Shown: positions 1 through 64,000 of the stretch, piece by piece | Numbering within the stretch: position 1 is the first letter of the stretch | Layout of the letters: every line of letters starts with the position of its first letter | From: Eutreptiella sp. 'Long Island Sound 2002' | Taxonomy: Eukaryota > Euglenozoa > Euglenophyceae > Eutreptiales > Eutreptiaceae | Assembly: GCA_964036045.1 (NCBI GenBank) | Contig: OZ038385.1 | Coordinates: forward strand, 21,775,813-21,839,812 | Reading direction: 5' to 3' | Length of the DNA stretch: 64,000 nucleotides | Translations under genes and position numbers: made by a program | The notes under the pieces: model-generated | The model's database searches: none | Seen by the model: the letters and a program-made list of their open reading frames with translations, nothing else | What the model was told of the DNA's origin: nothing

Positions 1-2150
1 CTGGTTTCGGCCTTGCATGCAGCTTCATGATCATCTGATGAGTTTGTGTTGGTGCTGAGCGTGCTCTTGTAAGTTGGTTTTTGTATTTTATTCCGTTGTG
101 GTGTGGTGGCACGGATTGGGTGTACGATGACACATAGGTGGTTCCGCACATGTTTGTGTGCAGCTCTTCTCTCGAATGGAGACAAGCTCCGCTCGACTAC
201 ACGTATGTGTCCAAGTTGGTTGCCCAAGTTGAGGAGTTTATGAATGGTGTGACGAATCCGGAGAAGGTGTGGGCGCTTTTTGCCATGCCCTCGGGTATCA
301 CTCTTGTCATCTGTGTTTTGTGAAACATTGGTTTGTTGGAGAGCATGAATTTGAGTACTCTTCCCTTCTTTGTCAAGGAAATCAGGCTCTATTGTGTGTG
401 GGGCCACAACGGGCATGCGGCGATGACCCCTACCTAGTAGGAGGTCTAAGCCGCTACACCATGACTGAACGAATGAATGTCTCCCCCTTGCACAGCATAC
501 AGAAGTGCACCACCAGCTGGCCAACAGGACACCGTGTTAGTCGTAGTAGTTACTAGCATTCAGGTGAAGAAGGCATAGGGTGTTTGCCAAAGGGTAGAAG
601 CAGCAGGCTAGCGAGCCGCAAATGTAGGCCTACCATGGCCCATGCGCCCCTCGAGCATTGGGTTCGTGGAGCCTCAGCTTGATGAAGAAGACCTATTTAT
701 CGACAACACAGTGAACACAACGAGGCAGCATGCCGCCGGCGGAGGGGGGCGCCGGCCTACGGGATGGCAACAAGGTGCTCGGGAAATGAGGGGCGAGAAG
801 GACCGCATAGTACATTGTCATGGATTTTTATGCCGAGGCAGCACTAGGATGAGGTGGGAGGAATGCCACCAAGCAAGGTGGTGGGAGGTGGGACAATTCC
901 TTTCTTCCCAAATGTGGGACCACGCAACGCTGGTGATCTGATGTCCGATGGATTTCTGAGCAACACCAACGTTCCCCTGGATTTGCCCCATAACCTTGGT
1001 GAAGACCTCCCTCAGTTGAGGGCTATGGGCCCTCCAGCCTAGCGTGTCCATGGCACGCTTCATTGTTGTTGGCTATGGCCATTGCCACCAGACACACCAT
1101 GATGAGGGAATCTTGTTCACAAGGTGACCCTGATGACCCATGTTGGTGTCCCTCCATGACCCCCTCCCCCCCCCTCTTGGTGTCCATTGGTTCCAATGAT
1201 CACTGGATGATCGGCCCGTATTTTTTAAGGACCCAAATTCATTAGGTCCTGAGTTTTGGGGTGCAAGGTGTAGACCGAAGGAATGCAGAAATGAGGGGCT
1301 AATGGGTTGTGTCTTTGTCCCAATGAATGTCAAAGTGGTAATTCTAGGTGTCAAGCAACAACATTGTTGTATTGTAGGGCCCATTTTGTGCACCATGACT
1401 TTTGTGCAGGGCTTCTCTTGTCCACCAGGAGTTGCTGCCATATGTTGCCCATATGTGCACACACATTATGAACACCATGTCCAGCGATGACTGGGTGATC
1501 ACACCATACATACTTTTGTTTTTTGAGCACTTTGGGGCGGGGGGTGAAGCGGGGGGTATAGTGGAGCAATGTGCGCACTTTGGCATTGTGTTTGACGCAC
1601 GCACACACACACACACACACATGATGCTAGTTAAGAGTTCAAGCGAAAACCGCTATGGTATAGCATGGTCAATAACTCTCTTCCTTGCAAGCGTTGACGC
1701 TGATGTACTGCAAGGTATGTTTTATTGACACTGTGGAGCTTTTGCTCGTTGCCCGTGGCATCGCGTTTGAAACACACACCAACTACATTTAGATTACGAA
1801 AAAGCTTTTATGCGCACACTCCTCGCATGCGCATTATGGACTGTGCAACAGGCACACCAATGGGGCATGCACGACCCATCTCCATGCCCATACCGCCAAG
1901 CAGAACCCACCACACCCTCGACAAATGCACAGCCTGGGTGGGGCCACAAGATCAGCACCTACTAGCAATGAAGAAGCATGGAGCATGCCCTTTCCTCCAT
2001 GCCCATTCCTGCGGAACGCTTTTGGCCTCCATGCTCGAAGCCATATGGACTGGTGCCGTGCTTAGATGCTAGTGCAAAAGATTTGCAAATTGATTATCAG
2101 CTAGCTTTGCATACTTAGCAGCGACCGCAGGCACGTAAATTATAGGACCA
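1..2150. other. No recognised gene; possible small exon at 164-266
   Basis: I find no family I can name here. One weak exon candidate lies at 164-266 on the + strand. It is preceded by tttgtgtgcag and followed by GAGAAG|GTGTGG, and its frame contains the protein-like stretch YVSKLVAQVEEFMNG. Nothing ties it to the calpain-like gene downstream. A short CA repeat lies at 1595-1621. The other open frames in the interval have the composition expected of non-coding DNA. Confidence 0.3.
1595..1621. repeat. (CA)n microsatellite
   Basis: A short pure CA tract follows two ACGC units. It is a simple sequence with no visible function. Confidence 0.9.
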
Positions 2151-2513
2151 ATGGCAACCAGCCTTGTTCCCAGGGAGCAAACTCTCGAGCAACTTGCGCG
2201 CATACCCATACCAAGGGCTGGTCGGGCCACTGCCACACGCACCAGAGAGCGGGGTGGTCTCGCTGCACACTCCAACCGCCAAAATCTGGCCTGGGAGATG
2301 CCATTCATGACCAATCTCCTAAGATGGCAAAGCGCATCGACGTGGCCAAATGAGCTAAGAACAATGAGCCACATAGAGCTAGCCCTCGATTTTAAGGAGT
2401 TTGCGGAGCGTTCCCTGCCGGCAGCTGGTGTTCCTACAAAAAATCGTGAAATCGGGGTGGCTACAGCCCGATGCACACTTGACCAGGTGCGGATCCCCGA
2501 TCCCTCTAGGTGA
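2151..2513 (+). pseudogene. Possible retroelement protein fragment
   Basis: This is a 120-codon open frame. Its middle part has a protein-like spacing, FMTNLLRW followed by about 15 residues and then SHIELALDFKEFAERSLP. From memory, a similar pattern (hydrophobic-RW, then ELALDFE, then a basic residue and LP) occurs near the C-termini of reverse-transcriptase proteins in some protist genomes. The frame has no convincing start context, no companion RT or endonuclease motifs nearby and no visible element ends. I read it as a detached scrap of a retroelement; it could be chance. Confidence 0.3.
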
Positions 2514-3796
2514 GCCAACCCTTTGTGGGCTTGGTCAACACCCCTACTCCTCATGCAGAGAGGCCATGATCTTGCATATAAAGGTGCTGGCAGCATACTG
2601 TGAAGCCACATGCATGCATGCCCAACCACGCAAAGGCCATTCGTGCACAGTATTTGTAGAACCCAGGACGAAGTCGAGGAGGCGCGGCTAAGCCATGCCC
2701 TGTGCAGGGCGGCTCAATATGGGTCTAATGCCCATGGGCTCGGCCATGGCCAAAGGGGGGTCTGGAGGCTCCTTTGCAAAGGGTATCTTCCCAGTGCTGG
2801 GGGATGGCAGGGTCCCAGAGGCCCTGTACACAGCCACCCAACGATGGCAGGCGGCTATACCCGCCCCCAGCACCCCGACAGGTACAGCCTGCCACAGCCT
2901 GCCACAGCGTCTTTGATGCAGCAGCGCTTGCATGACCCGCTTTAGTTGTGCAACTGCATCAGTTCTTGGGGAGTGATGCAGGGGCACAGGTGCTTCACAC
3001 TGTGTTACAACGGTGCTTCACACTGTGTTACAACGGTGTAATGCGATGGATGACCAGGGCCTTGGGCTGTGGAGGCCACACAGAACCACAGCACTTCTGT
3101 CAATGTGCACCAAGCATGGCGCGGTGGCGTGCATCACTTTCCGCCGGCTGTCCAGGTCCGCACATGTATGCTGCAACATGGGACACCACACACAGAAGTT
3201 AACGGCCCGGCTGTTATCATACGCATGTAATCTGCCCCCCTGCCCTTGTTGCACGGTCAAACAGCAAGGTGTACGACACTGCTGCGGCAGAGGACACCAC
3301 AAGGTCATCACCCCCAAAGCCCAGTTGCCCCACAAACCGCCTTGGAAGGGGGGCCGCATAAACGCCCGCACACACAACTGCAGTGCATGCACACACACAC
3401 ACCAGACTATGCAGGTCCCCCACATGCCAAACGCGCCACGCCCAGACAAGAGGCCGCAGCCTCCCCACCAGCCCCACAGCCACAGGGCGAAAACGACATG
3501 GGCATTCAACCCCACGTCCTTTTTATGTGCAGAGGTTCTGATTCTGCAGAAGAAGCGGTGCACTGGCACATAGCGCACTGGCTCTCAGGTCAGTACAAAT
3601 GTGGCTGCCGCCTCATGGCTGCATATGGATCTCCCTCATACATAGTGCAGAGCAGACATACATACACAACCCCCACCAATGGACTCCACATGCCTGTGCA
3701 CACCAACAACATCCGTGCGTTGCAAACTGCACTCACTGTCCTACGCACTACAAGATGACCAAGCACATGCCAATCTAGACAATCTCCCAAACTTAG
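2514..3796. other. No recognised gene; possible upstream exon near 3533-3588
   Basis: No gene is recognised. A possible exon of about 56 nt ends at 3588 in front of a strong donor, CTCAG|GTCAGT, and is preceded by ttttatgtgcag. Its frame reads SDSAEEAVHWHIAHWLS. Its end phase does not match the best acceptor of the calpain-like exon at 3817, so I did not join them. A 23-bp tandem duplication lies at 2989-3034. Confidence 0.3.
2989..3034. repeat. 23-bp tandem duplication
   Basis: Two identical 23-bp units lie head to tail, beginning ggtgcttcacac, at 2989 and 3012. This looks like a recent local duplication. No function is visible. Confidence 0.85.
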
Positions 3797-3816
3797 GTCG
3801 CCAGCATCTGCCACAG

Positions 3817-3953
3817 CGAAGGAGTTCCATTCGTGGATCTTTCATTTCCTCCGACAGTACGAGCGTTGTGCAACAGCGACGAGGTGATTTGGCGGCGGCC
3901 TCAGGAATTCTTGGCACATGGCACCGTACGAGTGTTTGACAGCAAGCCCCCAG
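3817..3953 (+). CDS. Calpain-like exon 1 (first recognised)
   Basis: This is the entry of the calpain core, with FVDLSFPP followed by IWRRPQEF. Calpains here carry a phenylalanine/proline motif and a W-R-P motif ahead of the active-site Cys. The acceptor is ctgccacag|CG; an alternative at 3804/3805 would add four codons in the same phase. The donor is CCCAG|GTGGCC, leaving one base of a codon. Further N-terminal exons must exist upstream, but I could not place one with a compatible phase. Confidence 0.65.
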
Positions 3954-6900
3954 GTGGCCGTGTGAACATTGTTGTAGGGTTACCACAGTAGCAGAGGCCG
4001 GGTTCGCCCCACCGCGTCGATTTCTCGACATTGTCCTGGTGTGATGTCATGTGGGGTTTGGCCCCCTTTAACTCCAGCTGGACATCTTGCCTCCGCTGTG
4101 CCTGGGTTGGAAGTGGGAATTGGGATGAGAGGTGTTTTGTGTCTTCGCAGTGTTGTGATTTTTCCTCGTCAGTAATCAACTCCCTACCAGCTGTCGGGTA
4201 GCTCGGATTTCAAAAATGAACAGAAAAATGTGTCCATAGAGAGTGACGTTCGGCAGATTGGCGGCACGCCTCAGTACAAATAGTTGAAGGACATGTCACA
4301 AAAGGCAGATTTTCGAGTTCAGGAGATAGGCATAGCGGATAGGCAGATAGGAAGGAGCGATCCCTGGCCCCTCAGGCTACCTCTGTCGACCCCGATTGTC
4401 CCTGAATGGGAAAAGAATGGATACAGTGAGCGCTGGGGTCAGTATTCCGGTCCAACGACAACAATCAGAATACAAGCCTTCAATAAGCATCAATCGTGCA
4501 CACCCATGGTGAGCAGCCCCCAGAGGCCAATGGCTGTTGGGATTTTTCCATGTCCGTTTGCGACATACCATGCCGCTACCTCTCCCATCTTGCTACCGCA
4601 CACTGCAAATACCGCCTCTCCATGCTGGTTTGGCTTCATTTGTTGGCAATTCGTCATGAACGCATTGTATGCGCTCCGCAGATAGAGATGCGAAGGTGGA
4701 TCTACAATCCTGTGGGAGGCCTCTGGTTGCCATGTGAGCCCCAAACCGGGGAAGGGGGGGTGGTTGGAGCGGGGCTTGCACGTTTGCACCCCGGGATCGT
4801 CGGCTCTATGAGTGACAAAAGTTCCCTGAACCCCTTTTTATGTTATTGTTGTAGGGTTAGGAGGGATGGGATGCACGTTTAATTGCATTTCTGCGCCACT
4901 CGAAACTGAGTCACACCCAACCATCTTCTTGCACTAGGAAGAGAGCATAGATTGGTGACACACACGGTCTGTTTGCCCGGATTGACAACGGAAACCATCT
5001 CCGGCCATCGCAACTTGTCGAGGACTGAATTCTGACTTTGTTGTGTGATTCCGGCTGCTTACCAGCCATTTGCCGCCCGCGCTGTGTACATGTACCAACA
5101 CCATCGGTTTCTTGCATTGTCACGTGTCACCACAGTGCCAGAAGACCTTGTTCCGGGGCCAAGCAGATTTGACCGATTCATGTGTGCGCTAGCTATTCTG
5201 GTGGAATGCCGAGATGCTTTGGCTAGATGCGTCCCGGAGCAATCGAGCGACACCAAATGGGGGGTGCACAGAGTGAAAATGTGTCACAACGGTATGTTGC
5301 AGGTTGGCATCGGTTGCAGAGGGGCTGCGCGTGTTGGCTGCCTCCCGCAGTGCCCACTGCTGCTGGATAGTCATAGAGCCCTGGGACAAAACGCCATCCA
5401 CAAATTCGCTTGGTAGGATTTGGTACGAGGTTCATGGCATGAGACCAGAAACATACAAAATTGAGCAGTTGCGAAGCTGCCGTTGCTTTGTGGCAGGTTG
5501 TTGCCCTGGGGCAGGAGGCGTTGCCAGGTGGGCGCCCTAAAGGAGCACAAAGGTCGGATTTACGTTGCCACCCTCCCTCGTTCGCGTAAGGAGTGGCATC
5601 ATGTTGGCGGACTTCCCACCTCCTCAGTGTCCATCCCAAACCGACCATCGTACAGCATGCACAGGGCGTTGCCGTTGCACCGTTGCACAATATGTACTAC
5701 ATTGGGTCGGTCCACATGTCGACGGGGGCCCGTCCGCATCCGGGCTGTTCCTGTCCACATGTTCTCGACAATTTAGTGTCTTCTTGTACCCGGAACGAAT
5801 CATGTTACCGTTCAGCAATTTGCCTTCGAAAGGCGGGTGCTTTGGTTGTGCACTGCGAGATTGTCTTCGTTTCGGCCGGGGCGTGCACTGCTGCGTGCCA
5901 CATTCTCTTTGTATGCCCACTCCCCCTCTGTTCCCGATCTGCGCCTCTGTACAAAATTTTCAGGGCTTTGGGAGGATGTTGTCGTGGATGGATTTGTCCC
6001 GTGCGACCCCGCGAATGGTCTGCCGCGGTACTTGCGAGCGAAGGTTTGTTTGCCCTTGTTCTTCGGGGACATCTGCAGGATTTCATGCACAGCGCCAAGT
6101 CTGAGAGTCTTTTGCGATGCAGCGCATAACCTTTTTCCAGGAGCCCTGCGGCAAGTCAGCTGGGTTTTTGTCTCTCCGCATGTCCACAAATATCCTCTTT
6201 GCGTCTGCTCAGAAAGCAAATTCCCACATTCAGCTGCTAACCACTGCAGACCGTGTACAGGGACCCTGCCTTCATGCCCAGCAATTGCTTCCAAACTACC
6301 CTCCCAACCCTTTCTGGCAAAAACCCCACCCCTTGGAGTGCTCATCCTGCGGCGCAATGTTTGGGTGATTGCCACAAAACAAAGGGCACGGTTTCCTGCA
6401 GCGCCTGCAGTGTGCAGGTCTGGTAATTATTCAAAAGTGTAGACACCCCTGTTTGCCATTCTTTCGTGTTGAACTGGTGTGGCATCCCATTTGCCCCCCC
6501 TTCTTTTCACCAATGGTGCCACAAGCGCGCCTGCAAGCGTGCAGTGCGCTCGGGGTGTTCTCAAGGTGTACAAAACGTGTTCTCAAAGTATACAAGGGTA
6601 TTGCATGTCTGTGTGTGTTGTGCTTTCGGCCCCAACCACGCTCCATGCGGGTCCGTGGTAAAATTTTGTAAAATTTTTTTTTGCTAAGTTTCAAAACTTA
6701 GTAAAAAATATTTATTTACTAAGTTTTTCCTCTAGGAGTGGGTTTTTTACTAAGTAAATTACTTAGTAGAAAAAAATTTTTTTACTAGGTAAATGACTTA
6801 CCCAAAAAACAAGTTTTCCCACTTCTGACTGCCACTGGGCCCACTTGTGGGCTGAATTTGATATTGTCCCCCCACTCTGAAATCCACGCTTTGTTGCGTG

Positions 6901-9900
6901 GCCCCAAAAAATTAAGATTTTCCATTTCTGACTGCTGCCACTTCTGATTCTGCCCCCCGCTCTGAAGCGGTGGGGACCCCCCAGGCGGCAGGGGTTATGT
7001 AGCCACCTTGCCCATTTGTAGGCCACTTCTGATTCTGCCCCCCCCCTTTTTTGCCCTTCGTGTTTGCAACGGTGTCCTCCAAGCAAAGCTTTGCGGATGG
7101 CACCGGGGCATGCCCGGAGAAATCGTCCACAATGAGTCCCGTGGGCACGGATGATACCCTTGGAATACGCATGCCCTGTACTTCTCCTTGTTGTTTGTGA
7201 TCCTCTACCCTTGAGCTGGAGCTTACTCATCACTCATGGGTAAAGAGTCACAGACACATGCCAAGGTGCAGTTCATGTGGGGGACCGACAGTCAAAATGC
7301 ATTGCATCATTAGACACCTTATTGTGGTGTATTACTGGTGGGCTGTCCAAACCGCTCTCAGTGCGGATTGGGACGCAATGGGCGTGGTGTGGGTTGTCCG
7401 CGACTCTTTGTGGAATGCCTCATGTGCCAGTGCACAACGCTGCAAACCGCTGGTTAAATCGTGGGCAGAGCGCACTTTGCAAACGTCGTCCATAGATATG
7501 TCTTTTGCCCCACCCCTGATTGTGGCGCAAGTGTATAATTTGAGCAATTGGCATTGGGTGCTCCGCTTGTTGTTGATTGCCCCCAACGCGCGAATACCGT
7601 TGCCTTAAGTTTGACCCAGTGTGCGACTGGCCACACATTATTGGGGCAAACCACGAGGAGTTGGCTGTTGTGGATTTGATTGCCAAGCGAGAAGGCGTTG
7701 AATCGCAACAGCGGAAGAAGTGGTCAAAGATTTTGGATGCTTTTGGTGCCCTTGCATTTACAATTGCACCCCTGCATTCCACCTTCATCCAGCAGATTGA
7801 TGGTGTCAATTGCCATCCGGCATGTCTCTTGACGTTGCATTGTGCTTTGTCTCGGCGCGTTGTCAAGGGCATATTGCAAGTGCCACAAGATCGATTGTGG
7901 TTGTTGCGTGAAATGGCTGAGGCTACTCTGTACTTCAGTCGTTCAAAGTCGGCCTCCACCCCAAGGACCCCAGCGGTACACTGGGAGGTGGCTCGGATGT
8001 ACCCCCGAACCCAAATTCGTGGACCCCGTTGGCACATGCTTTTCTTGTGATGGCACACCTCACATGGTGTGCCACGAATGTAAGGTTCTTCATTGTGCCT
8101 TGCATGTGTCCATCTTGTGTCAATCGGAGATTTGTGTTGGGTTGCGCCAATTCTGGATGGGCAACCTTGCTGCGGTTGCTGTTGCTTCTGCTGTTGTTGC
8201 TGCTGCTGCTGTTGACACCCGTCCTGGTGTGCCTACTGTTGTTGCTGCTTCTGCTGTTAACACCCATCGTGGTGTGTGGATCTGTCGCAAGTGGTATGCA
8301 GTGCCTCCTCAATATCCCCAAAATGCTGTTGGTCAACTGAGAAATGACCAAGCATTTTGCACCGAGCTGCAAGGAGAGTTGAAAACGGCTCTGTTTGGCC
8401 AATAATCCCACAGTCCGAGGCAAACCGCGCCATGCAGATACCAAGGCCGACTTGATTTTCAAGCATGTCTTTTGTAACTACTTGTAAGTAGTTCCCAAAG
8501 ATGTTGGCCATGGCCCTGTTAGGACTCTTTTCTTGAGCCTGACTGTGTTTCTACTGCCCGACCCCAATTATATTTTGTTATGTTGGCCGAGTGCCAATAA
8601 TTGGTGTGCATGATGGTTTGGCCTGGGTGGGGCGCCACTGACACAAGTGGCCGAGAATCGACTCGGGGGCCTTGTGCCCTTAAACAAAAGTACCACCTAC
8701 CATGGAAGTGTTGACTACCTTGTTTAAAACGGCAGCCCGGGGGGGGGGGACTTAGTGGAAAGAGGTAAAACTTAATAAAAAAAAATTTTGAAAAAATTTT
8801 TTAAAAATTTTTTACTAGGTTTTACCTCGTTTGTACTAAGTTTTACCAAATTTTACTTAGTGTTACCTCGTCCGGTACTAAGTTTTACCAAATACCCGCT
8901 CCATGCTCTGTTATGAGTGCAGCCCCAATTACAAGGATAGCCACAAGAGTCGGCGGATGTCTGTTGTGTGCCAAGAATGAGCTTTTTAGACATCAATGAA
9001 CCGGGCCACAGGGCACAACCATCTCTCTGAAATTGTCATGCAATACACCCACCCATCCCAACATTCAAGGTGTTTGGGGCTTGATGCACTCCTAGGGCTC
9101 TGTTGCTTCTCCCCGAGGGGATGGCGTCCCTCCTCCCAGTGGAAGGGTGTGATTCCCATGCTTCGCACGATGAGCTGGGGCTACCCCCCGACAGATATGT
9201 GGTGTCTGAGACACAAGCAAACTCGTTTATGCTGCTTGAAGTTCAATCAAGTCTGATTTTATGCCAGTCTGAGCCACAAGCACAGGTAAAGCACTCTGCG
9301 CTCTGCAACAGAATATTCGTTGCGGTTTGTGTTGTCGGCACAACTGGATCAGCCCCCTCCTTAATGAAATTTCATTCTGCTGCTCCATGGGGGCTCTCCC
9401 AACGTGCAGACGGTGCCCAGTGCTATTGTGAGGGCCATCCCAACTGTGCTCAGGGTGGCGAGCTGTGGCCCACTGTTATGCACAAGGCTTACGCGAAGGT
9501 CTACAAGGGGTACCACATGACAGTGCATACCGACCTCCCAGTCTTTTTGGCAGATTGCACTGGCTTTCCTTGCTCTCAGATTCGGTTTGTGCTTTTCCCT
9601 GCCTCTTCGTGGGACAGGGTCGTGATATGTGCCAGGGTAGGGGCTGTCTGAGGCTGTGGGATGCGGCTGAATGAGTGCGTTGCACCAGATAGAAATCTGG
9701 CATGGCGGACACATGAGACCGAGGAAGCCGGATACACACCGTGATCCCGGCTGCAAAATGGTGGAAGTAGCAGATTGCCTGCACTACCTGACTACAGTAA
9801 TCCACACCCGCACGCACGCACACACACACACATACACACAATCACGCACGCACACACGCGCGCACGCACGCATGCGCATATGGACGCACACATGGCGGGT

Positions 9901-10809
9901 CTCCAGTAAAACCTGGCGAAAACTTTTTTTGAAAAATTTCTACTAGGTTCAGTTTACTAGGTTTACTAGGTTTTACTAGGCTGTTGTCTTCATCCTCTTT
10001 TCAACGATCTACCTTTACAGCTCAGCCATTGCTCGCAGTTGTCACGGCTTCACAGCCCAAACAGAAAATAAGATTTACTCCATCACACTCCAGGTTAGGG
10101 TTACTCCCCGGGGCGCATTTGAATGGCAAGGGAGGCCCAATCTACCATTCCGGATCACCTGTGTGATCTACCATGTGCAGGCATTTGGTCAAACCTAGTA
10201 CACGCTCTAGTAAGACCTAGTAAAATCTAGTAAGAGCACTCGACGCATTAGAATGTCCAGGGGTGGTGATTTTCTACCCGTCGAAATGGTCCCTGCCCTA
10301 CCCCTGTCCTGTTCGCTTCGAGCTGTTCCTCTTTTGCACTGCAGGGGGGTTCACTGCCCAGTTTTTCAAGTTGCCTGCTGTTTTGGCACCCGATTCCATT
10401 TTCCCAAGCAAATAGAGGGCAAACCGAAAAGGCAGGCGTTTTGCCCTCAAAGCAGTGATGATGTGCCGTAGTTATTATTGACGAGGGGTTTGCAGTGGTC
10501 TGTGCTGCTGGTCCTTGTGTGGTGCCAAGGGATGAGAAGTGGATGTTGGAGGGTATGCTCAGTTCACTGTTACACACTGCCATTGTCCACACATTCTTCT
10601 CTCTCCTTCGTACCTTCAGATTTCAGTCGCATTTGGATGTGGCCTCGTCTTGGGCCAAGTTGTGCCGTTGGCTCGAAAGTGGGGACGTGGTCGGGTGCAG
10701 TGTGCCAGAGGAGCAGACAATGGCAGGTTTTTTTTGATGCCACACCTTTGTTGCTTTCAGGCATATACAAGGGGAAGGACATTGAGTGCCAGATTATGGG
10801 AGCGTATTT
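3817..10809 (+). CDS. Calpain-like protein gene, six exons, partial
   Basis: Calpains (peptidase family C2) are cytosolic cysteine proteases with a papain-like core. Six exons can be joined with canonical GT-AG introns and matching phases at all five junctions, giving 218 codons without a stop. Family landmarks appear in the right order and spacing: FVDLSFPP and WRRPQEF, then FDRFMCALAILVE, then KWGVHRVKMCHNG, then WEDVVVDGFVP, then ELWPTVMHKAYAKVY and DCTG, then SSWAKLCRWLESGDVVGCS, then GAY. Where active calpains have Cys after the conserved Asp this protein has Arg, and the HAY motif reads GAY, so it is probably inactive as a protease. Calpain-like proteins with altered catalytic residues are known from kinetoplastids. 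The N-terminus and the end of the core (NPWG region) are not found. The gene may continue beyond the satellite or be truncated by it. Confidence 0.68.
5142..5291 (+). CDS. Calpain-like exon 2, active-site Cys region
   Basis: The exon reads EDLVPG, then FDRFMCALAILVE, then KWGVHRVKMCHNG. In active calpains the Q-G-x-L-G-D-C-W motif lies where this protein has V-P-G-P-S-R-F-D-R-F. The residue after the conserved Asp is Arg (codon CGA), so the nucleophile seems to be missing. The acceptor is gtgccag|AA, with an alternative at cacag|TG six bases upstream that keeps the frame. The donor AACG|GTATGT leaves one base, matching the next exon. Confidence 0.68.
5964..6043 (+). CDS. Calpain-like exon 3
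   Basis: An 80-nt exon encoding GLWEDVVVDGFVPCDP. This matches the calpain G-x-W-x-x-V-x-V-D-D-x-x-P segment between the active-site helix and the AYAK motif; the second Asp of the usual pair is Gly. The acceptor is aaaattttcag|GG and the donor is GCGAAG|GTTTGT. The split Gly codon (G from the previous exon plus GG) restores the N-G-L-W continuity expected of the family. Confidence 0.72.
7577..8136 (+). pseudogene. piggyBac-like transposase remnant, frameshifted
   Basis: The first frame (7577-8050) contains AVVDL and, 12 residues after the Asp, RKKWSKILDAF. This resembles the V-D and R-x-W region after the last catalytic Asp of piggyBac (DDE_Tnp_1_7) transposases. About 120 codons further on, in another frame (8037-8136), lies a Cys-rich finger with the spacing C-x2-C-x7-C-x2-C-x4-C-x2-H-x4-C-x4-C. 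Its core C-x2-C-x4-C-x2-H-x4-C matches the C-terminal zinc finger of piggyBac transposases. A frameshift near 8030 separates the two. The N-terminal two thirds and the first catalytic residues are not recognisable. The family call is moderate. Confidence 0.4.
8168..8280. repeat. Imperfect (CTG/GTT)n tract
   Basis: CTG, GTT and CTT triplets alternate, interrupted twice by a related block (gacacccgtcctggtgtg and aacacccatcgtggtgtg). It follows the Cys-rich finger and would encode Ala/Val runs in that frame. I regard it as microsatellite expansion inside the dead element. Confidence 0.75.
9454..9584 (+). CDS. Calpain-like exon 4, AYAK motif
   Basis: It encodes GGELWPTVMHKAYAKVYKGY and LADCTGFPC. 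Calpains have an E-x-W, then E-K-A-Y-A-K, then D-L-T-G motif in this order and spacing, making this the most diagnostic exon. The acceptor is gtgctcag|GG (phase 0) and the donor is GATTCG|GTTTGT, the same donor hexamer as exon 3. The two leftover bases CG join an A from the next exon to give Arg. Confidence 0.75.
9803..9892. repeat. CA/ACGC-rich microsatellite
   Basis: About 90 bp of CACACA, ACGCACGC and CGCGCG words within intron 4. It is a simple repeat. Confidence 0.9.
9905..10236. mobile_element. Small inverted-repeat element (MITE-like) with ACTAGG words
   Basis: The left part (9941-9980) holds tandem ACTAGGTTT units; the right part (10191-10235) holds the inverse, CCTAGTA units. The sequence around 9906-9945 (GTAAAAC, a T/A-rich run, then ACTAGG) resembles the right subterminal region of the transposon in intron 3 (about 8768-8826). 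I infer a short non-autonomous relative inside intron 4. Exact ends and a target duplication are not clear. Confidence 0.4.
10620..10726 (+). CDS. Calpain-like exon 5
   Basis: It encodes SSWAKLCRWLESGDVVGCSVP. This matches the calpain segment L-W-x-x-L-x-x-x-x-x-x-G-D-L-I-G-C-S that precedes the active-site His. The acceptor is taccttcag|A, supplying the third base of the split Arg codon; the donor is GGCAG|GTTTTT. Confidence 0.7.
10727..10760 (+). other. Possible 34-nt intron
   Basis: The stretch begins gtttttttt and ends ttgctttcag. Without removing it, the exon 5 frame stops two codons later. Removing it joins the split Gly codon and continues into exon 6. Thirty-four bases is unusually short for a spliceosomal intron, though very short ones are known in protists. 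Confidence 0.45.
10761..10809 (+). CDS. Calpain-like exon 6, active-site His region
   Basis: It encodes IYKGKDIECQIMGAY followed by a split codon. In active calpains this region reads G-L-x-x-G-H-A-Y-S; here the His position appears to be Gly (GAY), with several extra residues before it. The donor is TATTT|GTACGT. If this donor is not used the frame runs on to a TAG at 10856. The next exon (NPWG region) is not found before the satellite begins. Confidence 0.45.
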
Positions 10810-10994
10810 GTACGTGCGGCCGTGCGCACATGTCCAGCTCTTGCATGAGCCTCAATAGCGGACTGCAATTGATTTGGCTACTGAGCGGCAAATGTGTACA
10901 GGATAAGTTGCACGCACCTAGACCAGCTGTGCCCTCACGGTCTACAGGATGTGTGGGTCTCTCTGTGTGTGTATGTCTGTGATACTTATGGCAT

Positions 10995-11615
10995 CGCAAT
11001 AGAAGGGAAATTACACAATAGGTTCTGGATGACCATGCCCCCTGCAGATCTCATTGCATGCAAAGGCAACCAGACAGGCATGCATCACATGTTTCCTTTT
11101 TTAGCAAATTCACAATGCGCCGAGGCAAATGCTTCCATGTGTGTTGTAGTGAGCAGTGCAGCATGTATGACACAGAAGTGGGGTGGGTGCCATTTGTGGG
11201 AGACACGAATGCTGCTGAAGGCGGTATGTGCATGGGATGATATTCACATCTCGGTTTAGACTCTGATCGCCATTGTGATTACTGCTTGGATTCTGAGCAC
11301 GCACAATTGATATGTAGTTGTGGATTTTGTGCCTCAGAGAAATGCATGATTGCATGATAGGTTCTGGATGCAACACAGCCTGCATATGTGTTATTGCATG
11401 CAAAGGCAATGGACATTGTCAGGGGTGCAGAAGTAAATGTGTGATGTGTACCTGCCCAATGGGTTTGCACTCAATAAGGTTGGGAGGGTGCATGTCATCC
11501 CCATCCACTTCGGCAATGACGATTTAGTTTTTTTTTCTTTTGTATTTGAAAAAAAAAACCAGAAGGGCGAGCACCCTGCAAGTCTCATTGAATGCAAAGG
11601 CAACCAGATAGGCAG
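10995..11615. repeat. Degenerate left edge of the satellite
   Basis: Diverged, partly collapsed monomers. At about 11000-11100 the sequence passes from the first internal sub-repeat (TAGGTTCTGGATGA, then CCTGCAG) straight into sequence that normally follows the second sub-repeat, as if recombination between the two had removed about 190 bp. A nearly full monomer follows, then T8 and A8-9 runs at about 11530-11560 and another fused piece at 11570-11615. More decayed edge units are typical of satellite arrays. Confidence 0.75.
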
Positions 11616-14600
11616 TCAATAAGGTTGGCAGGGTGCGTGTCATCTGGATCCTGCTCTGCAATGACACGTTTGTTTATTTTGGTACTGTGAAATAAACCAG
11701 CATGAAAAGCACTGTACAGATTTTATTACATGCAAAGGCAACTGGACAGGCATGCATCACACATTACCTTGGCAACTTCACAATGTGCTGAAGCACGTGC
11801 TTCCATGTGTGTTGCAGTGAGCAGTGCAGCATGTATGACACAGAAGCGGGGTGGGTGCCATTGGAGGGAAACACCGATGCTGCTGAAGGCGGTATGTGCA
11901 TGGGATGATATTCACATCTCGGTTCAGACTCTGATCGCCATTGTGATTACTGCTTGGATTCTGAGCACGCACAGTTGCTTTATATAGTTGCAGATTGTGT
12001 GCGTGAGACAAATGCATGATTGCATGGTAGGTTCTGGATGAAACACAGCCTGCATATGTGTTATTGTGTGCAAAGGCAATGGACATTGTCAGGGGTGCAG
12101 AAGTAAATGTGTGATATGTGCCTGTACAATGGGTTTGCAGTCAATATGGGTGGCAGGGTGCGTGTCATCTGGATCCTGCTCTGCAATGACACGTTTGTTT
12201 GTTTTAGTACTGTGAAATAAACCAGCATGAAAAGCACTGTACAGATTTTATTACATGCAAAGGCAACTGGACAGGCATGCATCACACATTACCTTGGCAA
12301 CTTCACAATGTGCCAAACCAAATGCTTCCATGTGTGTTGCAGTGAGCAGTGCAGCATGTATGACACAGAAGCGGGGTGGGTGCCATTGGAGGGAAACACG
12401 AATGCTGCTGAAGGCGGTATGTGCATGGGATGATATTCACATCTCGGTTCAGACTCTGATCGCCATTGTGATTACTGCTTGGATTCTGAGCACGCACAGT
12501 TGCTTTATATAGTTGCAGATTGTGTGCGTGAGACAAATGCATGATTGCATGGTAGGTTCTGGATGAAACACAGCCTGCAGATGTGTTATTGTGTGCAAAG
12601 GCAATGGACATTGTCAGGGGTGCAGAAGTAAATGTGTGATATGTACCTGTACAATGGGTTTGCAGTCAATATGAGTGGCAGGGTGCGTGTCATCTGGATC
12701 CTGCTCTGCAATGACACGTTTGTTTATTTTGGTACTGTGAAATAAACCAGCATGAAAAGCACTGTAGAGATTTTATTACATGCAAAGGCAACTGGACAGG
12801 CATGCATCACACATTACCCTGGCAACTTCACAATGTGCTGAACCACGTGCTTCCATGTGTGTTGTAGTGAGCAGTGCAGCATGTATGACACAGAAGCGGG
12901 GTGGGTGCCATTGGTGGGAAACACCGATGCTGCTGAAGGCGGTATGTGCATGGGATGATATTCACATCTCGGTTCAGACTCTGATCGCCATTGTGATTAC
13001 TGCTTGGATTCTGAGCACGCACAGTTGATTTATATAGTTGCAGATTGTGTGTGTGAGACAAATGCATGATTGCATGGTAGGTTCTGGATGAAACACAGCC
13101 TGCAGATGTGTTATTGTGTGCAAAGGCAATGGACATTGTCAGGGGTGCAGAAGTAAATGTGTGATATGTACCTGCCCAATGGGTTTGCAGTCAATATGGG
13201 TGGCAGGGTGTGTGTCATGTGGATCCTGTTCTGTAATGACACGTCTGTTTGTTTTAGTACTGTGAAATAAACCGGCATGAAAAGCACTGTACAGATTTTA
13301 TTACATGCAAAGGCAACTGGACAGGCATGCATCACACATTACCTTGGCAGCTTCACAATGTGCTGAACCACGTGCTTCCATGTGTGTTGTAGTGAGCAGT
13401 GCAGCATGTATGACACAGAAGCGGGGTGGGTGCCATTGGAGGGAACCACGAATGCTGCTGAAGGCAGTACGTGCATGGGATGATATTCACATCTCGGTTC
13501 AGGCTCTGATCGCCATTGTGATTACTGCTTGGATTCTGAGCACGCACAGTTGCTTTATATAGTTGCAGATTGTGTGCGTGAGACAAAGGCATGATTGCAT
13601 GGTAGGTTCTGGATGAAACACAGCCTGCAGATGTGTTATTGTGTGCAAAGGCAATGGACATTGTCAGGGGTGCAGAAGTAAATGTGTGATGTGTACCTGT
13701 ACAATGGGTTTGCAGTCAATATGGGTGGCAGGGTGCGTGTCATCTGGATCGTGCTCTGCAATGACACGTTTGTTTGTTTTAGTACTGTGAAATAAACCAG
13801 CATGAAAAGCACTGTACAGATTTTATTACATGCAAAGGCAACTGGACAGGCATGCATCACACATTACCTTGGCAACTTCACAATGTGCTGAACCCCGTGT
13901 CTCCATGTGTGTTGTAGTGAGCAGTGCAGCATGTATGACACAGAAGCGGGGTGGGTGCCATTGGAGGGAAACACGAATGCTGCTGAAGGCGGTATGTGCA
14001 TGGGATGATATTCACATCTCGGTTCAGACTCTGATCGCCATTGTGATTACTGCTTGGATTCTGAGCACGCACAGTTGATTTATATAGTTGCAGATTGTGT
14101 GCGTGAGACAAATGCATGATTGCATGGTAGGTTCTGGATGAAACACAGCCTGCATATGTGTTATTGTGTGCAAAGGCATTGCACACGGTCAGGGGTGCAG
14201 CGGTAAAGTTTCGCGATGTCTACCTGCCCAATGGGTTTGCAGTCAATATGGGTGGCAGGGTGCGTGTCATCTGGATCGTGCTCTGCAATGACACGTTTGT
14301 TTGTTTTGGTACTGTGAAATAAACCAGCATGAAAAGCACTGTACAGATTTTATTACATGCAAAGGCAACTGGACAGGCATGCATCACACATTACCCTGGC
14401 AACTTCACAATGAATCGAACCACGTGCTTCCATGTGTGTTGCAGGGAGCAGTGCAGCATGTATGACACAGAAGCGGGGTGGGTGCCATTGGTGGGAGACA
14501 CGAATGCTGCTGAAGGCGGTATGTGCATAGGATGATATTCACATCTCGGTTCAGACTCTGATCGCCATTGTGATTACTGCTTGGATTCTGAGCACGCACA

Positions 14601-16897
14601 GTTGATTTATATAGTTGCAGATGATGTGTGTGAGACAAATGCATGATTGCATGGTAGGTTCTGGATGAAACACAGCCTGCAGATGTGTTATTGTGTGCAA
14701 AGGCAATGGACATTGTCAGGGGTGCGGAAGTAGAGGTGTGATATGTACCTGTACAAGGGGTTTGCAGTCAATAAGTTCGGCAGTGGATCCTGTTCTGTAA
14801 TGACACGTTCGTTTGTTTTAGTACTGTGAAATAAACCAGCATGAAAAGCACTGTACAGATTTTATTACATGCAAAGGCAACTGGACAGGCATGCATCACA
14901 CATTACCTTGGCAACTTCACAATGTGCCAAACCAAATGCTTCCATGTGTGTTGTAGTGAGCAGTGCAGCATGTATGACACAGAAGCGGGGTGGGTGCCAT
15001 TGGAGGGAAACACGAATGCTGCTGAAGGCGGTATGTGCATGGGATGATATTCACATCTCGGTTCAGACTCTGATCGCCATTGTGATTACTGCTTGGATTC
15101 TGAACATGCACAGTTGCTTTATATAGTTGCAGATTGTGTGCGTGAGACAAATGCATGATTGCATGGTAGGTTCTGGATGAAACACAGCCTGCAGATGTGT
15201 TATTGCATGCAAAGGCAATGGACATTGTCAGGGGTGCAGAAGTAAATGTGTGATGTGTGCCTGCCCAATGGGTTTGCAGTCAATATGGGTGGCAGGGTGC
15301 GTGTCATGTGGATCCTGTTCTGTAATGACACGTTTCTTTGTTTTAGTACTGTGAAATAAACCCGCATGAAAAGCACTGTACAGATTTTATTACATGCAAA
15401 GGCAACTGGACAGGCATGCATCACACATTACCTTGGCAGCTTCACAATGTGCTGAACCACGTGCTTCCATGTGTGTTGTAGTGAGCAGAGCAGCATGTAT
15501 GACACAGAAGCGGGGTGGGTGCCATTGGAGGGAACCACGAATGCTGCTGAAGGCGGTACGTGCATGGGATGATATTCACATCTCGGTTCAGACTCTGATC
15601 GCCATTGTGATTACTGCTTGGATTCCGAGCACGCACAGTTGCTTTATATAGTTGCAGATTGTGTGCGTGAGACAAATGCATGATTGCATGGTAGGTTCTG
15701 GATGAAACACAGCCTGCAGATGTGTTATTGTGTGCAAAGGCAATGGACATTGTCAGGGGTGCAGAAGTAAATGTGTGATGTGTGCCTGCCCAATGGGTTT
15801 GCAGTCAATATGGGTGGCAGGGTGCGTGTCATCTGGATCGTGCTCTGTAATGACACGTCTGTTTGTTTTAGTACTGTGAAATAAACCGGCATGAAAAGCA
15901 CTGTGGAGATTTTATTACATGCAAAGGCAACTGGACAGGCATGCATCACACGTTACCCTGGCAACTTCACAATGTGCTGAACCACGTGCTTCCATGTGTG
16001 TTGTAGTGAGCAGTGCAGCATGTATGACACAGAAGCGGGGTGGGTGCCATTGGAGGGAAACACCAATGCTGCTGAAGGCGGTATGTGCATGGGATGATAT
16101 TCACATCTCGGTTCAGACTCTGATCGCCATTGTGATTACTGCTTGGATTCTGAGCACGCACAGTTGCTTTATATAGTTGCAGATTGTGTGCGTGAGACAA
16201 ATGCATGATTGCATGGTAGGTTCTGGATGAAACACAGCCTGCAGATGTGTTATTGTGTGCAAAGGCAATGGACATTGTCAGGGGTGCAGAAGTAAATGTG
16301 TGATGTGTACCTGTACAATGGGTTTGCAGTCAATATGGGTGGCAGGGTGTGTGTCATGTGGATCCTGTTCTGTAATGACACGTTTGTTTGTTTGGGTACT
16401 GTGAAATAAACCAGCATGAAAAGCACTGTACAGATTTTATTACATGCAAAGGCAACTGGACAGGCATGCATCACACATTACCTTGGCAGCTTCACAATGT
16501 GCTGAACCACGTGCTTCCATGTGTGTTGCAGTGAGCAGTGCAGCATGTATGACACAGAAGCGGGGTGGGTGCCATTGGAGGGAGACACGAATGCTGCTGA
16601 AGGCAGTATGTGCATGGGATGATATTCACATCTCGGTTCAGACTCTGATCGCCATTGTGATTACTGCTTGGATTCTGAGCACGCACAGTTGCTTTATATA
16701 GTTGCAGATTGTGTGCGTGAGACAAATGCATGATTGCATGGTAGGTTCTGGATGAAACACAGCCTGCAGATGTGTTATTGTGTGCAAAGGCAATGGACAT
16801 TGTCAGGGGTGCAGAAGTAAATGTGTGATATGTGCCTGCCCAATGGGTTTGCAGTCAATGTGGGTGGCAGGGTGCGTGTCATCTGGATCCTGCTCTG

Positions 16898-17042
16898 GAA
16901 GCACGTGGTTCAGCACATTCTGAGGCTGCCAAGGTAATGTGTGATGCATGCCCGTCCAGTTGCCTTTGCATGCAATAAAATCTGTACAGTGTCTTTCATG
17001 CTGGTTCATTTCACAGTACTAAAACAAACAGACGTGTCATTA
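16898..17042 (-). repeat. 145-bp micro-inversion inside a monomer (copy 1)
   Basis: Between the invariant words gctctg and catgtgtgttg, the 145 bp normally running taatgacacg...gtgcttc is present as its reverse complement, with no change in monomer length. About six private substitutions distinguish it from upright copies and are shared by all four inverted copies. Confidence 0.93.
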
Positions 17043-18997
17043 CATGTGTGTTGTAGTGAGCAGTGCAGCATGTATGACACAGAAGCAGGGTGGGTGCCAT
17101 TGGAGGGAAACACCAATGCTGCTGAAGGCGGTATGTGCATGGGATGATATTCACATCTCGGTTCAGACTCTGATCGCCATTGTGATTACTGCTTGGATTC
17201 TGAGCACGCACAGTTGCTTTATATAGTTGCAGATTGTGTGCGTGAGACAAATGCATGATTGCATGGTAGGTTCTGGATGAAACACAGCCTGCAGATGTGT
17301 TATTGTGTGCAAAGGCAATGGACATTGTCAGGGGTGCAGAAGTAAAGGTGTGATGTGTGCCTGCCCAATGGGTTTGCAGTCAATATGGGTGGCAGGGTGC
17401 GTGTCATCTGGATCCTGTTCTGTAATGACACGTTTGTTTGTTTTAGTACTGTGAAATAAACCAGCATGAAAAGCACTGTACAGATTTTATTACATGCAAA
17501 GGCAACTGGACAGGCATGCATCACACATTACCTTGGCAGCTTCACAATGTGCTGAACCACGTGCTTCCATGTGTGTTGCAGTGAGCAGAGCAGCATGTAT
17601 GACACAGAAGCGGGGTGGGTGCCATTGGAGGGAACCACGAATGCTGCTGAAGGCGGTACGTGCATGGGATGATATTCACATCTCGGTTCAGACTCTGATC
17701 GCCATTGTGATTACTGCTGGGATTCTGAGCACGCACAGTTGCTTTATATAGTTGCAGATTGTGTGCGTGAGACAAATGCATGATTGCATGGTAGGTTCTG
17801 GATGAAACACAGCCTGCAGATGTGTTATTGTGTGCAAAGGCAATGGACATTGTCAGGGGTGCAGAAGTAAATGTGTGATGTGTGCCTGCCCAATGGGTTT
17901 GCAGTCAATATGGGTGGCAGGGTGCGTGTCATCTGGATCGTGCTCTGTAATGACACGTCTGTTTGTTTTAGTACTGTGAAATAAACCAGCATGAAAAGCA
18001 CTGTGGAGATTTTATTACATGCAAAGGCAACTGGACAGGCATGCATCACACGTTACCCTGGCAACTTCACAATGTGCTGAACCACGTGCTTCCATGTGTG
18101 TTGTAGTGAGCAGTGCAGCATGTATGACACAGAAGCGGGGTGGGTGCCATTGGAGGGAAACACCAATGCTGCTGAAGGCGGTATGTGCATGGGATGATAT
18201 TCACATCTCGGTTCAGACTCTGATCGCCATTGTGATTACTGCTTGGATTCTGAGCACGCACAGTTGCTTTATATAGTTGCAGATTGTGTGCGTGAGACAA
18301 ATGCATGATTGCATGGTAGGTTCTGGATGAAACACAGCCTGCAGATGTGTTATTGTGTGCAAAGGCAATGGACATTGTCAGGGGTGCAGAAGTAAATGTG
18401 TGATGTGTACCTGTACAATGGGTTTGCAGTCAATATGGGTGGCAGGGTGTGTGTCATGTGGATCCTGTTCTGTAATGACACGTTTGTTTGTTTGGGTACT
18501 GTGAAATAAACCAGCATGAAAAGCACTGTACAGATTTTATTACATGCAAAGGCAACTGGACAGGCATGCATCACACATTACCTTGGCAGCTTCACAATGT
18601 GCTGAACCACGTGCTTCCATGTGTGTTGCAGTGAGCAGTGCAGCATGTATGACACAGAAGCGGGGTGGGTGCCATTGGAGGGAGACACGAATGCTGCTGA
18701 AGGCAGTATGTGCATGGGATGATATTCACATCTCGGTTCAGACTCTGATCGCCATTGTGATTACTGCTTGGATTCTGAGCACGCACAGTTGCTTTATATA
18801 GTTGCAGATTGTGTGCGTGAGACAAATGCATGATTGCATGGTAGGTTCTGGATGAAACACAGCCTGCAGATGTGTTATTGTGTGCAAAGGCAATGGACAT
18901 TGTCAGGGGTGCAGAAGTAAATGTGTGATATGTGCCTGCCCAATGGGTTTGCAGTCAATGTGGGTGGCAGGGTGCGTGTCATCTGGATCCTGCTCTG

Positions 18998-19142
18998 GAA
19001 GCACGTGGTTCAGCACATTCTGAGGCTGCCAAGGTAATGTGTGATGCATGCCCGTCCAGTTGCCTTTGCATGCAATAAAATCTGTACAGTGTCTTTCATG
19101 CTGGTTCATTTCACAGTACTAAAACAAACAGACGTGTCATTA
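18998..19142 (-). repeat. Micro-inversion copy 2
   Basis: Same inverted 145 bp with the same private substitutions, exactly 2,100 bp after copy 1. Confidence 0.93.
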
Positions 19143-21609
19143 CATGTGTGTTGTAGTGAGCAGTGCAGCATGTATGACACAGAAGCAGGGTGGGTGCCAT
19201 TGGAGGGAAACACCAATGCTGCTGAAGGCGGTATGTGCATGGGATGATATTCACATCTCGGTTCAGACTCTGATCGCCATTGTGATTACTGCTTGGATTC
19301 TGAGCACGCACAGTTGCTTTATATAGTTGCAGATTGTGTGCGTGAGACAAATGCATGATTGCATGGTAGGTTCTGGATGAAACACAGCCTGCAGATGTGT
19401 TATTGTGTGCAAAGGCAATGGACATTGTCAGGGGTGCAGAAGTAAAGGTGTGATGTGTGCCTGCCCAATGGGTTTGCAGTCAATATGGGTGGCAGGGTGC
19501 GTGTCATCTGGATCCTGTTCTGTAATGACACGTTTGTTTGTTTTAGTACTGTGAAATAAACCAGCATGAAAAGCACTGTACAGATTTTATTACATGCAAA
19601 GGCAACTGGACAGGCATGCATCACACATTACCTTGGCAGCTTCACAATGTGCTGAACCACGTGCTTCCATGTGTGTTGCAGTGAGCAGAGCAGCATGTAT
19701 GACACAGAAGCGGGGTGGGTGCCATTGGAGGGAACCACGAATGCTGCTGAAGGCGGTACGTGCATGGGATGATATTCACATCTCGGTTCAGACTCTGATC
19801 GCCATTGTGATTACTGCTGGGATTCTGAGCACGCACAGTTGCTTTATATAGTTGCAGATTGTGTGCGTGAGACAAATGCATGATTGCATGGTAGGTTCTG
19901 GATGAAACACAGCCTGCAGATGTGTTATTGTGTGCAAAGGCAATGGACATTGTCAGGGGTGCAGAAGTAAATGTGTGATGTGTGCCTGCCCAATGGGTTT
20001 GCAGTCAATATGGGTGGCAGGGTGCGTGTCATCTGGATCGTGCTCTGTAATGACACGTCTGTTTGTTTTAGTACTGTGAAATAAACCAGCATGAAAAGCA
20101 CTGTGGAGATTTTATTACATGCAAAGGCAACTGGACAGGCATGCATCACACGTTACCCTGGCAACTTCACAATGTGCTGAACCACGTGCTTCCATGTGTG
20201 TTGTAGTGAGCAGTGCAGCATGTATGACACAGAAGCGGGGTGGGTGCCATTGGAGGGAAACACGAATGCTGCTGAAGGCGGTATGTGCATGGGATGATAT
20301 TCACATCTCGGTTCAGACTCTGATCGCCATTGTGATTACTGCTTGGATTCTGAGCACGCACAGTTGCTTTATATAGTTGCAGATTGTGTGCGTGAGACAA
20401 ATGCATGATTGCATGGTAGGTTCTGGATGAAACACAGCCTGCAGATGTGTTATTGTGTGCAAAGGCAATGGACATTGTCAGGGGTGCAGAAGTAAATGTG
20501 TGATGTGTCCCTGTACAATGGGTTTGCAGTCAATAAGTTCGGCAGTGGATCCTGCTCTGTAATGACACGTTTGTTTATTTTAGTACTGTGAAATAAACCA
20601 GCATGAAAAGCACTGTACAGATTTTATTACATGCAAAGGCAACTGGACAGGCATGCATCACACATTCCCTTGGCAACTTCACAATGTGCCAAACCAAATG
20701 CTTCCATGTGTGTTGTAGTGAGCAGTGCAGCATGTATGACACAGAAGCGGGGTGGGTGCCATTGGAGGGAAACACGAATGCTGCTGAAGGCGGTATGTGC
20801 ATGGGATGATATTCACATCTCGGTTCAGACTCTGATCGCCATTGTGATTACTGCTTGGATTCTGAGCACGCACAGTTGCTTTATATAGTTGCAGATTGTG
20901 TGCGTGAGACAAATGCATGATTGCATGGTAGGTTCTGGATGAAACACAGCCTGCAGATGTGTTATTGTGTGCAAAGGCAATGGACATTGTCAGGGGTGCA
21001 GAAGTAAATGTGTGATGTGTACCTGTACAATGGGTTTGCAGTCAATATGGGTGGCAGGGTGTGTGTCATGTGGATCCTGTTCTGTAATGACACGTTTGTT
21101 TGTTTGGGTACTGTGAAATAAACCAGCATGAAAAGCACTGTACAGATTTTATTACATGCAAAGGCAACTGGACAGGCATGCATCACACATTACCTTGGCA
21201 GCTTCACAATGTGCTGAACCACGTGCTTCCATGTGTGTTGCAGTGAGCAGTGCAGCATGTATGACACAGAAGCGGGGTGGGTGCCATTGGTGGGAGACAC
21301 GAATGCTGCTGAAGGCAGTATGTGCATGGGATGATATTCACATCTCGGTTCAGACTCTGATCGCCATTGTGATTACTGCTTGGATTCTGAGCACGCACAG
21401 TTGCTTTATATAGTTGCAGATTGTGTGCGTGAGACAAATGCATGATTGCATGGTAGGTTCTGGATGAAACACAGCCTGCAGATGTGTTATTGTGTGCAAA
21501 GGCAATGGACATTGTCAGGGGTGCAGAAGTAAATGTGTGATATGTGCCTGCCCAATGGGTTTGCAGTCAATGTGGGTGGCAGGGTGCGTGTCATCTGGAT
21601 CCTGCTCTG

Positions 21610-21754
21610 GAAGCACGTGGTTCAGCACATTCTGAGGCTGCCAAGGTAATGTGTGATGCATGCCCGTCCAGTTGCCTTTGCATGCAATAAAATCTGTACA
21701 GTGTCTTTCATGCTGGTTCATTTCACAGTACTAAAACAAACAGACGTGTCATTA
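21610..21754 (-). repeat. Micro-inversion copy 3
   Basis: Same inverted segment, 2,612 bp after copy 2. The extra length is one additional monomer carrying the 13-bp deletion. Confidence 0.93.
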
Positions 21755-23696
21755 CATGTGTGTTGTAGTGAGCAGTGCAGCATGTATGACACAGAAGCAG
21801 GGTGGGTGCCATTGGAGGGAAACACCAATGCTGCTGAAGGCGGTATGTGCATGGGATGATATTCACATCTCGGTTCAGACTCTGATCGCCATTGTGATTA
21901 CTGCTTGGATTCTGAGCACGCACAGTTGCTTTATATAGTTGCAGATTGTGTGCGTGAGACAAATGCATGATTGCATGGTAGGTTCTGGATGAAACACAGC
22001 CTGCAGATGTGTTATTGTGTGCAAAGGCAATGGACATTGTCAGGGGTGCAGAAGTAAAGGTGTGATGTGTGCCTGCCCAATGGGTTTGCAGTCAATATGG
22101 GTGGCAGGGTGCGTGTCATCTGGATCCTGTTCTGTAATGACACGTTTGTTTGTTTTAGTACTGTGAAATAAACCAGCATGAAAAGCACTGTACAGATTTT
22201 ATTACATGCAAAGGCAACTGGACAGGCATGCATCACACATTACCTTGGCAGCTTCACAATGTGCTGAACCACATGCTTCCATGTGTGTTGCAGTGAGCAG
22301 AGCAGCATGTATGACACAGAAGCGGGGTGGGTGCCATTGGAGGGAACCACGAATGCTGCTGAAGGCGGTACGTGCATGGGATGATATTCACATCTCGGTT
22401 CAGACTCTGATCGCCATTGTGATTACTGCTGGGATTCTGAGCACGCACAGTTGCTTTATATAGTTGCAGATTGTGTGCGTGAGACAAATGCATGATTGCA
22501 TGGTAGGTTCTGGATGAAACACAGCCTGCAGATGTGTTATTGTGTGCAAAGGCAATGGACATTGTCAGGGGTGCAGAAGTAAATGTGTGATGTGTGCCTG
22601 CCCAATGGGTTTGCAGTCAATATGGGTGGCAGGGTGCGTGTCATCTGGATCGTGCTCTGTAATGACACGTCTGTTTGTTTTAGTACTGTGAAATAAACCA
22701 GCATGAAAAGCACTGTGGAGATTTTATTACATGCAAAGGCAACTGGACAGGCATGCATCACACGTTACCCTGGCAACTTCACAATGTGCTGAACCACGTG
22801 CTTCCATGTGTGTTGTAGTGAGCAGTGCAGCATGTATGACACAGAAGCGGGGTGGGTGCCATTGGAGGGAAACACGAATGCTGCTGAAGGCGGTATGTGC
22901 ATGGGATGATATTCACATCTCGGTTCAGACTCTGATCGCCATTGTGATTACTGCTTGGATTCTGAGCACGCACAGTTGCTTTATATAGTTGCAGATTGTG
23001 TGCGTGAGACAAATGCATGATTGCATGGTAGGTTCTGGATGAAACACAGCCTGCAGATGTGTTATTGTGTGCAAAGGCAATGGACATTGTCAGGGGTGCA
23101 GAAGTAAATGTGTGATGTGTCCCTGTACAATGGGTTTGCAGTCAATAAGTTCGGCAGTGGATCCTGTTCTGTAATGACACGTTTGTTTATTTTAGTACTG
23201 TGAAATAAACCAGCATGAAAAGCACTGTACAGATTTTATTACATGCAAAGGCAACTGGACAGGCATGCATCACACATTACCTTGGCAACTTCACAATGTG
23301 CCAAACCAAATGCTTCCATGTGTGTTGTAGTGAGCAGTGCAGCATGTATGACACAGAAGCGGGGTGGGTGCCATTGGAGGGAAACACGAATGCTGCTGAA
23401 GGCGGTATGTGCATGGGATGATATTCACATCTCGGTTCAGACTCTGATCGCCATTGTGATTACTGCTTGGATTCTGAGCACGCACAGTTGCTTTATATAG
23501 TTGCAGATTGTGTGCGTGAGACAAATGCATGATTGCATGGTAGGTTCTGGATGAAACACAGCCTGCAGATGTGTTATTGTGTGCAAAGGCAATGGACATT
23601 GTCAGGGCTGCAGAAGTAAATGTGTGATATGTGCCTGCCCAATGGGTTTGCAGTCAATGTGGGTGGCAGGGTGCGTGTCATCTGGATCCTGCACTG

Positions 23697-23841
23697 GAAG
23701 CACGTGGTTCAGCACATTCTGAGGCTGCCAAGGTAATGTGTGATGCATGCCCGTCCAGTTGCCTTTGCATGCAATAAAATCTGTACAGTGTCTTTCATGC
23801 TGGTTCATTTCACAGTACTAAAACAAACAGACGTGTCATTA
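23697..23841 (-). repeat. Micro-inversion copy 4
   Basis: Same inverted segment, 2,087 bp after copy 3. The left flank reads gcactg instead of gctctg. Confidence 0.93.
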
Positions 23842-24299
23842 CATGTGTGTTGTAGTGAGCAGTGCAGCATGTATGACACAGAAGCAGGGTGGGTGCCATT
23901 GGAGGGAAACACCAATGCTGCTGAAGGCGGTATGTGCATGGGATGATATTCACATCTCGGTTCAGACTCTGATCGCCATTGTGATTACTGCTTGGATTCT
24001 GAGCACGCACAGTTGCTTTATATAGTTGCAGATTGTGTGCGTGAGACAAATGCATGATTGCATGGTAGGTTCTGGATGAAACACAGCCTGCAGATGTGTT
24101 ATTGTGTGCAAAGGCAATGGACATTGTCAGGGGTGCAGAAGTAAAGGTGTGATGTGTGCCTGCCCAATGGGTTTGCAGTCAATATGGGTGGCAGGGTGCG
24201 TGTCATCTGGATCCTGTTCTGTAATGACACGTTTGTTTGTTTTAGTACTGTGAAATAAACCAGCATGAAAAGCACTGTACAGATTTTATTACATGCAAA

Positions 24300-27200
24300 G
24301 GCAACTGGACAGGCATGCATCACACATTACCTTGGCAGCTTCACAATGTGCTGAACCACGTGCTTCCATGTGTGTTGCAGTGAGCAGTGCAGCATGTATG
24401 ACACAGAAGCGGGGTGGGTGCCATTGGAGGGAAACACCAATGCTGCTGAAGGCGGTATGTGCATGGGATGATATTCACATCTCGGTTCAGACTCTGATCG
24501 CCATTGTGATTACTGCTTGGATTCCGAGCACGCACAGTTGCTTTATATAGTTGCAGATTGTGTGCGTGAGACAAATGCATGATTGCATGGTAGGTTCTGG
24601 ATGAAACACAGCCTGCATATGTGTTATTGTGTGCAAAAGCATTCCACACGGTCAGGGGTGCAGAAGTAAATGTGTGATGTGTACCTGTACAAGGGGTTTG
24701 CAATCAATATGGGTGGCAGGGTGTGTGGCATCTGGATCCTGCTCTGCAATGACACGTTTGTTTGTTTTGGCGCTGTGAAATAAACCAGCATGAAAAGCAC
24801 TGTACAGATTTTATTACATGCAAAGGCAACTGGACAGGCATGCATCACACATTACCTTGGCAACTTCACAATGCGCCAAACCATGTGCTTCCATGTGTGT
24901 TGTAGTGAGCAGTGCAGCATGTATGACACAGAAGCGGTGGGTGCCATTTGTGGGAAACACGAATGCTGCTGAAGGCGGTATGTGCATGGGATGATATTCA
25001 TATCTCGGTTCAGACTCTGATCGCCATTGTGATTACTGCTTGGATTCTGAGCACGCACAGTTGATTTATATAGTTGCAGATTGTGTGCGTGAGACAAATG
25101 CATGATTGCATGGTAGGTTCTGGATGAAACACAGCCTGCAGATGTGTTATTGTGTGCAAAGGCAATGGACATTGTCAGGGGTGCAGAAGTAAATGTGTGA
25201 TGTGTGCCTGTACAATGGGTTTGCAGTCAATATGGGTGGCAGGGTGCGTGTCATCTGGATCCTGCTCTGCAATGACACGTTTGTTTATTTTGGTACTGTG
25301 AAATAAACCAGCATGAAAAGCACTGTACAGATTTTATTACATGCAAAGGCAACTGGACAGGCATGCATCACACATTACCTTGGCAACTTCACAATGCGCC
25401 AAACCATGTGCTTCCATGTGTGTTGTAGTGAGCAGTGCAGCATGTATGACACAGAAGCGGTGGCTGCCATTCGTGGGAAACACGAATGCTGCTGAAGGCG
25501 GTACGTGCATGGGATGATATTCATATCTCGGTTCAGACTCTGATCGCCATTGTGATTACTGCTTGGATTCTGAGCACGCACAGTTGATTTATATAGTTGC
25601 AGATTGTGTGTGTGAGACAAATGCATGATTGCATGGTAGGTTCTGGATGAAACACAGCCTGCATATGTGTTATTGTGTGCAAAGGCAATGGACATTGTCA
25701 GGGGTGCAGAAGTAAAGGTGTGATGTGTACCTGTACAATGGGTTTGCAGTCAATATGGGTGGCAGGGTGCGTGTCATCTGGATCCTGCCCTGCAATGACA
25801 CGTTTGTTTGTTTTGGTACTGTGAAATAAACCAGCATGAAAAGCACTGTACAGATTTTATTACATGCAAAGGCAACTGGACAGGCATGCATCACACATTA
25901 CCTTGGCAGCTTCACAATGTGCTGAACCACGTGCTTCCATGTGTGTTGCAGTGAGCAGTGCAGCATGTATGACACAGAAGCGGGGTGGGTGCCATTGGAG
26001 GGAAACACCAATGCTGCTGAAGGCGGTATGTGCATGGGATGATATTCACATCTCGGTTCAGACTCTGATCGCCATTGTGATTACTGCTTGGATTCTGAGC
26101 ACGCACAGTTGCTTTATATAGTTGCAGATTGTGTGTGTGAGACAAATGCATGATTGCATGGTAGGTTCTGGATGAAACACAGCCGGCATATGTTTTATTG
26201 TGTGCAAAGGCAATGGACATTGTCAGGGGTGCAGAAGTAAATGTGTGATGTGTACCTGTACAATGGGTTTGCAGTCAATATGGGTGGCAGGGTGCGTGTC
26301 ATCTGGATCCTGCCCTGCAATGACACCTTTGTTTGTTTTGGTACTGTGAAATAAACCAGCATGAAAAGCACTGTAGAGATTTTATTACATGCAAAGGCAA
26401 CTGGACAGGCATGCATCACACATTACCTTGGCAACTTCACAATGTGCCAAACCAAATGCTTCCATGTGTGTTGTAGTGAGCAGTGCAGCATGTATGGCAC
26501 AGAAGCGGGGTGGGTGCCATTGGTGGGAGACACGAATGCTGCTGAAGGCGGTATGTGCATGGGATGATATTCACATCTCGGTTCAGACTCTGATCGCCAT
26601 TATGATTACTGCTTGGATTCTGAGCACGCACAGTTGATTTATATAGTTGCAGATTGTGTGCGTGAGACAAATGCATGATTGCATGGTAGGTTCTGGATGA
26701 AACACAGCCGGCATATGTTTTATTGTGTGCAAAGGCAATGGACATTGTCAGGGGTGCAGAAGTAAATGTGTGATGTGTACCTGTACAAGGGATTTGCAAT
26801 CAATATGGGTGGCAGGGTGTGTGGCATCTGGATCCTGCTCTGCAATGACACGTTTGTTTATTTTGGTGCTGTGAAATAAACCAGCATGAAAAGCACTGTA
26901 CAGATTTTATTACATGCAAAGGCAACTGGACAGGCATGCATCACACATTACCTTGGCAACTTCACAATGCGCCAAACCATGTGCTTCCATGTGTGTTGTA
27001 GTGAGCAGTGCAGCATGTATGACACAGAAGCGGTGGCTGCCATTGGTGGGAACCACGAATGCTGCTGAAGGCGGTATGTGCATGGGATGATATTCATATC
27101 TCGGTTCAGACTCTGATCGCCATTGTGATTACTGCTTGGATTCTGAGCACGCACAGTTGATTTATATAGTTGCAGATTGTGTGCGTGAGACAAATGCATG

Positions 27201-30200
27201 ATTGCATGGTAGGTTCTGGATGAAACACAGCCTGCAGATGTGTTATTGTGTGCAAAGGCAATGGACATTGTCAGGGGTGCAGAAGTAAATGTGTGATGTG
27301 TGCCTGCCCAATGGGTTTGCAGTCAATATGGGTGGCAGGGTGCGTGTCATCTGGATCCTGCTCTGCAATGACACGTTTGTTTATTTTGGTACTGTGAAAT
27401 AAACCAGCATGAAAAGCACTGTACAGATTTTATTACATGCAAAGGCAACTGGACAGGCATGCACCACACATTACCCTGGCAACTTCACAATGTGCTGAAC
27501 CACGTGCTTCCATGTGTGTTGCAGTGAGCAGTGCAGCATGTATGACACAGAAGCGGGGTAGGTGCCATTGGTGGGATACACCAATGCTGCTGAAGGCAGT
27601 ATGTGCATGGGATGATATTCACATCTCGGTTCAGACTCTGATCGCCATTGTGATTACTGCTGGGATTCTGAGCACGCACAGTTGCTTTATATAGTTGCAG
27701 ATTGTGTGCGTGAGACAAATGCATGATTGCATGGTAGGTTCTGGATGAAACACAGCCGGCATATGTTTTATTGTGTGCAAAGGCATTGGACATTGTCAGG
27801 GGTGCAGAAGTAAATGTGTGATGTGTACCTGTACAATGGGTTTGCAGTCAATATGGGTGGCAGGGTGCGTGTCATCTGGATCCTGCCCTGCAATGACACC
27901 TTTGTTTGTTTTGGTCCTGTGAAATAAACCAGCATGAAAAGCACTGTACAGATTTTATTACATGCAAAGGCAACTGGACAGGCATGCATCACACATTACC
28001 TTGGCAACTTCACAATGTGCCAAACCAAATGCTTCCATGTGTGTTGCAGTGAGCAGTGCAGCATGTATGACACAGAAGCGGGGTGGGTGCCATTGGAGGG
28101 AAACACCAATGCTGCTGAAGGCGGTATGTGCATGGGATGATATTCACATCTCGGTTCAGACTCTGATCGCCATTGTGATTACTGCTTGGATTCCGAGCAC
28201 GCACAGTTGCTTTATATAGTTGCAGATTGTGTGCGTGAGACAAATGCATGATTGCATGGTAGGTTCTGGATGAAACACAGCCTGCATATGTGTTATTGTG
28301 TGCCAAAGCATTCCACACGGTCAGGGGTGCAGAAGTAAATGTGTGATGTGTACCTGTACAAGGGGTTTGCAATCAATATGGGTGGCAGGGTGTGTGGCAT
28401 CTGGATCCTGCTCTGCAATGACACGTTTGTTTGTTTTGGCGCTGTGAAATAAACCAGCATGAAAAGCACTGTACAGATTTTATTACATGCAAAGGCAACT
28501 GGACAGGCATGCATCACACATTACCTTGGCAACTTCACAATGCATCGAGGCACGTGCTTCCATGTGTGTTGTAGTGAGCAGTGCAGCATGTATGACACAG
28601 AAGCGGTGGGTGCCATTTGTGGGAAACACGAATGCTGCTGAAGGCGGTATGTGCATGGGATGATATTCATATCTCGGTTCAGACTCTGATCGCCATTGTG
28701 ATTACTGCTTGGATTCTGAGCACGCACAGTTGATTTATATAGTTGCAGATTGTGTGCGTGAGACAAATGCATGATTGCATGGTAGGTTCTGGATGAAACA
28801 CAGCCTGCAGATGTGTTATTGTGTGCAAAGGCAATGGACATTGTCAGGGGTGCAGAAGTAAATGTGTGATGTGTGCCTGTACAATGGGTTTGCAGTCAAT
28901 ATGGGTGGCAGGGTGCGTGTCATCTGGATCCTGCTCTGCAATGACACGTTTGTTTATTTTGGTACTGTGAAATAAACCAGCATGAAAAGCACTGTACAGA
29001 TTTTATTACATGCAAAGGCAACTGGACAGGCATGCATCACACATTACCTTGGCAACTTCACAATGCGCCAAACCATGTGCTTCCATGTGTGTTGTAGTGA
29101 GCAGTGCAGCATGTATGACACAGAAGCGGTGGCTGCCATTGGTGGGAGACACGAATGCTGCTGAAGGCGGTACGTGCATGGGATGATATTCATATCTCGG
29201 TTCAGACTCTGATCGCCATTGTGATTACTGCTTGGATTCTGAGCACGCACAGTTGATTTATATAGTTGCAGATTGTGTGTGTGAGACAAATGCATGATTG
29301 CATGGTAGGTTCTGGATGAAACACAGCCTGCATATGTGTTATTGTGTGCAAAGGCAATGGACATTGTCAGGGGTGCAGAAGTAAATGTGTGATGTGTACC
29401 TGTACAATGGGTTTGCAGTCAATATGGGTGGCAGGGTGCGTGTCATCTGGATCCTGCCCTGCAATGACACGTTTGTTTGTTTTGGTACTGTGAAATAAAC
29501 CAGCATGAAAAGCACTGTACAGATTTTATTACATGCAAAGGCAACTGGACAGGCATGCATCACACATTACCTTGGCAGCTTCACAATGTGCTGAACCACG
29601 TGCTTCCATGTGTGTTGCAGTGAGCAGTGCAGCATGTATGACACAGAAGCGGGGTGGGTGCCATTGGAGGGAAACACCAATGCTGCTGAAGGCGGTATGT
29701 GCATGGGATGATATTCACATCTCGGTTCAGACTCTGATCGCCATTGTGATTACTGCTTGGATTCTGAGCACGCACAGTTGCTTTATATAGTTGCAGATTG
29801 TGTGTGTGAGACAAATACATGATTGCATGGTAGGTTCTGGATGAAACACAGCCGGCATATGTTTTATTGTGTGCAAAGGCATTGGACATTGTCAGGGGTG
29901 CAGAAGTAAATGTGTGATGTGTACCTGTACAATGGGTTTGCAGTCAATATGGGTGGCAGGGTGCGTGTCATCTGGATCCTGCCCTGCAATGACACCTTTG
30001 TTTGTTTTGGTACTGTGAAATAAACCAGCATGAAAAGCACTGTAGAGATTTTATTACATGCAAAGGCAACTGGACAGGCATGCATCACACATTACCTTGG
30101 CAACTTCACAATGTGCCAAACCAAATGCTTCCATGTGTGTTGTAGTGAGCAGTGCAGCATGTATGGCACAGAAGCGGGGTGGGTGCCATTGGTGGGAGAC

Positions 30201-31640
30201 ACGAATGCTGCTGAAGGCGGTATGTGCATGGGATGATATTCACATCTCGGTTCAGACTCTGATCGCCATTATGATTACTGCTTGGATTCTGAGCACGCAC
30301 AGTTGATTTATATAGTTGCAGATTGTGTGCGTGAGACAAATGCATGATTGCATGGTAGGTTCTGGATGAAACACAGCCTGCATATGTGTTATTGTGTGCA
30401 AAAGCATTCCACACGGTCAGGGGTGCAGAAGTAAATGTGTGATGTGTACCTGTACAAGGGATTTGCAATCAATATGGGTGGCAGGGTGTGTGGCATCTGG
30501 ATCCTGCTCTGCAATGACACGTTTGTTTATTTTGGTGCTGTGAAATAAACCAGCATGAAAAGCACTGTACAGATTTTATTACATGCAAAGGCAACTGGAC
30601 AGGCATGCATCACACATTACCTTGGCAACTTCACAATGTGCCAAACCATGTGCTTCCATGTGTGTTGTAGTGAGCAGTGCAGCATGTATGACACAGAAGC
30701 GGTGGCTGCCATTGGTGGGAACCACGAATGCTGCTGAAGGCGGTATGTGCATGGGATGATATTCATATCTCGGTTCAGACTCTGATCGCCATTGTGATTA
30801 CTGCTTGGATTCTGAGCACGCACAGTTGATTTATATAGTTGCAGATTGTGTGCGTGAGACAAATGCATGATTGCATGGTAGGTTCTGGATGAAACACAGC
30901 CTGCAGATGTGTTATTGTGTGCAAAGGCAATGGACATTGTCAGGGGTGCAGAAGTAAATGTGTGATGTGTGCCTGCCCAATGGGTTTGCAGTCAATATGG
31001 GTGGCAGGGTGCGTGTCATCTGGATCCTGCTCTGCAATGACACGTTTGTTTGTTTTGGTACTGTGAAATAAACCAGCATGAAAAGCACTGTACAGATTTT
31101 ATTACATGCAAAGGCAACTGGACAGGCATGCATCACACATTACCTTGGCAACTTCACAATGTGCTGAACCAAATGCTTCCATGTGTGTTGTAGTGAGCAG
31201 TGCAGCATGTATGACACAGAAGCGGGGTAGGTGCCATTGGTGGGAGACACCAATGCTGCTGAAGGCGGTATGTGCATGGGATGATATTCACATCTCGGTT
31301 CAGACTCTGATCGCCATTGTGATTACTGCTGGGATTCTGAGCACGCACAGTTGCTTTATATAGTTGCAGATTGTGTGCGTGAGACAAATGCATGATTGCA
31401 TGGTAGGTTCTGGATGAAACACAGCCGGCATATGTTTTATTGTGTGCAAAGGCATTGGACATTGTCAGGGGTGCAGAAGTAAATGTGTGATGTGTACCTG
31501 TACAATGGGTTTGCAGTCAATATGGGTGGCAGGGTGCGTGTCATCTGGATCCTGCCCTGCAATGACACCTTTGTTTGTTTTGGTACTGTGAAATAAACCA
31601 GCATGAAAAGCACTGTACAGATTTTATTACATGCAAAGGC
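24300..31640. repeat. Higher-order repeat, 3,669 bp (7-mer), two copies
   Basis: Blocks starting near 24300 and 27970 repeat the same order of monomer variants, including three 523-bp monomers with gaagcggtgg in place of gaagcggggtgg. Seven monomers minus three 2-bp deletions gives exactly 3,669 bp. Some monomers at the block starts differ, so the copies have exchanged sequence or diverged. Confidence 0.8.
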
Positions 31641-34600
31641 AACTGGACAGGCATGCATCACACATTACCTTGGCAACTTCACAATGTGCCAAACCAAATG
31701 CTTCCATGTGTGTTGTAGTGAGCAGTGCAGCATGTATGGCACAGAAGCGGGGTGGGTGCCATTGGTGGGAGACACGAATGCTGCTGAAGGCGGTATGTGC
31801 ATGGGATGATATTCACATCTCGGTTCAGACTCTGATCGCCATTATGATTACTGCTTGGATTCTGAGCACGCACAGTTGATTTATATAGTTGCAGATTGTG
31901 TGCGTGAGACAAATGCATGATTGCATGGTAGGTTCTGGATGAAACACAGCCTGCAGATGTGTTATTGTGTGCAAAGGCAATGGACATTGTCAGGGGTGCA
32001 GAAGTAAATGTGTGATGTGTACCTGTACAATGGGTTTGCAGTCAATATGGGTGGCAGGGTGCGTGTCATCTGGATCCTGCTCTGTAATGACACCTTTGTT
32101 TGTTTTGGTACTGTGAAATAAACCAGCATGAAAAGCACTGTACAGATTTTATTACATGCAAAGGCAACTGGACAGGCATGCACCACACATTACCTTGGCA
32201 ACTTCACAGTGCATCGAGCCACGTGCTTCCATGTGTGTTGTAGTGAGCAGTGCAGCATGTATGACACAGAAGCGGGGTGGGTGCCATTGGTGGGAGACAC
32301 GAATGCTGCTGAAGGCGGTATGTGCATGGGATGATATTCATATCTCGGTTCAGACTCTGATCGCCGTTGTGATTACTGCTTGGATTCTGAGCACGCACAG
32401 TTGATTTATATAGTTGCAGATTGTGTGCGTGAGACAAATGCATGATTGCATGGTAGGTTCTGGATGAAACACAGCCTGCATATGTGTTATTGTGTGCAAA
32501 GGCAATGGACATTGTCAGGGGTGCAGAAGTAAATGTGTGATGTGTACCTGTACAATGGGTTTGCAGTCAATATGGGTGGCAGGGTGCGTGTCATCTGGAT
32601 CCTGCTCTGCAATGACACGTCTGTTTGTTTTAGTACTGTGAAATAAACCAGCATGAAAAGCACTGTACAGATTTTATTACATGCAAAGGCAACTGGACAG
32701 GCATGCACCACACATTACCTTGGCAACTTCACAATGTGCTGAACCACATGCTTCCATGTGTGTTGTAGTGAGCAGTGCAGCATGTATGACACAGAAGCGG
32801 GGTGGGTGCCATTGGTGGGAGACACGAATGCTGCTGAAGGCGGTATGTGCATGGGATGATATTCATATCTCGGTTCAGACTCTGATCGCCATTGTGATTA
32901 CTGCTTGGATTCTGAGCACGCACAGTTGCTTTATATAGTTGCAGATTGTGTGCGTGAGACAAATGCATGATTGCATGGTAGGTTCTGGATGAAACACAGC
33001 CTGCAGATGTGTTATTGTGTGCAAAGGCAATGGACATTGTCAGGGGTGCAGAAGTAAATGTGTGATGTGTACCTGTGCAATGGGTTTGCAGTCAATATGA
33101 GTGGCAGGGTGCGTGTCATCTGGATCGTGCTCTGCAATGACACGTTTGTTTGTTTTGGTACTGTGAAATAAACCAGCATGAAAAGCACTGTACAGATTTT
33201 ATTACATGCAAAGGCAACTGGACAGGCATGCACCACACATTACCTTGGAAACTTCACAATGTGCTGAACCACATGCTTCCATGTGTGTTGTAGTGAGCAG
33301 TGCAGCATGTATGACACAGAAGCGGGGTGGGTGCCATTGGTGGGAACCACGAATGCTGCTGAAGGCGGTATGTGCATGGGATGATATTCACATCTCGGTT
33401 CAGACTCTGATCGCCATTGTGATTACTGCTTGGATTCCGAGCACGCACAGTTGATTTATATAGTTGCAGATTGTGTTCGTGAGACAAATGCATGATTGCA
33501 TGGTAGGTTCTGGATGAAACACAGCCTGCAGATGTGTTATTGTGTGCAAAGGCAATGGACATTGTCAGGGGTGCAGAAGTAAATGTGTGATGTGTACCTG
33601 CCCAATGGGTTTGCAGTCAATATGGGTGGCAGGTTGCGTGTCATCTGGATCGTGCTCTGCAATGACACGTTTGTTTGTTTTAGTACTGTGAAATAAACCA
33701 GCATGAAAAGCACTGTACAGATTTTATTACATGCAAAGGCAACTGGACAGGCATGCATCACACATTACCTTGGCAACTTCACAATGTGCTGAACCACATG
33801 CTTCCATGTGTGTTGTAGTGAGCAGTGCAGCATGTATGACACAGAAGCGGGGTGGGTGCCATTGGTGGGAGACACGAATGCTGCTGAAGGCGGTATGTGC
33901 ATGGGATGATATTCACATCTCGGTTCAGACTCTGATCGCCATTGTGATTACTGCTTGGATTCTGAGCACGCACAGTTGATTTATATAGTTGCAGATTGTG
34001 TGCGTGAGACAAATGCATGATTGCATGGTAGGTTCTGGATGAAACACAGCCTGCATATGTGTTATTGTGTGCAAAGGCAATGGACATTGTCAGGGGTGCA
34101 GAAGTAAATGTGTGATGTGTCCCTGTACAATGGGTTTGCAGTCAATATGGGTGGCAGGTTGCGTGTCATCTGGATCGTGCTCTGCAATGACAGGTTTGTT
34201 TGTTTTAGTACTGTGAAATAAACCAGCATGAAAAGCACTGTACAGATTTTATTACATGCAAAGGCAACTGGACAGGCATGCATCACACATTACCTTGGCA
34301 ACTTCACAATGTGCTGAACCACATGCTTCCATGTGTGTTGTAGTGAGCAGTGCAGCATGTATGACACAGAAGCGGGGTGGGTGCCATTGGTGGGAGACAC
34401 GAATGCTGCTGAAGGCGGTATGTGCATGGGATGATATTCACATCTCGGTTCAGACTCTGATCGCCATTGTGATTACTGCTTGGATTCTGAGCACGCACAG
34501 TTGATTTATATAGTTGCAGATTGTGTGCGTGAGACAAATGCATGATTGCATGGTAGGTTCTGGATGAAACACAGCCTGCATATGTGTTATTGTGTGCAAA

Positions 34601-34779
34601 GGCAATGGACATTGTCAGGGGTGCAGAAGTAAATGTGTGATGTGTACCTGTACAATGGGTTTGCAGTCAATATGGGTGGCAGGGTGCGTGTCATCTGGAT
34701 CCTGCTCTGCAATGACACCTTTGTTTGTTTTAGTACTGTGAAATAAACCAGCATGAAAAGCACTGTACAGATTTTATTA

Positions 34780-37700
34780 CATGCAAAGGCAACTGGACAG
34801 GCATGCATCACACATTACCTTGGCAACTTCACAATGTGCTGAACCACATGCTTCCATGTGTGTTGTAGTGAGCAGTGCAGCATGTATGACACAGAAGCGG
34901 GGTGGGTGCCATTGGTGGGAGACACGAATGCTGCTGAAGGCGGTATGTGCATGGGATGATATTCACATCTCGGTTCAGACTCTGATCGCCATTGTGATTA
35001 CTGCTTGGATTCTGAGCACGCACAGTTGATTTATATAGTTGCAGATTGTGTGCGTGAGACAAATGCATGATTGCATGGTAGGTTCTGGATGAAACACAGC
35101 CTGCATATGTGTTATTGTGTGCAAAGGCAATGGACATTGTCAGGGGTGCAGAAGTAAATGTGTGATGTGTACCTGTACAATGGGTTTGCAGTCAATATGG
35201 GTGGCAGGGTGCGTGTCATCTGGATCCTGCTCTGCAATGACACCTTTGTTTGTTTTGGTACTGTGAAATAAACCAGCATGAAAAGCACTGTACAGATTTT
35301 ATTACATGCAAAGGCAACTGGACAGGCATGCACCACACATTACCTTGGCAACTTCACAATGTGCTGAACCACATGCTTCCATGTGTGTTGTAGTGAGCAG
35401 TGCAGCATGTATGACACAGAAGCGGGGTGGGTGCCATTGGTGGGAGACACGAATGCTGCTGAAGGCGGTATGTGCATGGGATGATATTCACATCTCGGTT
35501 CAGACTCTGATCGCCATTGTGATTACTGCTTGGATTCCGAGCACGCACAGTTGATTTATATAGTTGCAGATTGTGTGCGTGAGACAAATGCATGATTGCA
35601 TGGTAGGTTCTGGATGAAACACAGCCTGCAGATGTGTTATTGTGTGCAAAGGCAATGGACATTGTCAGGGGTGCAGAAGTAAATGTGTGATGTGTACCTG
35701 TACAATGGGTTTGCAGTCAATATGGGTGGCAGGGTGCGTGTCATCTGGATCGTGCTCTGCAATGACACGTTTGTTTGTTTTAGTACTGTGAAATAAACCA
35801 GCATGAAAAGCACTGTACAGATTTTATTACATGCAAAGGCAACTGGACAGGCATGCACCACACATTACCTTGGCAACTTCACAATGTGCTGAACCACGTG
35901 CTTCCATGTGTGTTGTAGTGAGCAGTGCAGCATGTATGACACAGAAGCGGGGTGGGTGCCATTGGTGGGAAACACGAATGCTGCTGAAGGCGGTATGTGC
36001 ATGGGATGATATTCACATCTCGGTTCAGACTCTGATCGCCATTGTGATTACTGCTTGGATTCTGAGCACGCACAGTTGCTTTATATAGTTGCAGATTGTG
36101 TGCGTGAGACAAATGCATGATTGCATGGTAGGTTCTGGATGAAACACAGCCTGCAGATGTGTTATTGTGTGCAAAGGCAATGGACATTGTCAGGGGTGCA
36201 GAAGTAAAGGTGTGATGTGTACCTGTACAATGGGTTTGCAGTCAATATGGGTGGCAGGGTGCGTGTCATCTGGATCGTGCTCTGCAATGACACGTCTGTT
36301 TGTTTTAGTACTGTGAAATAAACCGGCATGAAAAGCACTGTACAGATTTTATTACATGCAAAGGCAACTGGACAGGCATGCACCACACATTACCTTGGCA
36401 ACTTCACAATGCATCGAGCCACGTGCTTCCATGTGTGTTGTAGTGAGCAGTGCAGCATGTATGACACAGAAGCGGGGTGGGTGCCATTGGTGGGAGACAC
36501 AAATGCTGCTGAAGGCGGTATGTGCATGGGATGATATTCATATCTCGGTTCAGACTCTGATCGCCATTGTGATTACTGCTTGGATTCTGAGCACGCACAG
36601 TTGCTTTATATAGTTGCAGATTGTGTGCGTGAGACAAATGCATGATTGCATGGTAGGTTCTGGATGAAACACAGCCTGCATATGTGTTATTGTGTGCAAA
36701 GGCAATGGACATTGTCAGGGGTGCAGAAGTAAATGTGTGATGTGTACCTTTACAATGGGTTTGCAGTCAATATGGGTGGCAGGGTGCGTGTCATCTGGAT
36801 CGTGCTCTGCAATGACACGTCTGTTTGTTTTAGTACTGTGAAATAAACCAGCATGAAAAGCACTGTGGAGATTTTATTACATGCAAAGGCAACTGGACAG
36901 GCATGCATCACACATTACCTTGGCAACTTCACAATGTGCCAAACCAAATGCTTTCATGTGTGTTGTAGTGAGCAGTGCAGCATGTATGACACAGAAGCGG
37001 GGTGGGTGCCATTGGTGGGAGACACGAATGCTGCTGAAGGCGGTATGTGCATGGGATGATATTCACATCTCGGTTCAGACTCTGATCGCCATTGTGATTA
37101 CTGCTTGGATTCTGAGCACGCACAGTTGATTTATATAGTTGCAGATTGTGTGCGTGAGACAAATGCATGATTGCATGGTAGGTTCTGGATGAAACACAGC
37201 CTGCAGATGTGTTATTGTGTGCAAAGGCAATGGACATTGTCAGGGGTGCAGAAGTAAAGGTGTGATGTGTACCTGCCCAATGGGTTTGCAGTCAATATGG
37301 GTGGCAGGGTGCGTGTCATCTGGATCATGCTCTGCAATGACACGTTTGTTTGTTTTAGTACTGTGAAATAAACCGGCATGAAAAGCACTGTACAGATTTT
37401 ATTACATGCAAAGGCAACTGGACAGGCATGCACCACACATTACCTTGGCAACTTCACAATGTGCTGAACCACATGCTTCCATGTGTGTTGTAGTGAGCAG
37501 TGCAGCATGTATGACACAGAAGCGGGGTGGGTGCCATTGGTGGGAGACACGAATGCTGCTGAAGGCGGTATGTGCATGGGATGATATTCACATCTCGGTT
37601 CAGACTCTGATCGCCATTGTGATTACTGCTTGGATTCTGAGCACGCACAGTTGATTTATATAGTTGCAGATTGTGTGCGTGAGACAAATGCATGATTGCA

Positions 37701-40700
37701 TGGTAGGTTCTGGATGAAACACAGCCTGCAGATGTGTTATTGTGTGCAAAGGCAATGGACATTGTCAGGGGTGCAGAAGTAAAGGTGTGATGTGTACCTG
37801 TACAATGGGTTTGCAGTCAATATGGGTGGCAGGGTGCGTGTCATCTGGATCCTGCTCTGCAATGACACATTTGTTTGTTTTGGTACTGTGAAATAAACCA
37901 GCATGAAAAGCACTGTACAGATTTTATTACATGCAAAGGCAACTGGACAGGCATGCATCACACATTACCTTGGCAACTTCACAATGTGCTGAACCACATG
38001 CTTCCATGTGTGTTGTAGTGAGCAGTGCAGCATGTATGACACAGAAGCGGGGTGGGTGCCATTGGTGGGAGACACGAATGCTGCTGAAGGCGGTATGTGC
38101 ATGGGATGATATTCACATCTCGGTTCAGACTCTGATCGCCATTGTGATTACTGCTTGGATTCTGAGCACGCACAGTTGATTTATATAGTTGCAGATTGTG
38201 TGCGTGAGACAAATGCATGATTGCATGGTAGGTTCTGGATGAAACACAGCCTGCATATGTGTTATTGTGTGCAAAGGCAATGGACATTGTCAGGGGTGCA
38301 GAAGTAAATGTGTGATGTGTACCTGTACAATGGGTTTGCAGTCAATATGGGTGGCAGGGTGCGTGTCATCTGGATCCTGCTCTGCAATGACACGTTTGTT
38401 TGTTTTGGTACTGTGAAATAAACCAGCATGAAAAGCACTGTACAGATTTTATTACATGCAAAGGCAACTGGACAGGCATGCACCACACATTACCTTGGCA
38501 ACTTCACAATGTGCTGAACCACATGCTTCCATGTGTGTTGTAGTGAGCAGTGCAGCATGTATGACACAGAAGCGGGGTGGGTGCCATTGGTGGGAGACAC
38601 GAATGCTGCTGAAGGCGGTATGTGCATGGGATGATATTCACATCTCGGTTCAGACTCTGATCGCCATTGTGATTACTGCTTGGATTCCGAGCACGCACAG
38701 TTGATTTATATAGTTGCAGATTGTGTGCGTGAGACAAATGCATGATTGCATGGTAGGTTCTGGATGAAACACAGCCTGCAGATGTGTTATTGTGTGCAAA
38801 GGCAATGGACATTGTCAGGGGTGCAGAAGTAAATGTGTGATGTGTACCTGTACAATGGGTTTGCAGTCAATATGGGTGGCAGGGTGCGTGTCATCTGGAT
38901 CGTGCTCTGCAATGACACGTCTGTTTGTTTTAGTACTGTGAAATAAACCAGCATGAAAAGCACTGTACAGATTTTATTACATGCAAAGGCAACTGGACAG
39001 GCATGCACCACACATTACCTTGGCAACTTCACAATGTGCTGAACCACGTGCTTCCATGTGTGTTGTAGTGAGCAGTGCAGCATGTATGACACAGAAGCGG
39101 GGTGGGTGCCATTGGTGGGAAACACGAATGCTGCTGAAGGCGGTATGTGCATGGGATGATATTCACATCTCGGTTCAGACTCTGATCGCCATTGTGATTA
39201 CTGCTTGGATTCTGAGCACGCACAGTTGCTTTATATAGTTGCAGATTGTGTGCGTGAGACAAATGCATGATTGCATGGTAGGTTCTGGATGAAACACAGC
39301 CTGCAGATGTGTTATTGTGTGCAAAGGCAATGGACATTGTCAGGGGTGCAGAAGTAAAGGTGTGATGTGTACCTGTACAATGGGTTTGCAGTCAATATGG
39401 GTGGCAGGGTGCGTGTCATCTGGATCGTGCTCTGCAATGACACGTCTGTTTGTTTTAGTACTGTGAAATAAACCGGCATGAAAAGCACTGTACAGATTTT
39501 ATTACATGCAAAGGCAACTGGACAGGCATGCACCACACATTACCTTGGCAACTTCACAATGCATCGAGCCACGTGCTTCCATGTGTGTTGTAGTGAGCAG
39601 TGCAGCATGTATGACACAGAAGCGGGGTGGGTGCCATTGGTGGGAGACACAAATGCTGCTGAAGGCGGTATGTGCATGGGATGATATTCATATCTCGGTT
39701 CAGACTCTGATCGCCATTGTGATTACTGCTTGGATTCTGAGCACGCACAGTTGCTTTATATAGTTGCAGATTGTGTGCGTGAGACAAATGCATGATTGCA
39801 TGGTAGGTTCTGGATGAAACACAGCCTGCATATGTGTTATTGTGTGCAAAGGCAATGGACATTGTCAGGGGTGCAGAAGTAAATGTGTGATGTGTACCTG
39901 TACAATGGGTTTGCAGTCAATATGGGTGGCAGGGTGCGTGTCATCTGGATCGTGCTCTGCAATGACACGTCTGTTTGTTTTAGTACTGTGAAATAAACCA
40001 GCATGAAAAGCACTGTGGAGATTTTATTACATGCAAAGGCAACTGGACAGGCATGCATCACACATTACCTTGGCAACTTCACAATGTGCCAAACCAAATG
40101 CTTTCATGTGTGTTGTAGTGAGCAGTGCAGCATGTATGACACAGAAGCGGGGTGGGTGCCATTGGTGGGAGACACGAATGCTGCTGAAGGCGGTATGTGC
40201 ATGGGATGATATTCACATCTCGGTTCAGACTCTGATCGCCATTGTGATTACTGCTTGGATTCTGAGCACGCACAGTTGATTTATATAGTTGCAGATTGTG
40301 TGCGTGAGACAAATGCATGATTGCATGGTAGGTTCTGGATGAAACACAGCCTGCAGATGTGTTATTGTGTGCAAAGGCAATGGACATTGTCAGGGGTGCA
40401 GAAGTAAAGGTGTGATGTGTACCTGCCCAATGGGTTTGCAGTCAATATGGGTGGCAGGGTGCGTGTCATCTGGATCATGCTCTGCAATGACACGTTTGTT
40501 TGTTTTAGTACTGTGAAATAAACCGGCATGAAAAGCACTGTACAGATTTTATTACATGCAAAGGCAACTGGACAGGCATGCACCACACATTACCTTGGCA
40601 ACTTCACAATGTGCTGAACCACGTGCTTCCATGTGTGTTGTAGTGAGCAGTGCAGCATGTATGACACAGAAGCGGGGTGGGTGCCATTGGTGGGAGACAC

Positions 40701-41080
40701 GAATGCTGCTGAAGGCGGTATGTGCATGGGATGATATTCACATCTCGGTTCAGACTCTGATCGCCATTGTGATTACTGCTTGGATTCTGAGCACGCACAG
40801 TTGATTTATATAGTTGCAGATTGTGTGCGTGAGACAAATGCATGATTGCATGGTAGGTTCTGGATGAAACACAGCCTGCAGATGTGTTATTGTGTGCAAA
40901 GGCAATGGACATTGTCAGGGGTGCAGAAGTAAATGTGTGATGTGTACCTGTACAATGGGTTTGCAGTCAATATGGGTGGCAGGGTGCGTGTCATCTGGAT
41001 CCTGCTCTGCAATGACACGTCTGTTTGTTTTAGTACTGTGAAATAAACCAGCATGAAAAGCACTGTACAGATTTTATTAC
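34780..41080. repeat. Higher-order repeat, 3,150 bp (6-mer), two copies
   Basis: Monomers at 35306, 35831, 36356 and 36881 reappear 3,150 bp later with the same private variants, for example gacacaaatgctg at about 36496 and 39646 and tgctttcatg at about 36950 and 40100. Confidence 0.85.
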
Positions 41081-41599
41081 ATGCAAAGGCAACTGGACAG
41101 GCATGCATCACACATTACCTTAGCAACTTCACAATGTGCTGAACCACATGCTTCCATGTGTGTTGTAGTGAGCAGTGCAGCATGTATGACACAGAAGCGG
41201 GGTGGGTGCCATTGGTGGGAGACACGAATGCTGCTGAAGGCGGTATGTGCATGGGATGATATTCACATCTCGGTTCAGACTCTGATCGCCATTGTGATTA
41301 CTGCTTGGATTCTGAGCACGCACAGTTGATTTATATAGTTGCAGATTGTGTGCGTGAGACAAATGCATGATTGCATGGTAGGTTCTGGATGAAACACAGC
41401 CTGCATATGTGTTATTGTGTGCAAAGGCAATGGACATTGTCAGGGGTGCAGAAGTAAATGTGTGATGTGTACCTGTACAATGGGTTTGCAGTCAATATGG
41501 GTGGCAGGGTGCGTGTCATCTGGATCCTGCTCTGCAATGACACGTTTGTTTGTTTTAGTACTGTGAAATAAACCAGCATGAAAAGCACTGTACAGATTT

Positions 41600-44500
41600 T
41601 ATTACATGCAAAGGCAACTGGACAGGCATGCATCACACATTACCTTGGCAACTTCACAATGTGCTGAACCACATGCTTCCATGTGTGTTGTAGTGAGCAG
41701 TGCAGCATGTATGACACAGAAGCGGGGTGGGTGCCATTGGTGGGAGACACGAATGCTGCTGAAGGCGGTATGTGCATGGGATGATATTCATATCTCGGTT
41801 CAGACTCTGATCGCCATTGTGATTACTGCTTGGATTCTGAGCACGCACAGTTGCTTTATATAGTTGCAGATTGTGTGCGTGAGACAAAGGCATGATTGCA
41901 TGGTAGGTTCTGGATGAAACACAGCCTGCAGATGTGTTATTGTGTGCAAAGGCAATGGACATTGTCAGGGGTGCAGAAGTAAATGTGTGATGTGTACCTG
42001 CCCAATGGGTTTGCAGTCAATATGAGTGGCAGGGTGCGTGTCATCTGGATCGTGCTCTGCAATGACACGTTTGTTTGTTTTGGTACTGTGAAATAAACCA
42101 GCATGAAAAGCACTGTACAGATTTTATTACATGCAAAGGCAACTGGACAGGCATGCATCACACATTACCTTGGCAACTTCACAATGTGCTGAACCACATG
42201 CTTCCATGTGTGTTGTAGTGAGCAGTGCAGCATGTATGACACAGAAGCGGGGTGGGTGCCATTGGTGGGAGACACGAATGCTGCTGAAGGCGGTATGTGC
42301 ATGGGATGATATTCACATCTCGGTTCAGACTCTGATCGCCATTGTGATTACTGCTTGGATTCCGAGCACGCACAGTTGATTTATATAGTTGCAGATTGTG
42401 TGCGTGAGACAAATGCATGATTGCATGGTAGGTTCTGGATGAAACACAGCCTGCATATGTGTTATTGTGTGCAAAGGCAATGGACATTGTCAGGGGTGCA
42501 GAAGTAAATGTGTGATGTGTACCTGCCCAATGGGTTTGCAGTCAATATGGGTGGCAGGTTGCGTGTCATCTGGATCCTGCTCTGCAATGACACGTTTGTT
42601 TGTTTTGGTACTGTGAAATAAACCAGCATGAACAGCAGTGTAGAGATTTTATTACATGCAAAGGCAACTGGACAGGCATGCACCACACATTACCTTGGCA
42701 ACTTCACAATGCATCGAACCACGTGCTTCCATGTGTGTTGTAGTGAGCAGTGCAGCATGTATGACACAGAAGCGGGGTGGGTGCCATTGGTGGGAGACAC
42801 GAATGCTGCTGAAGGCGGTATGTGCATGGGATGATATTCACATCTCGGTTCAGACTCTGATCGCCATTGTGATTACTGCTTGGATTCCGAGCACGCACAG
42901 TTGATTTATATAGTTGCAGATTGTGTGCGTGAGACAAATGCATGATTGCATGGTAGGTTCTGGATGAAACACAGCCTGCAGATGTGTTATTGTGTGCAAA
43001 GGCAATGGACATTGTCAGGGGTGCAGAAGTAAATGTGTGATGTGTCCCTGTACAATGGGTTTGCAGTCAATATGGGTGGCAGGTTGCGTGTCATCTGGAT
43101 CGTGCTCTGCAATGACACGTTTGTTTGTTTTGGTACTGTGAAATAAACCAGCATGAAAAGCACTGTACAGATTTTATTACATGCAAAGGCAACTGGACAG
43201 GCATGCATCACACATTACCTTGGCAACTTCACAATGTGCTGAACCACATGCTTCCATGTGTGTTGTAGTGAGCAGTGCAGCATGTATGACACAGAAGCGG
43301 GGTGGGTGCCATTGGTGGGAGACACGAATGCTGCTGAAGGCGGTATGTGCATGGGATGATATTCATATCTCGGTTCAGACTCTGATCGCCATTGTGATTA
43401 CTGCTTGGATTCTGAGCACGCACAGTTGCTTTATATAGTTGCAGATTGTGTGCGTGAGACAAAGGCATGATTGCATGGTAGGTTCTGGATGAAACACAGC
43501 CTGCAGATGTGTTATTGTGTGCAAAGGCAATGGACATTGTCAGGGGTGCAGAAGTAAATGTGTGATGTGTACCTGCCCAATGGGTTTGCAGTCAATATGA
43601 GTGGCAGGGTGCGTGTCATCTGGATCGTGCTCTGCAATGACACGTTTGTTTGTTTTGGTACTGTGAAATAAACCAGCATGAAAAGCACTGTACAGATTTT
43701 ATTACATGCAAAGGCAACTGGACAGGCATGCATCACACATTACCTTGGCAACTTCACAATGTGCTGAACCACATGCTTCCATGTGTGTTGTAGTGAGCAG
43801 TGCAGCATGTATGACACAGAAGCGGGGTGGGTGCCATTGGTGGGAGACACGAATGCTGCTGAAGGCGGTATGTGCATGGGATGATATTCACATCTCGGTT
43901 CAGACTCTGATCGCCATTGTGATTACTGCTTGGATTCCGAGCACGCACAGTTGATTTATATAGTTGCAGATTGTGTGCGTGAGACAAATGCATGATTGCA
44001 TGGTAGGTTCTGGATGAAACACAGCCTGCATATGTGTTATTGTGTGCAAAGGCAATGGACATTGTCAGGGGTGCAGAAGTAAATGTGTGATGTGTACCTG
44101 CCCAATGGGTTTGCAGTCAATATGGGTGGCAGGTTGCGTGTCATCTGGATCCTGCTCTGCAATGACACGTTTGTTTGTTTTGGTACTGTGAAATAAACCA
44201 GCATGAACAGCAGTGTAGAGATTTTATTACATGCAAAGGCAACTGGACAGGCATGCACCACACATTACCTTGGCAACTTCACAATGCATCGAACCACGTG
44301 CTTCCATGTGTGTTGTAGTGAGCAGTGCAGCATGTATGACACAGAAGCGGGGTGGGTGCCATTGGTGGGAGACACGAATGCTGCTGAAGGCGGTATGTGC
44401 ATGGGATGATATTCACATCTCGGTTCAGACTCTGATCGCCATTGTGATTACTGCTTGGATTCCGAGCACGCACAGTTGATTTATATAGTTGCAGATTGTG

Positions 44501-44760
44501 TGCGTGAGACAAATGCATGATTGCATGGTAGGTTCTGGATGAAACACAGCCTGCAGATGTGTTATTGTGTGCAAAGGCAATGGACATTGTCAGGGGTGCA
44601 GAAGTAAATGTGTGATGTGTCCCTGTACAATGGGTTTGCAGTCAATATGGGTGGCAGGTTGCGTGTCATCTGGATCGTGCTCTGCAATGACACGTTTGTT
44701 TGTTTTGGTACTGTGAAATAAACCAGCATGAAAAGCACTGTACAGATTTTATTACATGCA
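41600..44760. repeat. Higher-order repeat, 1,575 bp (3-mer)
   Basis: A three-monomer block recurs with a 1,575-bp shift. The clearest marker is the variant atgaacagcagtgtagag at about 42629 and 44204. Confidence 0.85.
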
Positions 44761-46533
44761 AAGGCAACTGGACAGGCATGCATCACACATTACCTTGGCA
44801 ACTTCACAATGTGCTGAACCACATGCTTCCATGTGTGTTGTAGTGAGCAGTGCAGCATGTATGACACAGAAGCGGGGTGGGTGCCATTGGTGGGAGACAC
44901 GAATGCTGCTGAAGGCGGTATGTGCATGGGATGATATTCACATCTCGGTTCAGACTCTGATCGCCATTGTGATTACTGCTTGGATTCCGAGCACGCACAG
45001 TTGATTTATATAGTTGCAGATTGTGTGCGTGAGACAAATGCATGATTGCATGGTAGGTTCTGGATGAAACACAGCCTGCAGATGTGTTATTGTGTGCAAA
45101 GGCAATGGACATTGTCAGGGGTGCAGAAGTAAATGTGTGATGTGTACCTGTACAATGGGTTTGCAGTCAATATGGGTGGCAGGGTGCGTGTCATCTGGAT
45201 CCTGCCCTGCAATGACATGTTTGTTTGTTTTAGTACTGTGAAATAAACCAGCATGAAAAGCACTGTACAGATTTTATTACATGCAAAGGCAACTGGACAG
45301 GCATGCATCACACATTACCTTGGCAACTTCACAATGTGCCAAACCAAATGCTTTCATGTGTGTTGTAGTGAGCAGTGCAGCATGTATGACACAGAAGCGG
45401 GGTGGGTGCCATTGGTGGGAGACACGAATGCTGCTGAAGGCGGTATGTGCATGGGATGATATTCACATCTCGGTTCAGACTCTGATCGCCATTGTGATTA
45501 CTGCTTGGATTCTGAGCACGCACAGTTGATTTATATAGTTGCAGATTGTGTGCGTGAGACAAATGCATGATTGCATGGTAGGTTCTGGATGAAACACAGC
45601 CTGCAGATGTGTTATTGTGTGCAAAGGCAATGGACATTGTCAGGGGTGCAGAAGTAAAGGTGTGATGTGTACCTGCCCAATGGGTTTGCAGTCAATATGG
45701 GTGGCAGGGTGCGTGTCATCTGGATCATGCTCTGCAATGACACGTTTGTTTGTTTTAGTACTGTGAAATAAACCAGCATGAAAAGCACTGTGGAGATTTT
45801 ATTACATGCAAAGGCAACTGGACAGGCATGCACCACACATTACCTTGGCAACTTCACAATGTGCTGAACCACGTGCTTCCATGTGTGTTGTAGTGAGCAG
45901 TGCAGCATGTATGACACAGAAGCGGGGTGGGTGCCATCAGTGGGAGACACGAATGCTGCTGAAGGCGGTATGTGCATGGGATGATATTCACATCTCGGTT
46001 CAGACTCTGATCGCCATTGTGATTACTGCTTGGATTCTGAGCACGCACAGTTGATTTATATAGTTGCAGATTGTGTGCGTGAGACAAATGCATGATTGCA
46101 TGGTAGGTTCTGGATGAAACACAGCCTGCATATGTGTTATTGTGTGCAAAGGCAATGGACATTGTCAGGGGTGCAGAAGTAAATGTGTGATGTGTACCTG
46201 TACAATGGGTTTGCAGTCAATATGGGTGGCAGGGTGCGTGTCATCTGGATCCTGCTCTGCAATGACACGTTTGTTTGTTTTGGTACTGTGAAATAAACCA
46301 GCATGAAAAGAACTGTACAGATTTTATTACATGCAAAGGCAACTGGACAGGCATGCATCACACATTACCTTAGCAACTTCACAATGTGCTGAACCACATG
46401 CTTCCATGTGTGTTGTAGTGAGCAGTGCAGCATGTATGACACAGAAGCGGGGTGGGTGCCATTGGTGGGAGACACGAATGCTGCTGAATGTGGTATGTGC
46501 ATGGGATGATATTCACATCTCGGTTCAGACTCT

Positions 46534-46549
46534 GATCGCCATTGTGATT
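46534..46549 (+). repeat. Target-site duplication, 5' copy
   Basis: GATCGCCATTGTGATT, the last satellite bases before the LINE. It is identical to 52135-52150. Confidence 0.96.
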
Positions 46550-46550
46550 G

Positions 46551-46882
46551 ACAGTGAATCTGTGAATGGCTCATTACACCGGCGACAATCTGATAACTGT
46601 GCACTGGTTGCTTGGGGCCCTCGTGGTCCCCTGTGACATCGGTCCGGATATTCCCCTCAACTGGGTGGCTAATACATGGAAGCTCAGAGCTGTGGCCCGT
46701 TCAGGGTCACTGGCAGTTGGCCGATATCAAGACCTGCGCCCGTACAGGGCAGCGTGCAAGGGTGATTCAGGCCGTTTTCTGTGATGGCAAAGATGGTTCT
46801 ACCATGAATGCTCCACAGTGTGAGTCTCTGACCTATCAGCTCTGGTTGGTGGTGTAGTGGACCACCATGGCTATCACGGGTA
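46551..46882 (+). pseudogene. SSU (18S) rRNA 5'-domain fragment forming the LINE leader
   Basis: It is collinear with the 5' domain of eukaryotic SSU rRNA. It starts at the segment CAGTGAA-CTG-GAATGGCTCATTA (46552-46576, two mismatches to the common eukaryotic form). It continues through GATAACTGTG (46592), GGCTAATACATG (about 46667), GATATCAAGACC (about 46722) and GTGATTCA, and ends with CCTATCAGCTCTGG, then GTGTAGTGGACCACCATGG and CACGGGTA (about 46832-46882). The variable stretches between are not generic and may match the host's own SSU. It is the same strand as the LINE. The SSU similarity stops at ACGGGTA, just before ORF1, and does not resume at the LINE 3' end. Confidence 0.85.
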
Positions 46883-46990
46883 CAAGTGGGACTGGAAGAC
46901 CGCACAGACACACTACAACCAGAACCGGCCAAGACTACAATCGTAGTGGAGTGCCCACCGGAAACGGGCATTAGGACGCGAGACGCGTTT

Positions 46991-48376
46991 ATGAAACGGA
47001 TCAACGGCCACCAGTCTGACGTCGCATCCACCATAGCAAGCAAAGACCCCCACAACACTTTTCGGTGGAAGTGCGCATCCGAACACACCGCGGGGCAAAG
47101 TGGGTCGCACGCCTGGAAACTACACCTGCCCATGCAATTGCTACCTCGCTTGACACAAGCACCGCAGACCATAAAACAAGAGGAGGAAAACGCCGGCAAC
47201 CCTGGACCCTACTGGCTCACCGAAACGGACTACGAGAGCCTGTATATACTGAGACAACAATACACGGAACAGAAAGAAGACAGAATAACGTCCATACAGG
47301 AGATACTGGACGACCTGGACAGGGAACAGCTCGAGCTAGGAAGGAGCATCGCATCCTTCCTCAAGGGGTTCCGACCAGTGGACTCGTACCGTCTACTGGT
47401 ACAATTCCACCCCGACGCAGACCGACGCTTGATTGCCCAACTACTAAAGGGCATGAAAAGCTACGAACTGGTCCACGTGATGACCAACGTCATCCTCAAC
47501 CGCAATATTTGGACACAATCAACAAGCCGCTCTAGGGACATCAAGCGGCCACCAAAACCGACTAGGCACGACACCACGACGGTGTTCGTAGGGTGGACAC
47601 AGGGCGCAGGAAACGACACGGCGAAAGTCGTGGCATCATTCTTTGGATGCTGGACCAGCTGGAAGCCGGAACCCAACATGTGGAGCGACGCGGGCTGCGC
47701 CTACGCCTCCCTCCAATACCAGCACGCCACAGCAGTGGCCCTCAGTGCCGGACAATACATCGGAGTGGCACCCGGTGGATACGTCCACATCACGCTAGGA
47801 GACGACAACACGGACGCACAGGCGGCAGAGCGCATCGACCAGATGCTCGCACACAAAATGCCGCAGGAAACGGGCGACGACGCGGCCTTCAGGAGACGAA
47901 TGAAGGCAGGGAAACAACTAGGCTCAGACATGATGACTGAACGCGTCATCAAGGAAATCAACAGGGAAAAGCAGCTGCTCGCAGAGCCGGAACCCATCAA
48001 CGTGGCGGATTGGGACGAGGCCATTCTGAACGAACTCGGCCATACCACTAGCGACGACAGCCCATCAGACACCCACCCACATTTGGCCACCATGGACACG
48101 GATGAAACCCCCGTCCAGCAACCAGACAACCCGGCAAAACCAACCACAACACACGCACGGCAATCACACCCGGCACAGAAAACCAAGGCCCACAACAAGA
48201 CACCACAAAAAACGCCCACAAAAACAACGCCACCACCAAAAAAGAAGAAGGCGGCACCTGCATCGCCACAAACCAAACAACAAGCAGACAGTACGGCTAC
48301 CTTCACCGTGGACGACAAACACAAGGGGAAAGGGAAGGGGCCGCCAAAAAACCCGCAGGGCAAAGGAAAAAAGTGA
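46991..48376 (+). CDS. LINE ORF1 protein (RNA-binding, possible RRM)
   Basis: A 461-residue protein from the first ATG. The frame is open from 46832, so a non-AUG start further up, including within the rRNA-derived leader, cannot be excluded. LINE ORF1 proteins bind the element RNA and form the transposition particle. Counting from the open frame at 46886, residues 233-237 (VFVGW) and 269-278 (AGCAYASLQY) resemble RNP2 and RNP1 of an RRM fold; no CCHC knuckles are visible. The region before is rich in Glu/Asp/Arg and probably helical. The last ~100 residues are Lys/Thr/Pro-rich, ending GKGKGPPKNPQGKGKK, a plausible nucleic-acid-binding tail. The stop TGA overlaps the ORF2 frame. No disruption is seen in ORF1. 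Confidence 0.75.
   Translation: MKRINGHQSDVASTIASKDPHNTFRWKCASEHTAGQSGSHAWKLHLPMQLLPRLTQAPQTIKQEEENAGNPGPYWLTETDYESLYILRQQYTEQKEDRITSIQEILDDLDREQLELGRSIASFLKGFRPVDSYRLLVQFHPDADRRLIAQLLKGMKSYELVHVMTNVILNRNIWTQSTSRSRDIKRPPKPTRHDTTTVFVGWTQGAGNDTAKVVASFFGCWTSWKPEPNMWSDAGCAYASLQYQHATAVALSAGQYIGVAPGGYVHITLGDDNTDAQAAERIDQMLAHKMPQETGDDAAFRRRMKAGKQLGSDMMTERVIKEINREKQLLAEPEPINVADWDEAILNELGHTTSDDSPSDTHPHLATMDTDETPVQQPDNPAKPTTTHARQSHPAQKTKAHNKTPQKTPTKTTPPPKKKKAAPASPQTKQQADSTATFTVDDKHKGKGKGPPKNPQGKGKK
48367..48373 (+). promoter_or_regulatory. Candidate -1 frameshift site A AAA AAG
   Basis: In the ORF1 frame the last codons are GGA AAA AAG TGA, forming an X XXY YYZ slippery heptamer directly before the stop. 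Slipping back one base places the ribosome in the ORF2 frame at GTG (48373), and that frame is open from 48106. A 6-bp GGCCCC/GGGGCC hairpin lies at 48429-48452, further away than the usual 5-9 nt. Reinitiation at the ATG at 48391 is the alternative. Confidence 0.5.
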
Positions 48377-48390
48377 GGTGCCTGTTCCTC

Positions 48391-50646
48391 ATGCCCTGCA
48401 TCGCCATCATGGCCCTCCTCCTACTCCTGGCCCCCACACATACGAAGGGGCCGGTATATCTACTCCCCGTGAACCGGAGAGTCCGCAGACAATATACCCC
48501 GCCGCTACGGCACCGGCACGGCTACGCTCGGGGCCCCAACCCCCACAGTTACCGTATATGGCGGCCAGGCCTACTCCTCCTCTATACCGTCTGTTTCTTC
48601 CACACCCCGACCGCCCCTATCACGGCAGCACCATGCCGCTACCATGCACCTGTCTCGATCACCACGGTAACCAGCCCATATAACACGCGGTATAACACCA
48701 ACTGGGTCCTCCCATGCGGGGATGTGCACCCCAACCCCGGGCACCGTAGGATATATCAGCTCCGGCGGGGATGCCGGGATGTGCGGGGACCCCCCATATC
48801 GTTGCTTGACATTGAGGAGTACGCTCAACACCTGGTGGTCAACACCAATCGACGGTATGACAGTCTAGACGACGCAACCACCGCAAAGGACCACGACATG
48901 AAACTTGCCTCCTGGAACATACAAGGAGCACAGGGATCCGTCAGCCTACAACGCTGGGCCAGTACCCTCCACCTGATCAGCCAGTGCTGTATCGACCTTT
49001 GCGGCATCCAGGAGTATAACCCGTGTTTCCCTAAACCAGAGGCCGCCACAACAGCACTCAATAACGATTACAAGTGCTACGCTGCGCCTGGGACCGAACC
49101 ACGGATAGCTTTCATTGTCCGGAACTCTGTGGTCCCCCACATACTCGAAACGTTATACTCACCCAACGGTTTAGCAGGGGCCATCAGGATACAGCTCCCA
49201 AACAGCCCCCGCCGCACCATTGCGTGTGTGTACTCCAAATTCAACCAACAGGACAAACAAGAGGTAGACCTCTTTCTGCAGTCCCTGAGACCTTACGACA
49301 TCATTATGGGGGACTACAACGATGACATCTGGTCACCCAACCCGACACGCCCGTGGCAGGAAGACCTGGCCAACGGAGTGTTCCTAGACCCTTTGCACGC
49401 TAGCAGCCAACCCCCGGACCCCCGGCAATACTATACCCGCATCCCTAGGCATGGACGCCCTCGTCGCCTAGACGCCATCTTGATTAAACAACAAATACCG
49501 AACATACCCTGGACCTACTATGACACCATACAAATGCCCATATCGGATCATGCTCTGGTCCTGCTTGGGGTCCGATGCAGGATAGGGGCCCCCGACCCAC
49601 CACGCAGAAAACCACAGCCCACAGTCGTGAAGTGGTATACCAAACAATTTCAACAGTTTACTAACACCATATCCACACTACCCGTAACAAACAACGACCC
49701 ACCCCTACGCACGGCACGACGGATCCTATCGGCTATAGCGCACGCGGCGCGGCCACGACAACCCACGCGCGCAAAGACAGCGGCCACCGCAAGCTGGTCT
49801 GAAACCACGGACCCCAAAGCACGGTTACGTGAGTACGGCGAAATACAAGAACAACACATACGGAGACAAATCGGCAAACTGCGCCGAGCAGCAGTACACA
49901 AATCGGGATATTTTTATAAAATGGTCAAGAGATGGCGCACGGGACTCATAGCCCAAGACACACCGCAGCCCCCAATAGGAGGAACACAGTACGTACTCAA
50001 CCACTTTGCGGGCGACCCAACATACGACGAAGACGCGTGCCGACAACTCATACAAAAACATGTGCGGCACCGCACGTGGAACACAACGACCCCCACATAC
50101 GAGGAGTACCTGCGGTGCCTTCGGGCACCAAAGAATAAATCTGCCGGGCCCGACGGTGTCCCCCCACACCTACTCCGGCACCTACCGGACCACGTGCAGC
50201 GGCAACTTTACCAGGCGATTGTTGCAGTCTGGAACGGACAGCACATCCCAGTGGCTTGGCTGCAGTCCAGGGTAGTGCTCATCTATAAAAAGAAAGATCC
50301 CCAGGGGCCACAAAACTACCGGCCAATCTACGTATCCACGGCCATATATAGCATACTCACACGCCTACTCCTGACGCGTATATCGGGGGCCTTGACCCCG
50401 GGACTATTGGACATACAACATGGTGCCACACAGGGCCGAAACACCACAACGTTAGCCACAAAACTACTAAACGACGAAACAACCACTCTGACGTCCTCGC
50501 CAATATGGGCGACAACCTGCCCATGGATTCCCAACAACCACAACCCCATGATATTGTCATCACAGGACAGATCATGCCCACGCCTGCCAAGGCATGGATC
50601 ATGCAAGTGCGTAGACAAAAGCAAACACCAGACGTACACTGGGTGA
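48391..50646 (+). pseudogene. LINE ORF2, N-terminal part: 2A-like motif, endonuclease, start of RT
   Basis: Numbering from the frame overlap at 48373. Residues 4-20 are hydrophobic (FLMPCIAIMALLLLLAP) and a second hydrophobic run (GLLLLYTVCFF) follows. A 2A-like CGDVHPNPGH lies at about 115-124. The APE endonuclease has all its motifs: WNIQG (Asn182), IQEY (Glu214), GDYND (Asp314, Asn316), LDAIL (Asp367) and SDH (Asp392, His393); it nicks the target DNA. The reverse transcriptase begins with KSAGPDGVP (589-597), IYKKK (637) and NYRPI, then QHGATQGRNTTTL. After about 50480 the frame loses RT similarity and stops at 50646. Motifs A-E with the catalytic aspartates are absent, implying an internal deletion and frameshift. 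Confidence 0.88.
48718..48744 (+). other. 2A-like motif GDVHPNPGH in ORF2
   Basis: It matches the 2A core D-(V/I)-E-x-N-P-G-P except at the Glu (His) and at the last residue (His, codon CAC, instead of Pro). 2A-like sequences at ORF2 N-termini are known from trypanosome and several animal LINEs. In the classic mechanism the final Pro is needed for ribosome skipping, so this copy is probably non-functional there. Confidence 0.75.
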
Positions 50647-51980
50647 GCTGGCTCCCCATGAAGCATTACAGACGGAACGCGTGGACACCCTGGCTGTGGG
50701 GACAGGTGCGATGGTGGGGGATGGGCGCCCCCTGGGAACGGACACCCCGCCTCTGTTCCCAGTGTGGCCACCAACACGGAGCATCAGTGCAGTCGAAACT
50801 AGCTTACTGTCCTGCCTGGAGCGATTTCTGGGACCTGTGGCGCAAGAGCTGGACTGATTGGGCCCCATACACGCGCCAATGGCTGCAAGCGGCCGACAAC
50901 CAAGAACTATGGCTCTGTGTCAGGCTGCTCATACCACTATCCCTCGTCGCCGCCATACCCACTGCGGAACGACACAAACTGCGAACGGAGGTGGGCCTGT
51001 TCCAGTTTCGCATGATACAGTCCGTCCAAACACTAAGACGAAAGTACGCCGACCCAACACCACAACAACCACCGTCGCCTCTGTGGCTCACCAAATACGT
51101 TGCACAGACACTTCCGCCGCGAGAAACGCCCCAAAACCTACGGCACCACGTCGGGGCGCCCACGTGGTGCGGCGCGAAACGCAAACGTAAGGCCGAGGTC
51201 ACAACGGCTGTCCAAATCGATTCCGGCCAATGGTTACAAGATGCACGCAGCGCGGGCGATAGTGAGGCAGTGGCATGGTTTGTTGCACGAGCAACTAACA
51301 CAGGGCAAGACGACCACATAAAGAAACGTCAGCGCCTCAACGTTGACACACAACAGTGGGAACAGTACAAGACGACCACAGACAGGCTGGTTTCTGAACA
51401 TGCTCAGCGAGCACGGGACATATTCCACAAAGCTCACGTAGAGGCGGTGGCGAGACAACACCTGCACACCCTACACATGGGCTACACCAACACACTGGCG
51501 GCTAAAACAGACTACCACAGGCTCGTCACAAAACTAGTCGACGAACAGAGACAAGCACAGCGACTGCAAGACACACACGCACACCTATACCAAATACGTA
51601 GGCAATGGTACGAACAAGCGAAGGACGACACAAGGATGTGGTATGCTGACGCAAAACTGCTGCTGATGATCAGTGACCGATCCCGGAGGCTGAGCGATGG
51701 CACCAACAGGCTACTTGTCCTGCACCAACAACAAGCGACCTACATGTGGCAGCAGCAGACACACCTGACTGCCATGGCACAGTACTACCAAGACTCCTGC
51801 AAACACAAGACAACACAATACTGGCAAACATCCCGACCAGCCCGACAGACAATATACCTGATACGGAAGCGGCCACGGGAGCACTGGGACCCCACTTTGT
51901 GGGAAGTCCCGTTGCAACCGCTACCGAAACGCCACAAAACGCACTGGGACCCAAATGAGTGGGAAGTACCAATGACATGA
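50505..51980 (+). pseudogene. LINE ORF2, C-terminal part, out of frame
   Basis: About 490 codons in a different frame from the preceding ORF2 part, which it overlaps by 142 bp. It carries CSQCG...KLAYCPAW (about residues 85-105), resembling the C-terminal zinc knuckle of LINE ORF2 proteins, though the usual His five residues before the last Cys is Ser. A long Gln/Arg/His-rich, probably coiled-coil segment follows. The end has two copies of HWDPxxWEVP. I infer that this was the C-terminus of the same polyprotein before an internal deletion. A separate ORF3 is less likely. Confidence 0.6.
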
Positions 51981-52134
51981 CCACACCAACCTCAATGGGA
52001 AACCATGGGGGCACAGTCACGAGCTGCAGCCCGTATGCATACCCTGGCTTCGCCGAAATCTGTATCTTACATCGAACTTGGTCCACTGTGGCCCTTGGCA
52101 CTTATGAACTGGCCTTTTTGATAAAAAAAAAAAA
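51981..52134 (+). other. LINE 3' UTR and A12 tail
   Basis: A short 3' UTR of about 140 bp ending TTTTTGAT followed by twelve A at 52123-52134. There is no AATAAA signal and no SSU rRNA similarity at this end. Confidence 0.85.
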
Positions 52135-52150
52135 GATCGCCATTGTGATT
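52135..52150 (+). repeat. Target-site duplication, 3' copy
   Basis: GATCGCCATTGTGATT follows the A-tail directly; the satellite monomer resumes from here with actgcttgg. Confidence 0.96.
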
Positions 52151-53479
52151 ACTGCTTGGATTCCGAGCACGCACAGTTGATTTATATAGTTGCAGATTGT
52201 GTGCGTGAGACAAATGCATGATTGCATGGTAGGTTCTGGATGAAACACAGCCTGCATATGTGTTATTGTGTGCAAAGGCAATGGACATTGTCAGGGGTGC
52301 AGAAGTAAAGGTGTGATGTGTACCTGTACAATGGGTTTGCAGTCAATATGGGTGGCAGGGTGCGTGTCATCTGGATCGTGCTCTGCAATGACACGTTTGT
52401 TTTTCTCGGTACTGTGAAATGAACCAGCATGAAAAGCACTGTAGAGATTTTATTACATGCAAAGGCAACTGGACAGGCATGCATGACACATTACCCTGGC
52501 AACTTCACAATTTGCCAAACCAAATGCTTTCATGTGTGTTGTAGTGAGCAGTGCAGCATGTATGACACAGAAGCGGGGTCTGTGCCATTGGTGGGAGACA
52601 CGAATGCTGCTGAAGGCGGTATGTGCATGGGATGATATTCACATCTCGGTTCAGACTCTGATCGCCATTGTGATTACTGCTTGGATTCTGAGCACGCACA
52701 GTTGATTTATATAGTTGCAGATTGTGTGCGTGAGACAAATGCATGATTGCATGGTAGGTTCTGGATGAAACACAGCCTGCAGATGTGTTATTGTGTGCAA
52801 AGGCAATGGACATTGTCAGGGGTGCAGAAGTAAATGTGTGATGTGTACCTGTACAATGGGTTTGCAGTCAATATGGGTGGCAGGGTGCGTGTCATCTGGA
52901 TCCTGCTCTGCAATGACACGTTTGTTTGTTTTAGTACTGTGAAATAAACCAGCATGAAAAGCACTGTACAGATTTTATTACATGCAAAGGCAACTGGACA
53001 GGCATGCACCACACATTACCTTGGCAACTTCACAATTTGCCAAACCAAATGCTTCCATGTGTGTTGTAGTGAGCAGTGAGGCATGTATGACACAGAAGCG
53101 GGGTGGGTGCCATTGGTGGGAGACACGAATGCTGCTGAAGGCGGTATGTGCATGGGATGATATTCACATCTCGGTTCAGACTCTGATCGCCATTGTGATT
53201 ACTGCTTGGATTCTGAGCACGCACAGTTGATTTATATAGTTGCAGATTGTGTGCGTGAGACAAATGCATGATTGCATGGTAGGTTCTGGATGAAACACAG
53301 CCTGCAGATGTGTTATTGTGTGCAAAGGCAATGGACATTGTCAGGGGTGCAGAAGTAAATGTGTGATGTGTACCTGTACAATGGGTTTGCAGTCAATATG
53401 GGTGGCAGGGTGCGTGTCATCTGGATCCTGCTCTGCAATGACACGTTTGTTTGTTTTAGTACTGTGAAATAAACCAGCA

Positions 53480-55580
53480 TGAAAAGCACTGTGGAGATTT
53501 TATTACATGCAAAGGCAACTGGACAGGCATGCACCACACATTACCTTGGCAACTTCACAATGCATCGAACCACGTGCTTCCATGTGTGTTGTAGTGAGCA
53601 GTGCAGCATGTATGACACAGAAGCGGGGTGGGTGCCATTGGTGGGAGACATGAATGCTGCTGAAGGCGGTATGTGCATGGGATGATATTCACATCTCGGT
53701 TCAGACTCTGATCGCCATTGTGATTACTGCTTGGATTCTGAGCACGCACAGTTGATTTATATAGTTGCAGATTGTGTGCGTGAGACAAATGCATGATTGC
53801 ATGGTAGGTTCTGGATGAAACACAGCCTGCAGATGTGTTATTGTGTGCAAAGGCAATGGACATTGTCAGGGGTGCAGAAGTAAATGTGTGATGTGTACCT
53901 GTACAATGGGTTTGCAGTCAATATGGGTGGCAGGGTGCGTGTCATCTGGATCCTGCTCTGCAATGACATGTTTGTTTGTTTTAGTACTGTGAAATAAACC
54001 AGCATGAAAAGCACTGTACAGATTTTATTACATGCAAAGGCAACTGGACAGGCATGCACCACACATTACCTTGGCAACTTCACAATGTGCTGAACCAAAT
54101 GCTTCCATGTGTGTTGTAGTGAGCAGTGCAGCATGTATGACACAGAAGCGGGGTAGGTGCCATTGGTGGGAGACACGAATGCTGCTGAAGGCGGTATGTG
54201 CATGGGATGATATTCACATCTCGGTTCAGACTCTGATCGCCATTGTGATTACTGCTTGGATTCTGAGCACGCACAGTTGCTTTATATAGTTGCAGATTGT
54301 GTGCGTGAGACAAATGCATGATTGCATGGTAGGTTCTGGATGAAACACAGCCTGCAGATGTGTTATTGTGTGCAAAGGCAATGGACATTGTCAGGGGTGC
54401 AGAAGTAAATGTGTGATGTGTACCTGTACAATGGGTTTGCAGTCAATATGGGTGGCAGGGTGCGTGTCATCTGGATCCTGCTCTGCAATGACACGTTTGT
54501 TTGTTTTAGTACTGTGAAATAAACCAGCATGAAAAGCACTGTGGAGATTTTATTACATGCAAAGGCAACTGGACAGGCATGCACCACACATTACCTTGGC
54601 AACTTCACAATGCATCGAACCACGTGCTTCCATGTGTGTTGTAGTGAGCAGTGCAGCATGTATGACACAGAAGCGGGGTGGGTGCCATTGGTGGGAGACA
54701 TGAATGCTGCTGAAGGCGGTATGTGCATGGGATGATATTCACATCTCGGTTCAGACTCTGATCGCCATTGTGATTACTGCTTGGATTCTGAGCACGCACA
54801 GTTGATTTATATAGTTGCAGATTGTGTGCGTGAGACAAATGCATGATTGCATGGTAGGTTCTGGATGAAACACAGCCTGCAGATGTGTTATTGTGTGCAA
54901 AGGCAATGGACATTGTCAGGGGTGCAGAAGTAAATGTGTGATGTGTACCTGTACAATGGGTTTGCAGTCAATATGGGTGGCAGGGTGCGTGTCATCTGGA
55001 TCCTGCTCTGCAATGACACGTCTGTTTGTTTTAGTACTGTGAAATAAACCAGCATGAAAAGCACTGTGGAGATTTTATTACATGCAAAGGCAACTGGACA
55101 GGCATGCATCACACATTACCTTGGCAACTTCACAATGTGCTGAACCAAATGCTTCCATGTGTGTTGTAGTGAGCAGTGCAGCATGTATGACACAGAAGCG
55201 GGGTGGGTGCCATTGGTGGGAGACACGAATGCTGCTGAAGGCGGTATGTGCATGGGATGATATTCACATCTCGGTTCAGACTCTGATCGCCATTGTGATT
55301 ACTGCTTGGATTCTGAGCACGCACAGTTGATTTATATAGTTGCAGATTGTGTGCGTGAGACAAATGCATGATTGCATGGTAGGTTCTGGATGAAACACAG
55401 CCTGCAGATGTGTTATTGTGTGCAAAGGCAATGGACATTGTCAGGGGTGCAGAAGTAAATGTGTGATGTGTACCTGTACAATGGGTTTGCAGTCAATATG
55501 GGTGGCAGGGTGCGTGTCATCTGGATCGTGCTCTGCAATGACACGTTTGTTTGTTTTGGTACTGTGAAATAAACCAGCAT
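53480..55580. repeat. Higher-order repeat, 1,050 bp (dimer)
   Basis: The monomer at 53479 recurs at 54529 with the same private variants, for example gggagacatgaatgc, and the intervening monomers also correspond. Confidence 0.8.
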
Positions 55581-58500
55581 GAAAAGCACTGTACAGATTT
55601 TATTACATGCAAAGGCAACTGGACAGGCATGCATCACACATTACCTTGGCAACTTCACAGTGCATGGAACCACGTGCTTCCTTGTGTGTTGTAGTGAGCA
55701 GTGCAGCATGTATGACACAGAAGCGGGGTCTGTGCCATTGGTGGGAAACACCAATGCTGCTGAAGGCGGTATGTGCATGGGATGATATTCACATCTCGGT
55801 TCAGACTCTGATCGCCATTGTGATTACTGCTTGGATTCTGAGCACGCACAGTTGATTTATATAGTTGCAGATTGTGTGCGTGAGACAAATGCATGATTGC
55901 ATGGTAGGTTCTGGATGAAACACAGCCTGCATATGTGTTATTTTGTGCAAAGGCAATGGACATTGTCAGGGGTGCAGAAGTAAATGTGTGATGTGTACCT
56001 GTACAATGGGTTTGCAGTCAATATGGGTGGCAGGGTGCGTGTCATCTGGATCCTGCTCTGCAATGACACGTTTGTTTGTTTTAGTACTGTGAAATAAACC
56101 AGCATGAAAAGCACTGTAGAGATTTTATTACATGCAAAGGCAACTGGACAGGCATGCACCACACATTACCTTGGCAACTTCACAATGTGCCAAACCAAAT
56201 GCTTCCATGTGTGTTGTAGTGAGCAGTGCAGCATGTATGACACAGAAGCGGGGTGGGTGCCATTGGTGGGAGACACGAATGCTGCTGAAGGCGGTATGTG
56301 CATGGGATGATATTCACATCTCGGTTCAGACTCTGATCGCCATTGTGATTACTGCTTGGATTCTGAGCACGCACAGTTGATTTATATAGTTGCAGATTGT
56401 GTGCGTGAGACAAATGCATGATTGCATGGTAGGTTCTGGATGAAACACAGCCTGCATATGTGTTATTTTGTGCAAAGGCAATGGACATTGTCAGGGGTGC
56501 AGAAGTAAATGTGTGATGTGTACCTGTACAATGGGTTTGCAGTCAATATGGGTGGCAGGGTGCGTGTCATCTGGATCCTGCTCTGCAATGACACGTTTGT
56601 TTGTTTTAGTACTGTGAAATAAACCAGCATGAAAAGCACTGTACAGATTTTATTACATGCAAAGGCAACTGGACAGGCATGCATCACACATTACCTTGGC
56701 AACTTCACAATGTGCCAAACCAAATGCTTTCATGTGTGTTGTAGTGAGCAGTGCAGCATGTATGACACAGAAGCGGGGTAGGTGCCATTGGTGGGAGACA
56801 CGAATGCTGCTGAAGGCGGTATGTGCATGGGATGATATTCACATCTCGGTTCAGACTCTGATCGCCATTGTGATTACTGCTTGGATTCTGAGCACGCACA
56901 GTTGCTTTATATAGTTGCAGATTGTGTGCGTGAGACAAATGCATGATTGCATGGTAGGTTCTGGATGAAACACAGCCTGCAGATGTGTTATTGTGTGCAA
57001 AGGCAATGGACATTGTCAGGGGTGCAGAAGTAAATGTGTGATGTGTACCTGCCCAATGGGTTTGCAGTCAATATGGGTGGCAGGGTGCGTGTCATCTGGA
57101 TCCTGCTCTGCAATGACACGTTTGTTTGTTTTAGTACTGTGAAATAAACCAGCATGAAAAGCACTGTACAGATTTTATTACATGCAAAGGCAACTGGACA
57201 GGCATGCACCACACATTACCTTGGCAACTTCACAATGCATGGACCCACGTGCTTCCATGTGTGTTGTAGTGAGCAGTGCAGCATGTATGACACAGAAGCG
57301 GGGTCTGTGCCATTGGAGGGAAACACGAATGCTGCTCCAGGCGGTATGTGCATGGGATGATATTCACATCTCGGTTCAGACTCTGATCGCCATTGTGATT
57401 ACTGCTTGGATTCTGAGCACGCACAGTTGATTTATATAGTTGCAGATTGTGTGCGTGAGACAAATGCATGATTGCATGGTAGGTTCTGGATGAAACACAG
57501 CCTGCATATGTGTTATTGTGTGCAAAGGCAATGGACATTGTCAGGGGTGCAGAAGTAAATGTGTGATGTGTACCTGTACAATGGGTTTGCAGTCAATATG
57601 GGTGGCAGGGTGCGTGTCATCTGGATCCTGCTCTGCAATGACACGTTTGTTTGTTTTGGTACTGCGAAATAAACCAGCATGAAAAGCACTGTGGAGATTT
57701 TATTACATGCAAAGGCAACTGGACAGGCATGCATCACACATTACCTTGGCAACTTCACAATGTGCCAAACCAAATGCTTTCATGTGTGTTGTAGTGAGCA
57801 GTGCAGCATGTATGACACAGAAGTGGGGTAGGTGCTATTTGTGGGAAACACGAATGCTGCTCCAGGCGGTATGTGCATGGGATGATATTCACATCTCGGT
57901 TCAGACTCTGATCGCCATTGTGATTACTGCTTGGATTCTGAGCACGCACAGTTGCTTTATATAGTTGCAGATTGTGTGCGTGAGACAAAGGCATGATTGC
58001 ATGGTAGGTTCTGGATGAAACACAGCCTGCAGATGTGTTATTGTGTGCAAAGGCAATGGACATTGTCAGGGGTGCAGAAGTAAATGTGTGATGTGTACCT
58101 GTACAATGGGTTTGCAGTCAATATGGGTGGCAGGGTGCGTGTCATCTGGATCCTGCTCTGCAATGACACGTTTGTTTGTTTTAGTACTGTGAAATAAACC
58201 AGCATGAAAAGCACTGTACAAATTTTATTACATGCAAAGGCAACTGGACAGGCATGCATCACACATTACCTTGGCAACTTCACAATTTGCCAAACCAAAT
58301 GCTTTCATGTGTGTTGCAGTGAGCAGTGCAGCATGTATGACACAGAAGCGGGGTAGGTGCCATTGGTGGGAAACACGAATGCTGCTGAAGGCGGTATGTG
58401 CATGGGATGATATTCACATCTCGGTTCAGACTCTGATCGCCATTGTGATTACTGCTTGGATTCTGAGCACGCACAGTTGATTTATATAGTTGCAGATTGT

Positions 58501-59275
58501 GAGACAAATGCATGATTGCATGGTAGGTTCTGGATGAAACACAGCCTGCAGATGTGTTATTGTGTGCAAAGGCAATGGACATTGTCAGGGGTGCAGAAGT
58601 AAATGTGTGATGTGTACCTGTACAATGGGTTTGCAGTCAATATGGGTGGCAGGGTGCGTGTCATCTGGATCCTGCTCTGTAATGACACGTTTGTTTGTTT
58701 TAGTACTGTGAAATAAACCAGCATGAAAAGCACTGTACAGATTTTATTACATGCAAAGGCAACTGGACAGGCATGCACCACACATTACCTTGGCAACTTC
58801 ACAATGCATCGAGGCACGTGCTTCCATGTGTGTTGTAGTGAGCAGTGCAGCATGTATGACACAGAAGCGGGGTGGGTGCCATTGGTGGGAGACACGAATG
58901 CTGCTGAAGGCGGTATGTGCATGGGATGATATTCACATCTCGGTTCAGACTCTGATCGCCATTGTGATTACTGCTTGGATTCTGAGCACGCACAGTTGAT
59001 TTATATAGTTGCAGATTGTGTGCGTGAGACAAATGCATGATTGCATGGTAGGTTCTGGATGAAACACAGCCTGCATATGTGTTATTGTGTGCAAAGGCAA
59101 TGGACATTGTCAGGGGTGCAGAAGTAAAGGTGTGATGTGTACCTGTACAATGGGTTTGCAGTCAATATGGGTGGCAGGGTGCGTGTCATCTGGATCCTGC
59201 TCTGCAATGACACGTTTGTTTGTTTTGGTACTGTGAAATAAACCAGCATGAAAAGCAGTGTAACGATTTTATTAC

Positions 59276-62200
59276 ATGCAAAGGCAACTGGACAGGCATG
59301 CATCACACATTACCTTGGCAGCTTCACAATGTGCCAAACCAAATGCTTTCATGTGTGTTGTAGTGAGCAGTGCAGCATGTATGACACAGAAGCGGGGTAG
59401 GTGCTATTTGTGGGAAACACGAATGCTGCTGAAGGCGGTATGTGCATGGGATGATATTCACATCTCGGTTCAGACTCTGATCGCCATTGTGATTACTGCT
59501 TGGATTCTGAGCACGCACAGTTGATTTATATAGTTGCAGATTGTGTGCGTGAGACAAATGCATGATTGCATGGTAGGTTCTGGATGAAACACAGCCTGCA
59601 GATGTGTTATTGTGTGCAAAGGCAATGGACATTGTCAGGGGTGCAGAAGTAAAGGTGTGATGTGTACCTGTACAATGGGTTTGCAGTCAATATGGGTGGC
59701 AGGGTGCGTGTCATGTGGATCCTGTTCTGCAATGACACGTTTGTTTGTTTTAGTACTGTGAAATAAACCAGCATGAAAAGCACTGTACAGATTTTATTAC
59801 ATGCAAAGGCAACTGGACAGGCATGCACCACACATTACCTTGGCAACTTCACAATGCATGGAACCAAATGCTTCCATGTGTGTTGTAGTGAGCAGTGCAG
59901 CATGTATGACACAGAAGCGGGGTGGGTGCCATTGGTGGGAGACACGAATGCTGCTGAAGGCGGTATGTGCATGGGATGATATTCACATCTCGGTTCAGAC
60001 TCTGATCGCCATTGTGATTACTGCTTGGATTCTGAGCACGCACAGTTGATTTATATAGTTGCAGATTGTGTGCGTGAGACAAATGCATGATTGCATGGTA
60101 GGTTCTGGATGAAACACAGCCTGCATATGTGTTATTGTGTGCAAAGGCAATGGACATTGTCAGGGGTGCAGAAGTAAATGTGTGATGTGTACCTGTACAA
60201 TGGGTTTGCAGTCAATATGGGTGGCAGGGTGCGTGTCATCTGGATCGTGCTCTGCAATGACACGTTTGTTTGTTTTAGTACTGTGAAATAAACCAGCATG
60301 AAAAGCACTGTACAGATTTCATTACATGCAAAGGCAACTGGACAGGCATGCATCACACATTACCTTGGCAACTTCACAATGTGCCAAACCAAATGCTTCC
60401 ATGTGTGTTGTAGTGAGCAGTGCAGCATGTATGACACAGAAGCGGGGTAGGTGCTATTTGTGGGAAACACGAATGCTGCTCCAGGCGGTATGTGCATGGG
60501 ATGATATTCACATCTCGGTTCAGACTCTGATCGCCATTGTGATTACTGCTTGGATTCTGAGCACGCACAGTTGATTTATATAGTTGCAGATTGTGTGCGT
60601 GAGACAAATGCATGATTGCATGGTAGGTTCTGGATGAAACACAGCCTGCAGATGTGTAATTTTGTGCAAAGGCAATGGACATTGTCAGGGGTGCAGAAGT
60701 AAATGTGTGATGTGTACCTGTGCAATGGGTTTGCAGTCAATATGGGTGGCAGGGTGCGTGTCATCTGGATCCTGCTCTGCAATGACACGTTTGTTTGTTT
60801 TAGTACTGTGAAATAAACCAGCATGAAAAGCACTGTACAGATTGCATTACATGCAAAGGCAACTGGACAGGCATGCACCACACATTACCTTGGCAACTTC
60901 ACAATGTGCCAAACCAAATGCTTCCATGTGTGTTGTAGTGAGCAGTGCAGCATGTATGACACAGAAGCGGGGTGGGTGCCATTGGTGGGAGACACGAATG
61001 CTGCTGAAGGCGGTATGTGCATGGGATGATATTCACATCTCGGTTCAGACTCTGATCGCCATTGTGATTACTGCTTGGATTCTGAGCACGCACAGTTGAT
61101 TTATATAGTTGCAGATTGTGTGCGTGAGACAAATGCATGATTGCATGGTAGATTCTGGATGAAACACAGCCTGCAGATGTGTTATTGTGTGCAAAGGCAA
61201 TGGACATTGTCAGGGGTGCAGAAATAAATGTGTGATGTGTACCTGTACAATGGGTTTGCAGTCAATATGGGTGGCAGGGTGCGTGTCATCTGGATCGTGC
61301 TCTGCAATGACACGTCTGTTTGTTTTAGTACTGTGAAATAAACCAGCATGAAAAGCACTGTACAGATTTTATTACATGCAAAGGCAACTGGACAGGCATG
61401 CATCACACATTACCTTGGCAACTTCACAATGTGCCAAACCAAATGCTTTCATGTGTGTTGTAGTGAGCAGTGCAGCATGTATGACACAGAAGCGGGGTAG
61501 GTGCTATTTGTGGGAAACACGAATGCTGCTCCAGGCGGTATGTGCATGGGATGATATTCACATCTCGGTTCAGACTCTGATCGCCATTGTGATTACTGCT
61601 TGGATTCTGAGCACGCACAGTTGATTTATATAGTTGCAGATTGTGTGCGTGAGACAAATGCATGATTGCATGGTAGGTTCTGGATGAAACACAGCCTGCA
61701 GATGTGTTATTTTGTGCAAAGGCAATGGACATTGTCAGGGGTGCAGAAGTAAATGTGTGATGTGTACCTGTGCAATGGGTTTGCAGTCAATATGGGTGGC
61801 AGGGTGCGTGTCATCTGGATCCTGCTCTGCAATGACACGTTTGTTTGTTTTAGTACTGTGAAATAAACCAGCATGAAAAGCACTGTACAGATTTTATTAC
61901 ATGCAAAGGCAACTGGACAGGCATGCACCACACATTACCTTGGCAACTTCACAATGTGCTGAACCACATGCTTCCATGTGTGTTGTAGTGAGCAGTGCAG
62001 CATGTATGACACAGAAGCGGGGTGGGTGCCATTGGTGGGAGACACGAATGCTGCTGAAGGCGGTATGTGCATGGGATGATATTCACATCTCGGTTCAGAC
62101 TCTGATCGCCATTGTGATTACTGCTTGGATTCTGAGCACGCACAGTTGATTTATATAGTTGCAGATTGTGTGCGTGAGACAAATGCATGATTGCATGGTA

Positions 62201-63000
62201 GGTTCTGGATGAAACACAGCCTGCAGATGTGTTATTGTGTGCAAAGGCAATGGACATTGTCAGGGGTGCAGAAGTAAATGTGTGATGTGTACCTGTACAA
62301 TGGGTTTGCAGTCAATATGGGTGGCAGGGTGCGTGTCATCTGGATCCTGCTCTGCAATGACACGTTTGTTTGTTTTAGTACTGTGAAATAAACCAGCATG
62401 AAAAGCACTGTGGAGATTTTATTACATGCAAAGGCAACTGGACAGGCATGCATCACACATTACCTTGGCAACTTCACAATGTGCCAAACCAAATGCTTCC
62501 ATGTGTGTTGTAGTGAGCAGTGTAGCATGTATGACACAGAAGCGGGGTAGGTGCTATTTGTGGGAAACACGAATGCTGCTCCAGGCGGTATGTGCATGGG
62601 ATGATATTCACATCTCGGTTCAGACTCTGATCGCCATTGTGATTACTGCTTGGATTCTGAGCACGCACAGTTGATTTATATAGTTGCAGATTGTGTGCGT
62701 GAGACAAATGCATGATTGCATGGTAGGTTCTGGATGAAACACAGCCTGCAGATGTGTTATTGTGTGCAAAGGCAATGGACATTGTCAGGGGTGCAGAAAT
62801 AAATGTGTGATGTGTACCTGTACAATGGGTTTGCAGTCAATATGGGTGGCAGGGTGCGTGTCATCTGGATCCTGCTCTGCAATGACACGTTTGTTTGTTT
62901 TAGTACTGTGAAATAAACCAGCATGAAAAGCACTGTACAGATTTTATTACATGCAAAGGCAACTGGACAGGCATGCACCACACATTACCTTGGCAACTTC
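59276..63000. repeat. Alternating dimer, 1,050-bp period
   Basis: Monomers with the variant gtaggtgctatttgtggg lie at about 59397, 60447, 61497 and 62547, each separated by a monomer with the common gtgggtgccattggtggg. This gives a strict A-B-A-B order. Confidence 0.85.
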
Positions 63001-64000
63001 ACAATGTGCCAAACCAAATGCTTCCATGTGTGTTGTAGTGAGCAGTGCAGCATGTATGACACAGAAGCGGGGTGGGTGCCATTGGTGGGAGACACGAATG
63101 CTGCTGAAGGCGGTATGTGCATGGGATGATATTCACATCTCGGTTCAGACTCTGATCGCCATTGTGATTACTGCTTGGATTCTGAGCACGCACAGTTGAT
63201 TTATATAGTTGCAGATTGTGTGCGTGAGACAAATGCATGATTGCATGGTAGGTTCTGGATGAAACACAGCCTGCAGATGTGTTATTGTGTGCAAAGGCAA
63301 TGGACATTGTCAGGGGTGCAGAAGTAAATGTGTGATGTGTACCTGTACAATGGGTTTGCAGTCAATATGGGTGGCAGGGTGCGTGTCATCTGGATCCTGC
63401 TCTGCAATGACACGTTTGTTTGTTTTGGTACTGTGAAATAAATCAGCATGAAAAGCAGTGTAGAGATTTTATTACATGCAAAGGCAACTGGACAGGCATG
63501 CATCACACATTACCTTGGCAACTTCACAATGTGCCAAACAAATGCTTCCATGTGTGTTGTAGTGAGCAGTGCAGCATGTATGACACAGAAGCGGGGTGGG
63601 TGCCATTGGAGGGAAACACCGATGCTGCTGAAGGCGGTATGTGCATGGGATGATATTCACATCTCGGTTCAGACTCTGATCGCCATTGTGATTACTGCTT
63701 GGATTCTGAGCACGCACAGTTGATTTATATAGTTGCAGATTGTGTGCGTGAGACAAAGGCATGATTGCATGGTAGGTTCTGGATGAAACACAGCCTGCAG
63801 ATGTGTTGTGTGCAAAGGCAATGGACATTGTCAGGGGTGCAGAAGTAAATGTGTGATGTGTACCTGTACAATGGGTTTGCAGTCAATATGGGTGGCAGGG
63901 TGCGTGTCATCTGGATCCTGCTCTGCAATGACACGTTTGTTTGTTTTAGTACTGTGAAATAAACCAGCATGAAAAGCACTGTACAGATTTTATTACATGC

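Follow-up and report, generated by a model that had tools for sequence, protein, structure and literature searches.

R7 is a LINE of ribosomal DNA (rDNA) that belongs to SSU genes. R8 has been described from the 18S rDNA genes of hydra (PMC5035012). For R2, processing of co-transcripts by an HDV-like ribozyme is described, together with template jumps to U12 RNA and tRNA (PMC3414825). A further class, the LINE chimeric retrogenes, consists of the copy of a cellular RNA and, joined to it in sense, a 5′-truncated LINE, with repeats on either flank; those described are bipartite, come from mammals and Magnaporthe, and have ribosomal RNAs among their partners (PMC2104539). A set of 18 28S/L1 chimeras is also reported, of which 83% are sense, with a median fragment of 269 nt (PMC13174262). 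The locus studied here carries SSU rRNA sequence fused to a LINE, and it is most likely a known kind of accident, a LINE chimeric retrogene, not a new rDNA-dwelling element.

The insert and its target site

The window (the whole 64-kb stretch of DNA analysed, from a host assembly of 2.28 Gb in 2,205 contigs) contains a 525-bp satellite, one monomer of which is interrupted at 46550-52134 by a single insert that ends with A12. Its parts are as follows; a slash marks a junction.

46534-46549, + strand: left target-site duplication (TSD), GATCGCCATTGTGATT, identical to 52135-52150
46550-46882, + strand: SSU rRNA fragment, about SSU nt 77-409, sense (Rfam SSU_rRNA_eukarya; host rDNA alignment)
46881-46882, + strand: TA common to SSU (GGTA/ACGG) and LINE (CCCATA/CAAG) at the fusion; LINE alignments start at 46881 and SSU ends at 46882
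46883-48376, + strand: LINE ORF1, 3′ part; homologues P0010, P0016, P0041 and others continue upstream
48373-50475, + strand: LINE ORF2, endonuclease and start of the RT (Pfam PF03372; identity to P0001)
50475-50476, + strand: site at which 1,549 bp are deleted internally by comparison with copy L049, where the extra sequence is present
50476-52122, + strand: LINE downstream coding remnant and 3′ UTR, 97.9% identical to L049
52123-52134, + strand: A-tail, 12 A
52135-52150, + strand: right TSD, 16 bp, identical to 46534-46549

The two TSDs form a perfect 16-bp pair that encloses the SSU part, the LINE part and the A-tail. Within the 64-kb window the 16-mer GATCGCCATTGTGATT occurs 91 times with at most one mismatch, and two of these occurrences are those at the insert. 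At all of the other 89 places the site is empty, the 16-mer running straight into ACTGCT[T/G]GGATT. Because a single TSD pair and a single A-tail surround the two parts, SSU and LINE arrived together, in one insertion event. The TSD, the A-tail and the empty sites together are the signature of one target-primed retrotransposition.

The satellite array with its 525-bp period extends over about 11000-64000 of the window and was recognised by the spacing of the 16-mer; the tandem-repeat listing, whose longest period is 500, omits it. Upstream of the array, short clusters of related motifs, TACTAAGTTTTACC and CTAGTAAAATCTAG among them, lie at 6660-6820, 8760-8895 and 9900-10230.

The SSU rRNA piece and its junctions

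The Rfam SSU_rRNA_eukarya match covers 46517-46898 (77.6 bits, E 6.8e-19); the first 33 bases of this match belong to the satellite and TSD, and those past 46882 to the LINE. SSU positions are numbered from the Rfam SSU start in rDNA stretch L002. When 46550-46882 was compared with the rDNA of the host, the alignment was gapless and 330 of 333 positions were identical (99.1%) in 14 of the 14 rDNA loci read, with the same three mismatches (46552, 46595, 46654) in every one. The assignment of the front ~330 bp to the 5′ domain of SSU rRNA, proposed earlier in a sequence-only reading, was thus borne out. In a genome search with 46550-46890 as query, 40 places were scored of 510 candidates (the window and 39 others); the 39 match query bases 1-333 at 99%, and the 14 loci read were taken from them. 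The host SSU is divergent. Folded by itself, the SSU piece is unremarkable (z -1.5).

Two rDNA fragments that end in non-rDNA sequence were also seen in the genome, at G000:C5:146847948-146848880 (L055) and G000:C2:126142783-126143715 (L056). The former is an 855-bp piece of spacer plus SSU and the latter has non-rDNA sequence at one end; among the short flanks tested in these two, no LINE match was found.

At the fusion, the SSU gene reads ..ACGGGTA/ACGGG, the LINE reads ..CACCCATA/CAAG and the insert reads ..ACGGGTA/CAAG, leaving a 2-nt overlap, TA. On the LINE side the sequence is SSU/CAAGTGGG, that is, GGTA/CAAGTGGGACTGG. The switch to LINE sequence at ACGGGTA had been correctly placed from the sequence, with the addition that its TA is common to both partners. 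At the front, rDNA (..GGGATT/GAGAG) and target (..TGTGATT/ACTGC) share a 4-nt overlap, GATT, which forms the last four bases of the left TSD and also precedes the SSU piece in rDNA. Under random joining, an overlap of at least 2 nt is expected with P about 0.16 and one of at least 4 nt with P about 0.016. The TA overlap is not significant and, taken alone, uninformative, so RNA ligation before reverse transcription could also account for the fusion; the GATT overlap fits micro-homology joining of the cDNA end to the target.

Two other routes to such a junction were considered. Ligation at the RNA level, in which a broken LINE RNA acquires an SSU rRNA fragment at its end and the joined molecule is then reverse transcribed without a jump, would yield the same product and is just as compatible with the sense orientation and the direct fusion. 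It has been named as an alternative for the 28S/L1 and U6/L1 chimeras (PMC13174262), and the TA overlap could be due to chance (P about 0.16). We regard it as unlikely, as a template jump accounts for the overlap at the fusion with no need of a ligase. Alternatively, two separate events (DNA recombination) or a mis-assembly could have brought the SSU fragment and the LINE together, and rDNA fragments ending in other sequence, such as L055 and L056, do exist in this genome. Against this stand the single perfect 16-bp TSD enclosing both parts, the 89 other monomers, all of which have the site empty, and the direct contact of SSU with LINE, no third sequence lying between them at the fusion; such an origin appears extremely improbable.

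The LINE and its other copies

The N-terminal part of ORF1 is absent and its reading frame is cut by the fusion. A motif spanning the fusion point was found in 16 of 110 fetched homologous proteins, and all 16 have ORF1 residues before it, up to about 487 in P0041. P0032 also runs upstream of the fusion point, in a shifted frame. Since ORF1 of the homologues continues upstream, the fusion lies inside ORF1, and the sequence-only reading was mistaken in putting ACGGGTA just before ORF1 (16 of 16 homologues with the motif continue upstream). The N-terminal part of P0041 ORF1 contains DGDVEPNPGP at residues 104-111, which we take to be a 2A-like motif, and GDVHPNPGH early in ORF2 of the window (48718-48744) is presumably a degenerate form of the same. 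Forms close to GDVHPNPGH occur in four relatives.

ORF2 carries an Exo_endo_phos endonuclease (Pfam PF03372, E 3.5e-8) and is 97% identical to P0001 up to residue 701 of that protein. P0001 has endonuclease and RT domains, the RT spanning residues 639-850. The 1,549-bp deletion takes away the greater part of the RT domain together with sequence beyond it, and RT-bearing relatives map across the gap; a stretch like the deleted one is also present in L050. The ends of the deletion have no shared bases. A spliced intron was considered for this stretch and rejected, the ends being without GT-AG and without shared bases. An RNase H domain was likewise set aside, for Pfam lists none in P0001, P0006 and P0009 at E 0.01. 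Downstream, the open frame at 50505-51980 has 69 protein homologues. With the ORF1 start lost and most of the RT domain missing, the window copy is probably dead. The LINE part is 94.6-97.9% identical to long stretches of four fetched copies, a figure that also includes differences among source copies; by their identities both parts look recent. A search of a viral contig collection found no relatives of the LINE in viral contigs.

Other copies of the LINE were collected with 46850-47250 as query. Forty places were scored of 631 candidates (the window and 39 others), and 29 loci were read. The 39 other scored places match from 46881 onward at 97-99% identity over about 370 nt; none of them has SSU at the junction, and none of the 29 loci read has SSU upstream. 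In the 45 bases upstream of the fusion point, LINE sequence continues in 27 of 29 loci; in L038 it does so for 25 bases only, and in L034 an inverted piece of the LINE 3′ end is found there. Over the 1.5 kb upstream, 15 of 29 copies have no break before the end of the locus, and in the other 14 the breaks lie at scattered points. Five of the broken copies (L011, L013, L017, L027, L034) have other or inverted LINE sequence past the break and are therefore rearrangements rather than simple truncations. Rfam detected rRNA in only one of the 14 broken copies, L034, and this was LSU.

LINE sequence common to five copies extends for at least 6.1 kb upstream, and for about 7.1 kb in three, so the 5′ truncation of the window LINE amounts to at least 6.1 kb of this common sequence. 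No Rfam rRNA match was obtained in the upstream stretches L040 and L041 or in L048 and L049, and a blastn comparison of L039-L051 with the SSU rDNA stretch L002 gave no match at E 0.001. For ribozymes, no family reached the Rfam gathering score in L040, L041, L048, L049 or the window. Apparent common 5′ ends at 3.27 kb and 4.24 kb upstream proved to reflect the truncated ends of the reference copies L039 and L041; LINE sequence goes on in other copies. A family-wide rRNA 5′ leader was dismissed, there being no SSU among the 39 other scored LINE places or the 29 loci read.

These results bear on the suggestion that the LINE family resides in SSU rDNA, with ACGGGTA as its insertion site and use of the rRNA promoter. 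All 14 rDNA loci read run on as GGTA-ACGGGAAATC with no insert after ACGGGTA, and the window copy sits in a satellite and has a TSD and A-tail of its own; together with the lack of SSU in 39 of 39 other scored copies and in 29 of 29 read, this leaves the suggestion unsupported. With 14 of 14 rDNA sites empty, 0 of 39 copies with SSU and the LINE extending at least 6.1 kb further upstream, an rDNA-resident family was rejected. It had been predicted that many copies with unrelated 5′ ends would tell against such a family and favour a one-off jump. This holds to a large extent, as 14 of 29 copies have scattered breaks within 1.5 kb; it falls short in the five that have other or inverted LINE sequence past the break.

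A related possibility is that a 5′-truncated LINE once lay in an SSU gene after ACGGGTA and that a read-through rRNA-LINE transcript was retrotransposed, either from an rDNA family or from one such copy. The LINE can land beside rRNA sequence, as in the L034/L047 copy, which adjoins an LSU rRNA fragment; further, the rDNA count covers assembled units and the LINE count covers scored candidates. The uninterrupted ACGGGTA in 14 of 14 rDNA loci, the 0 of 39 scored LINE places with SSU, the five copies whose common LINE sequence extends another 6.1 kb or more in the 5′ direction and the lack of a ribozyme or rRNA match in L040, L041, L048 and L049 all speak against read-through, which we consider highly unlikely.

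L034 (extended as L047 and L051; G000:C2 near 30.8357 Mb) is a 5′-inverted copy of the LINE of the window, and we take its inversion to be of the twin-priming type. Its TSD, CAGTGGCAACGCTGGTG, is 17 bp as read by eye, and no SSU rDNA match was found in the 9.4-kb stretch L047. The LINE break in L034 and the SSU-LINE break of the window lie no more than about 3 nt apart, the partners at the shared break region being an inverted LINE 3′ end in the former and SSU rRNA in the latter. Given 14 breaks in 1.5 kb, we estimate that a match this close has a chance of roughly 5-7%, so a hotspot is only a lead. It would mean that ..CCC/ATA/CAAG.. in ORF1 is a favoured stop or template end on the LINE RNA, and that there the RT of the family repeatedly leaves its template for other nucleic acid. 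This is quite doubtful; if true, rRNA-LINE chimeras would recur at the hotspot in the host genome.

Probable origin of the chimera and its relation to known systems

The insert is best explained, with good probability, as a one-off LINE/SSU-rRNA chimeric retrocopy made via a template jump during target-primed reverse transcription. The LINE protein complex would have made a nick in one satellite monomer, from which reverse transcription of the LINE RNA started at its poly(A) tail. The RT may then have copied the LINE RNA to about 46883, within ORF1, and jumped onto SSU rRNA at GGUA in the 5′ domain, with a 2-nt overlap, to copy about 333 nt. The cDNA end would have been joined to the target at the 4-nt GATT overlap, leaving the 16-bp TSD. 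The 1,549-bp deletion may already have been in the RNA template, or may have occurred in the course of this event or later. Observed are the parts and how they are arranged, the A-tail within the TSD pair, the empty sites, the identity to host SSU and the lack of SSU in the other copies examined; the jump, and when it took place, are what we infer.

A one-off chimera agrees with the sense, gapless SSU piece, with a LINE truncated at the fusion where other copies are truncated elsewhere, with the TA and GATT overlaps at the two junctions, with the lack of the fusion in all 39 other scored copies and with a layout that matches published chimeras. The jump from LINE RNA to rRNA, raised as one of two options in the sequence-only reading, is supported by the single TSD/A-tail unit and by the lack of SSU in the other copies examined. 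On the other side, the rRNA portion comes from the interior of the molecule, whereas full-length RNAs are found in the chimeras described first (PMC2104539), and the places scored were 40 of 631 LINE and 40 of 510 SSU candidates.

Fixed-site insertion in SSU genes, as in R7 and R8, was not seen here, since 14 of 14 rDNA loci were uninterrupted (40 of 510 candidates scored), and no 5′ SSU flank of that kind was present in the 39 other scored copies. The insert shares with R7 and R8, as far as these are described (PMC5035012 for R8), the adjoining of LINE and SSU sequence; unlike them, it lies outside rDNA, carries its SSU within the inserted unit and belongs to a LINE whose other copies examined are without SSU. 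With the systems described in PMC3414825 it shares the template jump, here a probable one, of a LINE RT onto stable RNAs. Unlike R2 as described there, it has no rDNA target, and no ribozyme family reached gathering score in the five stretches named above.

No title or abstract opening in the open-access literature searched describes an 18S/LINE chimera, and "18s" gave no match in the main text of PMC13174262. The 28S/L1 chimeras of that report are the nearest, being mostly sense rRNA fragments of a few hundred nt at the LINE 5′ end, for which ligation or template switching is proposed; the insert differs from them in having SSU instead of LSU, a different LINE and a host with divergent SSU.

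Three of the five features in the definition of chimeric retrogenes given in PMC2104539 are found in the insert: a 5′-truncated LINE, direct joining in the same orientation and flanking direct repeats. In place of the full-length 5′ RNA copy of that definition it has SSU nt about 77-409 only. As for random truncation sites, 14 of 29 copies break at scattered points, yet the break in L034 is within about 3 nt of that in the window. The insert is thus like those retrogenes, as described, in that the copy of a cellular RNA and a 5′-truncated LINE meet directly, in the same sense, between short direct repeats, and unlike them in its internal SSU fragment and in the internal deletion of its LINE. 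The tempting reading of a new rDNA-resident LINE family is removed as unsupported. What the locus offers is a clean case in which a LINE enzyme has apparently taken up SSU rRNA, and for which the empty sites, the TSD, the tail and the donor gene of the host are all available. It is one more argument that the ability to jump to abundant RNAs as templates may be a general property of LINE enzymes.
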